Assembly: GCF_025736875.1 (NCBI RefSeq)
Contig: NZ_CP107052.1
Location: 1,940,501-2,004,500, forward strand
Direction: 5' to 3'
Origin: Candidatus Kirkpatrickella diaphorinae
GTDB lineage: Bacteria > Pseudomonadota > Alphaproteobacteria > Acetobacterales > Acetobacteraceae
DNA: 64,000 nt
Shown: positions 1 through 64,000 of the stretch, piece by piece
Numbering within the stretch: the first letter of the stretch is position 1
How the letters are laid out: each line of letters starts with the position of its first letter
Notes under the pieces: model-generated
Told to the model about the DNA's origin: nothing
The model's database searches: none
What the model saw: the letters and a program-made list of their open reading frames with translations, nothing else
Position numbers and translations under genes: made by a program

Positions 1-830
1 GTCACCGCCGTGCGCGTGTTCGAATCAAAACCGCGGGCCATTGTCAGGAAACGCGCTTTGAAGGTGCGGTTGGGAAATTGCGGCACTGTGACATCCGCCT
101 CAAGGCCCGGCTGAAGAATATAGGCAAAAACTTCCGGCACGGAGACGAAGAGACGCAATTTATCGACCTGCGCGACCGTGAACATCTCCTTGGCGTCGCC
201 CTTCGCATCCATATCGCCGGACCCATCCCGCACGTAATCTCCGACACTGATGTTACGTGCGGTGACGACGCCTGAAAAAGGCGCGACGATGGATTTGAAT
301 TTCTCAAGCGCGGCAAACCGGTCAACATTATGTTGCGCGGCTTCCAGAGTTGCCTGCTGCGACTTCATGTTCGCGACAGAGACGGAGACAGCCTGTCCGG
401 AAACGGACTGTGATTTGCCCATGGCCTGCCAACGTTTGGCTGTGACGACGGAAAGATTATATTTCGCTTCCGCCGCGGAGAGATCCGCCTTGGCCTGCGC
501 AAATTGCGCGTCAAGGCTGGGCGCATTGATCTCCGCCATGAGATCACCGGCCTGAACATCCGCACCGTAATCCTTGAACCACATTTTCACATAGCCGGAG
601 ACCTGCGGATAAATCCGCGCGGAATACCAGGCATCAATCGTGCCGGGCAGGGTGATGGACACCATGGGATCTGCCGGTTTCGGTGTCAGCACAGCGACAT
701 CCTCAATGGCGCCGGATTGCGTGACCCGGCGAAGCTCCCACCCATGGACGATGCGACCGATGAGGAGAGACCCGACATAAAGGCAGAAAATCGCCCCCCC
801 CGTGAAAAGAAGTTTTTTACGGTTGGCCAT
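1..830 (-). CDS. RND efflux membrane fusion protein (partial, runs off left edge)
   Basis: Periplasmic adaptor (HlyD/AcrA family) that would link the RND permease encoded just upstream to an outer membrane channel. About 276 residues are visible from the ATG at 828-830; the C-terminus lies beyond base 1. The N-terminus (MANRKKLLF) is followed by one hydrophobic anchor segment at about residues 5-25. A lipoyl/barrel-sandwich part follows (PGTIDAWYSARIYPQVSGYV), then an alpha-helical hairpin and a beta-barrel start. The ATG overlaps the permease stop as TGATG, so translation is probably coupled. No lipobox is seen, so it is membrane-anchored rather than a lipoprotein. The substrate cannot be read from the sequence. 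Confidence 0.9.
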   Translation of the reverse strand, partial: MANRKKLLFTGGAIFCLYVGSLLIGRIVHGWELRRVTQSGAIEDVAVLTPKPADPMVSITLPGTIDAWYSARIYPQVSGYVKMWFKDYGADVQAGDLMAEINAPSLDAQFAQAKADLSAAEAKYNLSVVTAKRWQAMGKSQSVSGQAVSVSVANMKSQQATLEAAQHNVDRFAALEKFKSIVAPFSGVVTARNISVGDYVRDGSGDMDAKGDAKEMFTVAQVDKLRLFVSVPEVFAYILQPGLEADVTVPQFPNRTFKARFLTMARGFDSNTRTAV

Positions 831-3800
831 CAGGGGGTCTCCGTGGATTTAGGTTGTCGGTCATGAAGAATGGCATAGACACAGGGGACGAAAAGGAGCG
901 TTGACAGCGTTGCAATCAGAAGGCCGCCAATGACCGCTTTACCCAGAGGCGCATTGGTTGAGTTGCTGATTGCCATCGGAACCATTCCGACAATCATGGC
1001 AAGTGCGGTCATCAGGACGGGGCGGATACGACCGATCCCGGCTTCCAACGCCGCCTTCAGGGCGTCGCCATGAATTTCAATCCGCTCACGTGCATAGGAG
1101 ACGACGAGGATGGAGTTGGCCGTTGCCGTGCCCATACACATTATGGCGCCCGTCAGAGCGGGGACGGAAAGACGCGTCCCCGTCAGGAAGAGCGCCCAGG
1201 CAATCCCGGCCAGCGCCCCCGGCAAGGCGGTGATGATGATGAAGGGATCAAGCCAGGTCTGGAAATTGACGACGATCAGCAGATAAATCAGCAGGACGGA
1301 CACAACCAGGCCAAAAATCAGCTGGCTGTAAGCGCTGTGCATTGTCGTGGCCTGCCCGCGCACATCAATCGCCGCACTGCGCGGCACGCTCCTGGCGGTT
1401 TTGGACAGAACATGCTGGACGCCTGACAGGACCGAACCGAGATCCGTCCCCTCTGCCGACACGTAAATATCAATGTCCGGCATGGAATTGAAATGCGAGA
1501 CTTCGCCGGGCGTGCCCACCTGCGTGACATGGCTGATCGCCCCCAGAAGCTGGATCTGATCATTCGGATCACCATCCCCTTTATCAACGGGGATTGTCAG
1601 CAGATCACTCAGATGCGTCAGTTGATCCTGCGACACATAGACATTAAGCGGGAAGGTCACGTTATCTTTGGGGTCAAGCCAGAATTGCGGGTCAACGGTG
1701 GAGCTTCCTGACAAGGTCATCAACTCGTTATTCGCCATATCCGCTTCGGTCAGTCCTGTTGCCTGGCTGAATGTGCGGTCGCCCTCCACCTGAAGCGTCG
1801 GGGTGGCCATGGATTGCTGTATGACGACATCTGCGGCACCCGGAATACGCCGCAATTTTCCAATGATGGATCGCGCATAATCGAAGTTCTCCCGGATATC
1901 CGGCCCGGATATCTGAATATCGATCGGGGAGGGCGATCCGAAATTGAGGATCTTCGCCGTCATATCGGCAGGCTGGAAGGTGAAGACCGTCCCGGGAAAT
2001 TGCGCTGAAAGATCTTTCCGCAAAAGGGCTCGATAATCCCAGACCGGTGATTCCTGGTCCCGGAGGCTGATCGTCAGGTCACAATCCTGCGTGCCGATCG
2101 TGGGGGTCGGGATGAAGGCCTGGTTATGCGGCCCTTCCGGCAGGCCGCAATTACTGACGACGCTGTCGACTTTCCCCGGGAGGTCCGTGCGGATGCGGTT
2201 TTCAACCATCGAGGCAATCCGTGCCGCGACCTCGATGCGCGTTCCTAGAGGGGCGCGTAAATGCATCTGCATCATGCCCGATTTCGGCTCCGGGAAGAAG
2301 TCACGCCCCGCAATTGTGTAAAGCAGCAGGGAAGAAAGCGAAACGCCGAGGAAGATTGTCACGAAGCGCCGCCGGTGGCTGATGAGTTGTCCGAGTAACG
2401 CCCCGTAAGCGTCGCGGAAGGCGCTGAAACGTGCCTCGAACCCGCGCTGGAAGCGTGTGAAAAAATTTGCCTGACCTGACACGGGTTGGGGCGCGCCATG
2501 ATGTGCTTCGGCACCGGCATGTCCCGCCAATAGATATTTCGCCATCGTCGGGACGAGCGTCCGCGAGAGGATAAATGAGGCGATCATCGCAAAAATAATG
2601 GCTTCAGCCATCGGGAGGAACAGAAAGCCCGACACGCCATCCAGCTCCAGGAGCGGGAGCCAGACGATACAGATGCAGGTTGTCGAGACAAATGTGGGGA
2701 TGACGATCTGGTTGGCGGCGTCGATAATGGCGACTTCGAGATCCTTGCCCATCTCCAGATGCGTATCGATATTTTCGATCATCACCGTTGCATCATCAAC
2801 GAGGATACCGACAGCGAGTGCCAGCCCACCAAGGGTCATGACGTTGATCGTCTGACCCGCCCAGTTCAGCCCGATGATTGAGCAGAGAATGGCGAGGGGG
2901 ATCGAGGTCGCAATGATGATGGTGGAACGCCACGACCCGAGGAAGAGCAGCACGACAAGACCGGTCAGCAGGGCGGCCGTCACCATCTCCTGCACCACAT
3001 CCTTGATGGAGTCCTTCACGAAGGTGGAGGCGTCGGTCAGCACACTGACCTTGACATCCGGCGGCAGAATTGTCCGAAGCCGCGGGAGGAGTTTCTTGAC
3101 TCCATCCACCACGTCGAGTGTTGACGCGCCACCGCCTTTCATAACGACGATCTCGACACCCTGCCGCCCTTTGACGAGGACGATATTGGTTTGAGGGTGC
3201 CCGCCCCGGTAAACATTGGCCACGTCATGAATATAGATGACCGCATTGCCGACACGCTTGACGGGGATATCGCCGATTTCCTTCATGGTTTGCGGCGTGG
3301 CGTTGGTCTGCACCATCCAGTCAATGGCGTCGATCTTCTGATCACCGGCGGGGAGCACGATATTCTGGGCGCGCATCGCATTTTGCACGTCCATGGAGGA
3401 GAGATTATGCGCCCGCAATTGATTCTGGTTGAGGGCGATCATCACGAAACTATCCATGCCGCCATAAGGATGCGCGACGACGGCGCCTGGGACAGTGACG
3501 AGTAAAGGGCGTGCACCGATCACGCCAAGTTTAAAGAGGTCGGAGGGCGTTTGCTTGTCCGACGTCATTTGCAGGGAGATCACCGGCACGGAAGACGCGT
3601 CGAGCTTCATGACCATCGGTGCAGGGATATTGACGGGCAATTGTTTGATGACCGTCTGAGAAATGGCCGTGACTTCGGCCATGGCCTCACCGATCTCGGT
3701 CCCTGGTTGGAAAAATATATTGACGATGCCGCGCCCGTAATAAGAGTTCGACTCCATCCGCTCTATATTGTTGACGGTTGAGGTGACGTTGAGCTCAAAA

Positions 3801-4000
3801 TTATAGATGATGCGCCCGGCAAATTGCTCCGGCAGCATGCCATTATAGGTCCAGACGACGGAAACAACGGGTATTTTGATATTCGGGAAAACATCCGTCG
3901 GCGTCTTGAAAATCGCCAGAATGCCAAACATCAAAATCAGGATTGAGAAGACAACAAAAGTCAGAGGGCGTCTGAGGGCGGTGACGACAATAGCGTTCAT
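830..4000 (-). CDS. RND efflux transporter permease subunit (AcrB/HAE1-like)
   Basis: Inner-membrane proton-driven pump of the RND superfamily, about 1056 residues, the usual length. It has the typical layout: TM1 near residue 10, a large periplasmic porter loop, TM2-6, a second loop and TM7-12. The TM4 segment contains the acidic motif GILVDDATVMIEN with the paired Asp residues used for proton relay. The ATG at 3998-4000 (MNAIVVTALRRP) has GGAAG upstream and gives a normal HAE-family start; a TTG at 4018 would add six residues. It precedes and is coupled to the membrane fusion gene. Whether it exports drugs, solvents or metals is not visible; the HAE-type TM4 motif argues against a CusA-type metal pump. 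Confidence 0.93.
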   Translation of the reverse strand: MNAIVVTALRRPLTFVVFSILILMFGILAIFKTPTDVFPNIKIPVVSVVWTYNGMLPEQFAGRIIYNFELNVTSTVNNIERMESNSYYGRGIVNIFFQPGTEIGEAMAEVTAISQTVIKQLPVNIPAPMVMKLDASSVPVISLQMTSDKQTPSDLFKLGVIGARPLLVTVPGAVVAHPYGGMDSFVMIALNQNQLRAHNLSSMDVQNAMRAQNIVLPAGDQKIDAIDWMVQTNATPQTMKEIGDIPVKRVGNAVIYIHDVANVYRGGHPQTNIVLVKGRQGVEIVVMKGGGASTLDVVDGVKKLLPRLRTILPPDVKVSVLTDASTFVKDSIKDVVQEMVTAALLTGLVVLLFLGSWRSTIIIATSIPLAILCSIIGLNWAGQTINVMTLGGLALAVGILVDDATVMIENIDTHLEMGKDLEVAIIDAANQIVIPTFVSTTCICIVWLPLLELDGVSGFLFLPMAEAIIFAMIASFILSRTLVPTMAKYLLAGHAGAEAHHGAPQPVSGQANFFTRFQRGFEARFSAFRDAYGALLGQLISHRRRFVTIFLGVSLSSLLLYTIAGRDFFPEPKSGMMQMHLRAPLGTRIEVAARIASMVENRIRTDLPGKVDSVVSNCGLPEGPHNQAFIPTPTIGTQDCDLTISLRDQESPVWDYRALLRKDLSAQFPGTVFTFQPADMTAKILNFGSPSPIDIQISGPDIRENFDYARSIIGKLRRIPGAADVVIQQSMATPTLQVEGDRTFSQATGLTEADMANNELMTLSGSSTVDPQFWLDPKDNVTFPLNVYVSQDQLTHLSDLLTIPVDKGDGDPNDQIQLLGAISHVTQVGTPGEVSHFNSMPDIDIYVSAEGTDLGSVLSGVQHVLSKTARSVPRSAAIDVRGQATTMHSAYSQLIFGLVVSVLLIYLLIVVNFQTWLDPFIIITALPGALAGIAWALFLTGTRLSVPALTGAIMCMGTATANSILVVSYARERIEIHGDALKAALEAGIGRIRPVLMTALAMIVGMVPMAISNSTNAPLGKAVIGGLLIATLSTLLFVPCVYAILHDRQPKSTETP

Positions 4001-4411
4001 TAAGTGAGGCGCTTCCAATCAATTTTGTCGCAGGGAGGTCGCGACCGATGGGCGACCCTCGGTAACGGGCGGACCGATGTTGACGAAGATTAGCGACGAG
4101 ATGACAAAACTACGCGCAAAATGTCCAATTACTTTTTTTTAAAGTTGAATTTCGACAGGCACGACTCCTCGCTCCTGTCCTGCAGCGTGCATCATGCTGA
4201 TCGCGCGCTACAAATCGCTTTGATAAACAAAAGTCAATTTTCTATTAACTATTGTTTATAACATATTGAAATTACAGCGTAAGAGGCGTTCCTTCATGGC
4301 ACTGAGCAACATGATGACAAAATGTTGCAAATTTTGACACGTGCATTCTAAAAGATACCCGGTCAAAAAACGGGACTTTCAAAAACAATGTGAGTCATCT
4401 ACAATCTAAAG

Positions 4412-4449
4412 TGGTATGATTTATTGAGAAGATTCTTCAAATCATACCA
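4412..4449. repeat. Inverted repeat (9 bp arms, perfect) with nested dyad
   Basis: TGGTATGAT at 4412-4420 is exactly complementary to ATCATACCA at 4441-4449. The 20 nt between them contain a second dyad (GAAGA-T-TCTTC), so the whole 38 nt could form one long bulged hairpin. It lies in the AT-rich island just before a ribosome-site-like AAAGGAG. It could be an operator, a small RNA or a mobile-element end; the sequence alone does not decide. Confidence 0.55.
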
Positions 4450-4469
4450 ATGTCGTAAAGGAGTATTTT

Positions 4470-4523
4470 ATGGTGGAAAATATATATTATCCTTTAAGCA
4501 AGTATATTTGCTTCATACTTTAG
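4470..4523 (+). CDS. Possible 17-residue micro-ORF (speculative)
   Basis: ATG at 4470 is preceded by AAAGGAG at 4457-4463, a strong Shine-Dalgarno-like site at 6 nt spacing, and the frame closes with TAG at 4521. The encoded peptide MVENIYYPLSKYICFIL is short and hydrophobic and resembles nothing I recognise. The frame overlaps a hairpin at 4488-4527. It could be a leader peptide, a small membrane peptide or chance; confidence is low because the surrounding sequence is AT-rich. Confidence 0.2.
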   Translation: MVENIYYPLSKYICFIL

Positions 4524-4527
4524 GATA
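4488..4527. repeat. Two-part hairpin over the micro-ORF
   Basis: TATCCT (4488-4493) pairs with AGGATA (4522-4527), enclosing AAGCAA-GTATAT-TTGCTT (about 4496-4513). The result is a 6+6 bp stem with an asymmetric internal loop. It covers the end of the short frame at 4470-4523. No U-tract follows, so it is not an obvious terminator. Confidence 0.45.
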
Positions 4528-4954
4528 AAATAAATATAAAATGGAGTCATAAGGATTCATTCGTTCAATAAATGATTTTTTAGTGCAAGTCCTTGGTTGT
4601 GGCGACTTATTGGGGAGAGCGGCTCCCGAAAAGATGTATTGTTGATGGGCGTCCGGTCATTCAATGCACGCAATTTACGAAGCCGCGCTTTACGTGTTGA
4701 TTTCCCCCTAGGAAGAGGAGTTTTGCCCCCAAATCCATCATCAAGTCGCTGGCGGTTTTACAGGGTGAACGGCTTCAAGTGTCGCGATCGAAACGGCTTA
4801 ATGTTGATGAAAAATTGTTTTTATCCTTAGCGCGTATTTAAGCCGCCTCTTCTGCGCATCTATCCGCACAAGAGGCATCATTACATTAGGCCGTGGTGAC
4901 ACGTCGCATGACTTCTTGTTCTCACGGACGATTTTATTTGAGGAGAATTTAAAA

Positions 4955-5197
4955 TTGGTCATGAAAGGTGTCAAATTTACGCCGCGCCAGGTGCGCATTC
5001 AATTCATGAAAAAGAAATTTCTGGAGCAGATCGCGAAATCCGCCAATATCTCTGAAGCTGCGCGCGTCGCCGGGATTGATCGGGGCACCGCTTATAATTG
5101 GCGGCAGGCTGACCCGGATTTCAATGAGAAATGGGAGAAAATCCTCGATCACTCGGATGGCGCCCCGGTGGAAACATGCTCCGAGGCGGAGAGCTGA
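4955..5197 (+). CDS. Small helix-turn-helix protein, phage terminase small-subunit-like
   Basis: About 80 residues. The central part (KKKFLEQIAKSANISEAA, then AGIDRGTAYNWRQ and DPDFNEKWEKIL) has the homeodomain-like helix-turn-helix pattern common at the N-terminus of phage terminase small subunits and related phage DNA-binding proteins. GAGGAG at 4940-4945 fits a TTG start at 4955 (9 nt spacing); the ATG at 4961 is 15 nt away and is the alternative. No terminase large subunit, portal or integrase gene is nearby, so it is an orphan, perhaps a prophage relic or a domesticated regulator. Function is unknown; only the DNA-binding fold is supported. Confidence 0.7.
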   Translation: MVMKGVKFTPRQVRIQFMKKKFLEQIAKSANISEAARVAGIDRGTAYNWRQADPDFNEKWEKILDHSDGAPVETCSEAES

Positions 5198-5222
5198 CGT
5201 CAGCAAAATAAATGAACGGAAT

Positions 5223-5278
5223 AAAGCGGCCAACCGATCCCCTGACAGGGATCGGCTGACGCTTTACCGGGCCGCTTT
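5223..5278. terminator. Nested inverted repeat between convergent genes
   Basis: An outer stem AAAGCGGCC (5223-5231) / GGCCGCTTT (5270-5278) encloses an inner stem CCGATCCC (5234-5241) / GGGATCGG (5248-5255), both perfect. It lies between the convergent HTH and lipoprotein genes, as expected for a bidirectional terminator. There is no long U-tract, so termination is inferred from position and stem strength. Confidence 0.45.
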
Positions 5279-5286
5279 GGCGGGGC

Positions 5287-6123
5287 TCAGATGCCGCGAT
5301 GGTTGGGAAGGTGCAGCGTGCCCGGCTGGGGTGAAAGCTGAGTCCCCGTCGAGGCGGGTGACGATGCGTCATCACCCAGTGGAAATACGGCATCCGGCAC
5401 CTCGACGGATTTCGGTGCCGTCGGCGTCCGGGATGCCGCAGATTTTCCTGGCGCTTTGACAATCGTGACGCTGGGAGGCGTGCTGGCTGCCGCATCACCT
5501 GCCGCCATTGCGCCATCATCCCCATTACCGGGGCTCAAGGAAACCTGTTTGACGTCGCGACGCAGCGGCATTCCGCTTGCGTCCACAAGCCAATCCCCCA
5601 GAACGTGTCGGATCTGATATTCCAGCGCGCTATTCATGCTACGCATCATGGAAATTCCCATATTATCCAGCGCTTCAGGCGAGTCAGCGTCAATATCACC
5701 CGTATAGGCGGTGCTGTCGGTGCGGATAACAGCGTAACCCGCCGTGTCGCTCATTGGAGAGGCGACATCAATCCGAAGGGATAATTGGCCGATCAGGGTC
5801 GAGACGGGTGCGTGCTGGATGGAATCCCTCACCACCGTGATTTTAGCGGTGCCGTGACTACCCGCGGCATTGAGGCGATGCGCGACCATCTCACGTATCC
5901 GCATCATCAGAGGGATCGAGGCGCGGTAGGAAATGTCGCCCGGCACATGCTGGCGTGCGGAGTCATCAATGACGGTGATGGACGCGACATTGAGGTTCAG
6001 TGTCTTGAAGTCCGCGTAGTCGATAGGCGGAGACGGGTCCGGGCGTCGCTGACCACACCCTGTGATGGTGAAAAAAACCATGATCGACGCCAAGAATGTC
6101 ACACCGATTCCGACTCTTCTCAT
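5287..6123 (-). CDS. Putative lipoprotein of unknown function
   Basis: About 278 residues from ATG 6121-6123 (MRRVGIGVTF), which gives a clean lipoprotein signal: an Arg pair, a hydrophobic core and the lipobox TITGC. AAGGGAGCGG lies upstream; a GTG at 6159 would add 12 residues. The mature part has one folded-looking region (about 30-200) followed by a low-complexity tail rich in Ala, Pro and Ser. I do not recognise the family. It follows an equally unknown gene on the same strand, and the two may be co-transcribed. The likely location is the periplasmic face of the inner or outer membrane. Confidence 0.75.
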   Translation of the reverse strand: MRRVGIGVTFLASIMVFFTITGCGQRRPDPSPPIDYADFKTLNLNVASITVIDDSARQHVPGDISYRASIPLMMRIREMVAHRLNAAGSHGTAKITVVRDSIQHAPVSTLIGQLSLRIDVASPMSDTAGYAVIRTDSTAYTGDIDADSPEALDNMGISMMRSMNSALEYQIRHVLGDWLVDASGMPLRRDVKQVSLSPGNGDDGAMAAGDAAASTPPSVTIVKAPGKSAASRTPTAPKSVEVPDAVFPLGDDASSPASTGTQLSPQPGTLHLPNHRGI

Positions 6124-6170
6124 CGCTGCTTCCGCTCCCTTACCTTTACTGTGTGTCACTGATTATAGTT

Positions 6171-7226
6171 TTAAACCTTGCGTCGTATTCGCGATAGAAA
6201 ACCGGATGGTGCGGGCGCATCCCGCGTCGGCTTGGTGGCGGCCCGATCGGGCTCAGGCGTGGCATCCTGATCTTTTGATTTGGATGCGCCCGACTGGCTG
6301 AGAAAAGCCCAGGCGGGGGAGATGAGATCGGCACGTTGATAAGTCGGTTTGTGCTCGGGAAGCACTTCCGGCGTTGGGGACAGATTTGTCATATCGGATG
6401 TGCGGCCAAGGCCGAAACTCTCAGGGTCGAAATGCTGCGCATGTTCAATTACCTGGACATGGGAGGGGTTGATCAACATCCAGGCAAGAATTTTCGCCGG
6501 GATGAGCGCCGGAAATTCGAGGTCGGAGATGACCAGCCCGGTATCAGGAAGATAAAGGCTGGGAGGATCTTTCAAGCCGGACCGCCTCCAGATCAGGTAA
6601 AATGCCGCATCTGCATCATCATCATAAAAGCGATGGACGAGCAGATCCTCAATCATGAAGGAAAGCTGGGATCGTAGCGGCTTATCGTCGTATGGCGACA
6701 GGATGATCAGCGTTTCCGCCGTGATGCGCGTATCCAGCAACCGCGTGATCGCAGAGAGGCGCCACTGGCCGATCAATTCAGGTTGTGCCGCGGCTTTTTG
6801 CGTGATCTCGGCTTTCGTCGAGACCGAGATATTTCTGATATTCCGCGCTGACCAGGCGAGACTGAGATGGAGGGAGAGAAATTCCGGCATGGCGGAAATA
6901 TCTTCCCCGGACGCCACGCGTAACGGTTTTTTGGAGAGAGATGTGCGGTAAAGCGCCTTGAAGGCGTGCGCGACCGTGTCGAGGACATCATCTGTATCGA
7001 GTTTTAAGAGAAACTCAATGTGTGAACCGCAATAATCAAAGCGACTATTCAGAAACCAGGCAGCCCGCCTCGCGCTCCTCTCCTCGATGAAAACGACCGC
7101 ACTGATATTGTCGGAAAGGCTGACATGCGCCTCCACCCGCCATCCGGGGTAGAGACGCTCCAACCGATGTCCATCGACGCGGACGCGGCGATAGAAATTT
7201 ACGATGTCGTTGTTCATGGCGGTCAC
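6171..7226 (-). CDS. Conserved-looking hypothetical protein
   Basis: About 351 residues from a GTG at 7226, or 348 from ATG 7215-7217 (MNNDIVNFYRRV). There is no signal peptide or membrane segment. The N-terminal two thirds look globular with alternating strands and helices; the last 80 residues are low complexity (Pro, Ala, Lys, Asp) and end in a basic stretch (GFLSRIRRKV). Codon use matches the neighbours, and the frame is long and uninterrupted, so it is a real gene. It sits 12 nt downstream of hslO on the same strand. I do not recognise the family and offer no function. Confidence 0.75.
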   Translation of the reverse strand: MTAMNNDIVNFYRRVRVDGHRLERLYPGWRVEAHVSLSDNISAVVFIEERSARRAAWFLNSRFDYCGSHIEFLLKLDTDDVLDTVAHAFKALYRTSLSKKPLRVASGEDISAMPEFLSLHLSLAWSARNIRNISVSTKAEITQKAAAQPELIGQWRLSAITRLLDTRITAETLIILSPYDDKPLRSQLSFMIEDLLVHRFYDDDADAAFYLIWRRSGLKDPPSLYLPDTGLVISDLEFPALIPAKILAWMLINPSHVQVIEHAQHFDPESFGLGRTSDMTNLSPTPEVLPEHKPTYQRADLISPAWAFLSQSGASKSKDQDATPEPDRAATKPTRDAPAPSGFLSRIRRKV

Positions 7227-7238
7227 TTATCCAAGCCC

Positions 7239-8180
7239 CTAAACGGGGTCAGGCGCGATATTGTTGCGATCAAATCGATAATCTACTCCGCAAAATTCAC
7301 ATGACATTGTGATCACGCCATTTTCAGCCATTTCATCAAGGTCGTCATCACCGAAATTTCTCAAAACAGATAAAAGTTTTTCACGCGCGCATCGACAGCC
7401 GAAACGCGCCGGACGGGGCGGGGCGACGGCAACACCAAGCGTGCCAAAAACACGGTACAATAAGGCGCTATGCGTCAAATGCGGGTTAAAAACCTCTTCC
7501 GCAGTCAGCGTCGCGGCGAAGGTTTTGGCTGTCTCCCAATGATCTTCCGCCGCGTCATGGCTTTCACGCCCGCCCTCATCGGCGATGCGCTCCAGCACCA
7601 GCGCGCCAGCATCCCATTTTCCGTCCTGAAAGCGAGAAAAAAGCCGGATCAATGTCGGGAGCTGCTCACTGGTGGCGAAGTAATGCTCGGCCATTTCCGA
7701 CAGTGACGCACCTTCCAAAGTGACGATACCCTGTTGCCGATCCGTCTTCGGGCCCTGATCAATCGTGAAGGCGAAATATCCCTTTCCGAACATGATATCA
7801 GCGCGCGGCTCCATCTCCGGCAGGTCGTGAGGGCGGTTATCTTCCGCCAGACGCATATAGAGGCGCACGGCCCCATCATGTGTGCTGTCCGCAACCAGCA
7901 GCGATACAGGCCCGTCACCCTTGACCTGAAGGGAAAGAGCCCCCTCAAATTTGAGCCCGGCACTCATACCCGCCACCAAACTCAGCGCCTGCCCACCAAG
8001 GTGCGCGGCGGCACCCAGGGCCTTGCGGGAGAGGATCGCATCCGCCAGCCCGCCCAGTCGCACGAGGCGCCCGCGCACCGGACTGCCGGAAAGGTGGAAG
8101 GGTTGAATGGCATCGTTGATCACGATGTCCGGGATCGCGGCGGAAGGCGGGTGAGAGGCGGGCATGTCCGACATTTTCAT
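7239..8180 (-). CDS. hslO: Hsp33 redox-regulated molecular chaperone
   Basis: Cytosolic holdase activated by oxidation. About 313 residues, a usual Hsp33 length. The C-terminal redox switch is visible as CxC (CRC) and CxxC (CEFC), about 30 residues apart, which bind zinc in the reduced state. The N-terminal domain begins after a short extension (about residue 20, DIVINDAIQPFHL) and has the family's substrate-binding fold pattern. Start ATG 8178-8180; a second ATG two codons on is possible. It lies 24 nt downstream of argF on the same strand, so it is probably the last-but-one or last gene of the argD-argF transcript. Confidence 0.95.
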   Translation of the reverse strand: MKMSDMPASHPPSAAIPDIVINDAIQPFHLSGSPVRGRLVRLGGLADAILSRKALGAAAHLGGQALSLVAGMSAGLKFEGALSLQVKGDGPVSLLVADSTHDGAVRLYMRLAEDNRPHDLPEMEPRADIMFGKGYFAFTIDQGPKTDRQQGIVTLEGASLSEMAEHYFATSEQLPTLIRLFSRFQDGKWDAGALVLERIADEGGRESHDAAEDHWETAKTFAATLTAEEVFNPHLTHSALLYRVFGTLGVAVAPPRPARFGCRCAREKLLSVLRNFGDDDLDEMAENGVITMSCEFCGVDYRFDRNNIAPDPV

Positions 8181-8204
8181 GATAGGAATTTCGTCAGTCC
8201 GGCC

Positions 8205-9188
8205 TTAGGATGCAAGACCGGCGCTGGCCCAATCTTTACCCCCCAGACACCAGAGTAGAAGGCCCTTCTGGGCATGGAGACGGTTTTCAGCCTCATCAAA
8301 GACGACGGAAGCCGCGCTTTCAAAGACTTCTGACGAGACTTCCTCACCGACATGGGCGGGCAGGCAATGCATGAAAAGCGCACCCGACGCGGCTTGCGAC
8401 ATCAGATGTTTCGAAACCTGAAAGGGGCGCAAAGCCTCCAGGCGCTCCTCTGAATCCGTGTCGGACATGCTCGTCCACGTATCCGTCACGACGCAATCCG
8501 CGTTTTTCACGGCATCTTCAGGGTCGTGGAAAAGCCGGATGCGCCCCCCTTCGCGGCGCGCCCAATCCAGCACTTCCGACCGTGGCGCGAGGGATGGCGG
8601 CGTGGCGAGATCAAGCGAGAAATCGAATCTCACAGCGCCTTCAATAAGGGAGGTCGCAACATTATTGCCATCCCCCACCCACGCCCATTTTGTGCCAGCC
8701 ACCGGGCCGCGATGTTCCTCAAACGTCATGATATCGGCAAGAATCTGCACGGGATGCGAGTTAGGCGTCAGGCCATTTATCACGGGGATAGAGCTCCATC
8801 GGGTAAGTTCCCGCAATGTCTCGACATCACCGGTCCGAACCACCAGCGCGTCGAGAAAGCGCGACAGAACCCGTGCCGTGTCCGCCAGCGACTCACCCCG
8901 CCCCACCTGCATATCGGCGGGTGAAAGAATAAGCGTCCGGCCGCCCAGTTGACCCATACCGACCTCAAAGGAAATACGCGTGCGGGTGGAGGGTTTTTCC
9001 AGCATCAGGCCGAGATTGCGCCCGGCGAGGGGTTGCTTCGGATGGAGGGGGAATTTCCGCCTCGATTGCATGCGTTTGACCGACGCGCCAACATCAATGA
9101 TGGCACGCAGTGTTGAGGCGTCGAGATCACGGAGATCGATAAAATGCCGTATTCCGGTTTGTTCACGGACGGGCGCGAGATTGTTCAT
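8205..9188 (-). CDS. argF: Ornithine carbamoyltransferase
   Basis: Converts ornithine and carbamoyl phosphate to citrulline in arginine synthesis, in the cytosol. 327 residues, normal for the family. The carbamoyl-phosphate motif STRTRISFE, the HPVQ motif (HPVQILAD) and the ornithine-site HCLPAH are all present, which separates it from aspartate carbamoyltransferase. The start (MNNLAPVREQ) is two bases after the argD stop, so the two are translated as one operon. No arginine-repressor box was identified by eye. Confidence 0.97.
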   Translation of the reverse strand: MNNLAPVREQTGIRHFIDLRDLDASTLRAIIDVGASVKRMQSRRKFPLHPKQPLAGRNLGLMLEKPSTRTRISFEVGMGQLGGRTLILSPADMQVGRGESLADTARVLSRFLDALVVRTGDVETLRELTRWSSIPVINGLTPNSHPVQILADIMTFEEHRGPVAGTKWAWVGDGNNVATSLIEGAVRFDFSLDLATPPSLAPRSEVLDWARREGGRIRLFHDPEDAVKNADCVVTDTWTSMSDTDSEERLEALRPFQVSKHLMSQAASGALFMHCLPAHVGEEVSSEVFESAASVVFDEAENRLHAQKGLLLWCLGGKDWASAGLAS

Positions 9189-9190
9189 CG

Positions 9191-10378
9191 TCAGGACTCC
9201 GTTGACGAAAGAGTAAAATGCTGTGCCGTTTTCTCAAGCGCGTCGAGGGCGATGGCGCACTCCGCCTCCGAGACGATGAGGGGCGGGATCAGACGCAGGG
9301 TGTTGTCACCCGCTGCGGTACACAGCAATCCGTAACCACGCGCGACTTTCATCACCTCCGCAACGGGGGGGACGCATTTAAGGCCCCATATCAATCCGCG
9401 TCCGCGCGCTAGGGTGAAGACAGCGCCGTAATGCTGGCATAGAGCGCCCAGTTTCTCACTCAGGATGCGGCCCGTGCGTTCAACGCGCTCCAGAAAACCC
9501 GGATGAGTGACAATATCGAGCACCACATTCCCCGCCGCGCAGGCAAGCGGATTGCCGCCAAAGGTGGAACCATGCGTGCCTGGCGTCATGGCCTGCCCCA
9601 CATGGGACTTCACAAGGATCGCCCCGATCGGCACGCCGCCGCCAAGGCCCTTCGCCAGAGAGATGACATCGGGCGAGATCCCTTCCCACTCATAAGCGAA
9701 AAGTTTGCCCGTGCGGCCGATGCCGGTCTGGACCTCGTCTAAGGCGAGGAGCAGGCCATATTCGTCACAGGTCTGGCGTAATGCTTTCAGGAAGCCCGTT
9801 GAAAGCGGCTTCACACCGCTCTCACCCTGGATGGGCTCCACGAGGATACCGGCAGTCTGAGGCGTAATGGCCGCACGGACTTCATTCATATTATTGAAAG
9901 CCACGTGATCAAACCCGTCTGCGGGCGGTCCGAAACCTTTAAGATAATTCTCATTGCCCGTCGCGGCGAGGGTCGCGAGGGTTCGGCCATGGAAAGCACC
10001 GTGGAAGCAGATCAGACGCTGGCGCTCCGGATGGCCGTTCTCCGCATGAAAACGGCGCACCATTTTAATCAGCCCCTCATTGGCCTCGGCGCCGGAATTG
10101 CAGAAAAACACCTGATCCGCGAAAGAATTGGCGACAAGCTTTTCGGCCAGAATTTCGGCCTGCGGAATGCGGTAAAGGTTGGAAACATGGATGACGCGCC
10201 GGGCTTGCTCAGTGATGGCCGCGACAAGCGCTTCATGTCCGTGCCCAAGGGAAGACACAGCAATACCTGACCCGAAATCGAGATATCGTCGTCCATCACT
10301 GGCAAAAAGCCAGCAGCCCTCACCCCTCTCGAAAGAAAGATCAATACGATTGAAGACTGGCAGGAGAGCAGACGACAT
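9191..10378 (-). CDS. argD: Acetylornithine aminotransferase
   Basis: Pyridoxal-phosphate class III aminotransferase that makes N-acetylornithine; such enzymes often also serve succinyl-diaminopimelate in lysine synthesis. 395 residues, typical. Visible motifs are NSGAEANEG (cofactor phosphate site), LALDEVQTG (Asp on the pyridine ring) and SLAKGLGGG with the catalytic Lys. ATG 10376-10378 has AAGGA upstream. It is first in the argD-argF-hslO run, separated from the upstream hydrolase gene by a terminator-like hairpin, so its promoter probably lies in the short gap at 10379-10414. Confidence 0.95.
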   Translation of the reverse strand: MSSALLPVFNRIDLSFERGEGCWLFASDGRRYLDFGSGIAVSSLGHGHEALVAAITEQARRVIHVSNLYRIPQAEILAEKLVANSFADQVFFCNSGAEANEGLIKMVRRFHAENGHPERQRLICFHGAFHGRTLATLAATGNENYLKGFGPPADGFDHVAFNNMNEVRAAITPQTAGILVEPIQGESGVKPLSTGFLKALRQTCDEYGLLLALDEVQTGIGRTGKLFAYEWEGISPDVISLAKGLGGGVPIGAILVKSHVGQAMTPGTHGSTFGGNPLACAAGNVVLDIVTHPGFLERVERTGRILSEKLGALCQHYGAVFTLARGRGLIWGLKCVPPVAEVMKVARGYGLLCTAAGDNTLRLIPPLIVSEAECAIALDALEKTAQHFTLSSTES

Positions 10379-10395
10379 GGATCATCATTCCTTAC

Positions 10396-10439
10396 CCACA
10401 ATTAAAAATAAAATCCCTGCCCTTACAGGCAGGGAAAAA
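10396..10439 (-). terminator. Rho-independent terminator after the D-aminopeptidase gene
   Basis: Read leftward, a 7 bp perfect stem (CCCTGCC / GGCAGGG, 10415-10421 and 10428-10434) with a 6 nt loop is followed by ATTTTATTTTT. It lies about 30 nt beyond the stop of the upstream hydrolase gene and before argD. Confidence 0.8.
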
Positions 10440-10463
10440 CGAAGGGGCACATCATGACGGATT

Positions 10464-12080
10464 TCACATGCCGCGGTCAAATACTGCGTTAACGCGTCGA
10501 TAACGAAGATTGCGCGCCAGCCAGCACCCGACGCGGATTTCGGAAGCCGGATGACGCGCCTCCTTTTCTCGTGCATCGAGGATTTCGAGTGTCCAGTCGC
10601 CGGGCGGTGCATGGTCAAGGGCGCGGCGGCAGGGCATGGAGAAGACGTCATCACCCAGTCGCCGGATCGGAGACATCGGTCCTTTCCCGAGGAAGCCGAA
10701 GAAAGCACCATAAAGGCCCGGCCCGTCCGTCGTAATGTCAAGCCAGGAGTCGTTTTCGGCACAGTAATACGCACCGCGTAGGATGTCCCGATCATCCGGC
10801 CCATCACCATCGTAAGGCTCTAAACGGCGCAGGGTGACGGACCGGCCCTCAGTGGGGCGGTGCATAATGGTCGCCTCACCCTCGGACGAAATACGGGTGC
10901 GGAAATAATCTTCCGGCACCTCATCCAGCTCAGGGCAGGTTTCTGGCGGATGAAGGTAATGGAGCATCCTGCCCGAGGGGCCGTGGAAGATCTGTGCGGC
11001 GAGCCCTGCCGCATCATCAATGAAAATGCCAGGTGAGGGCGTGTCGGCCGATGATGCGGACGCGACCTGCCGGGGCGGCACCTCGTCAATCCCGAGTGCG
11101 GCGCGCGCAAGTTTGTGGGCCGCCCCGGACGCGTCTGACATGTGATTGAAGAGAACAACGACGGAAAGTCGATCCTCAGGCACATGCATACGGAAGCTGT
11201 GCCACCCCCGCAGCCCACCGCCATGGCCGGTTGCCTTGCGGCCTTCAAATGTGAAATGCCGCAACCCGAAACCATAGGGCGCGGGCGTCCCGTCAATGAA
11301 ATGCTGCGGTTGAGATAATCGCTGATAAATGCCTCGCGGGTGATCCCGCTCTCGATCAATATGCAGCTCCCACGCGATCATATCGTCGAGACTTGCCCCG
11401 ATCCCCGCATCGCCCGTCCATAGAACGCGGTTTGTCGCCGGGATAAAGCCGGTCACCACGCTGCCTTCATAACCCGTTCCGCCGTCCGGGAGGCTTGTTG
11501 TATCCGCCGCGATAAACGCATGCTCCATACCGTAACGGGAGAAAACATGATGGTGCATCAGAGACGCGTAGTCGCGTTCAAGACGTCGTGCCACGATGTC
11601 GCCAATCAGGCGAAAATTCTGGTTACAATAGGAATATGACGTGCCGGGCGTGAATTGCAGCGTCTTCGTCGTCATCATAATGTGACGCGCATCATCCTCG
11701 GAGAAGAGTGTGTCGGGCAGGGCACCCATGACCATGCCCATGGCCCAGTAATCTCGCAACCCGGATTGGTTATGCGCGAGATGCGCGATCCTGGGTATGG
11801 GGTCCTCGAGCCGTGGTAAAAAATGCCGCACATCTTCATCAAGGCGGCTGAATTCCGGAAAGGCGTCAAGCAGAAGCGCGCAGGTGAATTGCTTGGTGAT
11901 TGAGCAGATGCGGAAAGTCGCGCGCGGCGTAAACGGGATATGACGTTCAAGGTTAATATAGCCCCAACTCTCCCGCGCGCGGACCTGACCATCTTTGACG
12001 ATGGCGATGGCACCGCCGGGGCCGGGATAAAGCTCCGGCAATTGCCGGATCAGGCGTTCTTCCTTGCGATGCTGGGCCAT
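10464..12080 (-). CDS. D-aminopeptidase-like serine hydrolase (beta-lactamase clan)
   Basis: About 538 residues, close to the Ochrobactrum D-aminopeptidase (Dap). The penicillin-binding fold motifs are in order: SITK with Ser60/Lys63, Tyr151-x-Asn153 (YCN) and a His-Gly-Gly (HGGG) near residue 285. Like Dap it has a long C-terminal part after the catalytic domain that would form beta-barrels. There is no signal peptide, so it is cytosolic. By family knowledge it would remove N-terminal D-residues from peptides; an esterase role is possible. ATG 12078-12080 has AAGGG at 9 nt. It is a single gene closed by a hairpin terminator. Confidence 0.8.
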   Translation of the reverse strand: MAQHRKEERLIRQLPELYPGPGGAIAIVKDGQVRARESWGYINLERHIPFTPRATFRICSITKQFTCALLLDAFPEFSRLDEDVRHFLPRLEDPIPRIAHLAHNQSGLRDYWAMGMVMGALPDTLFSEDDARHIMMTTKTLQFTPGTSYSYCNQNFRLIGDIVARRLERDYASLMHHHVFSRYGMEHAFIAADTTSLPDGGTGYEGSVVTGFIPATNRVLWTGDAGIGASLDDMIAWELHIDRERDHPRGIYQRLSQPQHFIDGTPAPYGFGLRHFTFEGRKATGHGGGLRGWHSFRMHVPEDRLSVVVLFNHMSDASGAAHKLARAALGIDEVPPRQVASASSADTPSPGIFIDDAAGLAAQIFHGPSGRMLHYLHPPETCPELDEVPEDYFRTRISSEGEATIMHRPTEGRSVTLRRLEPYDGDGPDDRDILRGAYYCAENDSWLDITTDGPGLYGAFFGFLGKGPMSPIRRLGDDVFSMPCRRALDHAPPGDWTLEILDAREKEARHPASEIRVGCWLARNLRYRRVNAVFDRGM

Positions 12081-12267
12081 AATTGACTGCCCTTTCGACT
12101 CTGCTTCATGCGGGTTATCCTCAACTCAGCTTTTCAAGCGGTCCGCTGAAGTGTCAAGCCTGTCACGTTGGGCGGGACACGCATCACAGGGATTTTCGCA
12201 GCCCCATGCGCAATTCAGCGCCGGAGGGCGTTATGGAGAGGAAAGATGCGCCGATGGGAGGCTTCTG

Positions 12268-12888
12268 ATGCGGCATGTTCGCGCTGTTGGCAATAAAGAT
12301 GCGCCGGATCTGCGCGATGTAGCGCTGCGACACCTTGCGCGTTTCGCGACGACGGAGAAGCGCCTTGGTGAGGTGTTGGGGCGGCGCATCAAAAGGTGGG
12401 CTGCGCGCGCCCAGTCCTCCGGGGTGGAGGATGAGGCGGTCGCGGCGGAGAGCGCGCGGCTTCATAAATCCGTGCCCGGAATTGTTTCCGAGATGGTGCG
12501 CACCGGCGCTGTCAATGATCAAAGCTTCAGCGCCAGCCGTGCCCGCGCGCTTCTGCGCTCCGGCCATAGCCGCCGACATGCCACGGCGTGGCTGCAAAGT
12601 CGCGGGGTGATGCCGCAGGATGTTGCCGCGGGACTCGAAGATGCCTTGGGTGGCGCGGAGGATGGCGGGGCAAATGAACTCGCCGCTGCCCTCATCTTCG
12701 CCCGGAAAAAGCGCCTCGGGCCTTTTACCTCACATAAAATTGCGGCAGACGGAGTGGAGGGCGGTGCGCCGCGCCGCGCACTGGCCGCGTTCACGCGGGC
12801 TGGGTTCTCGCATGGCACCGCCTGCCAGGCTTTGGCGTTTTCTTATGAGGAGGCGATGGATGCCATTCTCAAATTCCGCAATATCTGA
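12268..12888 (+). CDS. recX: RecX family regulatory protein
   Basis: About 206 residues. RecX binds RecA filaments and damps recombinase activity. The helical repeat pattern of the family is seen (AVNDQSFSASRARALLRSGHS, with the RG-type tail). ATG 12268 has GGGAGG at 12256-12261, whereas an in-frame extension to 12064 has no such site. recA is not adjacent. The last 29 bp overlap the next gene, so the two are probably translated together. Ala/Arg-rich composition makes the match moderate rather than certain. Confidence 0.8.
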   Translation: MRHVRAVGNKDAPDLRDVALRHLARFATTEKRLGEVLGRRIKRWAARAQSSGVEDEAVAAESARLHKSVPGIVSEMVRTGAVNDQSFSASRARALLRSGHSRRHATAWLQSRGVMPQDVAAGLEDALGGAEDGGANELAAALIFARKKRLGPFTSHKIAADGVEGGAPRRALAAFTRAGFSHGTACQALAFSYEEAMDAILKFRNI

Positions 12889-13378
12889 ACGGGTCAATGC
12901 CTTCTCAAAGCGTCTGCACCTTATCCCGGTTTGCACGCTGTTGATGGGGTTGCTGGCTTTAACATCCTGCGGACATCCAACCCATTTCAGCCGGTCAGAT
13001 TTTGACGGAAAGCTTCAATGTGCGCCTTATGCGCGTGAGAAAACCGGCGTGGCTCTGCGCGGACGGGCATCATCCTGGTGGACACAGGCGCGGGGACGCT
13101 ATGCAAGGACGCAGCGACCGTCCAAAAATGCGTTGCTGGTTTTCCGGTCAACCTCTCGCATCCCGAGCGGACATATTTCCATCGTGCGCAAAATCGTCTC
13201 CTCACGCAAAATCCTGGTCGAACATGCAAATTGGGAGCCAGGGGCGATCGATAAAAACGTTCCCGTAATCGATATTTCAAAGCGCAATAACTGGAGTCTG
13301 GTGCGCGTATATTGGAAGCCGATCCATCGTATGGGTACGGGAAGATACGCGACATACGGCTTCATCCTGCCAAATTGA
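12860..13378 (+). CDS. CHAP-domain lipoprotein (putative peptidoglycan amidase)
   Basis: About 172 residues from ATG 12860, with GAGGAGG just upstream inside recX. The N-terminus has a hydrophobic stretch and lipobox (LALTSC), so it is an exported lipoprotein. The CHAP catalytic triad pattern is visible: Cys in LQCAPYAR, His in GHISIV and the acidic/Asn pair in VEHANW. CHAP enzymes cut peptidoglycan peptides, so cell-wall turnover is inferred. It overlaps recX by 29 bp and precedes tatA by 89 bp. Confidence 0.8.
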   Translation: MPFSNSAISERVNAFSKRLHLIPVCTLLMGLLALTSCGHPTHFSRSDFDGKLQCAPYAREKTGVALRGRASSWWTQARGRYARTQRPSKNALLVFRSTSRIPSGHISIVRKIVSSRKILVEHANWEPGAIDKNVPVIDISKRNNWSLVRVYWKPIHRMGTGRYATYGFILPN

Positions 13379-13427
13379 AGTCGGCAGTTCTTGCATCATC
13401 AGTTTGAAACGCTCATTTAGAGACATT

Positions 13428-13451
13428 GCGTTCGCGAGATCTTCCGAACGC
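13428..13451 (+). promoter_or_regulatory. Hairpin just upstream of tatA
   Basis: GCGTTCG (13428-13434) and CGAACGC (13445-13451) form a perfect 7 bp stem with a 10 nt loop, 16 nt before the tatA start and next to its GGGAG ribosome site. It could terminate the CHAP transcript or influence tatA translation; there is no U-tract. Confidence 0.35.
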
Positions 13452-13467
13452 GGATCGGGAGTAAGTT

Positions 13468-13731
13468 ATGGGAAGCATGAGTCTTATTCACTGGGTGGTC
13501 GTCGTTGCCGTTGTGCTGATTTTATTTGGCGGCGGCGGCAAAATCAGCTCCATCATGGGTGATTTCGCGCGCGGGATTAAATCATTCAAGAAGAACATGG
13601 CCGAGGACGAATCTATGTCTGAATCCGCACCGCCCGCCGGGCAGATCACGCCGCCTGCCCCCTCAGATGCAGCTTTCCTCAAAGACGCGCAGCGCGCGGA
13701 TGAGGCGCCTGTGGACAGAAAGCCTGGCTGA
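13468..13731 (+). CDS. tatA: Sec-independent protein translocase subunit TatA
   Basis: 87 residues. One N-terminal membrane helix ([15 protein letters not shown]) is followed by a glycine hinge, an amphipathic helix with the [12 protein letters not shown] pattern and an acidic, proline-rich tail, which is the TatA/E layout. It would oligomerise into the pore for folded exported proteins. GGGAG precedes the ATG. tatB and tatC are not next to it and no other Tat gene is in the window, so the rest of the system must lie elsewhere. TatB is less likely because the tail is short and the [10 protein letters not shown] form is TatA-like. Confidence 0.9.
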
Positions 13732-14070
13732 ACCTGTTATTTCAGGACCGGGGCCGAGCGCTTTGAAGGCGGATATCGGCACCTCGTCCTCGTAATCTGA
13801 CGACCTGACAAATATGGCTCATTTTTTCAGCAGTAAATTTTTATGCGCGGCGCGCCGTAGCCTTTCAGGCCTGACGCCTCATCCCACTCTCCGGAAAATA
13901 CTTTCGGCACAGAAGACGGTGCGCGCAAGTGCCGCGCGGCAATTGCGGGGCGTCGCGTTTGAAGCCAGGACACATCATGTGTGGGGCCGCATCTGCGCGC
14001 ACGGCACACGGTTTTATGGTGGGCTCAAGGCGGTCAGCATGCGCGACGTAAATCTCCGGAGGTTGGTAGG
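13732..14070. other. Intergenic region, no supported gene
   Basis: Holds an open frame of 88 codons from 13814 with no ribosome site and no recognisable product. I see no clear promoter or RNA. It must carry the ribF promoter unless ribF is read through from tatA. Confidence 0.5.
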
Positions 14071-15012
14071 GTGTCGATAACAGAATGGTGCAACGTGCCC
14101 CCACAGTCACGCGGGGCGGCGGTCGCACTGGGTAATTTTGACGGTGTTCATCGCGGGCACGTCCATCTGCTCGAAACACTCCATGGTGCCCGACCGGACC
14201 TGCCTTTAGGTGCCGTCACTTTTGAACCCCATCCCCGCGAGTTTTTCCGCCCGCAAGATCCACCGATGCGTCTCATGGTCCCCGATATTCGTGCGCGCTT
14301 CCTCCGGCAGCATCACGTCACTCATATTTTCCAGATGTCATTTAATGAGGCATTTTCCCACATCCATCCGCGCGCCTTCGTTGATGATATTTTGTGTGAC
14401 GGGCTGGGCGTGCGGCATGTTGCCTGCGGGCCGGATTTCGCCTTCGGCCATCGTCGAACGGGCGATGTGCCGATATTGGGGCAATGGCTGGAGGCGCGGG
14501 GTATCGGCCTGACGATTGTTGACCCGCTGGCGGATCGTGGCGGCCCCCTCTCATCCTCCCGTATCCGCCGCCTGCTGCGGGAAGGCTACCCCGAAAAAGC
14601 GGAGGAGGAACTGGGCCGACCGTGGTTCATCTCCGGGACGGTGATAGAAGGCGATAAACGCGGGCGGCAGATTGGTTTCCCCACAGCCAATATTGCCCTT
14701 GGTCAGCATTTGGAGCCAGCCCGGGGCGTTTACGCTGTGACCATCGCCCGACCGGACGTGGCGGATGCGCCGATCTGGGCCGGCGTCGCCAATCTTGGTC
14801 GTCGCCCGACGATCAATGACGGGCGCGTTTCTCAGTTGGAAGTACATGTTTTCGACTTTGATGGTGATCTTTACGGGCAAACGCTTGAGGTGAGCTTCCA
14901 CACGCTTTTGCGGGAAGAGCGCAAATTTGAAAATTTCGCAGCTCTCGCCGCGCAGATCGGGTGCGATGCTGAGACGGCGCGGGCCTTCCTCACCGCACGG
15001 GGCTTTGCGTGA
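14071..15012 (+). CDS. ribF: Bifunctional riboflavin kinase / FAD synthetase
   Basis: Makes FMN and then FAD from riboflavin, in the cytosol. About 313 residues. The N-terminal nucleotidyltransferase domain has GNFDGVHRGH, and a later SSSRIRRLLREG segment; the C-terminal kinase domain has GRQIGFPTANI and the ANLGRRPTIND loop. The GTG start at 14071 has GGAGG at 14058-14062 (8 nt), better supported than the upstream in-frame start at 13981. In many proteobacteria ribF precedes ileS; here the heptose cluster lies between them on the opposite strand. Confidence 0.95.
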   Translation: MSITEWCNVPPQSRGAAVALGNFDGVHRGHVHLLETLHGARPDLPLGAVTFEPHPREFFRPQDPPMRLMVPDIRARFLRQHHVTHIFQMSFNEAFSHIHPRAFVDDILCDGLGVRHVACGPDFAFGHRRTGDVPILGQWLEARGIGLTIVDPLADRGGPLSSSRIRRLLREGYPEKAEEELGRPWFISGTVIEGDKRGRQIGFPTANIALGQHLEPARGVYAVTIARPDVADAPIWAGVANLGRRPTINDGRVSQLEVHVFDFDGDLYGQTLEVSFHTLLREERKFENFAALAAQIGCDAETARAFLTARGFA

Positions 15013-15191
15013 TAGCTCAGTCGCGGGCCGATAAGTGCCGCGTTGAAGGGTAAGAGAATCTGGCGCTCCGGGAGCGCTCTTGTGACGGGTTTACGTTCGG
15101 AGGGCGCTGGTCCGCCGTCATCATACATGTCATTCACCTGCATCCCGGACAGGTGAAACAAATGCGCCGTTAAATGACGTGCTTCATCTGT

Positions 15192-16367
15192 TTAACGAGC
15201 CGTCGCGGCACCATAAATATGGTAAAGTGAACTCGCAGGCATGTGATCAACACAGCCGGACCCGTCTTCCCGAATGCGGTCGATCCAACCGCCTCCAACT
15301 ATGCCGGTTGTGAAGCGCGAAAAGAAAAGATCCGTTACATCCTGCATCGATGACTCGATTTTCGCGCGTTCACTGGTGCCCTGCGAGGCGTCATGACGCA
15401 GATCCGCCAGCAGGCGGTAATATTCTGTCTGCGGCCAGATGCGTATACTTCGCAGCAAAGGGACGCCTGTTTCACTGATGGCGTCAACAACGCCGCCATC
15501 CTTAAGTCCGAAACGTTGCCCCGCCTCGAAAAGCCGTGCGGCGGCGTCTTCAATCGGGCGACGTAGGGCCGCATCGCGCTTCAGGCGCGCATAATGGCGT
15601 AAAAGCCAGGACCACTCAAAAACATGTCCCGGCTCAATGCGGTTTTGACCCTCTATTTGGAGAGGCCGCCAGGAAGCGTCGAAATATTCCCGGATCATGC
15701 CGGTTGAAGGGTCAATCAAACGCGTCAGGGCCAGTCGCGCCAGTTGATCGGCCTGATTTTGAAAATCCGGATGTTCTGCGTAAGGCATCCACATCAGACA
15801 GGCTTCAAAAAGATGCATGATCGGGTCCTGACCACGCACAACATCTTCCCCCGGGGAAATACCCCGCAGCCCGTCACCTGCATCCGCGAATATAAGGCGG
15901 ACGTCAAGGAGGGTTTCCCGTGCTTTCCGGTAATAAGCGACGTCCCCACTTAAGCGAAAGGCCCAGTGATAGGCATAGATAATGAAGGCGTGGGCGTAAA
16001 GATCCCGCTTCGTGTCAAGCGCTTCGAGCGATGGCGAGATGGAGAAGATCCAGCCCGCTTCACCAACCCGGCGATGATAAAGGCGCTCGATTGTCGCAAG
16101 GCAGCGCAGCGCGTCTTCCCCGTCGCCGTAGAGACCCTCGGCAGCGGCACGACAATAGGTGGCGATCTGGCGTGCCTGCACCATCAGGCGCAGCGCCGAT
16201 ACGGCTTGCGGCGCGGCTGAAAATGTCAGGCGCTCATGAAATAGGGAAGTTGCCCGGTTAAATCCGGCCTGCGCCCAAAGCGGCAATGCCTGCCCGACGA
16301 GCCATTCCTGCCACTTCAGGCCGGAACGATGCCGCGCAAGCGGCGCGCCGCAGGACGTTTCAGTCAT
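15192..16367 (-). CDS. AGE-family sugar epimerase/isomerase
   Basis: About 391 residues from ATG 16365-16367. The (alpha/alpha)6-barrel family of N-acylglucosamine 2-epimerase, cellobiose 2-epimerase and mannose isomerase is indicated by HLFEA, EPGHVFEWSWLL, RIWPQTE and MPASSLYHIYGAA. The sugar cannot be told from motifs; mannose-6-phosphate or mannose isomerisation is one option. Its start overlaps the hldE stop by 8 nt, so it is translated with the ADP-heptose genes, which hints at a role in LPS or sugar-nucleotide supply. It is the last gene of that cluster. Confidence 0.85.
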   Translation of the reverse strand: MTETSCGAPLARHRSGLKWQEWLVGQALPLWAQAGFNRATSLFHERLTFSAAPQAVSALRLMVQARQIATYCRAAAEGLYGDGEDALRCLATIERLYHRRVGEAGWIFSISPSLEALDTKRDLYAHAFIIYAYHWAFRLSGDVAYYRKARETLLDVRLIFADAGDGLRGISPGEDVVRGQDPIMHLFEACLMWMPYAEHPDFQNQADQLARLALTRLIDPSTGMIREYFDASWRPLQIEGQNRIEPGHVFEWSWLLRHYARLKRDAALRRPIEDAAARLFEAGQRFGLKDGGVVDAISETGVPLLRSIRIWPQTEYYRLLADLRHDASQGTSERAKIESSMQDVTDLFFSRFTTGIVGGGWIDRIREDGSGCVDHMPASSLYHIYGAATAR

Positions 16368-17823
16368 CAGAATGGCGGCCCTGCTGGACGGATTGACCTG
16401 AGCGCGCGATGAGTTCGGTGGTGGAGCAACCTTCAATGATTTTGGCCAGAACGATATGACCGCCATAGGATTTCACAAAATCACCGCCCACGACCTCATC
16501 CTCGCGGTAATCCGCCCCTTTGATGATCGTATCCGGCCGCAGCGTCTCAATCAGTTCACGGGGCGTGTCTTCATCGAAAATGACGACGAGATCCACATCG
16601 CGCAATGCGCTCATGACCGCGGCGCGCGCCTCCTGCGACTGGACAGGCCGCGACGCGCCCTTCAACCTTCTGATCGAGTCATCGCTGTTGAGTCCGACGA
16701 CAAGCTTATCGCCTTCCATGGAAGCCGCGCGGATTAACGCAATGTGGCCGGGGTGCAGCAGGTCGAAACAGCCATTTGTGAAGGCGATGCGCGCCCCGTG
16801 CAAACGCCAGTCTTCCACCACGCTGCGTGCGGTCGCGAGATCGGCCACGCCGTCAAAGCCAAGCGTGTCCGCGACGAGCTTCTGATTAAGCTCCCGCCGC
16901 GACACCACGGAGGTGCCGAGTTTGCTCACGGCGATGGAGGCGGCAGCGGTCGCGATGACAGTGGCGGTTTCAAGGTCATGCCCGGCGGAAAGCACCGCCG
17001 CCACCGCCGCCAGCACCGTATCGCCCGCGCCGGATACGTCAAATACTTCCGACTTATAGGCGGCCTCATGCCGGATGACGCCGTTACGCTGCCAAAGTGT
17101 CATGCCCTTCTCGGAGCGGGTGAGAAGGACATCACCCCCGAATTGCGCCGAAATTACTGCCGCCGCGCGCTCAACATCCGCATCGCTCTGCAACTCAGTT
17201 ATGCCCGCTGCCGTCGCGGCTTCATGGCTGTTGGGCGTGACGAGTGTCGCGCCGCGATAGGCTGAGAAATCGACGCGTTTGGGGTCGATGATTACCGGGA
17301 TGCCACGCGCCTGCGCCGCCGCGATAATCGCGCCGAGGACGCGATCTGTCAGCACGCCTTTGGCGTAGTCAGAGCAGACGAGGACATCCGCATTTTGCAG
17401 CGCCACGCTTGTCCGTTTGATCAGATCATCCTGCGTCGCGTCGGAGAACGTGACAACGCGCTCATCATCAATGCGCACAAGCTGATGCTGTCCGCTCAAC
17501 ACCCTTGTTTTGCTGATGGTGGACCAGCCTGCCTCTGTCACGAGCTGCGTTGTGTCGATATCGCTCTCGACACGCAGCACCTCCCGGAGATTTTCGGCGT
17601 TCTCATCATCCCCCACGACGCCGATGAGGGTGATCTGACAACCCAGAGCCGCAGCATTGGCCGCGACATTGGCGGCGCCCCCCGCAATGGATGCGCAGCG
17701 GGAACGCAGAAGCACGGGGACCGGCGCTTCAGGCGAGAGGCGTTTGACGGCGCCTGAAATATAGCGGTCGACCATGACGTCGCCGACAACCACCAGACGC
17801 CCGAAATGATAATTATCAATCAT
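16360..17823 (-). CDS. hldE: Bifunctional heptose-7-phosphate kinase / heptose-1-phosphate adenylyltransferase
   Basis: Two steps of ADP-heptose synthesis for the LPS inner core. 487 residues, the full two-domain length. The N-terminal ribokinase-like domain has GGAANVAANAAALG and the GAGDT anion-hole motif (DVSGAGDTVLA); the C-terminal cytidylyltransferase-like domain, from about residue 340, has FTNGCFDLLHPGH. Start MIDNYHFGRL at 17823. It follows gmhB by 11 nt and overlaps the AGE-family gene by 8 nt. Confidence 0.96.
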   Translation of the reverse strand: MIDNYHFGRLVVVGDVMVDRYISGAVKRLSPEAPVPVLLRSRCASIAGGAANVAANAAALGCQITLIGVVGDDENAENLREVLRVESDIDTTQLVTEAGWSTISKTRVLSGQHQLVRIDDERVVTFSDATQDDLIKRTSVALQNADVLVCSDYAKGVLTDRVLGAIIAAAQARGIPVIIDPKRVDFSAYRGATLVTPNSHEAATAAGITELQSDADVERAAAVISAQFGGDVLLTRSEKGMTLWQRNGVIRHEAAYKSEVFDVSGAGDTVLAAVAAVLSAGHDLETATVIATAAASIAVSKLGTSVVSRRELNQKLVADTLGFDGVADLATARSVVEDWRLHGARIAFTNGCFDLLHPGHIALIRAASMEGDKLVVGLNSDDSIRRLKGASRPVQSQEARAAVMSALRDVDLVVIFDEDTPRELIETLRPDTIIKGADYREDEVVGGDFVKSYGGHIVLAKIIEGCSTTELIARSGQSVQQGRHSDD

Positions 17824-17834
17824 CGCTGCCTCTT

Positions 17835-18383
17835 CTAACCTTGCTGCCGAACCACGTCCAGAGCGCGCAGAAACACGTCAAGGTCCGCACCATCAAAAAG
17901 GTAACCGGCGATGCCTGCACGCTGGGCCGCCTCAATATCCGTCTGACGGTCACCGATGAGAAAGCTGTGTGCACGATCCAGAGCAAATTGCGCGATCGCT
18001 TTGTTGATCATCCCCGGGGCGGGTTTACGATCAGGGTGATGGCGGCGATATTGCGGTAGGCTGGCGTCAGGGTGGTAGGGGCAATAGAAGAACCCATCAA
18101 TATGCGCGCCATTCTCGTTAAGCTGCGCCTGGATGGCGGCGTGGAAATCCTCAACCGCGTCCGGTGTAAGATAACCGCGCGCCACGCCCGACTGATTGGT
18201 CACGACGATCACGGCGAAGCCGGCTTGATTGAGGCGCGCAATGGCGCGGATCGCGCCGGGGATGAAGACGAGATCCTCAATGCGGTGGGTATAACCCGTG
18301 TCCCGGTTGATGACCCCGTCCCGATCAAGAAAAGCCCCCGGGCGCTGACGAGGATATCGCTGATCTGACCCGTGAGGCGGCAT
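17835..18383 (-). CDS. gmhB: D-glycero-beta-D-manno-heptose 1,7-bisphosphate 7-phosphatase
   Basis: HAD-superfamily phosphatase of the ADP-heptose pathway. About 182 residues from ATG 18381-18383 (MPPHGSDQRY), which starts 4 nt after the hldD stop; a longer frame to 18461 would overlap hldD. The HAD nucleophile motif FLDRDGV, the VTNQSG motif and the late LIGDRQTDIEAA motif are present, with the zinc-loop residues expected for GmhB (C-P-Y-H-P pattern). Confidence 0.94.
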   Translation of the reverse strand: MPPHGSDQRYPRQRPGAFLDRDGVINRDTGYTHRIEDLVFIPGAIRAIARLNQAGFAVIVVTNQSGVARGYLTPDAVEDFHAAIQAQLNENGAHIDGFFYCPYHPDASLPQYRRHHPDRKPAPGMINKAIAQFALDRAHSFLIGDRQTDIEAAQRAGIAGYLFDGADLDVFLRALDVVRQQG

Positions 18384-18387
18384 CGCG

Positions 18388-19395
18388 TTAAAGCGCGTTC
18401 TGAGCGTCATGGAGGTGTCGCACATAACGTTGGACACCTTCCGAGACGGACGTAAAGACATGGTCGCACCCGATGCGGCGCAATGCGGTTAAGTCAGCCT
18501 GGGTGAAGCACTGATATTTCCCCCTCAGGCTTTCCGGAAAAGGAATGTACTCAATGAGGCCGGACTGGACCAGCGCTTCGAGGCTCACCGGTTTTCTGCC
18601 GTTGATCTGCAACATTGTATTGACGACGGCGGCCGCGACATCATTGAAAGGGCGTGCCTCGCCTGAACCGAGATTGAACACGCCGCTTTTCTCCGGATGG
18701 TCAAAAAACCACAGATTGACGGCGACAGCATCTTCCACGAACAGGAAATCCCGCTTCTGCTCACCCGCCGCGCAATCCCCATAGGCGCCGAAGAGTTTGA
18801 CGCGCTCATCCGCGATGAATTGCTGGTAATTGTGATAGGCAACCGAAGCCATCCGGCCTTTATGCTGTTCATGCGGGCCATAAACATTGAAGTATCTCAA
18901 GCCCACAAGTTGCGCCCGCCTCCCTGGGAGTGATTTGCGCACGATACGGTCAAAAAGCAGCTTGGAATAACCATAGACGTTCAGAGGCTTTTCGAAAGCC
19001 GGGTCTTCAACGAATTTTATCGAAGCGCCATAGGTCGCGGCGCTGGAGGCGTAAATGAGACGTGTCCCCGTCATGCCGCATCTTTCAAGAAGCAGGCGGC
19101 TCGTCTCATAATTATTCGCCATCATGTAGCGTCCATCATGTTCCATCGTGTCTGAGCACGCGCCCTGATGGAATATGGCCTCCACATCATCAAACTCTCC
19201 CGACCTGAAACGGGTGTAGAAATCGTTTTTGTCGATAAAATCGGAGAGATCGAGCGAGAGGAGGTTTTGAAACTTCTCACCGCGCTTCAGATGATCAACG
19301 GCGATCACATCCTTATAGCCGCGTGCATTGAGCGCCCTGACAAGGTTGCTGCCAATAAAGCCCGCCGCGCCGGTGACAATGATGCGATTCGACAT
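18388..19395 (-). CDS. hldD: ADP-L-glycero-D-manno-heptose-6-epimerase
   Basis: Short-chain dehydrogenase-type epimerase, last step of ADP-L-heptose synthesis. About 335 residues from ATG 19393-19395. The Rossmann motif [13 protein letters not shown] is at the N-terminus, and the active site Ser with the YGYSK tetrad (Tyr, Lys) is near residue 145. An in-frame start at 19422 would add nine residues. It is the first gene of the hldD-gmhB-hldE-AGE cluster and is divergent from ileS, so the shared 155 bp gap holds both promoters. Confidence 0.95.
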
Positions 19396-19550
19396 GATAT
19401 CTCCAGAAATACAGCCCGACATTCACCCGCGATCTTAACCGGCGCATGAAAGGTTTTACAATGATGGCGATCCGAATGCGTTGACGAGACCCGCGTGATG
19501 CGCCCGGTTACAAGAACGGGCTTGACCGCAACCGTCCCGATTGCGCATAG

Positions 19551-22499
19551 ATGAGCGCTCTTTTCCCTGCCCGAATGACGATCATCATGCCCGAAAATCA
19601 GAATAGCTCATCATCTGGGCACGACCCGAAAGACCAGTATCGCGACACTGTCTTTCTGCCGCGGACCAGCTTCGCCATGCGCGGTAACCTCCCGACGCGT
19701 GAGCCGGAATTGCTGGCCCGATGGGAAAAATCCAGGCTTGATGCCCGTATCGCCGCCGGACATGCGGGGAAAGACGTCTTCACACTCCATGACGGCCCGC
19801 CTTACGCGAACGGGCATCTTCATATCGGCCATGCGCTGAACAAGATCAACAAGGATATCATCAATCGCGCGCAACGCATGTCCGGCAGGGATGTGCGTTA
19901 TATTCCCGGCTGGGACTGCCATGGTCTGCCGATTGAATGGCGGGTTGAGGAAGAATATCGCAAATCGGGCCGTCATAAGGAGGATGTGCCGATCATCCAG
20001 TTCCGGGCCGAGTGCCGCGAATATGCCCGGCACTGGCTGGAGGTGCAGTCAAAGGAATTTCAGAGGCTGGGCGTGCAAGGGGAGTGGGCGAACCGCTACG
20101 CCACCATGGATTTCGCCTCTGAAGCGGCCATCGTGGGAGAAATCGGTAAATTTCTGCTGAATGGCGCGCTTTACCGGGCGCTGCGGCCTGTCATGTGGAG
20201 CCCTGTTGAGAAAACCGCGCTCGCTGAGGCTGAGATCGAATATCACGACATCACCTCCACCGCGATTTACGTCGCATTCCCGGTGACTCATGACCCCACC
20301 CCCCACCGGGAATTGCTGGAAACAGCGTGCGTCATCTGGACGACCACACCTTGGACGATTCCCGCCAACCGCGCGATCGCCTTTGGACGTGACATTGATT
20401 ATGTCGTCATCTCAGTTGTTGCGCGCGCTGAGGATAGTCTGGTCGTGCCCGGGCAGAAACTCCTCATCGCGGAAGCTCGTCTTGAGGATTTCAGCCGTCA
20501 GGCTGGCATCATCGAATATAAAATCGATCGGTACGTGGCCGGGGAATTGCTGGAGGGCGTCATCTGCGCGCATCCCCTGCATGGGCAGGGTTACGATTTC
20601 GACGTGCCTCTGTTGCCCGCTGATTACGTCAAGACAGATGCGGGGACGGGGCTTGTCCATACAGCACCGGCCCATGGCGTGGATGATTACCAGCTCGGCC
20701 GTCGCTTCGGGCTGGAAGTGACGGAATATGTCCAGGATGACGGCACTTACGCCCCGGATGTGCCGCTTTTTGCAGGGCAACATGTCTTCAAGGCCGCAGG
20801 GCCCGTCTGCACGGCCCTGTCTCGCGTCATGCGGAAATCCATAACCGCCCATACTGTGCCGGCCGGGCTCGTGGCGCAGCACGCGATTGAACATAGCTAT
20901 CCCCACTCCTGGCGCTCCCGCAAGCCGATCATCTTCCGGGCGACGCCGCAATGGTTCATCCAGATGGATGGCGAGACGAAACTCCGTGAGCGCGCGCTTC
21001 AGGCATTGCAGGATGTGACCTTTGTCCCCGCCGCCGCGCGCAACCGCCTCACCTCCATGGTGGCGCAGCGCCCGGATTGGTGCATCAGCCGTCAACGCGC
21101 CTGGGGCGTGCCCATTGCTGTCTTTGTTGAAAAGAAAACCGGCGAGGTGCTGCGGGACGCGGCGGTGATGGCGCGTATCGTCGCGGCGTTCGAGCAGTAT
21201 GGCGCGGATATCTGGTATACGGAACCAGCTTCGACCTTCCTCGGGCCGGAGCAGGACCCGGATCTCTACGAGCAGGTTTTTGATATCGTCGATGTGTGGT
21301 TTGAAAGCGGGGCCACCCATAGTTTCGTGCTGAAGGGCCAGCGCCTGAATGCCCCGGCCGATCTCTATCTTGAAGGCTCGGATCAGCACCGTGGCTGGTT
21401 TCAGTCTTCCCTGTTGGAAAGTGTCGGCACGACAGGACATGCGCCTTTCAAAACTTTGGTGACGAATGGCTTTGTTCTGGATGAGCAGGGGCGCAAAATG
21501 TCCAAATCTCTGGGCAATGTCGTCGCGCCGGATGAAGTGACGCAATCCCTCGGGGCGGATATTCTGCGGTTGTGGGTTGCAAATTCCGACAGTCATGAGG
21601 ACCTCCGGATTGGCAAGGAGATCCTGAAACAGCAGGGTGAACTTTACCGACGTCTGCGCAATACATTGCGATGGGTGCTCGGCGCGCTGGATGGATTTAC
21701 GGAAAAAGAGAAGCAGGATTATGCGGATCTGCCTGACCTGGAGCGCTGTATCCTCCACCGTCTGAGCGAAGTGTATGATGTGGTCGCCAATGCTGTGCGC
21801 ACCCATCATTGGGTGGGTGTCTATCCCTTCCTCCATCAATTCTGCGCCAATGACCTGTCGGCATTTTATTTCGATATCCGCAAAGATGTCATTTATTGTG
21901 ATGCTGCATCCTCCCCGCGTCGTCGCGCGGCGCGGACGGTGCTTGACATCCTGCACCGCGCCCTCTCAACGTGGCTCGCGCCAGTCCTTGTCTTTACGGC
22001 GGAAGAGGCATGGACGGCCCGTTTCGGCAGCAAAGAGTCCGTGCATCTCCAGAATTTCTTCAAGCCGGATGCGTCATGGTATAATGAAAAACTGGGCGCG
22101 TGCTGGAGCAAATTACGCGGATTACGGCGCGTCATCACGTCGGAGCTTGAAGTGGCGCGGCGTGACGGGTTGATCCGTTCCTCCCTTGAAGCGCGCGTCA
22201 ACCTGCCTTTGACGCCGCAGGAAGACGCGGTTTTTGGTGAAGTTGACTGGAGCGAGCTGGCCATCGTCTCCGAGGTGGAAATCATGATCCAGATGAATGC
22301 CGCACCGATTTACCTGGATGCATCGGATGAGGCGCCTGCCTTGGATGGCGTGACGGAGCAACATGGCATCCCCACCATCAGCGTCGCGCGCGGCGAAAAA
22401 TGTGCGCGATGCTGGCGCGTGCTGCCTGAAGTCGGCACGGACGCGCATCACCCGCATTTATGCCTGCGATGCACCGACGTTGTGACCGAGGCCGCCTGA
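19551..22499 (+). CDS. ileS: Isoleucyl-tRNA synthetase
   Basis: Class I aminoacyl-tRNA synthetase, about 982 residues. HIGH motif in GHLHIGHAL, KMSKS in GRKMSKSLGN, an editing domain between them, and a C-terminal zinc ribbon (CARC ... CLRC). The first ATG is at 19551; in-frame ATGs at 19575 and 19587 are plausible, because conserved sequence begins only near the YRDTVFLPRT segment and no ribosome site stands out. Its stop overlaps the lspA start as TGATG. Confidence 0.96.
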   Translation: MSALFPARMTIIMPENQNSSSSGHDPKDQYRDTVFLPRTSFAMRGNLPTREPELLARWEKSRLDARIAAGHAGKDVFTLHDGPPYANGHLHIGHALNKINKDIINRAQRMSGRDVRYIPGWDCHGLPIEWRVEEEYRKSGRHKEDVPIIQFRAECREYARHWLEVQSKEFQRLGVQGEWANRYATMDFASEAAIVGEIGKFLLNGALYRALRPVMWSPVEKTALAEAEIEYHDITSTAIYVAFPVTHDPTPHRELLETACVIWTTTPWTIPANRAIAFGRDIDYVVISVVARAEDSLVVPGQKLLIAEARLEDFSRQAGIIEYKIDRYVAGELLEGVICAHPLHGQGYDFDVPLLPADYVKTDAGTGLVHTAPAHGVDDYQLGRRFGLEVTEYVQDDGTYAPDVPLFAGQHVFKAAGPVCTALSRVMRKSITAHTVPAGLVAQHAIEHSYPHSWRSRKPIIFRATPQWFIQMDGETKLRERALQALQDVTFVPAAARNRLTSMVAQRPDWCISRQRAWGVPIAVFVEKKTGEVLRDAAVMARIVAAFEQYGADIWYTEPASTFLGPEQDPDLYEQVFDIVDVWFESGATHSFVLKGQRLNAPADLYLEGSDQHRGWFQSSLLESVGTTGHAPFKTLVTNGFVLDEQGRKMSKSLGNVVAPDEVTQSLGADILRLWVANSDSHEDLRIGKEILKQQGELYRRLRNTLRWVLGALDGFTEKEKQDYADLPDLERCILHRLSEVYDVVANAVRTHHWVGVYPFLHQFCANDLSAFYFDIRKDVIYCDAASSPRRRAARTVLDILHRALSTWLAPVLVFTAEEAWTARFGSKESVHLQNFFKPDASWYNEKLGACWSKLRGLRRVITSELEVARRDGLIRSSLEARVNLPLTPQEDAVFGEVDWSELAIVSEVEIMIQMNAAPIYLDASDEAPALDGVTEQHGIPTISVARGEKCARCWRVLPEVGTDAHHPHLCLRCTDVVTEAA

Positions 22500-23023
22500 T
22501 GTCGGGATTGTCGCCGACTCAGCAGAATGCGACGACGCAGCGTCATATTCCGGGCGGTGCCGTGGCGGGGTTGATCATTCTCCTCGCGGACCAGGTCAGT
22601 AAATATTGGATACTTTATATTTACGACCTGCCTGCGAAGATCTCTGTGCCCGTTCTGTCATGGTTCAACCTGACGATGGTGTGGAACAGGGCCGTGACGT
22701 TCGGCATGTTGGGCGGGTTAGGGAAGTGGGCGCCGTGGATTTTCAGTTCCCTCGCTCTTCTGGCCGTGGCCGTCCTTATTTATGTGATGATGACGACGCC
22801 ACGCCGCTTTGTCGCGATCGCTTCAGGGATGATCGCGGGCGGCGCCATTGGCAATGTGCTGGACCGATTGCGCCTGGGCGCGGTTGTCGACTTCATCCAT
22901 TTGCATGCTGCGGGATGGAATTGGTTTGTTTTCAACATTGCGGACATGGCCATTGATGTCGGTGTTGCGTTATGGATTCTGGACCGCTTAATTTTAGATC
23001 GGCAGGCACGATGCGATGCCTGA
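22499..23023 (+). CDS. lspA: Prolipoprotein signal peptidase (signal peptidase II)
   Basis: Inner-membrane aspartic protease that cleaves lipoprotein signal peptides. About 174 residues with four hydrophobic segments. The catalytic Asp motifs are GNVLDRLRLG and FNIADMAIDVGV. ATG 22499 overlaps the ileS TGA; the longer in-frame start at 22460 lies inside ileS. The ileS-lspA pair is standard in proteobacteria. It would process the several lipoproteins of this window. Confidence 0.95.
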   Translation: MSGLSPTQQNATTQRHIPGGAVAGLIILLADQVSKYWILYIYDLPAKISVPVLSWFNLTMVWNRAVTFGMLGGLGKWAPWIFSSLALLAVAVLIYVMMTTPRRFVAIASGMIAGGAIGNVLDRLRLGAVVDFIHLHAAGWNWFVFNIADMAIDVGVALWILDRLILDRQARCDA

Positions 23024-23065
23024 ACCCCTTGTCGAGTCACAGGCTAACGCGTAAGGTTTGACACG

Positions 23066-23605
23066 ATGGCAAAGCAAATGATCCTCCGCGTGCAACGCTT
23101 CGTTGCTGTTTCTGGTGTGCTGGTGGCGTTACCGGGCTGTTCCGGCTCTGACCTGTCACGTGCCTTCGGGCTGGAGCGCTCCATGCCGGATGAATATACC
23201 GTCACGACGCAGCCGCCCCTTTCCATGCCGCCAGGGAGTGACCTCAACCTACCCGGAGAGGGCGGGCGCAAGCTCAATGACTCCGCCAGTATGCAGGCGC
23301 TTGAGACGCTGGCGCCCGAAATGGCGTTACGCCGTGGCGTCAGTCAGGACAGTGCCGGGCAGCGTGATCTCGTCAAAAATCTGGATGAGGCGGCGTCCAA
23401 CCCGCAGGCGGGACAGGAATTGCAGGGCCATAATGGTGACCTTGCGGATCAGATCCTCTTCTGGAGGGGACGGCCACAGGATGCCGTTGTTGATGGAGAG
23501 GCTGAAAACCGCCGTATTCGGGATGCCTCCGCCATGGGGCGCAATCCGGCAACGGGGGTGACCCGTGTTAAACCGCCATCCAAGGGCTTTCTCGGCGTCT
23601 TCTGA
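23066..23605 (+). CDS. DUF3035-type lipoprotein
   Basis: About 179 residues with a signal peptide and lipobox (VALPGC). The layout, a short Pro-rich segment beginning near PDEYTVTTQPPLSMPPG, matches DUF3035 lipoproteins that follow lspA in many alphaproteobacteria. Function is not established; a role in outer membrane biogenesis has been guessed from context only. It is 42 nt after lspA and 12 nt before mutL on the same strand. Confidence 0.8.
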   Translation: MAKQMILRVQRFVAVSGVLVALPGCSGSDLSRAFGLERSMPDEYTVTTQPPLSMPPGSDLNLPGEGGRKLNDSASMQALETLAPEMALRRGVSQDSAGQRDLVKNLDEAASNPQAGQELQGHNGDLADQILFWRGRPQDAVVDGEAENRRIRDASAMGRNPATGVTRVKPPSKGFLGVF

Positions 23606-23617
23606 GGCCGCAACGGT

Positions 23618-25585
23618 ATGACGCACCCACCCGCGCCGAACCGCCCCCAAATCTGCCGCCTCTCCAATCATGTGATCGACCTGATCGCCGCGGGTGAGGT
23701 AATTGAACGGCCCGCCGCGGCGCTGAAAGAGCTCGTTGAAAACGCGGTTGATTCCGGCGCGACGGAAGTCCAGGTCGCCTTGAATGGTGGCGGGGTGGAC
23801 CGCATTGAAGTGCAGGATAATGGCTGCGGTATGACGGCCGATGACCTGACTCTGGCCGTTGAACGTCATTGCACCTCCAAATTATCGGACGGTAATCTCT
23901 CACATATCCGCACACTTGGTTTCCGCGGTGAGGCCCTGCCGTCCATCGGTGCGAGTGCGCGGCTTTTGATGGTGTCGCGTGTCCCGGATGCGGATACGGC
24001 CTGGGCCATCCGGGTTGAAGGTGGCCAGATCACCCCGCCGGCCCCCGTCGCCGGGACTTTCGGCACGCGCGCCGTGGTGGAGGATCTGTTTTTCGCGACC
24101 CCCGCCCGGCGAAAATTCCTCAAATCCGTAAGAGTGGAAAGCGGCCATGCTGAGGCGGTCATGCGCCGCATCGCGCTGTCAACGCCGCATTGCGCCATTA
24201 AATTCAGTCTCGATAACCGTGTCATCATCGACCTGCCCATACAATCGGCTGAAGCGCGCGCAAAAGCCATTCTGGGCGAAAGTGAAGGGCTTTGCATCCT
24301 GGATGAGCAGCGTGATGCGATGCATCTCAGCGGCTTCATCTGCGGTCCCGCCGCCACGCGGGCGACGGCCTCCGGGCAGTTTATGTCCGTCAATGGCCGC
24401 GCCGTGAATGACCCGCTTCTTAAAACGGCGATCCGCGTCGCTTATCGACCTTTGATTGAGGCCGGGCGCTTTCCCATCCTCGCATTATCTCTGGACCTCC
24501 CGTCCGAGGAAGTGGACGTCAATGTCCATCCCGCGAAAACGGAACTGAGATTCGCGCGGGAGGCGGAGGTGCGGTCCTTTGTCATAGGCGCTCTCCAACG
24601 TGCTTTGGGTTTAGGGGCCGGACAATCCGGCCATCATGCTCAGTTGCGGGGGGCGCGTCCGACGATACGCTACCCGCAAGATAAGATTCCGCGCCCGGAT
24701 GGTCCAAGCGGAGAAGGCGTCGCATCGCACCGTTTAGACCCGATGCCCTATCAGGGTCGGCTTGGCATGGCGCGCCATGACAGCCCCGCGCGCGCCCTTC
24801 GTTACCCCACGCCGACGGGCGATGTCGGGACAGTCATGACGCCCGTGACCGTTGCGGATATCGAAGCGCAACTTGCCAGCGGCAGCATCCAATCGGACGG
24901 TATGTCGGATGGCAATGAGGGCTTCCGCCCGTCAGCGCGGGTGCTTCCCCACCCGAGAGATGCTGCGCCAACGGATGATGCCGCACCGCACCCGCTGGGC
25001 GCGCCAGTGGCGCAGGTTCTCGACACATATATCATCGCCGTGGCGGATGATGGGGATCTCGTCCTTGTGGATCAGCATGCCGCGCATGAACGCCTGACGC
25101 ATGAGCATCTCCTATGCCAATGGTCGGAAGGGCAGATCAGGACGCAGCGCCTCCTCCTGCCGGAAATCATCTCGCTCTCCGCCCCGCAGCTTGATGCCAT
25201 GCTGTCTTACACGGAATCTCTGGCGCGTCTCGGGCTTGAAATTGACCGTTTCGGGGTGGACAGCCTTGTCCTGAGAACCATCCCGGTGCTGCTGCAAGGT
25301 TCGGACGCTGCGGGGCTGATCTGTGATCTGTCCGAGGAGCTGATGGATGACGCGCTGGTGACGCCGGGGGAAGCCGCCGCGATTGAACGCAGGATCGATG
25401 CGGTCATCGCGAGAATGGCGTGTCATGGGAGTGTCCGGTCAGGCCGTCGTCTACAGGCTGAGGAAATGTCCGCGCTTTTACGGCAGATGGAAGCCACACC
25501 CCGCGCCAATACCTGCTCCCACGGGCGGCCAACCTGGCTGAAACTCAGCAAAAATGAAATTGAACGCCTCTTCGGGCGACGGTAA
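23618..25585 (+). CDS. mutL: DNA mismatch repair protein MutL
   Basis: About 655 residues. The N-terminal GHKL ATPase has the ELVENAVDSGA and DNGCGM motifs and GFRGEALPSIG. The C-terminal dimerisation domain carries the endonuclease motif DQHAAHERLTHE (the DQHA-x2-E-x4-E pattern), with the supporting ACHGSVRSG and CSHGRPT motifs, so it looks nicking-proficient, unlike the E. coli protein. A variable linker lies at about residues 330-460. The transcript ends at a strong hairpin. Confidence 0.96.
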   Translation: MTHPPAPNRPQICRLSNHVIDLIAAGEVIERPAAALKELVENAVDSGATEVQVALNGGGVDRIEVQDNGCGMTADDLTLAVERHCTSKLSDGNLSHIRTLGFRGEALPSIGASARLLMVSRVPDADTAWAIRVEGGQITPPAPVAGTFGTRAVVEDLFFATPARRKFLKSVRVESGHAEAVMRRIALSTPHCAIKFSLDNRVIIDLPIQSAEARAKAILGESEGLCILDEQRDAMHLSGFICGPAATRATASGQFMSVNGRAVNDPLLKTAIRVAYRPLIEAGRFPILALSLDLPSEEVDVNVHPAKTELRFAREAEVRSFVIGALQRALGLGAGQSGHHAQLRGARPTIRYPQDKIPRPDGPSGEGVASHRLDPMPYQGRLGMARHDSPARALRYPTPTGDVGTVMTPVTVADIEAQLASGSIQSDGMSDGNEGFRPSARVLPHPRDAAPTDDAAPHPLGAPVAQVLDTYIIAVADDGDLVLVDQHAAHERLTHEHLLCQWSEGQIRTQRLLLPEIISLSAPQLDAMLSYTESLARLGLEIDRFGVDSLVLRTIPVLLQGSDAAGLICDLSEELMDDALVTPGEAAAIERRIDAVIARMACHGSVRSGRRLQAEEMSALLRQMEATPRANTCSHGRPTWLKLSKNEIERLFGRR

Positions 25586-25593
25586 CACGCAAC

Positions 25594-25615
25594 AGGACTT
25601 TCGTCCTATTTTTTT
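25594..25615 (+). terminator. Rho-independent terminator after mutL
   Basis: AGGAC / GTCCT stem (25594-25598, 25603-25607) with loop TTTC, followed by A and seven T. The T-tract overlaps the stop codon of the convergent EamA gene at 25606-25608. Confidence 0.8.
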
Positions 25616-26505
25616 GCGCTGGAAGGTGATTTGACCTTTCGGAACAGGACATTACCCGCTGAAGCGCCCATCACGCAGATGATGCCCATCCATTGGGACA
25701 GGTAAAGCGCCTCCCCGAGGAATATAATCCCGGAGAAACTGCCGAATGCTGGTTCCAGGCTCAGGAGAATGCCCAGTTCACGCGGATTGAGACGACGCAT
25801 CGCGATGATTTCCAGCAAATAAGGGATCGCGGAGGAAAGCACGGCAATCCAGATTGCGGTCAGGCTTGCTGAAGGGTTGGCGTAAGCTGTGGGGAGGGCG
25901 ATCACGAAGCAGGGCAGGAGGAGGAGTCCGGCAAAACTCATGCCAATCGCGGCGGCCTGTGCGCCCGGCACCACTTTACTGACGCGTGTCCCGGCGAGAA
26001 GGTAAATAATCCAACCGACAGCGCTACATAAAGCGGCGGCGACACCGATCGGGTCAACATTATGAAAGGACCTGTCCGGCCGGAGGATCAGGAAGAGGCC
26101 GATCATGACGATCAACGCCCAGAATATATCCATCCAACGCCGTGAGCCGAACAGGGCCAATGAGAGCGGACCGATAAATTCAATTGTGACGGCGAGGCCC
26201 AAAGCCATCCGGCTGAGCGCGATATAGAAAAAGAGGTTCATCATCGCCATGGCCGCGCCATAGGGGATGAAGAGCTTGATATTGGCGCGGGTCAGATATT
26301 CAACGCGCGGCCGCACCAGGATGAGGAGCATGACGGAGGCCAGGCAGACGCGAAGTCCCACCATCTGCTCGGCGGAAAATGTGCCAAAAAGATTTTTGGC
26401 CATCGCCGCGCCGATCTCGAAAGACGACATTCCGGTAACAAGGGCGAGCACAGCCTGTACACGTGACCATCCCCGCGACTTCCGACCGAAACGCAGGAGG
26501 CGCAT
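25606..26505 (-). CDS. EamA/RhtA-like inner-membrane permease
   Basis: About 299 residues with ten hydrophobic segments in two repeated EamA halves, typical of drug/metabolite transporters. The closest known layout is RhtA, a threonine/homoserine exporter, but the substrate is not readable from the sequence. The start (MRLLRFGRK) overlaps the parE stop as TAATG, so it is co-translated with parE. The end meets the mutL terminator. Confidence 0.85.
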   Translation of the reverse strand: MRLLRFGRKSRGWSRVQAVLALVTGMSSFEIGAAMAKNLFGTFSAEQMVGLRVCLASVMLLILVRPRVEYLTRANIKLFIPYGAAMAMMNLFFYIALSRMALGLAVTIEFIGPLSLALFGSRRWMDIFWALIVMIGLFLILRPDRSFHNVDPIGVAAALCSAVGWIIYLLAGTRVSKVVPGAQAAAIGMSFAGLLLLPCFVIALPTAYANPSASLTAIWIAVLSSAIPYLLEIIAMRRLNPRELGILLSLEPAFGSFSGIIFLGEALYLSQWMGIICVMGASAGNVLFRKVKSPSSAKK

Positions 26506-28517
26506 TAGATATCAAGCATCTCAACGGAACGCGCACGCTCCTGAATAAATTGAAAGCGCAGCTCGGGCTTCCGTCCCATAAGGCTCTCCACCTGATTGCG
26601 AGTCAGAGACTCGTCTTCCCGTGGGACAATGACACGAAGCATTGTGCGGTGGCGAGGGTCCATTGTCGTTTTTTTAAGATCGCTCACCGGCATTTCACCG
26701 AGACCTTTAAAGCGGGAAATTTCGACGCGCGCATTTGGTTTGAAATCCCGCTTGATGCAGCGATCCCGATCATCATCATTCATCGCATAAACGGTCTTGG
26801 GGCCATGCGTCAGGCGGTAAAGCGGCGGTTGCGCAAGGTAGAGATGGCCGCCTTCAATCAGGCGGGGCATTTCGCGGTAGAAGAAAGTCATCAGGAGGGA
26901 GGCGATATGCGCGCCATCAACGTCGGCATCTGTCATGATGATGACACGGCCATAACGCAGCTTTCCCGAATCAAACTGTCCGCCAATTCCGGCGCCAAGG
27001 GCTTCAACGAGGTCTTTCAATTCCTGATTGGCGCGCAGTTTTTCGGCTGTAGCGGAGGCGACATTCAGGATTTTGCCGCGTAGTGGCAGCACGGCCTGGG
27101 TTTCTCGGTCCCGCGCCTGACGGGCGGACCCACCGGCTGAATCTCCTTCGACAAGGAAGATCTCGGTCTCTGCTGCGTTCTCGCGCGTGCAATCCGTCAA
27201 TTTGCCGGGGAGGCGCAGGCGACGCGTCGCGCTTTTGCGCAGCGTATCCCGGTTTTCCTTCCGACGCAGCCGGTCTTCCGCCCGCTCAACAATCGCGGTG
27301 AGGAGTTGATCCGCCTGCGCGGGGTTGCCGCCCAGCCAATGGTCAATCCGGTCGCGCAACGCCCCCTCAACCAGGCGCGCAGCCTCCTGCGTTGTCAGTT
27401 TCTCCTTCGTCTGACCCTGGAAATGCGGGTCACGGATGAAGACGGAGAGCTTGCTGGCGACCATGCCCATAATGTCATCGGCTGTGATCACGCCAGCGCG
27501 TTTCATCGCGCGCTGCTCGCCCCAATGGCGGAAGCCCTTCAGGAGCGCGGCGCGGAGGCCGATCTCATGCGTGCCGCCCTGAGGGGTCGGGATGGTGTTA
27601 CAAAATGACGCGATGGCGGCCGAACCGCGAGAGATAAACGCAATCGCCCACTCGACCCGGCCACTTTCCTCTCCATTGGCGGATTTCGGGAGTTGTGCCT
27701 CGCCCGCCCATAACGGGGCCAGCAGCGTTTCAGGCACTTCAAGCTCCGTGATGAGACTATCCGCCAGACCATTCGGGAAATGGATGATGTCCGTCTCCGG
27801 CGTGTCGTCCGCTTTTTTGATGGATTCCGCTGCCATCTTCCAATGGATCGTGACATTGCGGAAGAGCGACGCTTTTGACCGGCAGAGGCGGTAAAGCCGA
27901 TCGGCTGAGAAACCAAGATTACCGAAAATCTGATGATCCGGGGTGAAACGCACCGCGGTGCCGCTGCGCCCCGACGCTTTGCCGATTTTCTCAAGCGCTG
28001 ACTGCGGGACGCCTCGCGCATAAACCTGCCGCCAAAGAGCGCGATCGCGTGTGACGTCCACCTGCAGAAAGGAGGAGAGCGCATTGACAACGGATGAGCC
28101 GACACCGTGTAAACCCCCCGATGTCTGATAGGCTTTGCCCGAAAACTTCCCCCCAGCATGGAGGGTTGTGAAAATCACCTCCAAGGCGGAGCGATCCTTG
28201 AATTTCGGATGGGCATCGACGGGGATGCCGCGCCCGTTATCGCGCACATAAAGCGTATCGGCGCTTTCGAGACTGACCTCGATCACATCGGCAAAACCGG
28301 CGACGGCTTCATCCATCGCATTATCGATGATCTCGGAGGCCAGATGGTGATAGGCCGTATCATCTGTGCCGCCAATATACATGCCGGGGCGTCGGCGCAC
28401 AGGCTCCAGCCCTTCCAGCACTTCAATCTGCGCGGCGTTATACACGCTCGCCGCCTTACTGGCGCGCTCACGTTTCGGGCGCTCAGGGCTTTGACCGGGG
28501 AAGAGATCGTCGCTCAT
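26505..28517 (-). CDS. parE: DNA topoisomerase IV subunit B
   Basis: ATPase subunit that decatenates chromosomes with ParC. About 670 residues. GHKL motifs EIIDNAMDEA, DNGRGIP and GLHGVGSSVVNALS; TOPRIM motifs EGDSAGGSA and DADVDGAHI; C-terminal tail with MGRKPELRFQFI. The length and the short tail fit ParE rather than GyrB. Two adjacent ATG codons (28520, 28517) are possible. parC is not in the window. Confidence 0.93.
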   Translation of the reverse strand: MSDDLFPGQSPERPKRERASKAASVYNAAQIEVLEGLEPVRRRPGMYIGGTDDTAYHHLASEIIDNAMDEAVAGFADVIEVSLESADTLYVRDNGRGIPVDAHPKFKDRSALEVIFTTLHAGGKFSGKAYQTSGGLHGVGSSVVNALSSFLQVDVTRDRALWRQVYARGVPQSALEKIGKASGRSGTAVRFTPDHQIFGNLGFSADRLYRLCRSKASLFRNVTIHWKMAAESIKKADDTPETDIIHFPNGLADSLITELEVPETLLAPLWAGEAQLPKSANGEESGRVEWAIAFISRGSAAIASFCNTIPTPQGGTHEIGLRAALLKGFRHWGEQRAMKRAGVITADDIMGMVASKLSVFIRDPHFQGQTKEKLTTQEAARLVEGALRDRIDHWLGGNPAQADQLLTAIVERAEDRLRRKENRDTLRKSATRRLRLPGKLTDCTRENAAETEIFLVEGDSAGGSARQARDRETQAVLPLRGKILNVASATAEKLRANQELKDLVEALGAGIGGQFDSGKLRYGRVIIMTDADVDGAHIASLLMTFFYREMPRLIEGGHLYLAQPPLYRLTHGPKTVYAMNDDDRDRCIKRDFKPNARVEISRFKGLGEMPVSDLKKTTMDPRHRTMLRVIVPREDESLTRNQVESLMGRKPELRFQFIQERARSVEMLDI

Positions 28518-28580
28518 CATCGTGCTTCGGCGTAGAGGCGTTGCATGTCAGGGCGCGCGGCCGGTCTCGTCACCATCATA

Positions 28581-29132
28581 TCAGTGTTTCGCGCTGCGTC
28601 TGCGACGATGCTGCTGCGCACAGGTTGTCGTGTTACGCGGGCCGCTGCAAGACTCAAAAGATTCCGGCTGGACGATGTCTTTACCCTCCGCATAATGTGA
28701 GAGATCCGCGCCGTCCTTGAGGGCGTCGATCTCATCGAACATCTGCATGCGCTGTGCGCAGAAAACCGTGCCAGCCTGCACGCCACCTTTGGATTGAACA
28801 TTTGCAAGCTGGGTCACGTAATCATCACGCTGGCGACTGGCGGCCCGCCCGTAATTGCTGCGGAAATAGCGATCGAGACGTCCCTCCTCCTCCGCGAGTT
28901 TCGGCCTGAATTTCGTCACGAAGGCATTATAGCGATCCTGTGCACTGCATGAGAGCGCCGTCACCATCAATTCACTTTTAAGACCCTGCACATTGAAAGC
29001 CTCATGCGTAGGTGACTCACCGCATGTGGCGGCGGCTTGCGCGATCGGAGAAGCAAAGAGAAGGGCGGCGGGAAAAAGCCCGGCTAAGCTGCACGCTTGT
29101 CTGAAGATTTTGACAACGTGACGTGGCTTCAT
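28581..29132 (-). CDS. Exported hypothetical protein
   Basis: About 183 residues with a Sec signal peptide (hydrophobic core about 12-25, cleavage after an ASPIAQAAA-type site near residue 34). The mature part has several Cys residues that could form disulfides, a central helical segment rich in charged residues and a basic C-terminus with a His/Arg cluster. I do not recognise the family. It lies downstream of nothing obvious and ahead of parE on the same strand. Confidence 0.65.
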   Translation of the reverse strand: MKPRHVVKIFRQACSLAGLFPAALLFASPIAQAAATCGESPTHEAFNVQGLKSELMVTALSCSAQDRYNAFVTKFRPKLAEEEGRLDRYFRSNYGRAASRQRDDYVTQLANVQSKGGVQAGTVFCAQRMQMFDEIDALKDGADLSHYAEGKDIVQPESFESCSGPRNTTTCAQQHRRRRSAKH

Positions 29133-29416
29133 GACAACTTCTCCAGATGGAATTGTAAGGGCGCGTTAAGGCGCGAGGGACCGGGACGAATGCGGAAAGA
29201 ATTACGACGGACAAGGCGCAAAATAAACCCATTTTTGCATTTGAGCGCTTGCATTGAAATGGATAAGGTGGGCACGTCGTCACTTCCTGGGATTATTGGG
29301 GGAGAAACGCTGGCGGCGCGCTTTCGTTTTTCCGATTATTCCTGTGCAAACGATCCGTCATATGAACGCATGGCCGACCCCACCATAGTCGGTCGTCCGA
29401 GAGGGGAGTTAAAAAT

Positions 29417-29983
29417 TTGCTGCGTGTTAAAAAGGTTTTAGGCTTCGCTGTGATGACTGCCGTGCTCGCGGCCTGTCATCGGCCGGTTCTGCCGGCACGT
29501 CTGATCGCACCTGACCCGTATGGCAATCTCAAAAAATCGGCTCTGTGTCAGCTCACGCCGGTCAAATCTGAGGAAGACGGTCGTAAACTGTCAACTGAAA
29601 TGACGGTGAGAAGTGATGACGGCTTCTGCACCCTCACCCTCAAGAAGCCGGAGGGCGGAAGTTACGCGTCTTTCGGCGTCGTGCCCCATCCGCAGCAGGG
29701 CAAGGTGCTGATTTATAATTATGAGGGGCAGACCTACCTGAACTACCGCGCCGACACCGCCTATGCAGGCGATGATGCTTTTACCGTCATTTTGATTCCG
29801 TCAATTGATGCGCCGCGTGTCGCCCTTGACGTCAAGGTAAATGTCCAGGCCACACCCATCGTGCCCGTGACGCCCGGCGCGGCTTCAACGCTGGAGGCTG
29901 GCGCGACGCCAGCAGCCTCGACAGCGGACGCGGCAAAAAAACCGACCAACGAAACCGAAAAAGCCAGCGCGCAAAAGGCGTGA
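29417..29983 (+). CDS. Putative lipoprotein of unknown function
   Basis: About 188 residues from a TTG at 29417 with GAGGGGAG at 29400-29407, the best-placed ribosome site. The signal ends in a lipobox (VLAAC). The mature part has a beta-rich middle (FGVVPHPQQGKVLIYN ... GDDAFTVILIPS), like an Ig-type fold, and a low-complexity Ala/Thr/Pro tail. Family not recognised. It stands alone in its direction, ending at a hairpin before the Rrf2 gene. Confidence 0.75.
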   Translation: MLRVKKVLGFAVMTAVLAACHRPVLPARLIAPDPYGNLKKSALCQLTPVKSEEDGRKLSTEMTVRSDDGFCTLTLKKPEGGSYASFGVVPHPQQGKVLIYNYEGQTYLNYRADTAYAGDDAFTVILIPSIDAPRVALDVKVNVQATPIVPVTPGAASTLEAGATPAASTADAAKKPTNETEKASAQKA

Positions 29984-29993
29984 AGCATGACCG

Positions 29994-30011
29994 CCCCGGC
30001 GATGGCCGGGG
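29994..30011. terminator. GC-rich hairpin between convergent genes
   Basis: CCCCGGC (29994-30000) and GCCGGGG (30005-30011) form a perfect 7 bp stem with loop GATG between the lipoprotein and Rrf2 genes. Only a short T-containing run (TTGTGGTCT) follows, so it is a plausible but not canonical terminator. Confidence 0.5.
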
Positions 30012-30019
30012 TTGTGGTC

Positions 30020-30469
30020 TCAAATCGAGAAAGTAATCGGCTCCTCAACCGGACGACGCAGGCCGCGTTTCTCCGCGCGACGGATCAGCTCCTCCAATGA
30101 AATCTCCGCCATTTCTTTTTTCATTCGAAGGTCAAGTGTCTGCCAGCATGGGTCAATAACCTCCCGGAAAAGAGGGTTGGATGTATCATCCATCGGCGCA
30201 GGCTCATCAAGCAGGACGGCCTGTGCGATATCATCAAGTGAGATATCGCGTCGCGCCCGTCCCAGGCGGTAACCGCCTTTGGGGCCGCGCACGCTCTCCA
30301 GCAGGCCGCTGCGGGACAATGTCTGCAAAACGGGTTCAATCCCGCGACGTGCCAGGCCCGTACGCGCCGCAAGCTCGACGCCGCTGACGAGGTCCGTGCG
30401 CCCCGTGTGAAAAGCGATGTCCAACATGACGGTGACTGCCGTCATCGCTCTGTCACGTCGCAGATACAT
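30020..30469 (-). CDS. Rrf2-family transcriptional regulator (CymR-like, no Fe-S cysteines)
   Basis: 149 residues with the Rrf2 winged helix-turn-helix: a recognition region around VELAARTGLARR and a wing at RGPKGGYRLG. It has only one Cys (Cys108, in VIDPCWQTL), so it lacks the three cysteines that hold the IscR cluster and more resembles CymR-type regulators of sulfur metabolism. GGAGG lies 9 nt before the ATG. It is divergent from cysK across a 90 bp gap holding an inverted repeat, suggesting it controls cysK and itself. Ligand unknown. Confidence 0.85.
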   Translation of the reverse strand: MYLRRDRAMTAVTVMLDIAFHTGRTDLVSGVELAARTGLARRGIEPVLQTLSRSGLLESVRGPKGGYRLGRARRDISLDDIAQAVLLDEPAPMDDTSNPLFREVIDPCWQTLDLRMKKEMAEISLEELIRRAEKRGLRRPVEEPITFSI

Positions 30470-30490
30470 TTTAAATTTCCTCCGAATGGC

Positions 30491-30507
30491 CTGTTTATAT
30501 ATAACAG
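30491..30507. promoter_or_regulatory. Putative Rrf2 operator between rrf2 and cysK
   Basis: CTGTT-TATATAT-AACAG is a symmetric 17 bp element with 5 bp perfect arms and an AT core, in the divergent promoter gap, 52 nt before the cysK start and 22 nt before the regulator start. Position and symmetry suggest an operator for the adjacent regulator; the AT-rich core also resembles a -10 region. Confidence 0.45.
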
Positions 30508-30559
30508 TTTCACGTCGTATTTTAAAATAGCGTTATCGAGTCATGCGCGGGAGGTTATT

Positions 30560-31588
30560 ATGTCATCGGGTCAAGGACCGGCATCTCGGATCGCGATTGA
30601 AAACGCGGCTGAGTCCGCCGCGGGGCGCAGGCAGGGGCCGCGCATGCATGGGCGGGTCTACGGGTCAATTCTTGAGACAGTGGGGGCAACGCCCCTCGTC
30701 GCAGCGCCGCGCCTGCAACAGAAGGAAGGGCTCCACGCGCAGATCCTTCTCAAACTCGAATTTTTCAATCCGCTCGGATCGGTCAAGGATCGGATTGGCC
30801 TGGCGATGATTGAAGACGCCGAGGCGCAGGGCCTGATCACGCCCGGGCGCACGGTGCTGATTGAGCCAACCTCCGGCAATACGGGTATATCGCTCGCCTT
30901 TGTGGCGGCGGCGCGGGGTTACCGGTTGATTGTCACCATGCCGGAGAGTGCTTCAACCGAACGCCGGAAAATGATGCGCCTTCTGAACGCGCATCTGGAA
31001 TTAACGCCCTCATCCCGCGGGATGGCCGGCGCGATCGACCGCGCGCGTGAGCTTGTGGCTTCATTGCCGGATGCCTGGATGCCCAGCCAGTTTGACAACC
31101 CGTCCAATCCTGACATCCATGCCCGTGGCACGGCAGAAGAAATCTGGGCGGACACGCAGGGCCAGGTGGATATGGTTGTCGCAGGTCTCGGAACAGGTGG
31201 CACTTTAACCGGTATCGCACGCACTCTGGGCGCGCGACGGCCCGGTATGGCGTTCTGGGGCGTTGAACCCTCTGAGAGCGCCGTCCTGCATGGTGATCGG
31301 CCCGGTCCGCACGGTATTCAGGGGATCGGGCCGGGTTTTTGCCCGCATATACTCGACACGTCCCTCCTGACCGGGGTCAAAACCGTTTCGGAGCGGGAAG
31401 CCATTGCGGCGGCGCGTCTCTGCGCACGGGTGGAGGGCATTCCGATCGGGATTTCATCCGGCGCAGCCCTCTCCGCCGCGTTGGAGCTTGCACGGGCGCC
31501 GGAAAATAAGGGGAAGGTCATCGTGACGATGATCCCCTCATTTGCGGAGCGATATCTCTCCACGTCGCTCTTTACCGGCCTCGTTTAA
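30560..31588 (+). CDS. cysK: Cysteine synthase (O-acetylserine sulfhydrylase)
   Basis: PLP enzyme that makes cysteine from O-acetylserine and sulfide. About 342 residues. The PLP-binding Lys is in GSVKDRIG, the Asn/Ser/Thr loop is PTSGNTGIS and the phosphate loop is GLGTGGTLTG. ATG 30560 has GGGAGG at 30549-30554. This adds about 30 residues ahead of the usual family start (VYGSILETVGATP), an unusual N-terminal extension; a start at the internal MHGR (30644) lacks a good ribosome site. Likely regulated by the divergent Rrf2 protein. Confidence 0.93.
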   Translation: MSSGQGPASRIAIENAAESAAGRRQGPRMHGRVYGSILETVGATPLVAAPRLQQKEGLHAQILLKLEFFNPLGSVKDRIGLAMIEDAEAQGLITPGRTVLIEPTSGNTGISLAFVAAARGYRLIVTMPESASTERRKMMRLLNAHLELTPSSRGMAGAIDRARELVASLPDAWMPSQFDNPSNPDIHARGTAEEIWADTQGQVDMVVAGLGTGGTLTGIARTLGARRPGMAFWGVEPSESAVLHGDRPGPHGIQGIGPGFCPHILDTSLLTGVKTVSEREAIAAARLCARVEGIPIGISSGAALSAALELARAPENKGKVIVTMIPSFAERYLSTSLFTGLV

Positions 31589-31595
31589 CTGACCC

Positions 31596-31613
31596 GCCCG
31601 CAATAAAGCGGGC
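31596..31613. terminator. Hairpin between cysK and the OmpA-like gene
   Basis: GCCCGC-AATAAA-GCGGGC is a perfect 6 bp stem between two convergent genes. It has no U-tract, so the terminator call rests on position. Confidence 0.4.
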
Positions 31614-31640
31614 GCGCCTGCCCATGTCGACGCTTCATGA

Positions 31641-32858
31641 TCAGTCAAGGATGATGGCGACGCGACGATTTTGCGGCTCACGCGTGTTCGGCTTCGTGCG
31701 TACGAGTGGGTCCGCGTCCCCGAAACCGCGTGTTTCGATTGTGCCCTCAGCCACGCCATCGCGAATCAGCTCAGATTTAACCGCGCGCGCCCGGCGGAGG
31801 GAGAGCTGCATATTATAGGCCTTGCCGCGCGCACCCGGCTGGCCCGCACTATTATCCGTATAGCCGTTCACCTTGATACGCGTCTCACCAACATGCGAGG
31901 CATTCTGGGCGGCGGCTTCGATCACCGCGCGTGCCCGGTTTGAGAGATCGGCTTTGTCCCAATCGAAGAAGACAAGATAGGTGCGTGCCGGGGCAGGGCC
32001 GGGTGCCTGAACCGGCGTATCAACGTGCGGCGCAGGCGGTGGCGGCGGGTTGAACTCATACCGCAAACCCAGCATGGCGGAATGATTGAAATAAGTCGTG
32101 GTTGAGCGATTTCCCTCCGCCACGGCGCCCGGCGTATAGCCAGCATCTGTCAGCACGCCATTTGCGCGGCCATGGTGACTTTGCGGCCCCAGCATCGTCA
32201 TGAAACGATATTCGGTCGTGAGAGATAGGCCCGGCGCGTGCGGGACCGGGAAGGCGAGGCCGAAAATAGCCTGATAGGCGAAATTGCCGAATGTGCCGCC
32301 AACATGCTGGTTATAACCGAGTGACGGAATGGCGATATTGAAGTCGCTTCTCTGCCACGCATAACCGATACCCGCGCCGAAATAAGGGAAGATCCAGTTT
32401 TTCCCCAGATCCATGTCGAATAATGCGTTGGCCATGGCGCCATAGACTTTCTGACCGCCACTTGTAACCGGAGAACCATGGTTGCTGCGATAATAACCGA
32501 GATTGCTGTCCCGATAATTGCCTTCAACCTCAACGCGGAACCCATTGCCGAAGCCCCAACCGACTGAGCCCAGCCCTGCCGCCCCGACATCATATTTATC
32601 GCGTCCGACCGGGAAACTGGGAGAGCTGCGATTAACCTGATCCTGGTTGAAAGTCGCACCGCCCTCACCGTTAATATAGAGCCCGGTCACAGGTTGGGCC
32701 TTTGCAACGCAGATTGTCCCGACGGAAAAAATCAGGCCGAGCGCCGAACCTGCCAGGCGATGGCGACGCGGCATGTCAGCGCGTTTCCCGCGGGCGCGCG
32801 ATGGAGTTTTAACGGCGCATGACCCGTTTAGCTTATCGTGTCGGGTCCGGGTTGCCAT
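31641..32858 (-). CDS. OmpA-family outer membrane protein
   Basis: About 405 residues from ATG 32856-32858, which has GGAG 8 nt upstream. A long charged n-region precedes a signal peptide (about residues 30-55, cleavage near VAKAQP), then an eight-stranded beta-barrel with alternating aromatic residues, a proline-rich hinge (FNPPPPPAPHVD) and a C-terminal OmpA domain (FFDWDKADLS, GYTDNSAG, LSLRRARAV) that binds peptidoglycan. It is probably an abundant structural porin. The n-region is longer than usual, so the true start may be further in. Confidence 0.9.
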   Translation of the reverse strand: MATRTRHDKLNGSCAVKTPSRARGKRADMPRRHRLAGSALGLIFSVGTICVAKAQPVTGLYINGEGGATFNQDQVNRSSPSFPVGRDKYDVGAAGLGSVGWGFGNGFRVEVEGNYRDSNLGYYRSNHGSPVTSGGQKVYGAMANALFDMDLGKNWIFPYFGAGIGYAWQRSDFNIAIPSLGYNQHVGGTFGNFAYQAIFGLAFPVPHAPGLSLTTEYRFMTMLGPQSHHGRANGVLTDAGYTPGAVAEGNRSTTTYFNHSAMLGLRYEFNPPPPPAPHVDTPVQAPGPAPARTYLVFFDWDKADLSNRARAVIEAAAQNASHVGETRIKVNGYTDNSAGQPGARGKAYNMQLSLRRARAVKSELIRDGVAEGTIETRGFGDADPLVRTKPNTREPQNRRVAIILD

Positions 32859-32942
32859 CGCATGTTCTCCGTGCTCGGTGATCACCCCGGCCTTTGGGGG
32901 ATCATTGTTGTGTTAAAAGACGCAGCGCGCCCAAAGGTTCGC

Positions 32943-32977
32943 ATCATGGTGAAGGGTCACGAACCCTGTATCATGAT
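32943..32977. terminator. Two-part hairpin upstream of the OmpA-like gene
   Basis: ATCATG (32943-32948) pairs with CATGAT (32972-32977) around an inner AGGGT-CACGA-ACCCT hairpin (32953-32967). It is 60 nt past the DUF1491 stop and about 85 nt before the omp start, so it may end the upstream transcript or lie in the omp leader. No U-tract. Confidence 0.35.
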
Positions 32978-33038
32978 CCGGATTAAGGGAAACTTTCCCC
33001 GCCATGCAGCGGGTATCAGCCTTGTCCCCCGCCATATG

Positions 33039-33371
33039 TCAGTCGGATGATCCATGCCGGGTTGTCAGCTCTTTTTCAATCGGGTCAGAAACAGCAGAGG
33101 TTTCAAGCTCCAATATCCAGAGATCCGGATCATATTTCTCCTGACGGATAAAGAACGAGTCAAGATCACCCTGGCTCGCCATAGGCAGGCGCTCCCAACC
33201 ATCTGAGAGTGCGCGTTCCCTCAATACCGCAATGTCTCGGTTTCTGTCGATCAATATGATGTACGGCGTGCCGGCATCAATATCACCTTTTTTGACAATT
33301 GTTGCGATATTGCCGCGCTGCGCCTGCTGTCGTATCAGGGCGCGAATCCAGAATTCTGTTTTCAATCTCAT
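33039..33371 (-). CDS. DUF1491 family protein
   Basis: 110 residues matching the DUF1491 pattern of alphaproteobacteria: an N-terminal KTEFWIRALIRQQAQRG-like segment, a middle GTPYIILIDRN region and the DLWILELE tail. No function is known for the family. It starts 8 nt after the protease gene stop, so it is the last gene of that transcript. There is no signal peptide or membrane segment. Confidence 0.8.
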   Translation of the reverse strand: MRLKTEFWIRALIRQQAQRGNIATIVKKGDIDAGTPYIILIDRNRDIAVLRERALSDGWERLPMASQGDLDSFFIRQEKYDPDLWILELETSAVSDPIEKELTTRHGSSD

Positions 33372-33379
33372 GTGATCTG

Positions 33380-34900
33380 TCAGGGAAGCTGAGTATTCGG
33401 CGCGTCAATATCGGGTATCGCCCGTAACGCTGCTTTGTAAAGAAGGGGATGCGTGACAATGGATCTGGCAACATCCAGATCGGCCTCTGTTCCCAAGGCC
33501 GCGGGGCATTGACGCCGGATTTCGAGGATGCGGGGCACGGGGACGGGATAGCGTAAATCCCGTGAAACGCGGATGAGACTTTCATTCAGTAAGTGGCCGG
33601 TTTGAAGAGCCGATAATTGCTCCTGCAGATAGGCGCTGCCACGTGAGGTGCAGATCTGAGGGATGATGCCCACGCCTTGAAGGGGCCAACCTAAAGGGGC
33701 GAGCACGCGGCTCCACGTCACGAAGATTTCACCCTTATTCGGCATCTGCCCGACGGCCTGCACCAGCCCTTTACCTAGAGTGGCGCTGCCAACCACGACG
33801 GCGCGCCGATGGTCCGCCAGCGCAGCGGCAAGGATTTCCGCCGCGCTGGCCGTGCGTCCGTCGACGAGGATGGCGATCGGCAGATTTTGCGTCATATCGC
33901 CGCCCTGCACGGTCCAGATGTGGTTGGCTTGCGGGTCTCGGCCTTTTGTGACCACGGCAATGCCATGATTCAGGACCAGCGCAACCGCTGTCACAGCCTG
34001 TTGCAGAACGCCGCCGCGATCTCCCCGCAAATCCAGGATGATGGCTCTGATTTTATCTTCCGTCAGGGCCTGATCAAGATATTGGCTAAGCTCCTCCGCT
34101 GTATCGGAAGAGAATGCCGTGATCCGGAAAATCGCCACCCGGTTTTTGACCTCGATATAGACGGTCTGCGGGGGGACCTGCTGAAGGCGGATTTCCTGCT
34201 CGAACGCGGCCTCACCGGGTTTACGCAGGGTGAGCCTGACGGCCCGCCCGGCGGGGCCTTGCAGCATGGACGCAATCTCGTCCAGATTTTCGCCCTTCAC
34301 ACGCTGCCCGTTGACGGCCAGAAGATATGTCCCCGCATCAAGCCCGGCAGACCATGCCGGACCATTGGCATTGATGGAGGCGATAATGACCGCATCATGT
34401 GACAGGCCCAATGTCACACCGATATTGCCTTCATCGCCTGATCTCTCCCGCCGGTCATCGGCGGCGGGGTCAGGGCCGACATAGCGGGAATATGGGTCAA
34501 GATGGTTGAAGAGCTCATCAAAGAAACTCTGCATCAGCGCTTCCTGACCCACGGCGCGCAAAGTTTTCGAGTGCGCCCAGGCCGTATTGAACACCTTGAT
34601 GGTGAACTGGACGCAGCTCGATAAATCCGCACCATTGGGGGGGGTAAAGCTGGCGATCTCCTTCTGGCCGATATCCATTCTGACAGATTGCGATGTCTTG
34701 CCATCACCAGGCAGAATGGTGAGGGAAATGGAAGGGTCGATGGCTGTCAGGCCATCCAGTCCCCAGAAACAGAAAGTCCTAAAATCCTGTGGTTCAAGCG
34801 TACGGGGATGGATAAAGCGGAGGGCGGATTCAATGACGCTGGCAACGAGGCTCTGATTGAGGGTCACAACCTCATCCGCCCTGACCTGGATCGGCGTCAA
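33380..34900 (-). CDS. C-terminal processing protease (S41 family, CtpA-like)
   Basis: Serine protease of the periplasm. Residue order: N-terminal helical part, PDZ domain (about 140-220, GPAWSAGLDAGTYLL), then the catalytic domain with Ser in DGRTASAAEIL and Lys in TLGKGLVQ, the S41 Ser/Lys dyad. The only ATG/GTG/TTG start is TTG at 34900, but in frame upstream lies a signal-peptide-like stretch (PLCSALFCAWLVL ... VRADEV) that reaches a CTG at 34973-34975 before the first stop. The protein therefore probably starts there or at another unusual codon. It is last but one in the gltX-to-DUF1491 run. Confidence 0.82.
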   Translation of the reverse strand: MTPIQVRADEVVTLNQSLVASVIESALRFIHPRTLEPQDFRTFCFWGLDGLTAIDPSISLTILPGDGKTSQSVRMDIGQKEIASFTPPNGADLSSCVQFTIKVFNTAWAHSKTLRAVGQEALMQSFFDELFNHLDPYSRYVGPDPAADDRRERSGDEGNIGVTLGLSHDAVIIASINANGPAWSAGLDAGTYLLAVNGQRVKGENLDEIASMLQGPAGRAVRLTLRKPGEAAFEQEIRLQQVPPQTVYIEVKNRVAIFRITAFSSDTAEELSQYLDQALTEDKIRAIILDLRGDRGGVLQQAVTAVALVLNHGIAVVTKGRDPQANHIWTVQGGDMTQNLPIAILVDGRTASAAEILAAALADHRRAVVVGSATLGKGLVQAVGQMPNKGEIFVTWSRVLAPLGWPLQGVGIIPQICTSRGSAYLQEQLSALQTGHLLNESLIRVSRDLRYPVPVPRILEIRRQCPAALGTEADLDVARSIVTHPLLYKAALRAIPDIDAPNTQLP

Positions 34901-35094
34901 GACAAGCCATGCACAGAAAAGGGCACTGCATAAAGGCCGTGCATTTTGTGCAAAGGATGCTTTGAAGGGTTTCAGGGCAGAGGACCTTGCAGACCGAAAT
35001 ACAGCCAGACACTATACAGTGTAAAAAATTTTTCGTGCAATGCAAATGCGGCTTGCCGCGGGCCCTTCAAAAGCGCGCGGGCCGTGACGGCCCA

Positions 35095-37758
35095 TCACGA
35101 TGCGTCCGGCCCCTCCGGCTTGGCTTTAGCCGCCTTACGCTTCCGTGGCGTCGCGCTGGCTGCCGCCTTTTTCGGGGTTTTCGTCGTGGCTTTTTTGTCT
35201 GCGCCCGGCTTCTTGGCGCTGGAGGCCGCTTTTTTGACGCCTTTCTTCGCGGGGGCTTTCAGGGGTTTCCCTTTTTCAGCCAGCAGGGTCACAGCCTCAT
35301 CAAGCGTGACGTCATCCATGTGACTGCCGCGCGGCAGGGTGGCGATGATCTGCCCATGCTGCACATAGGGCCCGAACCGACCTTTACGGATCATCACACT
35401 TTCATCATCTTTCGGGTGTTTGCCAAGATTGCGGATGCTGGCCAGTTTCTGGGCCAGGCAATCCACGGCACGATTGGCGCCAACCGTCAGAACATCATCA
35501 TCCTTACCAAGCGTGGCATAAATGCCGCCCATTTTTATGAAGGGGCCGAAACGTCCGAGACCCGCCTCCATCATCTCGCCGGATTCCGGGTGGGGGCCAA
35601 TTTTGCGGGGCAGGGAGATATAGCCCTGGGCCTGTTCAAGGCTCAGTGTCTCGGCATCGACGCTCTTGGGCAGGGCGACGCGTTTGGGCTTTTTCTTCTT
35701 ATCCGCAGGGTCCGCCTCCCCCCTCTGAACGTAAAGCCCGTAAGGGCCGCGCCTGATTGTCAGTTCTTCTCCCGTCTCGGCATCCATGCCCAGATGACGG
35801 ATGCCGTCTTTCAGGCTCGGTGCCTCAGCACCATCCTCAGCGATGAGGCGACGCGTGAACTGGCAGGTCGGGTAATTGGAGCAACCGATAAAAGCCCCGA
35901 ACTTCCCGAGCCGCAGCCCGAGACGTCCTGACCCGCACGCCGTGCATTGCCGTGGATCCCCCCCATCTTCCCGAAGGGGAAAGAAGTAAGCGCCGAGATC
36001 TTCATCCAGCGCATCAATCACATCGGAGATTTTCAGATCTTTTGTCTGATCCACGGCGTGGGAAAAATTTTTCCAGAAAGCGCGCATGACATCATGCCAG
36101 TCCGCCCGGCCATCTGAGATATCGTCGAGCTGCTCCTCCAGCCTGGCGGTGAAATCCGTATCAACATAAGTCTCGAAAAACGATGTCAGGAACGCCGTCA
36201 CCAGCCTTCCGCGATCTTCCGGAACAAATCGTCGGCTATCGAGCCGCACATAACTGCGATCCCGCAAAACGGAGAGGATGGAGGCGTAGGTTGAAGGACG
36301 CCCAATCCCGATTTCCTCCATTTTCTTGACGAGACTGGCTTCAGAATAACGGGGGGGCGGTTGCGTGAAATGCTGCTCCGCCTGGGCGTCTTTCGTCTGG
36401 ACCGGGTCGCCCTTCATCATGGGGGGGAGTAGCCGGTTCTCATCATCCTCTGACGCGATATCGTCCCGACCCTCGCGGTAAAGTCGCAGGAAGCCGTCAA
36501 AAGCGATGGTTGTGCCCGTCGCCCGCAGCGTCACAATATTTTGCCCGTCGGTCAAGGTGACGGAAACCTGATCCAATTCGGCAGAGGCCATCTGGGCCGC
36601 GACAGCGCGTTTGTAAATGAGTTCGTAGAGGCGGGACTGATCAGGATTCAGGTGACGCGCCACATCTTCCGGGCGACGCCGAACATCGGTCGGGCGGATC
36701 GCTTCATGCGCCTCCTGCGCATTTTTCGCCTTGCTTGAATAAACGCGCGGCTTCTCAGGCTGATATCGCTCCCCGAAACTATCCAGAATATGGCCCCTTA
36801 TGGCGCTGATGGCTTCAGCCGCCATCTGGACACCATCCGTCCTCATATAGGTGATAAGCCCGACATGCTCACCACCAATATCCACACCTTCATAAAGCTG
36901 CTGGGCGGTGCGCATGGTGATCTGGGCACTCATCCCCAGTTTGCGTGAGGCTTCCTGCTGTAATGTTGAGGTGGTGAAAGGTGGTGACGGGTTACGGCGA
37001 AGCTTTTTATGCTCAACATCCGAGACGGAGAACTGACCTGCCGCAATGAGGGCGCGCGCCGCCTCAGCGGCTTCCGCATTTTCGAGGTCAAATTGTTCGA
37101 GCTTTTTGCCATGAAGATGGGTCAGACGTGCAAGAAATTCCTGCCCCGATTTTTCTTCGAAAAGCCCTTTGACACTCCAATATTCCCGCTTTTTGAAGAC
37201 CTCAATTTCCGCTTCCCGCTCGCAGATAAGCCGCAGAGCGACGGATTGGACGCGTCCGGCGCTCCGGCTTCCCGGGAGTTTGCGCCATAATACCGGGGAC
37301 AGCGTAAATCCGACGAGGTAATCCAGCGCGCGACGTGCGAGATAAGCGTCAATCAGCGGCTGGTCCAGGGCGCGGGGATTGGCCATGGCCCGCTGCACCG
37401 CCGATTTGGTGATTTCATTAAAGGTGACGCGCTGCACACTGATATTTTTAAGCAGGTTGCGCTCCGCAAGCACAGACTGAACATGCCAGGAAATCGCTTC
37501 ACCCTCACGATCCGGGTCCGTGGCGAGATAGAGCGATTTGGCGGATTTCAGGGCGCGCGCAATATCGCCCATATGCTTGGCGCCGCGGTCATCCGTCGCC
37601 CAGTCCATCGCGAAATTTTCATCCGGCCGGACGCTGCCATCTTTCGGCGGCAGGTCCCGCACATGCCCGAACGACGCCAGCACCGTGTAGCCACCGCCGA
37701 GATATTTATTGATCGTTTTCGCCTTGGCCGGGCTTTCTACCACGACTACGTCCGTCAT
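35095..37758 (-). CDS. topA: DNA topoisomerase I
   Basis: Type IA topoisomerase that relaxes negative supercoils. 887 residues. TOPRIM start (VVVESPAKAKTINKYLG), the DPDREGE acidic motif, the active-site Tyr in GRPSTYASIL, one C4 zinc ribbon (CTAC ... CSNYPTC) and several TopA C-terminal repeats, ending in a Lys/Ala-rich tail of about 70 residues that probably binds DNA non-specifically. It follows dprA by about 28 nt on the same strand. Confidence 0.96.
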   Translation of the reverse strand: MTDVVVVESPAKAKTINKYLGGGYTVLASFGHVRDLPPKDGSVRPDENFAMDWATDDRGAKHMGDIARALKSAKSLYLATDPDREGEAISWHVQSVLAERNLLKNISVQRVTFNEITKSAVQRAMANPRALDQPLIDAYLARRALDYLVGFTLSPVLWRKLPGSRSAGRVQSVALRLICEREAEIEVFKKREYWSVKGLFEEKSGQEFLARLTHLHGKKLEQFDLENAEAAEAARALIAAGQFSVSDVEHKKLRRNPSPPFTTSTLQQEASRKLGMSAQITMRTAQQLYEGVDIGGEHVGLITYMRTDGVQMAAEAISAIRGHILDSFGERYQPEKPRVYSSKAKNAQEAHEAIRPTDVRRRPEDVARHLNPDQSRLYELIYKRAVAAQMASAELDQVSVTLTDGQNIVTLRATGTTIAFDGFLRLYREGRDDIASEDDENRLLPPMMKGDPVQTKDAQAEQHFTQPPPRYSEASLVKKMEEIGIGRPSTYASILSVLRDRSYVRLDSRRFVPEDRGRLVTAFLTSFFETYVDTDFTARLEEQLDDISDGRADWHDVMRAFWKNFSHAVDQTKDLKISDVIDALDEDLGAYFFPLREDGGDPRQCTACGSGRLGLRLGKFGAFIGCSNYPTCQFTRRLIAEDGAEAPSLKDGIRHLGMDAETGEELTIRRGPYGLYVQRGEADPADKKKKPKRVALPKSVDAETLSLEQAQGYISLPRKIGPHPESGEMMEAGLGRFGPFIKMGGIYATLGKDDDVLTVGANRAVDCLAQKLASIRNLGKHPKDDESVMIRKGRFGPYVQHGQIIATLPRGSHMDDVTLDEAVTLLAEKGKPLKAPAKKGVKKAASSAKKPGADKKATTKTPKKAAASATPRKRKAAKAKPEGPDAS

Positions 37759-37786
37759 CTTGTCTCCCGTTTCGAACGGCGCTTGC

Positions 37787-38923
37787 TTAAACTTCCGGCT
37801 GCAGCATCACGATCTGACCATCCGGTAAAAATGTCGCTTCGCCATCAAGTTCCAGCGCCGAAAGAACAGATGACACGACCGAAACGGAGCATTGACTTTT
37901 ATCGACGAGGTCGTCAACGGAAATTGGTGTGTTGGAAAGTAAAGATGCAATGCGGCGTCGTGGGTCATTATCCGGTTGCTGTGATGTGTCCAGCAGGGAT
38001 AATTGCGTTGTATCAAAGGCTTTTCGCGTTGTTTGCGGCGGGGCGCGGCGCATGTCAACCGTGTCTGCGAGATTTCTTAAGATGTCATCGACGGTTTCCG
38101 TCAGAATGGCACCCTGTCGGATCAGATCATTACCCCCGCGGGAGCGCGGATCAAGCGGAGAGCCGGGCACCGCGAAAATTTCGCGGCCATAATCAAGCGC
38201 CATTTTCGCCGTGATCAATGTCCCGGAACGAAGCCCGCCTTCCACGATGACAACGCCTTGCGACATGCCGGCAATCAGGCGGTTGCGCCGTGGAAAGTGC
38301 CGTCCCTGCGGCACAGTGCCCAGAGGCGCTTCCGTTATCAGGCAGCCGCGTGCGGCGATGTCATCGCGCAGGGCCTTGTTTTCAGGCGGGTAAATCGTGT
38401 CGATTCCGCCCGCCAAAGCGGCCACCGTGCAGCCTGGATATAGGGCCGCCATATGGGCGGCACGATCAATCCCCATAGCGAGACCGGAGACCACGACAAT
38501 ACCGGCCTCCGCCAGCCCTGTCGCCAATGTTTCCGCCACGCGAAGCCCGGCTGCCGAGGCATTGCGCGCGCCGACAATGGCGACGGAACGTTGGGACAGA
38601 CGCGCGACATCACCCGATATTGTCACGGCGGCGGGCGCATCCGGCACAATTTTCATCAATCGTGGATAAAGGGGATCATCGAAAAACAGGATGCGCGCCC
38701 CGCATTTCTCCGTTCTGACCCACTCCGCCTCAATCTCACCCGTCGGCGGGATGGCCAGAGCACGGTGCCCGGCCTGGCGCAATCGCTCAGGCAGGGCCTC
38801 AATCGCGGTGGTGGCATCTGAATATTCATCAAGCAGGCGGCGGAATGTTACAGGCCCGATCCCGGTACATCGGATCAGGCGCAGGCGTGCAATCTTTTCC
38901 CGTGGAGTGAGTGTCTTTGACAT
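37787..38923 (-). CDS. dprA: DNA processing protein DprA
   Basis: Loads RecA onto incoming single-stranded DNA during natural transformation. About 378 residues from ATG 38921-38923. An N-terminal helix-hairpin segment (RLIRCTGIGPVTFRRLL), the Rossmann-like DprA domain (VAIVGARNASAAGL, SGLAMGIDRAAH, GGIDTIYPPEN) and a C-terminal winged helix (ISVDDLVDKSQCSV) are in the usual order. With comEC in the same window this hints at DNA uptake ability, although dprA is widespread. Confidence 0.93.
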   Translation of the reverse strand: MSKTLTPREKIARLRLIRCTGIGPVTFRRLLDEYSDATTAIEALPERLRQAGHRALAIPPTGEIEAEWVRTEKCGARILFFDDPLYPRLMKIVPDAPAAVTISGDVARLSQRSVAIVGARNASAAGLRVAETLATGLAEAGIVVVSGLAMGIDRAAHMAALYPGCTVAALAGGIDTIYPPENKALRDDIAARGCLITEAPLGTVPQGRHFPRRNRLIAGMSQGVVIVEGGLRSGTLITAKMALDYGREIFAVPGSPLDPRSRGGNDLIRQGAILTETVDDILRNLADTVDMRRAPPQTTRKAFDTTQLSLLDTSQQPDNDPRRRIASLLSNTPISVDDLVDKSQCSVSVVSSVLSALELDGEATFLPDGQIVMLQPEV

Positions 38924-38972
38924 AAGCCCACGCAACCGCCGCGCAAGGTCGGCAATATTTGTTATTGGATGT

Positions 38973-39614
38973 CTAGATCTTTATCTTATCTTGCGGCGGG
39001 GCATCAATATCGATTGGTTTTTCTGTCCCCGCGACCAGCCGTTGGATGTTTCCGGCATGTCTTATCACGACAATCAGCGCGATGATGAACGTGGCGACGG
39101 GCAGAGGTGAATGCAGAGGCTGCATGCTGAGGGGTGCGACCAGAATCACGGAAGCCGCGAAAGCCGCAAGTGCGCCTGCGGACGAAATGTGAGAGAGCCG
39201 CGCGACCGCAAGCCAGATGAGGCAACACACGCACCCGACGGGCCAGCACAAAGCGATCAGCGCGCCCAGACCGGTCGCGACGCCCTTCCCCCCTCTGAAT
39301 TTCAGCCAGACCGGGAAGCAGTGACCCACCACCACAGCGACGGAAGCGCAGGCAAGGCCAGGTTGAAGCGGGTAAAAATCGAGCCCGTGCAGAACAAGAA
39401 GGGGCACGGCGCCTTTTATTCCGTCAAGCAGCAATGTGAGGGCTGCAAGCCCTTTCCGGCCCGTGCGCAGGACATTGGTTGCGCCGATATTCCCTGAGCC
39501 AATCTGCCTGATATCGCCTTCCCCGCCTAGACGCGTCAAGATCAGCCCGAAAGGAATGCTGCCGCAGAAATAACTCAGCACAATGATGGCGAGAAGAAGA
39601 AGGTTAAGCGTCAT
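38973..39614 (-). CDS. plsY: Glycerol-3-phosphate acyltransferase PlsY
   Basis: Membrane enzyme that transfers acyl groups from acyl-phosphate to glycerol-3-phosphate, first step of phospholipid synthesis. About 213 residues from ATG 39612-39614 with five hydrophobic segments. The three PlsY motifs are visible: SGNIGATNVLRTGRKG, a GHCFPVWLKFRGGKGVATGLG loop and the late membrane motif. Its start overlaps the end of the pyrC-like gene by 11 nt. Confidence 0.95.
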   Translation of the reverse strand: MTLNLLLLAIIVLSYFCGSIPFGLILTRLGGEGDIRQIGSGNIGATNVLRTGRKGLAALTLLLDGIKGAVPLLVLHGLDFYPLQPGLACASVAVVVGHCFPVWLKFRGGKGVATGLGALIALCWPVGCVCCLIWLAVARLSHISSAGALAAFAASVILVAPLSMQPLHSPLPVATFIIALIVVIRHAGNIQRLVAGTEKPIDIDAPPQDKIKI

Positions 39615-40905
39615 GGCCCAGGCCCTCTCCAAAGGTTTGGCGACCGTTCTTCCAGGTGCCGATGACCTTGCCCGTTACGTCCCGGCCATCGAAAGGCGTA
39701 TTCTGCGCGCCGCCAGCCAATGCGCCTGCCGTGATCGTCCAGCGTGCCTTAGGGTCAAACAGGCAGAGATCCGCGGGGCGGCCTTTCCTGAGTGTGCCGC
39801 CCGCCACGCCCAGAAGGCGGGCCGGTGATGATGTCAGCAATCGAATGGCCTGGAGCAGATCAAGCCGACCGGCAGCAACTTCTGACAGGGTGATCGGCAG
39901 TAATGTGATGAGGCCCGTGCCGCCTGCGCGCGCCTGTGCAAAAGGCAGGCGTTTATCATCCGCATCACAGGGTGTGTGGTCAGAGGCTATGGCGTCAATC
40001 GTGCCATCCGCCAGAGCGGCGCGCACCGCATCCCGGTCTGATGTCTCTCGCAAAGGGGGTGAGAGTTTCGCATAAGTGCGGAAACCCTCGATCTCACGCT
40101 CATCCAGATAAAAATAAGGCGGCGCCGCATCGCAGGTAATCGGCAGGCCGCGTTTGCGGGCACCGCGTATCAGTTCAAGCCCCTCGGCGGTCGAGACATG
40201 CGCGAAATGCAGGCGTGCCCCGGTCATTTCCGCCAGACGGATGTCCCGCGCCATCAGGATCGCTTCCGCTGCGGGCGGGATCTGCGGCAGGCCCAGTCGG
40301 GTGGCGCGTTCACTGGCCGTGGCGCAGCCGCCCCGGGCGAGGGACGGGTCCTCAGGATGCTGCATCACCAGCGCGTCAATGCCCTTTGCGTAAGCGAGAC
40401 ACTGGCGCATGCGCTTTGTATCGGCAATGGCGTGGGGGCCGTCCGTGAAGGCAATCGCGCCTGCCTCTGACAGAAGGCCGAGTTCCGCCATGTCCTGGCC
40501 CAGACACCCATGCGTCAATGCGCCGTAAGGCAGAATGGTGACGCGACCATCCTCATCACCCCGTGCTTTCAACAGCCGCACGAGGGCGGGCTCATCAATC
40601 GCGGGGCGCGTATTGGGTAGCAGGGCCATGGTTGTGACACCGCCCGCCGCCGCCGCGTCGAGACTGGCGGTGAAGGTCTCACGATATTCCGCCCCCGGCT
40701 CACCTGTTGAGGCGCGCAGGTCAATCAGGCCGGGGCATAAAGCTGCACCGCCGCCATCAATATGCACGGCGTCCTCCGGCGCGTCTTCCGTCCCGGGTGG
40801 GAGCTGTCCGGCGATCAGGCCATCCTTGACAATAAGGCGACCCGGCGCGGGCTTCTTCGCTTCCGGGTCAAGGATGCTGACATTCTCGAAGATAAGCGTA
40901 TTCAC
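39604..40905 (-). CDS. pyrC: Dihydroorotase-like protein (PyrC/PyrX), HxH lost
   Basis: 433 residues, amidohydrolase of the dihydroorotase family, directly after pyrB. The expected metal-binding D-x-H-x-H at the start reads D62-L-R64-A-S66, so both His are replaced. Some later ligand positions look kept (MQHPED, HFAHVS, SDHTPC), others changed (CDAAPPYF). This pattern is known in PyrC' / PyrX proteins that lack activity but stabilise PyrB, so a separate active dihydroorotase probably exists elsewhere. GTG start overlaps the pyrB stop by 4 nt. Confidence 0.85.
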
Positions 40906-41840
40906 GGCGTATGCTCCGAACGTGCGAGGTGATCAAGCACCGCCATACGAATGGCGACACCCATTTCAACCTGCTCCTGAATGACGCTTTGCGCGGAGTC
41001 CGCGACGTCTGAGGCGATTTCAACACCCCGATTCATCGGGCCGGGATGCATGACGAGGGCATTTTCCTTCGCGAGACGCAGGCGCCGACGGTCCAGCCCG
41101 TAAAAGCGGAAATATTCACGCATACTGGGCACAAGCCCGGATTCCATGCGCTCTTTCTGCATCCGCAGCATCATGACGATGTCGGCGCCCCGGACGCCTT
41201 CATCCATATCATGAATGACCATGACATTGCCCAATTCTTCCATGACCGAGGGGACCAGGGTTGGTGGGCCAACGAGGCGGATCTGGCTGCCCATAGCGGT
41301 TAGAAGATGAATGTTGGAGCGCGCCACGCGGCTATGGCCGACATCGCCGCAGATCGCGACCGTCAGGCCGTTGAGCCTATTGAGGTGCCGTTTGATCGTC
41401 AGCGCATCAAGCAGCGCCTGGGTCGGGTGCTCATGCATGCCGTCCCCGGCATTGACGACATGTGCATCGACTTTCTGGGCCAGTAAAGCGGGCGCGCCGG
41501 ACTGGCCGTGACGGACAACCAGCAGGTCACAACGCATGGCATTCAGCGTCGCGGCTGTGTCGAGAAGCGTCTCACCTTTATTAACGGAGGATGTGGCGAC
41601 CGTCATATTAATGACATCGGCCCCCAGACGCTTGCCTGCCAACTCAAAACTGGTGCGGGTGCGGGTGCTGTCCTCAAAGAACAGATTGACAACCGTGCGC
41701 CCCCTCAAAGCTTCACGCGGGGATGAACGCGACCTGCTGAGCAGAACATAATTTTCAGCAAGGTCGAGATAGGGAAGGATGTCCTTTCTGGACATGCCTT
41801 CAATCCCTAGAAGATGAAGCCGTGAGGAAAGCTCAGCCAT
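40902..41840 (-). CDS. pyrB: Aspartate carbamoyltransferase catalytic chain
   Basis: First committed step of pyrimidine synthesis, cytosolic. About 312 residues from ATG 41838-41840. STRTRTSFE and HPTQALLD motifs for carbamoyl phosphate, and MHPGPMNRG in the aspartate-binding C-terminal half. It sits between gltX (8 nt overlap) and the pyrC-like gene (4 nt overlap), so the three are translationally linked. No pyrI regulatory chain is near; the class is probably the PyrB-PyrX type. Confidence 0.96.
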
Positions 41841-43239
41841 GGCCCGTCGCGGCTCCGATCCGTGCCAGCACATCGTCGCGTCCGAGCGCCGCCAATGTCG
41901 CGTCAATGCCGGGTGACACCAGGCTCCCGGTCATCGCTGCGCGCAAAGGTTGTGCGACCTGGCCGAGTTTGAGGCCCGCCTCCTCCGCAAAAGCACGGAG
42001 GGCCGCATCGATCGTGGGCGCGTCGAAGGGGGAAAGCGGTGCGAGCTTGTCAGCGATACGGCGCAAGATGGCCTGGGTCGGCGCGTCGAGAAGTTTTTCC
42101 GCCTTGGCGTCAAAAGACAAGGGCGGCTTTTTACCGAGGAAGGCCGCGCTTTCAGCAAGGTCCGTCAGGAGTTTGGCGCGTGCCTGTAAACCGGGCATGA
42201 GCTTCAATACGCGCTCTCGGAAAAGGTCATCAACAATAACGTCACTCCTGTCAGCAAGGCGCGCGGCGACGTCTTCCGTCAGACGCGCGGGGTCAGCCTC
42301 TCTGAGATAGACGCCATTAAGATGGGCGAGTTTGGTGTAATCCATCCGGGAAGGCGCGCGCCCGACGCCATCAAGGTCAAAAAGGGCAATCTGCGCCTCG
42401 CGTGAGAGGATCTCCGCATCGCCATGGCCCCAGCCGAGGCGGAGGAGATAATTGCACAGAGCTTCCGGCAGATAACCGGCCTCACGGAAATCAACAACGG
42501 ACTGCGCGCCGTGCCTTTTGGATAATTTCGCGCCATCCGGCCCGTGAATCAGCGGAAGATGCGCGAATTGCGGGAGTGCCCAACCCATGGCGCGGTAGAT
42601 CATGGCCTGACGAAATGTGTTCGTCAGATGGTCATCGCCGCGAATGACATGGGTGATTTCCATATCATGATCATCACAGACAACGGCATGCAGATAAGTG
42701 GGTGAGCCATCCGAGCGTAAAATGATGAGGTCATCCATCTCGGCATTGGCGACACGCACCGCACCCTGAACAAGATCTTCAATGACGGTTTCACCCTCTT
42801 TCGGCGCTTTGAGCCGCACGGAAAAAGGCGCGCCCGACGGGGCTTCAGAGGGGTCACGGTCACGCCAGAAGCCATTATAACGCGGCGGGAGGCCCTGCGC
42901 GACCGCCTGCTCACGCATTAATTTCAACTCATCAGCCGTGCAGAAACATTTATAGGCGAGGCCGCGCGACAGTAATTCCTGCGCGACGTCCGTATGGCGT
43001 TGCTGGCGCGTGGATTGATAAACCGGCGCTGCATCCGGTTTGAGGTCCAACCAGTCCAAGCCGTCCAGAATGACATCGACCGCTTTCTGCGTCGAACGTT
43101 CCCGGTCCGTATCCTCAATTCGAAGGAGGAATTCACCTTTGTGATGGCGGGCAAAAAGATAATTGAAAAGGGCAGCGCGAGCATTGCCAATATGCAGCAA
43201 TCCCGTCGGAGAAGGGGCAAATCGAGTGCGAACGGTCAT
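41833..43239 (-). CDS. gltX: Glutamyl-tRNA synthetase
   Basis: Class I tRNA synthetase, about 468 residues from ATG 43237-43239 (GAGG 6 nt upstream). [18 protein letters not shown] carries the HIGH-type motif, and KLSKRHGA is the KMSKS equivalent; the C-terminal anticodon-binding part is complete. It heads a long co-directional run (gltX, pyrB, pyrC-like, plsY, dprA, topA and on). Many alphaproteobacteria have two GltX proteins with different tRNA specificity; which one this is cannot be told here. Confidence 0.95.
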
Positions 43240-43605
43240 ATCACGCCTCATAGCACGTCTCCGGAAACGAGACTATTGACTTAATAAAGAGTGCGCACGT
43301 GTTTCGGTGGACAGGCGACGGGCCTGAGCCCCCGGCTTTGCGTGAAATGGCGATTCATGTTGGCGCGGGTGTGGCGGCTTCAGCAATCCACGCCTCGGTG
43401 AAGCCTGCTAAGCGTTTTGGCAGCGCCTGGACGGGCTGGATAAATGACGCCTCTCATGTTCCCTCCCACGGGATCAGGTGCCATATTCAGGAATGGCGGT
43501 CGGGATGCTTCAGCCCATCACAAAAGCCACCCGCGATGAGGAAGATAATCGGGGAGCGACGTTATCTCATCGAGTCCGATCCCATCTCTCAACAGTCGAC
43601 ACGTC
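43240..43605. other. Divergent intergenic region gltX / comEC
   Basis: A 145-codon open frame (43299-43736) overlaps the start of comEC in another phase and has no family signal. The gap must carry both promoters, but no convincing -35/-10 pair stands out. Confidence 0.45.
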
Positions 43606-45765
43606 TTGAAGGGCTTTGCTGCCCGTATTCTGGAAGAGGTCGAACGTATTCTGGCCGAATCCTGGCGGCGTCTCCTCGCCTGGATGCCGCTTTTATGGTG
43701 TGTCGGCATCGCCATTTATTTTCGGCCGCGCCATGAGCCGGGTTTCGTTTTTTCCATGGCCTTTATGGCCGCCGGCCTTTTGATCACCCTCCTGAAATGG
43801 CACGCTTGTATTTTTCGATGTGCGGGAATTGCCACAATCCTCATTGCCGGGGGTTTCCTCGCGGCGCGATGGGACGCGCATTCCCGACCGCCTATGCCGT
43901 ATCTTCCACGCCACGCTGTTGAAATTTCGGGTCGCATCTGCGGCATAAGCCTTCTGGCCCCGCGAGAAGAGGGGCAGGAAGCGACGCGGCGCGTCCGCCT
44001 CTGTCATGTTCTTTTGCATGACTGGTTGAATGCGGGCATGGCGCCTATGCGACGGGACCTGCTGATTCGCCTCAAGCCGCAGGACGTGACGCCGCTCGCA
44101 TCAGGGCAGATGGTGCGCGTGCGCGCCATGCTCCGCCCGCCGCCCTGGCCTGTTTATCCCGGTGCCCGCGATTTGCAGCGTGAGGCCTGGTTCTCGGGGG
44201 AGGCAGGTCGTGGATACGCGCTCGATTTCGTGCAGCCAATGGCGCCGAAGCGCGCGTTCCTCAATCGAGAGGGCATGGCGTCACTGAGGGAGAAAGTCGC
44301 GCGCCGCATCGCGCAGCATCTATCGGGGCAGGTGGGGGCAATTGCCCAGACCATCCTCTGCGGTGAGACGGGTGGGCTCAGCCGGCATACGCGCGATATT
44401 TACGCGGCCTCGGGCCTTGCCCATCTGTTGGCGGTGGCGGGTTTGCATCTGGGCCTCGTCATGGGCTTCACGCTGTTTTTGTTCCGTCATGCCTTGGCCC
44501 TCTGGCCCCGCGCGGCGCTTAACTGGCCGTGTCGTGAAATCGCCTTCGGCGCGGCGTGGCTGATGGGAGTTTGTTACGTTGCATTGACCGGCGCGCATCT
44601 CCCCGCTTTGCGCAGTCTCGGCATGGCGACACTCGTCGTTCTGGCGCTCATGACGGGGCGGCAGGCGCTTTCCCTGCGCTCCTGGGCGCTCGTGGCTATG
44701 GCGCTGTTGATCGCGCGCCCCTCTATCGCGCTGGATGTGTCGTTTCAAATGTCTTTCGCAGCCGTGTTGGCCCTGATCACCGGCTATGAAAAATTGCGGC
44801 CTTTGATGCGGCGGCTGCATCATCGACGGGATGTTCTGGCGAAGATGCGGATCCATCTTATCATGCTCACTGCGACCAGTTTCTTCGCGGGATTGGCGAC
44901 CCTGCCCATTGTGGCGGCGCATTTCAATGTTGTGCAGCCCTGGTTCATCCTCGCCAATATCGTGGCGGTGCCGATTGCGGCGATCTTCATCATGCCCATG
45001 GGGGTCATGGCGCTGCTCGCCATGCCGTTTCATCTGGAAGGCGGGTTCCTGCAGGTGATGCGTTATGGCATCACAAGCATTAATGCGTTGGCGGAATGGG
45101 TCACGCATTTTCCCATGGCGCAGATTTCCATACCGCACGCGCCGGATTGGGCGATGCTGGTCTATGGCGTCAGTCTCTGCTTCCTGTGTCTTGTCCGCAG
45201 CGCGTGGCGTTTGGCGGCGCTGCTCGGCATCGCGGTGGTGGTGGCGTCCCCCTGGCTGGTGACGCGTCCTGACATTCTTATATCATCCGACGCTGCGCTG
45301 ATCGGGGTGCGGCGCGGACACGCCCTTTATATGACGAAGCCGGGCTTTATGCAGAAAGGAACGGCGCAGAAGTGGCTGGATGATTTCTCCCTCAAAGCCC
45401 GCTTATTTGACGATCTGCGGCATGACCCGGAGATGAATTGTGATGGTGATCTCTGCCTTCTGAACGTGGCGGGCCGGGAGGCCCTGTTCAATGTCGCGGG
45501 GCTGCGTCGGGCTTCAAGCAGGAGGCGTGCCGATTTTTGCTTCAGGAGTGTCGTCAAAATCAATGTTGCGCCCGCGCGGCCCCTTTGTCATGAAGCAGGG
45601 CAGATTGACCGCTTTCATGCATGGCGGGAGGGCGCCACCGCCATTTACATGGGCGCCTCACCGCCGCGACTTGTCACGGATATTTCCTGGCGGGGCGCGC
45701 GGCTCTGGGTCCCTTTAAATGACGGGCAGGGCGTCCCCAATCTGCCCCTCGCACCGGAGGAATAA
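43606..45765 (+). CDS. comEC: ComEC/Rec2-family DNA uptake channel
   Basis: Inner-membrane channel for single-stranded DNA in natural transformation. About 719 residues with many hydrophobic segments: an N-terminal soluble domain after two membrane helices (about 90-180), then the competence domain (LAHLLAVAGLHLGLVMGFTL, the SGLxH-type motif). The C-terminal metallo-beta-lactamase domain of Gram-positive ComEC is absent, as in many alphaproteobacterial forms. A TTG start at 43606 is used because no ATG or GTG fits in frame upstream. It is a single gene, convergent with the antiporter gene. Confidence 0.9.
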   Translation: MKGFAARILEEVERILAESWRRLLAWMPLLWCVGIAIYFRPRHEPGFVFSMAFMAAGLLITLLKWHACIFRCAGIATILIAGGFLAARWDAHSRPPMPYLPRHAVEISGRICGISLLAPREEGQEATRRVRLCHVLLHDWLNAGMAPMRRDLLIRLKPQDVTPLASGQMVRVRAMLRPPPWPVYPGARDLQREAWFSGEAGRGYALDFVQPMAPKRAFLNREGMASLREKVARRIAQHLSGQVGAIAQTILCGETGGLSRHTRDIYAASGLAHLLAVAGLHLGLVMGFTLFLFRHALALWPRAALNWPCREIAFGAAWLMGVCYVALTGAHLPALRSLGMATLVVLALMTGRQALSLRSWALVAMALLIARPSIALDVSFQMSFAAVLALITGYEKLRPLMRRLHHRRDVLAKMRIHLIMLTATSFFAGLATLPIVAAHFNVVQPWFILANIVAVPIAAIFIMPMGVMALLAMPFHLEGGFLQVMRYGITSINALAEWVTHFPMAQISIPHAPDWAMLVYGVSLCFLCLVRSAWRLAALLGIAVVVASPWLVTRPDILISSDAALIGVRRGHALYMTKPGFMQKGTAQKWLDDFSLKARLFDDLRHDPEMNCDGDLCLLNVAGREALFNVAGLRRASSRRRADFCFRSVVKINVAPARPLCHEAGQIDRFHAWREGATAIYMGASPPRLVTDISWRGARLWVPLNDGQGVPNLPLAPEE

Positions 45766-45779
45766 GGCGCGCGACACTC

Positions 45780-47033
45780 TCATCGTCGCGTCTCGGGGTA
45801 GAGACGCAGCGCGACCGGTGCCATCGTCAATCCTTGGGCGAGGATGGTGAAAACGACGATACCATAACAGATCGGCGTCAGCGTCTCACGCATCGTGCCA
45901 CCGGGCAGGGAGAGGGCCAGAGAGAGGGATATCCCCCCGCGCAGACCGCCCCATGTCAGGATGATGAGCGTCCGCAACCGCCCGGCCCCGCTGAGATAAA
46001 CGGGCAGAGTGGCGAGATAGACGCTGGCCGCGCGCGCGAGAATGGAAAGCGGGATGCCGAGCAGAAGTAGCGTCACGGAGTGACGTTGCGGCAGGATCGA
46101 GAAGACCGTCAGGCCGATCAGCATAAAGAGCAGGGCATTGAGGATCTCATCAATCAAATCCCAGAAGGCAAGCAGCATCTGGCGCGTTTCTGCATTAAGC
46201 TGCTTCTGCGCGTAACGTCCTGCAAGGCAGAACCCGGCCACGACAACAGCAATGGGACCGGACATTTCCAGCGCCTGAGCAAGGCTGAACGCGCCGGTCG
46301 CGATGCTGAGCGAGACGAGCAACTGCAATTGGGGACGGCGCGCGAGCCGCCAGCAAAAAGCGCCGAGTGCCCCGGCCAGGCCGCCAAGCAGAGCGCCACC
46401 GACAGCTTCAAGCGCGAAATATTCCACCGTGAGACCGAAGCTGATATGGCTTTCCTGCCCCGAAATGACGGACATGGCGAGCCCGAATATCACAATGGCC
46501 ACACCGTCATTCAAAAGGCTCTCCCCCGCAAAGACAGCGCGGAGGGAGGCTGGCAGGCCAAGCTGCCGCAACATGCCGATGACGGAAACCGGATCGGTCG
46601 GCGCAATAATGGCGCCAAGCAGGAGGCACCATAAAAAAGGCAGATTGACATGCAGGATCTGCCCGCCGAGCCACATCGCCCCTGACAGGAAACCGACAGA
46701 TAAAATCGTCCCGATGATGGCGAGCGCCCCGACCTGCCACTTCTTGCGGGCGATCTGCTCGACATCAACGTGAAGCGCCCCGGCAAAGAGCAGGAAGGAT
46801 AATGCGCCATTCAGCAGGTTACCGGGGAGATCGGCGAGGGCGATGATGCGACTGGGCAGGCTATGCAGGTCAAGCTGCGGCATCATCGTGTCAAGGACAC
46901 GGATGAAAATGGACAGGCATAAAGCGTAAAGCAGAATGCCGATCGTGTCCGGCAGCTTCAGCGTGCGCGCATTGACGATGCCGAGCAATGTCGCAAGGCA
47001 CAAGAGCGATGCAAAAAGACCGAGAGATGTCAT
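45780..47033 (-). CDS. Na+/H+ antiporter (CPA1, NhaP-like)
   Basis: Cation:proton antiporter of about 417 residues with 12-13 membrane segments. The key transport motif APTDPVSVIG and the second conserved region GESLLNDGVAIVIFG with the Asp pair are present. It helps with pH and sodium balance, which matters in acid-forming bacteria. No long cytoplasmic tail is seen. It ends 14 nt from the convergent comEC stop, with no clear terminator between. Confidence 0.9.
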   Translation of the reverse strand: MTSLGLFASLLCLATLLGIVNARTLKLPDTIGILLYALCLSIFIRVLDTMMPQLDLHSLPSRIIALADLPGNLLNGALSFLLFAGALHVDVEQIARKKWQVGALAIIGTILSVGFLSGAMWLGGQILHVNLPFLWCLLLGAIIAPTDPVSVIGMLRQLGLPASLRAVFAGESLLNDGVAIVIFGLAMSVISGQESHISFGLTVEYFALEAVGGALLGGLAGALGAFCWRLARRPQLQLLVSLSIATGAFSLAQALEMSGPIAVVVAGFCLAGRYAQKQLNAETRQMLLAFWDLIDEILNALLFMLIGLTVFSILPQRHSVTLLLLGIPLSILARAASVYLATLPVYLSGAGRLRTLIILTWGGLRGGISLSLALSLPGGTMRETLTPICYGIVVFTILAQGLTMAPVALRLYPETRR

Positions 47034-47150
47034 GCGAAAATCAGCTCCTGTCCCTTATCTCGATGCCGTGCATCCCTTCCAACACATCATGGCGGCGCGT
47101 GTTGTGCGCCGCAAGGGGTGGACGCGTCCTGCAAGCCGTGACGGGGTGGA

Positions 47151-47867
47151 TCAATCCGGATTGGCGGCGACAGCGCGTTTGTCACTGGGCAGCGGATCGG
47201 CATTCCGGGCTTTCAAGGGAAATTGGCAGGGGGTAAAGGCAGGGCAAGAGCCGCAGAGTGGGTGGCGCGCCCTGCACGTATAGCGTCCGTGCAGAATCAG
47301 CCAGTGATGGGCCGGGCGCAGCATGTCGGGCGGGATGACACGACGCAGGCCGTCTTCCACCTGACGGGGTGTTTCACCCGGCGCCAGGCCGGTGCGATTG
47401 CCGATACGGAAGATATGGGTGTCGACCGCCATGGCATCCTCACCGAAAATCACATTGAGGACGACATTCGCGGTTTTGCGCCCCACCCCGGCAAGCGCTT
47501 CAAGCTCTTTCCGGCTGGATGGGACGGCGCCATTGTGAAGGGTGCAGAGTTGATGGGAAAGTTTATTTAAGTTTCGGGCCTTTGAACGCCAAAGTCCGAT
47601 ACTACGTATGTGTGTGGCAATGGCTTCCTCCCCCAGAAGCGCCATCGCAGCCGGGTCCGGCGCGGCGGCAAAGAGGGAGGGCGTCACTTTATTAACGGAC
47701 TTGTCTGTTGCCTGGGCAGAGAGTACGACGGCGACGAGCAGCTCAAAAGGTGACGCATAAACAAGTTCGCTTTCCGCGTCCGGGCGCGCATGAGCGAGCG
47801 CCGTGATGAAGCGGACCGCTTGTTTTTTTGTCATGGTGCGCGACGCGGGGGCAGCGGATAGGGTCAT
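47151..47867 (-). CDS. nth: Endonuclease III
   Basis: DNA glycosylase / AP lyase that removes oxidised pyrimidines. About 238 residues. The helix-hairpin-helix contains the catalytic Lys (GVGRKTANV), the catalytic Asp is in AVDTHIFR, and the [4Fe-4S] loop C-x6-C-x2-C-x5-C is at the C-terminus (CRARHPLCGSCPAFTPC). The start may be the first ATG or the internal MTKKQAV. It is divergent from the ABC transporter gene. Confidence 0.95.
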   Translation of the reverse strand: MTLSAAPASRTMTKKQAVRFITALAHARPDAESELVYASPFELLVAVVLSAQATDKSVNKVTPSLFAAAPDPAAMALLGEEAIATHIRSIGLWRSKARNLNKLSHQLCTLHNGAVPSSRKELEALAGVGRKTANVVLNVIFGEDAMAVDTHIFRIGNRTGLAPGETPRQVEDGLRRVIPPDMLRPAHHWLILHGRYTCRARHPLCGSCPAFTPCQFPLKARNADPLPSDKRAVAANPD

Positions 47868-47988
47868 GGTTCAGGCCTGATTTATGTCGATATGACGGAC
47901 TCGGCACGACGCTTATGCCGCATGGAACCTGCCGATATGGCGGTTTCATCAGCTGTTAGGCAGGTGCGTCAAGGGATGCAATTATTTT

Positions 47989-49809
47989 ATGACAGAGTTT
48001 GAAACACCTCATCGGTCGCAGCGGATCGGATATGGCAGAACGCTGAATTTCGTCATCACGAGATGGCTGCGGGAGCCGCGTGCCCTGTCGCGTACTTTGA
48101 TGGGCGTGGCCGTTGCGACGGCCTGCGATGTTGTCATGCCGGTCGCGGCAGGGTGGCTGATCAGCGCCATCGCGCCCATCGGCCACGCCGTAAGTGCGGA
48201 CCGTGCCGCGTCCCTCCATGCGGCGATCTGGGCGGTCAGCGCGATGGCAATATTGGGCCTCCTCTCCGTCATCGGGCGTCGCTCCATGTATGTCGGCATT
48301 ACCAAATTATCCACGCGGGTGATGCGGTCTGTCCTTGTTGAAGGGTTTGATCGCGTCCAGCACTTCTCAACCGACTGGCACGCCAATACTTTCGCGGGTT
48401 CAACCGTCCGGCGTCTGACGCGCGGCATGTGGGCGTTGGACACGGTTGATGATGTTCTGCTTCTGGCACTGCTGCCGCAAATTCTCGTCCTGGGCGGCAC
48501 AGCGGGGGTGTTGACATATCGTGATCCGCTGATGGGTGCCATTCTCATCATATCGATCTTGTTATTCGTCGCGCTTTCCACCGCGCTGACAATTTTTTAT
48601 GTGTCACCTACGTCACGCATTTCCAATCAATGGGACTCCCGGGTGGGTGCCGCGATTGCGGATGCCATCACCTGCAACGCGACCGTTAAGTCTTTCGGTG
48701 CTGAAATGCGGGAGAAACTGCGCCTGCATCACGTCATGGAGATGTGGCAGCAACGTACACGCAAGAGTTGGATTCGCGGCACGGATAGCGGCAATCTGCA
48801 GGCGCTGGCCTCGCTTCTGATGCGTCTTGCGCTTGTTGCCATCGTCACCTGGCGGTGGTGGGAGGGGCGCGCGGATGCCGGGCAGGTCGCTTATGTGCTG
48901 ACGATGGTCTTCCTCATTCAGGGTTACCTGCGTGACCTCGGTAATCAGGTGTCGCAGCTTCAACGCGGCGTCAATGAGATGGAAGAGATGGTCGCGATTT
49001 TTGACCATGAAACAGATGTCGCGGATACAGCGCATGCGAGAGATATCGACATCCATCGCGGCGGGATCCGTTTCGACGAGGTCACATTTGTTTATCCGGG
49101 CACGACACGTTCACTCTTCACTGATTTCTCCGTCTCGATTGAAGGGGGGACGAGCGTGGCGCTGGTGGGGCGAAGTGGCTCCGGTAAGTCCAGTTTCGTC
49201 AAATTGCTGCAACGTCTTTATGACCCGCAGGCCGGCAGCATCTCCATCGATGGCATGGACCTGCGTGATTTCAGCCTGTCCTCCCTGCGCGGTCAGATCG
49301 CCATCGTGCCGCAGGACCCCGCTCTCTTTCATCGCTCTCTGGCGGAAAATATCGCTTACGCAAACCCGACCGCCTCCCAGGCTGATATTGAACGCGCGGC
49401 GAAGCAGGCCAATGCGCATGATTTTATTGCCCATCTTCCCGAGGGATATAAGACATTGGTCGGTGAGCGCGGCGTAAAACTCTCCGGCGGGGAACGCCAG
49501 CGTGTCGCCATTGCCCGGGCCTTCCTCGCAGATGCACCGATCGTGATTTTTGACGAGGCCACCTCAAGCCTTGACTCTCAATCCGAACTTCTTGTTAAGG
49601 AAGCCATGGACCGCCTCATGCTGGGGCGGACGGTGATCGTCATCGCCCATCGCCTGTTAACCGTGCGCTCCCTTGACCGCATCATTGTTTTTCAGCAGGG
49701 TCGCATCGTTGAGGACGGGTCGCATGACGCCCTTCTTAACCTGCCGGACGGTGTCTATAATCATCTCTACCGCATTCAGGCGCATGAGGGGCACGCGGAT
49801 CAGATTTAA
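47989..49809 (+). CDS. ABC exporter, fused permease and ATPase
   Basis: About 606 residues: an N-terminal six-helix membrane domain (about 30-330) and a C-terminal nucleotide-binding domain with Walker A GRSGSGKSS, the Q-loop, signature LSGGERQRVAIAR, Walker B VIFDEATSSLD and the His switch. This is a homodimeric type IV exporter half, MsbA-like in layout. The substrate (lipid, drug or peptide) is not readable. The LysE-family gene follows by 21 nt and may share its transcript. Confidence 0.9.
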   Translation: MTEFETPHRSQRIGYGRTLNFVITRWLREPRALSRTLMGVAVATACDVVMPVAAGWLISAIAPIGHAVSADRAASLHAAIWAVSAMAILGLLSVIGRRSMYVGITKLSTRVMRSVLVEGFDRVQHFSTDWHANTFAGSTVRRLTRGMWALDTVDDVLLLALLPQILVLGGTAGVLTYRDPLMGAILIISILLFVALSTALTIFYVSPTSRISNQWDSRVGAAIADAITCNATVKSFGAEMREKLRLHHVMEMWQQRTRKSWIRGTDSGNLQALASLLMRLALVAIVTWRWWEGRADAGQVAYVLTMVFLIQGYLRDLGNQVSQLQRGVNEMEEMVAIFDHETDVADTAHARDIDIHRGGIRFDEVTFVYPGTTRSLFTDFSVSIEGGTSVALVGRSGSGKSSFVKLLQRLYDPQAGSISIDGMDLRDFSLSSLRGQIAIVPQDPALFHRSLAENIAYANPTASQADIERAAKQANAHDFIAHLPEGYKTLVGERGVKLSGGERQRVAIARAFLADAPIVIFDEATSSLDSQSELLVKEAMDRLMLGRTVIVIAHRLLTVRSLDRIIVFQQGRIVEDGSHDALLNLPDGVYNHLYRIQAHEGHADQI

Positions 49810-49830
49810 AATAAGAGGCAGGGACAAAAT

Positions 49831-50466
49831 TTGATCGACGCCCATATCTGGCTGCTTTTTTGCGGGACGGTTTTCGGCCTTTTCGGTATTCCCGGGCCGA
49901 ATATGCTCCAGGCATTGACGACCTCCGTCCATGAAGGTTTTCGTCAAAGCCTGGCATCGTCGCTCGGCTGTCTGGCGGCTTCCCTGCTGGTCAACACCAT
50001 CTCCGCAGCGGGGCTTGGCGCCTTCATGCATGCGGAGCCGAGATGGTTTGACGTCATCAAATATTGTGGCGGGGCCTATCTGTTCTATCTCGGTGCGTCG
50101 GCAATTTATCACTGGCGGCGCACAAATTTCACGCCCGAGCCGACATTGCAGGAAAAGCGCCTGCGTGGCACGCGCCTCAATATGCGGCGGGGCTTCCTGA
50201 TCGGAATCAGCAATCCCAAACTGATTCTTTTCTCCGTCGCGTTTTTCCCGCAATTTATCGATCGGCACCGCGATGCCGTGCCGCAATTCGTCATTCTCTT
50301 CACGACATTCATGATCGGGGAGGCGATGTGGCTGGTGGCGTACGCGGCGGGCGGCGCACGTCTCTCGGCCCTCCTGGCGCGGCCACGCGTCAGTTACGCC
50401 TTCAATATCGCATCCGGCCTGATTTTTATCGCCTTCAGTGTCGCCGTGATCGGCACACGTCTTTGA
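49831..50466 (+). CDS. LysE-family amino acid exporter
   Basis: About 211 residues with six hydrophobic segments. The family signature is near the start (FGLFGIPGPNMLQALTTSV), with the conserved Gly-Pro-Asn, and a second conserved region at LIGISNPKLILFSVAFFP. Starts at TTG 49831 with AAGAGG 12 nt upstream, which is loose. It would export a basic or neutral amino acid; substrate unknown. Its stop codon abuts the stop of the next, convergent gene (TGATCA). Confidence 0.88.
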   Translation: MIDAHIWLLFCGTVFGLFGIPGPNMLQALTTSVHEGFRQSLASSLGCLAASLLVNTISAAGLGAFMHAEPRWFDVIKYCGGAYLFYLGASAIYHWRRTNFTPEPTLQEKRLRGTRLNMRRGFLIGISNPKLILFSVAFFPQFIDRHRDAVPQFVILFTTFMIGEAMWLVAYAAGGARLSALLARPRVSYAFNIASGLIFIAFSVAVIGTRL

Positions 50467-51222
50467 TCAGCTATGGATTGTCAGGGAGAGGAGTTCAGCG
50501 CTTTCCGGGGCGTAATCCTCGTTAACATCATTATCTGACCCGATCCCCGTCTCAAAAAAGAGTTGCTGCCTTGATTTGAAGGACGAAAACGGGATGACAT
50601 TGGGCGTGCCATTAACCCGGACACTCAGCGCGCCTTCTGGGCGGGCATCCATGATGATATGCGCTTCCCGGCCCTGCGCCAGCGTCCCCACAATGACCGT
50701 TTCACATTTTTTGCGCGTCAGGCAATGACGCAGACGGATCGTATCCCCCTGTGTGAAAAGCGCCAGCGGCGTGTGCGTCGCATCTGCACGGAAGCGCGCA
50801 ATATCGAGATTGACGTGGTCAGGCGCCTTCCCGACGAGGAGCCGCATCTCCATATGAAAAGACTGCGCGGAGAGGAGAACGGGCTTATCTAGTCGCAACA
50901 TGGCTGCGGGTTTGACGCGCCGCCATGGCTCCGGGTGACGCGTCATGCTGGCAAGATGAAACCCGAACATCGTCCGGGCGAACCAGTTACTATGATAGCC
51001 GCGTGCGAGCGCATCCCCGGGGATGATGTCGGTGCGATAGGCTTGATCAATCATCAGGGAAAAGGGGCGCAGATCCGTCAGCGTATAAGTCGCTTCACCC
51101 GTCGGGGCCAACACGGTGTTATGTTGCGATGGCGGGGTGGCCGCCCCGGCACGTGCGCAAAGCATTGCTGCCAAACCCACCATGGCGCCGAAATGAGATG
51201 ATAATGCCAGTCGTCGGCGCAT
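50467..51222 (-). CDS. Exported hypothetical protein
   Basis: About 251 residues from ATG 51220-51222, with AAGGG 8 nt upstream. A Sec signal peptide (LALSSHFGAMVGLAAML, cleavage after an ARAGA site) is followed by a beta-rich mature domain with two Cys in a CLTRKKC pair. I do not recognise the family. It lies 23 nt after rdgB on the same strand and probably belongs to the rph-rdgB transcript. The longer frame to 51324 would overlap rdgB. Confidence 0.7.
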   Translation of the reverse strand: MRRRLALSSHFGAMVGLAAMLCARAGAATPPSQHNTVLAPTGEATYTLTDLRPFSLMIDQAYRTDIIPGDALARGYHSNWFARTMFGFHLASMTRHPEPWRRVKPAAMLRLDKPVLLSAQSFHMEMRLLVGKAPDHVNLDIARFRADATHTPLALFTQGDTIRLRHCLTRKKCETVIVGTLAQGREAHIIMDARPEGALSVRVNGTPNVIPFSSFKSRQQLFFETGIGSDNDVNEDYAPESAELLSLTIHS

Positions 51223-51244
51223 AAGGCGTCCCTTTCCCTGAAAT

Positions 51245-51856
51245 TTACGCGTCAGGCGCAACATAAATATCCATGAATTGCCGTAACGCCCGGCCGCGAT
51301 GGCTGATGGCGTTTTTCTCAGCATCTGTCATTTCAGCAAAGCGCCGCGTTTCCCCATTCGGGATGAAAATGGGATCATAACCATGGCCATTCTCCCCTTT
51401 AGGTGGCCAGGCGACCTGACCGTCACAGCGCCCTTCGACAAAATAGGCCCGCCCGTCCGGCCATGCAAGGCACAGAACCGTCACAAACGCGGCACGCTTA
51501 TCTGTCGCTTCGCCCATCTCATCATGGACGCGCTGCATCGCATGCGCGAAGTCCTGACGCACCCCACCCCAACGCGCGGAATGAATGCCGGGCTGCCCAT
51601 TAAGGGAAGTGACGCAAAAGCCGGAATCATCCGCCAAAGCTGGCAGCCCCGTCGCCTGCGCAGCGGCAAGGGCTTTGATACGGGCATTGCCTTCAAAACT
51701 ATCCGCATCCTCATCAGGCTCGGGCAGGTCGAACGCGGCAGCCGACTTGATATCCACGCCTGAAGCCGCGAAGAGCGCCTGAAATTCAGCGAGTTTGCCT
51801 TGATTATGGCTGGCCAGAACAAGCTGATCGCCGCGTTTGATCTGCGGCTTCGTCAT
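51245..51856 (-). CDS. rdgB: dITP/XTP pyrophosphatase
   Basis: Ham1/RdgB house-cleaning enzyme that removes non-canonical purine nucleotides. About 203 residues. The phosphate-binding [10 protein letters not shown] motif at the start, the LADDSGFCV catalytic motif and the late SHRGRAL segment are all present. The start overlaps the rph stop as ATGA (4 nt), so the pair is translationally coupled; rph-rdgB is a standard alphaproteobacterial order. Confidence 0.95.
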
Positions 51857-52590
51857 TTGGCGCGAAAGGCGGCAAGGGCCGCGTCCTGCGCTTCAAAGAG
51901 CTGTTTCGTGCCGATTTTTGCCAGGCGCAGCAGCTCAAAAAAAGCTTCCTCACTGAAAGGTGCGTCCTCTGCCGTCCCCTGTATTTCAACAATACCGCCC
52001 TGATTTGTCAGCACAAAATTTGTATCGGCCTGCGCTGAACTATCCTCGACGTAATCAAGGTCAAGCACCGCGCCGGACGGGGTCAGGCCACAGGATATGG
52101 CGGCAATTTGTGCACGAAGGGGGTTTTTGCGGAGGGCGCCCTGTTTGATCTGCTGATCCATGGCGATCGCGAGTGCGACCCATGCGCCGGTGATCGACGC
52201 GCAACGTGTGCCGCCATCGGCATTCAGCACGTCACAATCGACCGTGATGGTCATTTCCCCCAGGGCTTTCAGATCGACGCACGCGCGCAGGGCCCGCCCG
52301 ATGAGGCGCTGAATCTCCTGCGTGCGGCCGGATTGCTTGCCCTTCGCGGCTTCACGATTGCTGCGACTATGGGTCGCGCGCGGCAACATGCCATATTCCG
52401 CCGTGATCCACCCCTGACCCTGGCCGCGTAGGAATGGCGGCACGCGGTTTTCAATACTCGCGGCACAAAGGACCTCTGTCCCGCCCATTCTGATCAGAAC
52501 TGACCCTTCGGCATGACGCGCAAATCCGGGCTCAATCGAAACGGAACGCAACGCATCTGAAGCGCGACCGGAGGGGCGGGGGGTGCTCAT
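51853..52590 (-). CDS. rph: Ribonuclease PH
   Basis: Phosphorolytic 3'-exoribonuclease that trims tRNA precursors. About 245 residues from ATG 52588-52590 ([11 protein letters not shown]). Typical motifs: [32 protein letters not shown] and [12 protein letters not shown]. The longer frame to 52809 has no family sequence. It is divergent from hrcA with a 235 bp gap, the usual arrangement in alphaproteobacteria. Confidence 0.95.
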
Positions 52591-52825
52591 GAATCTATCC
52601 TTGAACCTTGAAACCAACGTCCCGGGTTCTAACGGGTTATGACCGGCGGGGGAAGCGATGAAATGGGCAGGATGGGCGCACGGGCGAAGATGAAGTTGGA
52701 AGAAACTTTCATCACAACTCTCAGAATATGGCCGTAAAACCTTCTCATCGCATGTTTGCGCGTTTGCGCATCTAGGTGAAGGCGTGAAGCTGCTGTAACA
52801 TGGGTGCACGGAGAGTCAGAAAGAG

Positions 52826-53872
52826 ATGATGGCACGGACCGATTATCTGACGCGTATGGACGGGCGTTCAGCGCAGGTGTTGAAGGAAATTGTCGAGCAA
52901 TATCTGCAATCGGGTGATCCGGTCGGATCACGCACCCTGTCTCAGAAACTGACGCCATCTCTCTCACCGGCGACGATCCGAAATGTCATGGCGGAATTGA
53001 CACGGGCCGGGCTGCTGTTTAGCCCCCATATTTCCGCGGGGCGCGTCCCGACCGAAAAAGGCGTCAAGCTTTTCGTTGATGGTCTGCTTGAATTCGGGCG
53101 TCTGACGGAAAATGAGCAGCGTATCATCGCCGCCCGCTTATCTCTGGAAGGGCGGTCCTATAATGACCTGATGGCGGATGCTTCCTCTCTTCTCGCGGGA
53201 TTATCCAAGGCTGCGGCCGTGGTGCTGGCGCCCAAAAATGACGTGGCCATACGACATATCGAATTCGTGGCTTATGGGCCGTCGCGTGTCCTTGTCATTC
53301 TTGTCGGCGCGGATGGGCAGGTTGAGAATCGCATCGTTGAAACGCCGCCGGACATCCCCGCCTCGGCCCTCACGGAAGCGAGTAAATACCTCAATGCCCG
53401 GCTCGGAGATGTGACGATCAATGGTTTGCGTCAGCGCGTCAAAAATGAAATGCAGGAATGTCGGCAGGAGCTTGACCAGCTTGCCGCCCAGGTGATTGAA
53501 GCTGGGCTGGCTTACTGGGATGAGGGGCATGGCACACTCCACCTCAGGGGGCAGGCGACTCTCCTTGATGACATTAATGAGATGGCGCATTTGTCATCCA
53601 TCCGGCGCTTGTTTGAAACGCTTGAAACGCAGGAGATGATGCTGAAACTCCTGCACTCCGCTCAGGACTCTGATGGGGTCCGCATTTATGTCGGCGCGGA
53701 AAGTGAGCTTTTTGACCTCTCCGGCGTGTCCATGGTCGTGGCTCCTGCGCGCAGCAGAAATAACCGTATTGTCGGGGCGATCGGCGTTATCGGGCCGACC
53801 CGACTTAATTACGGGCGCGTGGTGCCTGTCGTCGATTATACGGCTAAAATTCTTGGCCACATCCTTGATTGA
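52826..53872 (+). CDS. hrcA: Heat-shock repressor HrcA
   Basis: About 348 residues. N-terminal winged helix that binds CIRCE operators (YLQSGDPVGSRTLS, SPATIRNVMAELTRAGLL, HISAGRVPTEKG), a GAF-like middle and the C-terminal IGPTRLNYGRV segment. Two start ATGs are adjacent (52826 and 52829). In most relatives grpE follows; here bfd does, so grpE-dnaK lie elsewhere. No CIRCE inverted repeat was seen in the gap upstream. Confidence 0.95.
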   Translation: MMARTDYLTRMDGRSAQVLKEIVEQYLQSGDPVGSRTLSQKLTPSLSPATIRNVMAELTRAGLLFSPHISAGRVPTEKGVKLFVDGLLEFGRLTENEQRIIAARLSLEGRSYNDLMADASSLLAGLSKAAAVVLAPKNDVAIRHIEFVAYGPSRVLVILVGADGQVENRIVETPPDIPASALTEASKYLNARLGDVTINGLRQRVKNEMQECRQELDQLAAQVIEAGLAYWDEGHGTLHLRGQATLLDDINEMAHLSSIRRLFETLETQEMMLKLLHSAQDSDGVRIYVGAESELFDLSGVSMVVAPARSRNNRIVGAIGVIGPTRLNYGRVVPVVDYTAKILGHILD

Positions 53873-53938
53873 TCCGCAGGCACGCGCTTTGCGCGATGGC
53901 AAGTAACGAAACTTTCATCCTGAACTTTTATCCATGAG

Positions 53939-53967
53939 TTGCGATTTATTCTCATTGACGTTATAAG
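53939..53967 (+). promoter_or_regulatory. Candidate sigma-70 promoter of bfd with a Fur-like half-site
   Basis: TTGCGA (53939-53944), 17 nt, TATAAG (53962-53967) is a good sigma-70 match, 26 nt before the bfd start. The spacer contains ATTCTCA (53948-53954), the complement of TGAGAAT, also found upstream of bfr. Iron control is a guess from the gene's role and this half-site. Confidence 0.5.
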
Positions 53968-53992
53968 CGCTGCATGAAAGAGGAAAAATCGG

Positions 53993-54265
53993 ATGATTAT
54001 CTGCTCCTGTAACGTGCTGACAGATTATGACGTTGCTGAAGCCGCGCGGGAAGGCGCGACACGTGCGCGTGACGTCTATGCGGCGCGCGGCTGTAAGCCG
54101 CAATGCGGCGCGTGCATCCCGGTTATGCAGGATGTTCTGCGTGAATTAGCGGAGGCGGGCGCGTGTCAGATTGAAGGCCAGCCTTATCGCGCACGCCAAC
54201 CCGCGCGCGCGACGCACGAGGGTTGCGGGCATTGCCTGAGCCTGTCGGAAAATCAGTTGGCCTGA
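53993..54265 (+). CDS. bfd: Bacterioferritin-associated ferredoxin
   Basis: 90 residues. The [2Fe-2S] cysteines are in the Bfd spacing C4-x-C6-x31-C38-x2-C41 (Cys34 is extra). Bfd reduces the ferric core of bacterioferritin to release iron. AGAGGA lies ahead of the ATG. The C-terminal 25 residues add two further Cys and are not part of the usual domain. It is convergent with bfr, its expected partner. Confidence 0.9.
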   Translation: MIICSCNVLTDYDVAEAAREGATRARDVYAARGCKPQCGACIPVMQDVLRELAEAGACQIEGQPYRARQPARATHEGCGHCLSLSENQLA

Positions 54266-54341
54266 GCCGAGTCGGGCATCTGTGACGCGCCAATAATATC
54301 AGCGCCAGCAGGACGCTGCCGACATCAGCCTCATCTGCAGC

Positions 54342-54830
54342 TTACGGGCTGTCTTCATTTGCAGCGCCGGAATTAAGCTGAATATAGCGCTCAATACCGA
54401 TCTGTTTAATCAGGTCAAATTGCCGATCCAGATAATCCTCGTGCTCTTCTTCATTCTCAAGAATTTTGAGCAGAAGATCACGTGAGACGAAATCGCGGAC
54501 CTTCTCACAATAAGCGATGCCCTCGGCTAGATCGACAAGCGCCTTCTTCTCCAACTTCAGGTCGCATTCCAGAATCTCTCTGACGTCCTGACCAATCAGG
54601 ATGGTGTTGAGGCGCTGCACGTTCGGCAGGCCGCCGAGATAGAGAATGCGCTCAATAAGCCAATCAGCATGGCGCATCTCCTCGATCGATTCCTGATATT
54701 CCTTCTTGCCAAGCTTCGTCACACCCCAGTGATTAAGCGTGCGGGCATGAAGGAAATACTGGTTGATGGCTGTGAGCTCATTCGTCAACTGCGTGTTGAG
54801 ATGCTCAATGATTTTTTCGTCTTTGATCAT
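54342..54830 (-). CDS. bfr: Bacterioferritin
   Basis: 162 residues of the heme-containing ferritin, a 24-subunit iron store. The heme-axial Met52 (EEMRHADWLIERIL) and the ferroxidase ligands Glu18, Glu51, His54, Glu94, Glu127 and His130 fall at the expected positions. It is convergent with bfd, 76 nt apart. Its promoter region (54831 upward) holds a Fur-like element, consistent with iron regulation. Confidence 0.96.
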   Translation of the reverse strand: MIKDEKIIEHLNTQLTNELTAINQYFLHARTLNHWGVTKLGKKEYQESIEEMRHADWLIERILYLGGLPNVQRLNTILIGQDVREILECDLKLEKKALVDLAEGIAYCEKVRDFVSRDLLLKILENEEEHEDYLDRQFDLIKQIGIERYIQLNSGAANEDSP

Positions 54831-55223
54831 GTTGCGTCCAATTAAGTTAAAACGAGCCGGAATCGATGCCTGGGGTGCGGCGTCGATAAAATCTTAACGC
54901 GCAAATTAAACGCACAACGCAGTCGCGGGCAAGAAAATAATATGTTTGACGATAATAAACGCGTTATTGAGAATGGTTATTATTTTTAAAGACGCGATTA
55001 CACTGGTATTTCTCTTATCTTACGCCATTATGCAATTGCAAGACTTTCTCAAATACTGCGTTTTATTAAACTATAATTAATTGAAACCGCTCGGGGGGGG
55101 TAAAGCGCTTGGCGCTGTCCCCGCAACAATGTCGCGGGCGCACCTCCTCACCTTGCAGACAAGTTTCTTGGAGACGTCTCGATTCAGAATAGAGGAAAGG
55201 CGTGGCGCGCCCCGCAGGACGCG
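54831..55223. other. Intergenic region upstream of bfr
   Basis: About 390 bp between the DEAD-box helicase end and bfr. The half next to bfr (54900-55090) is AT-rich and would hold the bfr promoter; the other half is GC-rich with a run of eight G (55093-55100). No gene or known RNA was found. Confidence 0.5.
54968..54982. promoter_or_regulatory. Fur-like site upstream of bfr
   Basis: TGAGAAT-G-GTTATTA matches the 7-1-7 Fur core (TGATAAT-n-ATTATCA) at 11 of 14 positions. It is about 138 nt upstream of the bfr start codon, which is far for a repressor site, so either the promoter is distal or the match is weak. Confidence 0.35.
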
Positions 55224-57047
55224 TCAGTAACGCCGACGCGTCGAGCTTTTGCCGCCAGGATTGGCCTTTGCCTGACGCGGCTTGCCTGATGACTTCCCGT
55301 AAGGTTTTTTCCCCGCAAAAGCGGCGTCGCTTTTTTTGCGGAACCCACCTGCATCATCGCGCCGTTTGCCTTCCGGTCGGGCTGACGGCTTTCTGCCACC
55401 GCCATGACGCCGGAAATTGCCAATCGAGGGCGAAGGGGCTTCACCCGGCGTGATGGCGACTTCGTCAGAATCCAGCCCTTCGATACACGCGCTGAAACGC
55501 TCGGCCGCGTCTGAGGCAATCTCAAAAACCGTGTGATCAGGGTTGATGCGAATGGCGCCAATATCTTTTTTCGTCACTCCGCCGACACGACAGATAAGCG
55601 GAATCAGCCATTTCGGGTCGGCCCGCTCCTCACGCCCGACAGCGAGGCGGAACCAGCTCCCACCCTCAAGATGGCGATCCCTTGGGTGCATTTCCCGCGG
55701 TGCTCTCTCCCGATTACCGGGGGGCGGGACGCTGACGGGGCGGATATTCTCGGATTTCGGCAGGCGCTCCCGATAAAGGCGGCTGAGCGCGACGGCCAGG
55801 GCGTGGGCGTCATGGGTATTCGCGAGCGTGGTCGCCAATGCATCCTCATCCGGGCGCGATGGCGCAAACAGCGTCTCATGCTCCAGCAGGCGACGCGTAT
55901 CTTCGGCTTTGATGGCATCCGCTGTGGGCACGGCCTCCCAGCTTGCATCGGTGATCTTAGCCATCGTCAAAAGACGCTCAGCCCGGCGGCGCTGATTATG
56001 CGGCACCAGAATGACGCTTGTGCCCTTTCGCCCCGCGCGCCCTGTGCGGCCGGACCGGTGCAGGAGGGTCGCGGGCTCTGACGGGATGCTCGCATTAATG
56101 ACGAGGCTCAAAGCAGGGACGTCAATGCCGCGCGCGGCGACATCGGTCGCGACGCAGACACGTGCCACGCCGGAGCGCAGGGCTTCCATCGCGCGGCTGC
56201 GCTCATTCTGACCCATCTCGCCGGATATGGCGACGGAGGCAAAACCTTTCTCCGTTAATGCGGCCTGTACCTGCGCCACCATCGCACGTGTATGGCAGAA
56301 GAGCAGCGCTGAAGGGCTCTCATAAAAGCGGAGGATATTAATGACGGAGCGCTCAATATCATTCGGCGCGGTCAGAATGCAGCGATAAGTAATGTCCGCA
56401 TGTTGCTTGCGCGCGGAGACCGTATCGATACGCTCCGCATTATTCTGATAGCGCCGCGCAAGGGAGGCGATTTCCCGCGCGATGGTCGCGGAGAAGAGCA
56501 GCGTGCGCTTCTGGTCGGGGGTTGCGTCCAGAAGCTGTTCCAACTCCTCCCGGAAACCCAGATCAAGCATCTCATCCGCTTCATCAAGAACAACCGCGCG
56601 CAGCTGGGTGAGGTCAAGATTGCCGCGTGACAGATGGTCACATAAGCGCCCGGGCGTGCCGACGACAATATGTGCGCCCTGACGCAATGACTGGGCTTCC
56701 CGCCGTGCATCTGTGCCGCCGATGGTGCTGGTGATGCGTGCACCCGTCTCCGCGTAAAGCCATTGCAACTCATTCTGCACCTGCATGGCCAGCTCACGCG
56801 TCGGTGCGATGACCAGCGCCAGAGGGGCCTGCGCCGGCGGCAGGCGCTGCGCGTCACCGGGCAGCAATGTCGGCGCGATGGCCAGCCCGAAAGCCACCGT
56901 CTTGCCGGAACCTGTCTGGGCAGAAACAAGCAGATCCCGATCGGCGAGTTCCGACTTAAGCACAGCTTCCTGCACGGCCGTGGGGGTCGTGTAGCCTCGG
57001 GCGGACAGGGCGCGGTTAAGGGGGGCAGCAGTATCGGGGAATGACAT
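55224..57047 (-). CDS. DEAD-box RNA helicase with DbpA-type RNA-binding domain
   Basis: 607 residues. RecA-like core with the Q motif (GYTTPTAVQEAVL), Walker A AQTGSGKT, DEAD, SAT and HRSGRTGRAGRKG in order, then a DbpA RNA-binding domain at about 465-535 and a basic Gly/Lys/Ser tail. It is DeaD/CsdA-like and would work on rRNA assembly or mRNA turnover in the cytosol. It is a single gene; the 185 bp upstream has no clear promoter by eye. Confidence 0.92.
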   Translation of the reverse strand: MSFPDTAAPLNRALSARGYTTPTAVQEAVLKSELADRDLLVSAQTGSGKTVAFGLAIAPTLLPGDAQRLPPAQAPLALVIAPTRELAMQVQNELQWLYAETGARITSTIGGTDARREAQSLRQGAHIVVGTPGRLCDHLSRGNLDLTQLRAVVLDEADEMLDLGFREELEQLLDATPDQKRTLLFSATIAREIASLARRYQNNAERIDTVSARKQHADITYRCILTAPNDIERSVINILRFYESPSALLFCHTRAMVAQVQAALTEKGFASVAISGEMGQNERSRAMEALRSGVARVCVATDVAARGIDVPALSLVINASIPSEPATLLHRSGRTGRAGRKGTSVILVPHNQRRRAERLLTMAKITDASWEAVPTADAIKAEDTRRLLEHETLFAPSRPDEDALATTLANTHDAHALAVALSRLYRERLPKSENIRPVSVPPPGNRERAPREMHPRDRHLEGGSWFRLAVGREERADPKWLIPLICRVGGVTKKDIGAIRINPDHTVFEIASDAAERFSACIEGLDSDEVAITPGEAPSPSIGNFRRHGGGRKPSARPEGKRRDDAGGFRKKSDAAFAGKKPYGKSSGKPRQAKANPGGKSSTRRRY

Positions 57048-57232
57048 TTAAATCTGGTTCACTTTATACGGAAGTGGCGGCCAAGCGCCTGATGTCATGC
57101 ATGGATGACGAAATATTTTTCAGGTCCATAAAGAGTTTGTCGTTCAAAAGCCAGCAATAAACGAGAGAAACGCGCGCGCGTTTCCAGGATAGCGCGCGTG
57201 CGGATGGTCATTTTAATGTCCTGGACCGACTT

Positions 57233-57880
57233 TCAGCCTTCGCGCTGCTTGCGCCCGATGACGGCGTGCACCGTATCCTGCCATGCATTAAGGTCTTCCG
57301 GCGGGGTTACATCGCCTGTATCCAGATCCGTCAGGCTGGCGCGCGTCATGAAAATCGTGACGAGGCGGACGCGGTCCTCCGCCTCCAGCGCCTGCCACAA
57401 GGCGAAGGCCTTGCGTGAATAGAACCGATCCGAGAAGGTCACGACAAGCGCCCCACCCGGGCGCAGCACACGCTCAGCCTGCGAGATGACATGTTGAGGG
57501 TGCGTCAAATAAGGCAGCCCATCGCAAAGAAGGACGGCGTCAAAATGCGCGTCCGGGAAGGGGAGCGGGGCCGCGTCATTCAGGTCAAAGACGACGCGAG
57601 ACGCTAAGCGCGCATTGCCTTGCATGAGGTTTTCGCTCACATCCAGCCCCGTTACATAGGGGAAGGCGATGTCATCCGGCAGGGCTGTCTGCGGCCCGGC
57701 CATGAGGTCGAGAATTTCCGCCTCAGGTGAGAGGGTTGCGCGATATAAAGCGGCGACGGCCAGGCGTCCCCCCTGATCCATCGAAAAATCCTTGTCGCAC
57801 GTCTCGAAATAGGTCGCATCATCGCGATCATCGACACGTTGGAAGGCTTTTTCATTGAAACCGCTTGAATCTTCTGACAT
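57233..57880 (-). CDS. Class I SAM-dependent methyltransferase
   Basis: 215 residues. The SAM-binding fold is seen in motif I (ILDLMAGPQT, with the Asp-Leu-Met-Ala-Gly form), an acidic Asp at the end of strand 2 (GLDVSENLM), and FDAVLLCDGLPYL as motif post-I, the Methyltransf_11 pattern. The substrate is unknown. It follows the luciferase-like gene by about 70 nt on the same strand, a weak hint of a shared transcript. Confidence 0.82.
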   Translation of the reverse strand: MSEDSSGFNEKAFQRVDDRDDATYFETCDKDFSMDQGGRLAVAALYRATLSPEAEILDLMAGPQTALPDDIAFPYVTGLDVSENLMQGNARLASRVVFDLNDAAPLPFPDAHFDAVLLCDGLPYLTHPQHVISQAERVLRPGGALVVTFSDRFYSRKAFALWQALEAEDRVRLVTIFMTRASLTDLDTGDVTPPEDLNAWQDTVHAVIGRKQREG

Positions 57881-57953
57881 CGCTTACACCCTCATGACGC
57901 GATGCCCGTTTTATTCAGAATACGGGCCGGGTCAATGCAGGCGGCTTAAAGCG

Positions 57954-58577
57954 TCAGAGCGCGGCGTCATTCCAGGCGATGGTGTCTTCCTGCACAGGGG
58001 CCATCGGGTTGCGCTCCGCGCGGCGGCGGCCTTCCTTCAATAAAGGCTCAAGATGCGCGCTGACAGCATAAAAAGGCGCGCGATCCACCGGCGGCATGAG
58101 AATGACCGTGCGCACGCCTGCTGTGACATAATCAAAAATACGTTCAGCAATATCGATCGGCGTGCCGACAAGTGCGGTTGCGGCGATCTGGGATGACAGC
58201 CCCTCGGCCACCAGATAATCAACTTCCTGCCATGCGGCGGCGGGGTCCGGATTCATGATGATGTCAAGCGCGACCGCGACAGGCATCCCATCCGCACGGA
58301 TCTGGGACGGGAGGCAATGAGTCTGCAGAACCTGGCCGGGCTTGCGCGCGCCATGGCGTGAGATTTCCTCAATTTCGTCACCATTCTGGACATAAAGCGT
58401 CAGGTGCCGGGCGAATCGGCGCATCCAGTTCAGACGATTGGCATCGACGACGACACGCGTGCCCGGCGGCGCAATGCGCACCAGCTTGATGAGGGCTTCC
58501 GTTTTATAGCCGAGTCCCGACCATACCAATGGGACACCACTGTCCGGCGTGGTCTCGGCTCGTTGACGTTTGGGCAT
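57954..58577 (-). CDS. Luciferase-like (LLM) family protein, shortened
   Basis: 207 residues, about 55-60 percent of a normal flavin-dependent luciferase-like monooxygenase. The C-terminal half resembles the late part of that family (ALVGTPIDIAERIFDYVTAGV then LMPPV, a typical GTP-x-x-x-A-x-R segment). The N-terminal half has weaker similarity (GLGYKTEALIKLV), and the expected flavin- and substrate-binding N-terminal strands are missing. Codon use matches the neighbours and no frameshift is evident, so it is a stripped paralogue or a decayed gene. Activity is doubtful. Confidence 0.6.
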   Translation of the reverse strand: MPKRQRAETTPDSGVPLVWSGLGYKTEALIKLVRIAPPGTRVVVDANRLNWMRRFARHLTLYVQNGDEIEEISRHGARKPGQVLQTHCLPSQIRADGMPVAVALDIIMNPDPAAAWQEVDYLVAEGLSSQIAATALVGTPIDIAERIFDYVTAGVRTVILMPPVDRAPFYAVSAHLEPLLKEGRRRAERNPMAPVQEDTIAWNDAAL

Positions 58578-58673
58578 TATCCTGTTCCTGATTGATCCCG
58601 AAGCAGATTATCGGGACTTCAGCGGCGCTCAAATCAGATGCAACCGCTTTTCAAAACCGGTATAAGGTCACAA

Positions 58674-59459
58674 ATGGGCATTCGGTTTCACAAAATGCAC
58701 GGGCTCGGTAACGATTTTATCATAATTGACACGCGTCATCAGCCTCTGCATCTCTCAACAAAACTTGTCACGCAATTATGTGACCGCCACTTCGGAATCG
58801 GTTGCGACCAACTTGTTCTGCTGGATGCGGCGTCGCGCGCAGAGGCCACGATTCGCGTCCGGTTTTTCAACCCGGATGGGTCGGAGGCCGGGGCCTGTGG
58901 CAATGCGTCACGATGTGTCGCCGCGCTTTCAGGAGGGAAGGCCGTGCTGGAGACGGCGGCCGGTCTTCTCCCCTGTGACATGAATGATGCCGGACAGATC
59001 ACGGTCGATATGGGGCCACCCCGCCTCGATTGGGCGGAGATCCCGCTGGCGCACGCCTGTGACACGACGTCATTGCCGATCGAGGGCGCGCCAGCCGCAT
59101 GTTCCATGGGCAACCCGCACGCGACATTTTTTGACGGGGTGGCGGCGGCCGCGACATCTGGCCCCGTTTTTGAATGTGACCCCATTTTTCCGCAACGCGC
59201 CAATATTGGATTTGCCGAAATCGAAGCCCGCGACAAAATGCGCCTCCGTGTCTGGGAGCGGGGCGCGGGGTTGACCCTGGCCTGTGGTTCCGGCGCGTGT
59301 GCGGCGGTCGTGAATGGTGTCCGGCGTGGGCTGATTGACCGATCATGCCGCGTCATATTGGATGGCGGGACGCTCGACATTACCTATCGGGATGATGATC
59401 ACGTTTTGATGACCGGTCCCGCCTCTTATGTTTTTGAAGGGGAATTTCCCCTTGTCTGA
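58674..59459 (+). CDS. dapF: Diaminopimelate epimerase
   Basis: Cofactor-free epimerase that makes meso-diaminopimelate for lysine and peptidoglycan. About 261 residues from ATG 58674 (AAGG 6 nt upstream). The two catalytic Cys are visible: Cys75 in GACGNASRC and the second in CGSGACAAV. The in-frame ATG at 58638 lies in sequence without family similarity. It starts the dapF-mtaB-ftsY operon, all overlapping by up to 8 nt. Confidence 0.96.
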   Translation: MGIRFHKMHGLGNDFIIIDTRHQPLHLSTKLVTQLCDRHFGIGCDQLVLLDAASRAEATIRVRFFNPDGSEAGACGNASRCVAALSGGKAVLETAAGLLPCDMNDAGQITVDMGPPRLDWAEIPLAHACDTTSLPIEGAPAACSMGNPHATFFDGVAAAATSGPVFECDPIFPQRANIGFAEIEARDKMRLRVWERGAGLTLACGSGACAAVVNGVRRGLIDRSCRVILDGGTLDITYRDDDHVLMTGPASYVFEGEFPLV

Positions 59460-60690
59460 CGCAATGGCGCCGACAGGCGGTACTGATCCTTCACAGATCA
59501 TCACATTTGGCTGTCGACTTAACCTGCATGAGAGTGAGGAGATGGCCAGGCTCGGTGCCGGCCAGGGCAAAATGATCGTCGTCAATAGCTGCGCGGTGAC
59601 GACAAGCGCGGAGAGACAGGCGCGGCAGGCCATCCGCAAAATACACCGTGCCCACCCCGATGCCGATATTATCGTCACCGGATGCGCGTCGGAAATCGCG
59701 CCGGACGCTTATCGTGCACTCCCTGGTGTGACGCGCATCGTCCCGAACCGCGATAAATTGCAGGCGGCTCAATGGGCTTCAGCCCCTGTCAAAACCGGCC
59801 CGGCCGAGGTGCCCGGGCAACATATCCGCGCCTTTCTGCAGGTTCAGCAAGGTTGTGACCATCAATGCACATTCTGTATCATTCCGTATGGGCGCGGGGC
59901 GTCACGCTCCTTCCCGGTGGCGGAGGTGATTGCGAAAGCCCGATCCCTCATCGCCGCGGGTCATCAGGAACTCGTTGTGACGGGTGTGGATATCGCGTCC
60001 TGGGGTGTCGATCTTCTGGGTCGCCCCGCTCTCGGCACGCTGTGTCGCGCCATCCTGCGTGAGGTGCCGGAGCTTCGGCGCCTGCGCCTGTCATCTGTTG
60101 ACCCGGCTGCCTTCGATGATGATCTATGGACGCTGATCGCGGAAGAGCCGCGCCTGCTGCCGCATCTGCATTTGTCCCTCCAGGCCGCCAGCAACCTCGT
60201 CTTAAAGCGCATGAAGCGCCGTCACAGCCGGGAAGACGCCCTTCACCTCGTCAAACGCGCGCGGGACTTGCGGCCGGACATGGCTTTCGGCGCAGACCTG
60301 ATTGCAGGCTTCCCGACGGAAACGGCGGCGCAGGCGCAGGAAACTTACGATTTTGTCGCGGCGTGTGAGATCGCTTATATTCACGCCTTTCCTTACAGTG
60401 AACGCCCGGGCACGCCCGCCGCGCGTATGCCGCCTGTGCCGCACCCGCAACGCACTGCGCGCGCCGCCCGATTGCGTGAATGCGGTGCGGCTAACCGGCG
60501 CGCTTACTGGTCACGCCTGATCGGGCAGGAAACAGAAATCCTGATGGAGAAAGACGGGATGGGCCGCTCCCCGCATTTTGCGCCCGTCAAAATCGCCTCT
60601 CACCTGGCGCAGCGCGGGGAGATCATCACCGTGCGGCTTGTCGCCCTTGACAAGGAGGCTATCGTGGCGGAGATCGGGGCACATGGCTAG
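59452..60690 (+). CDS. mtaB: tRNA threonylcarbamoyladenosine (t6A37) methylthiotransferase MtaB
   Basis: Radical SAM enzyme that makes ms2t6A37 in tRNA. About 412 residues. The N-terminal UPF0004 domain has three Cys (CRLNLHES, NSCAVTT, TGCASEI) for one cluster, and the radical SAM motif is C-x3-C-x2-C (CDHQCTFC). A TTG start at 59452 has AAGGGG 9 nt upstream and overlaps dapF by 8 nt; an ATG at 59464 is the alternative. It overlaps ftsY by 8 nt. The dapF-mtaB-ftsY order is common in alphaproteobacteria. Confidence 0.93.
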   Translation: MSDAMAPTGGTDPSQIITFGCRLNLHESEEMARLGAGQGKMIVVNSCAVTTSAERQARQAIRKIHRAHPDADIIVTGCASEIAPDAYRALPGVTRIVPNRDKLQAAQWASAPVKTGPAEVPGQHIRAFLQVQQGCDHQCTFCIIPYGRGASRSFPVAEVIAKARSLIAAGHQELVVTGVDIASWGVDLLGRPALGTLCRAILREVPELRRLRLSSVDPAAFDDDLWTLIAEEPRLLPHLHLSLQAASNLVLKRMKRRHSREDALHLVKRARDLRPDMAFGADLIAGFPTETAAQAQETYDFVAACEIAYIHAFPYSERPGTPAARMPPVPHPQRTARAARLRECGAANRRAYWSRLIGQETEILMEKDGMGRSPHFAPVKIASHLAQRGEIITVRLVALDKEAIVAEIGAHG

Positions 60691-61606
60691 TTTCTTCTCC
60701 CGCCTCAAACAGGGCCTTAACCGCTCCTCCCAGAAAATCAACGCGGCGCTGACACATCGGACGTTGGACGATGCTGCTTTAAACGCGCTTGAAGATGCGC
60801 TGATCGGCGCGGATCTCGGCCCCGCTGTCGCGGCGCGCGTGATACAGGATTTTCGTCGGACGCGCTTCGGTAAAGACGTTTCGACTGAGGAAATTCACCG
60901 CGTTCTGTCGCAGGAGATCGCGCGCGTGCTGGCACCCGTTGCCACGCCCTTCACGCCGGACGTGGCGCATAAGCCGCATGTCGTCCTCGTCGTCGGGGTG
61001 AATGGCGTGGGCAAGACGACCACAATCGGCAAAATGGCCCAATGGTTCGCGCAGAGAAACCTGACTTCCATGCTTGTGGCGGGCGATACATTCCGCGCCG
61101 CGGCGACGGAACAATTGGAGATCTGGGGGCAGCGTGTCGGGGCGCGGGTGATCTCCGGGAAGCAGGGCGGGGATGCGGCCGGCCTGGCTTTTGACGGGAT
61201 TCAGAAGGCGCGGGAAGATGGGTGTGACCTCGTTTTTATCGATACAGCGGGGCGCCTCCATAATAAAGGCGCGCTGATGGATGAGCTGACGAAAATCATC
61301 CGCGTCATGCGCAAAATCGATGAAACGGCACCGCATTCCGTCCTGCTCGTGCTGGATGCGACGACAGGTCAGAACGCGCTGGAGCAGGTGAGGGTCTTCA
61401 AGGAGCTTGTCAACGTGTCCGGCCTTGTCGTCACGAAGCTGGATGGCTCCGCTCGTGGGGGTGTCGTGATTGCGCTTGCTGAAAATTTCGGCCTGCCGGT
61501 GCATTTTGTCGGTGTGGGTGAGCAGGCTGATGACCTCCAACCTTTCTCAGCGCTGCAATTTGCGGAGGGTCTGGTCGCGGGTCAGATCAAAGATGACGCT
61601 GATTGA
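60683..61606 (+). CDS. ftsY: Signal recognition particle receptor FtsY
   Basis: Receptor for ribosome-SRP complexes at the inner membrane. About 307 residues from ATG 60683. The short N-domain (FSRLKQGLNRSSQKIN) lacks the long acidic A-domain of E. coli. The SRP GTPase motifs follow: GVNGVGKTTTIGK, the DTFRAAATEQL insertion box, DTAGRLHNKG, TKLDGSARGG and the late GVGEQADDL. It ends the dapF-mtaB-ftsY operon. Confidence 0.96.
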   Translation: MASFFSRLKQGLNRSSQKINAALTHRTLDDAALNALEDALIGADLGPAVAARVIQDFRRTRFGKDVSTEEIHRVLSQEIARVLAPVATPFTPDVAHKPHVVLVVGVNGVGKTTTIGKMAQWFAQRNLTSMLVAGDTFRAAATEQLEIWGQRVGARVISGKQGGDAAGLAFDGIQKAREDGCDLVFIDTAGRLHNKGALMDELTKIIRVMRKIDETAPHSVLLVLDATTGQNALEQVRVFKELVNVSGLVVTKLDGSARGGVVIALAENFGLPVHFVGVGEQADDLQPFSALQFAEGLVAGQIKDDAD

Positions 61607-61697
61607 TGCGCCGGGCTGAGCGGGCCAGGGTAACGATAAAAATCAGTTTTTATTGAGAAAATCCGGCAACAATTAAATAAAAAACTTGTTTGTTAAG

Positions 61698-61760
61698 AGC
61701 GAAGGCGCTAAGGGGCGGCTTCTTGGCACAAGCGGGGGCGATTTGCCCAACGCAGCCGTC
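61698..61760 (+). promoter_or_regulatory. Structured leader upstream of speD (candidate RNA element)
   Basis: Read as RNA, AGCG-AAGG-CGCT (61698-61709) is followed by a 7 bp stem GGCGGCT (61714-61720) / AGCCGTC (61754-61760, one G-U pair). That stem encloses two small hairpins, CTTG-GCA-CAAG (61722-61732) and GGGC-GATTT-GCCC (61736-61748). This is a three-way-junction shape ending 20 nt before the start codon. It could be a regulatory leader; GC-rich sequence also folds by chance. Confidence 0.4.
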
Positions 61761-61780
61761 TACTGGTTTGGGGGTACGTG

Positions 61781-62251
61781 ATGAACGCACTTGCTCAAAT
61801 GGGGATGGTATCGGACTTTCCGAGAGATAACCAAAAAGCGCTGACATCGACAGAATCTGGCATCGTCCAGAAAGATTATTTTATTGAAAGAGATGGTGAG
61901 CAATTTGCCGGGCACCATCTTCTCGTGGATTTTTGGGGTGCCAAAAATCTTGATGATCCGGAGCTCATAGAAAAATCTCTTCGCGATGCGGCAGAAGCCG
62001 CAGGCGCCACCATCCTGCACGGCCATTTTCACCATTTTACGCCGAATGGCGGGGTGTCGGGCGTGCTTGTCCTGGCTGAGAGTCATATCTCGATCCATAC
62101 ATGGCCGGAGCGAAGTTTTGCAGCGGTGGATGTGTTTATGTGCGGGGCCTGTGACCCGCTCAAGACGCTTCCCGTGATGCAATCCTGCTTTAAGGCGGAT
62201 CGGATCAATGACTCATTTTTGAGGCGGGGCCGCATTCAATCAGGCGTCTGA
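61781..62251 (+). CDS. speD: S-adenosylmethionine decarboxylase proenzyme
   Basis: Makes decarboxylated SAM for spermidine synthesis. About 156 residues, the bacterial class I form that self-cleaves. The cleavage motif LAESHISIHTWPE is present; Ser101 would become the pyruvoyl group. The start is ATG 61781, with GTG 61778 directly before it; the upstream GGGGG is a weak ribosome site. It precedes speE and ornithine decarboxylase in a polyamine operon, behind a foldable leader. Confidence 0.95.
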   Translation: MNALAQMGMVSDFPRDNQKALTSTESGIVQKDYFIERDGEQFAGHHLLVDFWGAKNLDDPELIEKSLRDAAEAAGATILHGHFHHFTPNGGVSGVLVLAESHISIHTWPERSFAAVDVFMCGACDPLKTLPVMQSCFKADRINDSFLRRGRIQSGV

Positions 62252-62344
62252 CTGCCTGAATTTCTTCACGTCTTTATTTTGAAATAAGCGCCGGTATGAC
62301 TGCCGGCGCGCATATCCTTGCGTCGCAAGGGTTAAGGGTAAGCC

Positions 62345-63211
62345 ATGACTGAAAACTGGATCCACGAGTCACTCTACCCCACATGGTGTCAGAGCTTTAA
62401 AATCGAGAAAATGCTCATCGAAAAGAAAAGCGCGTTTCAAGACATTAAATTGTTCGAGACGGCTTATCATGGGCGCGTCCTGCTGCTTGATGGTGTCGTG
62501 CAGGTCACGGAAAAAGACGAGTTTCCGTATCATGAAATGATCACCCACGTGCCGCTTCTGACCCATGGTGCGGCAAAGCGCGTGCTGATTATCGGCGCGG
62601 GAGACGGGGGCGTGCTGCGTCACGTCCTCATGCATCGCACTGTTGAAAAAGCGGTCATGGTTGAGATTGATGCGGACGTTATCGACCTCTCCAAACAATT
62701 TATGCCACAAATCGGGGGCGCGTCCTGGGACGATCCGCGCGCGGACGTCATTGTCGGCGACGGCATTGCCTATGTCGCCAAAGCTGAAGATGCGTCTTTC
62801 GACGTGATTATTGTGGATTCGACAGACCCGATCGGCGTCGGAGAGGTGCTTTTCACGGACGCATTTTATCAGGAATGTGCGCGCATTTTGTCGCCCCGCG
62901 GCATCATCGTCAATCAGTGCGGCGTGCCCTTTATGCAGAGTGAGGAGTTGGAGGTGACAAGCCGCCGCCGTCGGCAATTCTTCCCGCATGTCTCGGCCTA
63001 TGTTGTGTCCATGCCAACTTATGTCGGGGGCTTCATGGCGTTGGGTTTTGCCAGCAAGGACGCCCATCTGACTTTGCCTGCCACGTCGGAGATCGCCGCG
63101 CGCGCGCAGGCTGCCGGATTGAACGGTGATTCATTTTACTGGTCACCCGATGTGCAGCATGCCGCTTTCGCCCTGCCACCCTATATTGGTCGCTGCCTTC
63201 CCCAACGGTGA
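62345..63211 (+). CDS. speE: Spermidine synthase
   Basis: Aminopropyltransferase that joins decarboxylated SAM to putrescine. About 288 residues. Rossmann SAM-fold motifs GAGDGGVLRHVL and the acidic VDSTDPIG with the catalytic Asp are present, and the N-terminal beta strands carry ESLYPTW and LLLDGVVQVTEKDEFPYHEM. It lies 93 nt after speD. Together with the decarboxylase downstream it forms a full putrescine-to-spermidine route. Confidence 0.96.
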   Translation: MTENWIHESLYPTWCQSFKIEKMLIEKKSAFQDIKLFETAYHGRVLLLDGVVQVTEKDEFPYHEMITHVPLLTHGAAKRVLIIGAGDGGVLRHVLMHRTVEKAVMVEIDADVIDLSKQFMPQIGGASWDDPRADVIVGDGIAYVAKAEDASFDVIIVDSTDPIGVGEVLFTDAFYQECARILSPRGIIVNQCGVPFMQSEELEVTSRRRRQFFPHVSAYVVSMPTYVGGFMALGFASKDAHLTLPATSEIAARAQAAGLNGDSFYWSPDVQHAAFALPPYIGRCLPQR

Positions 63212-63216
63212 AATTT

Positions 63217-63283
63217 ACCCTCATCGCCGCGTTGAGGATTGTTCCCGAAGCGTCAAACGTGACGCTGCGCGCGCGGTGAGGGT
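63217..63283 (+). promoter_or_regulatory. Structured leader before the ornithine decarboxylase gene
   Basis: ACCCTCA (63217-63223) pairs with TGAGGGT (63277-63283) and encloses a perfect inner hairpin AGCGTCA-AACG-TGACGCT (63249-63266). No U-tract follows before the next start 47 nt away. It may be an attenuator, a leader element or an internal terminator with read-through. Confidence 0.4.
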
Positions 63284-63329
63284 GCTTCATTGATCCGATA
63301 CTGCTTTTTTATTTTGAGGAGGGCCGGTC

Positions 63330-64000
63330 ATGACCCCCAAATTGAAAATGTTTTTCTCGGAAGGTGCCTTGCCAACACCTTATCTCGCCGTCGACCTCGA
63401 CCGTGTCGCCAAGCAATATCGGCGGATGGTTAAAGCGATGCCGTGGGCGAAAGTTTTTTACGCGGTCAAAGCCAACCCTGCCGCGCCAATCCTGAAAACA
63501 CTGGTGCGCGCCAAAGCGGGTTTTGACGCGGCCTCGATTGAGGAAGTGCGCCAATGCCTGGCGGCTGGATGTGCGCCATCGGATATTTCCTACGGTAACC
63601 CGATCAAAAAATCCGCATCTATCGCAGAGGCCGCGTCCCTCGGTGTTAGGCTGTTCGTTTGCGATAGTGAGGAGGAACTTCAGAAAATCGCGCAACATGC
63701 ACCGGGGGCGAAAATCTACACGCGTCTCGGGGTTGATAATGAGGGCGCGGATTGGCCCCTTTCACAGAAATTCGGGGCCTCTGCATCGACCTGTGCTTCT
63801 CTGTTGCGCAAAGCCTCGGATCTGGGACTCATCCCCTATGGCGTGTCGTTTCATGTTGGAAGTCAGCAGGGCTCCCCCGCTGCCTATATTGACGCGATCC
63901 ACCAGGCCGCGCGTATTTTTCAAGATGTCGCGGCGCATGGCATCAAACTGACCATGCTGAATATTGGCGGCGGTTTCCCCGTTCAATATCGCGCCCCGGT
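63330..64000 (+). CDS. Ornithine/lysine decarboxylase, fold III PLP (partial, runs off right edge)
   Basis: About 223 residues are visible from ATG 63330 (GAGGAGGG 6 nt upstream); the C-terminal barrel lies beyond the window. The PLP Lys is in FYAVKANP, HVGSQ is near residue 170 and NIGGGFP follows, the alanine-racemase-fold decarboxylase pattern. It resembles alphaproteobacterial ornithine decarboxylases, which make putrescine; lysine or diaminopimelate activity cannot be excluded. Its place after speD-speE supports ornithine. Confidence 0.88.
   Translation, partial: MTPKLKMFFSEGALPTPYLAVDLDRVAKQYRRMVKAMPWAKVFYAVKANPAAPILKTLVRAKAGFDAASIEEVRQCLAAGCAPSDISYGNPIKKSASIAEAASLGVRLFVCDSEEELQKIAQHAPGAKIYTRLGVDNEGADWPLSQKFGASASTCASLLRKASDLGLIPYGVSFHVGSQQGSPAAYIDAIHQAARIFQDVAAHGIKLTMLNIGGGFPVQYRAP

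Follow-up and report, generated by a model that had tools for sequence, protein, structure and literature searches.

Several structured RNAs bear comparison with the element described here. Riboswitches of the SAM-II and SAM-V classes are short alphaproteobacterial leaders that act on the Shine-Dalgarno (SD) sequence of genes linked to S-adenosylmethionine (SAM), and in the same bacterial class the speF RNA motif (Rfam) precedes ornithine decarboxylase genes. The autogenous elements of rpsO (S15) and of the alpha operon (S4) span the SD, the start codon and early codons. The functionally nearest known system, although differently built, is the spermidine riboswitch, which is described as a variant of SAM-I located before spermidine-pathway genes, including speD (PMC10853860). 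The abstract of that source calls earlier evidence for the function of polyamine-responsive RNAs unconvincing.

The present element lies at the start of speD in a stretch of 64,000 nt, hereafter the window (NZ_CP107052.1, positions 1,940,501-2,004,500, forward strand), from the single-contig, 2.18-Mb genome of Candidatus Kirkpatrickella diaphorinae (GCF_025736875.1). Like the spermidine riboswitch, it precedes speD, a spermidine-pathway gene; the riboswitch, however, closely follows the SAM-I aptamer, of which it is a variant (PMC10853860), whereas the speD element matches no Rfam model, SAM classes included, and runs into the coding sequence. It resembles the small translational SAM riboswitches in being a short alphaproteobacterial leader at a SAM-linked gene, the speF motif in being attached to a polyamine gene in the same class, and the rpsO and alpha operon elements in that its structure takes in the SD, the start codon and early codons. 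It differs from the last two in that its gene is unrelated and no binder is known for it, and from the speF motif in that no speF match was found in the window.

A search of the whole window with Rfam 15 gave no match at the gathering score, and positions 61560-61860 gave none at E<=10. At the speD starts of ten relatives, one of which (L250) is without the element, Rfam returned two matches, both below threshold, on the other strand and at a distance from the element. SAM-I and the other SAM classes had no Rfam match in the window, in 61560-61860 or at the ten relatives' loci. The element thus belongs to no Rfam family tested, in agreement with the initial annotation, which had assigned it to no known riboswitch class. 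No alphaproteobacterial speD RNA was found in Rfam or in the literature searched, mostly at the level of listings, and a term search in 10.1093/nar/gkae248 was without match.

Locus, promoter and leader hairpin

The features discussed below are all on the forward strand. Fold A and fold B denote two alternative predicted structures.

61686-61691, +: -35-like hexamer TTGTTT of the likely speD promoter, from the conserved position of its TTG
61709-61714, +: weak, putative -10-like hexamer TAAGGG, 17 nt after the -35, placed by spacing
61724-61758, +: leader hairpin, with P1 (UGGC 61724-61727 : GCCG 61755-61758) around P2 (GGGC 61736-61739 : GCCC 61745-61748), from comparison and a tree-based null
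61755-61768, +: leader switch strand GCCGUCUACUGGUU, which begins with the 3′ side of P1 and over its full length can pair with codons 6-10 (helix P6 of fold B)
61770-61774, +: SD GGGGG, from sequence, within the hairpin of predicted fold B
61781-61783, +: speD start codon ATG, conserved in relatives, where indels are in-frame only; apical loop in predicted fold B
61781-62251, +: speD, S-adenosylmethionine decarboxylase, with PF02675 from residue 46
61797-61809, +: P6 coding strand AAAUGGGGAUGGU, codons 6-10, competitor of P5, from frozen synonymous sites and covariation; mismatch A61799 in the window
61800-61833, +: coding stem-loop of fold A, with P5 (UGG 61800-61802 : CCA 61831-61833) and P4 (UCGG 61811-61814 : CCGA 61820-61823), from covariation and recoding
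62345-63211, +: speE, spermidine synthase, the next gene 3′ of speD on the same strand
63330-64000, +: ornithine/arginine-type PLP decarboxylase, after speE and cut by the window end

It is possible that speE is co-regulated with speD. Between the two genes lies a terminator-like hairpin (62240-62259), through which the expression of speE could gain some independence.

A protein search found SpeD in 102 of 147 genomes. Ninety loci chosen by protein alone share, within the family, the hairpin, the motif UCURCUGGUU, the SD, the AUG and the conserved coding start; among the matches listed, the same coding-start pattern occurs in Acetobacter, Gluconobacter, Komagataeibacter, Asaia, Saccharibacter and other Acetobacteraceae. 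At least 107 of the 189 leader sequences were picked by that pattern, after 12 of at least 119 pattern loci had been dropped as lacking a SpeD match (nine from unrelated bacteria or archaea, three from Acetobacteraceae). The counts leave out eight loci (L077, L078, L084-L089) that were truncated or came from beyond the family, and six badly placed leaders; L002, L063 and L090 were also left out of the synonymous-site count, and L090 out of the tree-null tests. One genome (G080, listed contamination 4%) carries two speD genes on different contigs (L025 and L063), both with the element.

Of the 81 protein-selected leaders, 70 have a TTG at a distance of 33-40 nt 5′ of the P1 motif, as against 5/81 and 3/81 at two control distances, so that transcription most likely begins at P1, with a start probably near 61720. 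A consensus promoter scan found no promoter at 61686-61714. This arrangement bears on the initial annotation, which had proposed a structured RNA leader of four stems within 61690-61781, ending before the start codon. The sequence does permit these stems (AGCG 61698-61701 with CGCT 61706-61709; GGCGGC 61714-61719 with GCCGTC 61755-61760; and a GGGC..GCCC hairpin), but comparison does not uphold the drawing as a whole. Its first stem, AGCG/CGCT, falls on the likely promoter to which the conserved TTG points, and is therefore likely to be promoter DNA; its outer junction stem, GGCGGC/GCCGTC, has all six pairs in 2/81 protein-selected leaders and five or more in 5/81. The inner GGGC..GCCC hairpin is retained as P2. 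The folding energy of 61690-61781 is also ordinary (MFE -31.3 vs -31.1 ± 3.1 in shuffles; z -0.06; 88 of 200 shuffles as good). What stands is the proposal of a structured RNA at speD, which is conserved and has pairs that covary; its confinement to the leader does not, since the element runs about 54 nt into the speD coding sequence. As judged by sequence comparison, the speD-start region is a real structured RNA that differs from the earlier drawing.

The consensus of P1 is UGRCC:GGYYR, and its five pairs are complete in 70/81 protein-selected leaders and, among the matches listed, which are partly pattern-picked, in 161/177; the window copy has four of the five. The sequence of P2 varies while its pairing is kept, as in GGGGAC:GUCC of L026 and GGGU:ACCC of L044. 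Against a tree-based null, P1 gives p=0.010 and P2 0/500. In alignment A3, from which 18 loci with an unusual 5′ part had been removed before thinning to 65 sequences (64 used), fold A has 95.5% paired cells compared with 93.2 ± 0.2 in shuffles, and 30 two-sided changes compared with 7.4 ± 2.1 (0/500 in both cases, kinship ignored).

A candidate pseudoknot in the leader, between AAC in the loop linker and GUU before the SD, would be the second helix of an H-type pseudoknot riboswitch such as SAM-II. It is paired in 368/452 cells, with p=0.16 against the tree null, which lends it no support, and a mismatch kept in one clade; in sequence the element is unlike the Rfam models. Pairing of leader CUGGU with coding ACCAG gives p=0.45 (tree null) and is kept as a possible pairing outside the model. 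An upstream reading frame in the leader was ruled out because the hairpin loops differ by single bases. All-against-all covariation in Acetobacteraceae yielded no pair at E<0.05, a result in which, we think, a deep clade split dominates.

The coding sequence as part of the element

The consensus of P5 is CUGG (codon 7) : CCAG (codons 17-18), and that of P4 is CUCGG:CCGAG; relative to consensus, the window copy carries one mismatch each in P1, P5, P4 and P6. Across 79 protein-selected genomes, synonymous variation is frozen to about codon 18 and relaxed beyond it. Gly8 is GGG in 79/79, a codon that accounts for 18% of Gly codons elsewhere in the gene, Leu7 is CTG in 77/77, and Ala3 is only GCA (60) or GCT (14). 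In the window, the 118 nt made up of the leader and about 18 codons fold more stably than their shuffled versions (z -2.08). When codons 7-19 are recoded at fixed protein, the native sequence folds better (z averages -2.39 and is below -1 in 94% of 78 genomes), as it does to a moderate degree for the leader with codons 1-11 (mean z -1.25; 58% of 78 below -1); the control, codons 46-58, gives a mean z of -0.44, with 36% of 78 genomes below -1.

Outside Acetobacteraceae, P5 is mostly UUGG:CCAA and P4 mostly CUUGG:CCAAG. The letters differ and yet still pair, and the coding hairpin therefore covaries across families. In alignment A4, for which 7 of 49 prepared sequences were left out, paired cells in P5/P4 amount to 88.3% vs 83.3 ± 0.6 in shuffles and two-sided cells to 32 vs 13.1 ± 4.2 (0/500 for each, kinship ignored); the 3′ ends of the P5 strand were set by eye, and the non-fitting L324 and L272 had been removed beforehand. 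With regular-expression anchors, P4 is paired in 118/130 cells (114/5000 permutations as good) and P5 in 78/88 (25/5000), kinship again being ignored. Within Acetobacteraceae, P5 (p=0.076) and P4 (p=0.58) fail the tree null, and in L068 both partners of one P5 pair are changed, with Leu7 and Gln18 both altered and the pair kept. Taken across the loci compared, the element is selected at the RNA level within the coding sequence, and its coding stem-loop covaries; that the speD start is a structured RNA under selection is highly probable.

In several loci outside Acetobacteraceae (L225, L220, L237, L277 and similar), an outer stem CUUCC:GGAAG, UUUCC:GGAAA in L277, seems by eye to extend the coding stem-loop, and its CUCUUCC strand appears able to pair with the SD in fold B.

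Two predicted competing folds

In fold A, the leader would form P1 and P2 and the coding sequence its own P5/P4 stem-loop. In fold B, codons 6-10 would instead be paired, as P6, with CUGGUU and the P1 3′ strand next to it. Since P6 is built from one strand of each fold A helix concerned, 3′ in P1 and 5′ in P5, fold B excludes fold A. The coding UGG is shared by P5 and P6, so that the predicted structure shows one structural mark of a translational riboswitch, namely mutually exclusive helices of which one would hide the SD.

Covariation analysis, which the initial annotation had recommended for Acetobacteraceae, yielded covarying pairs across families, weaker for fold B. P6 is paired in 87.8% of cells vs 84.9 ± 0.6 in shuffles, with a covariation score of 0.188 vs 0.152 ± 0.009 (0/500 for each, kinship ignored); it has 15 two-sided cells vs 7.2 ± 2.1, a count that some slid versions equal (5 to 17). 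The signal resides in one half of the helix. In the 31 loci outside Acetobacteraceae that were used (10 of 41 candidates having been left out), the CUGGUU half is paired in 173/186 cells vs 165.3 ± 1.5 (0/2000 permutations), and slid versions of it stay at, not above, the permutation level; the first half (GGYYRUC, columns 34-41) shows no excess in the same loci (193/248 vs 193.1). These permutations ignore kinship, and several of the loci are close relatives. At pair 47-78, for example, L221 and L232 have A-U, while L230 and L231 have G-C. For P6 in Acetobacteraceae alone, the tree null gives p=0.28 and 0.45, and covariation is no better than in shuffles. Of the leader-coding helix, it is the CUGGUU half that covaries among the aligned loci.

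Predicted energies place the two folds close together. Fold A minus fold B is -1.1 ± 3.0 kcal/mol in 171 Acetobacteraceae (112 within 3) and +1.5 ± 5.2 in 30 others (16 within 3), and in the window copy fold B is predicted to be favoured by 4.7 kcal/mol. The SD and AUG are predicted to lie between two local domains in fold A and inside one long hairpin in fold B.

Modelled in this way, the P1/P5/P6 arrangement is best read as that of a translational switch acting on a key step in the making of spermidine. With a rough probability of 0.57, the two competing folds control speD translation, the cis-acting element being made up of a short leader and some 18 codons that follow it. Fold A would leave the SD and AUG in a linker, so that ribosomes could start, whereas fold B would draw them into the hairpin, so that initiation would be blocked, and a signal reporting on the spermidine pathway would tip the balance. 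Interconversion of the folds in the cell, the choice of the on state and the nature of the signal are inferred. As the signal, a small molecule of the spermidine pathway bound by the RNA is favoured, tentatively; candidates would be SAM, decarboxylated SAM and a polyamine, SAM and polyamine having been suggested in the initial annotation. It is possible, if doubtful, that the element represents a new alphaproteobacterial riboswitch class for this pathway, with its switching platform inside the controlled gene and an N-terminal extension that exists to encode the switch. Placement of both competing strands in codons would explain the frozen synonymous codons as well as the N-terminal extension outside the conserved enzyme domain.

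Distribution and other modes of control

Polyamines are general stabilisers of RNA helices. Conceivably, then, control at speD could be constitutive or unspecific, with the structure setting a low translation rate or responding to temperature, or to helix stabilisation by polyamines and magnesium, through no specific site. The enclosure of the SD and AUG within a long, moderately stable predicted hairpin in fold B would suit such an arrangement. A plain inhibitory hairpin, however, would need neither two competing helices that both covary nor an invariant core of unpaired or weakly paired nucleotides (UCURCUGG, GGGGAU), and this form of control appears unlikely.

A first covariance model, R1, had matches at E<=0.05 in 27/385 class genomes; in L215-L244, a set of 30 that includes two weak own-genome matches, SpeD adjoins the match in 23 loci, and at E<=0.0021 in 21 of 22, the exception being L236. 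A second model, R2, matched 41/385 class genomes at E<1e-6, from 25 families, with 27 of the 41 in training alignment A4 and 14 outside training. Forty of these matches lie directly before a PF02675 gene on the same strand, and the remaining one is at a contig end. In the window genome there is a single strong match (E 4e-22; next best 0.78). In a phylum sample of 299 genomes, no match outside the class reached E<1e-6 (best 2.2e-4); six out-of-class matches inspected had no SpeD nearby, and 11 further ones reached E<=0.01. In the genomes searched, the element is thus tied to speD. PF02675 occurs in 156/385 class genomes, about 30 of them covered by the genome-wide searches only, which puts the element in about one in four of the 156.

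The start-spanning structure might instead be bound by a protein, either SpeD or some other regulator, in the manner of autogenous control by ribosomal proteins. Elements that take in the SD, the AUG and early codons are typical of such control (rpsO, alpha operon), and the element occurs at speD only; yet about three quarters of the class genomes bearing PF02675 have no match at E<1e-6, so that SpeD does not generally need it, and control of this kind seems rather improbable. That conservation serves the SpeD N-terminal peptide, through a nascent-chain or protein-level function, is very improbable: the peptide is similar across relatives (LGM[VD].[DE]), but synonymous sites are frozen, recoding weakens the fold, and from family to family both partners of a pair change, L068 altering Leu7 and Gln18 together with the pair kept.

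Convincing polyamine-responsive RNAs are rare in bacteria, and the speD-linked element, present in 25 families, offers a concrete sequence to test with SAM, decarboxylated SAM and spermidine. Competing strands placed in codons would also carry a warning that riboswitch searches restricted to intergenic DNA can miss half an element.

Plasmid records of Azospirillum thermophilum, Microvirga lotononidis and Ensifer held no convincing match (best E 0.08). On the A. thermophilum plasmid (L350, 1101-1160), a speD start has an element-like coding stretch, with the deposited start codon further downstream. Five other loci (L251, L307, L316, L318 and L088) have speD without the element and, near the start, a different conserved coding hairpin, GCGGAGGCGG..CGCCCGAGC, which in L318 contains GGUGC:GCACC; it is possibly a diverged form of the element.
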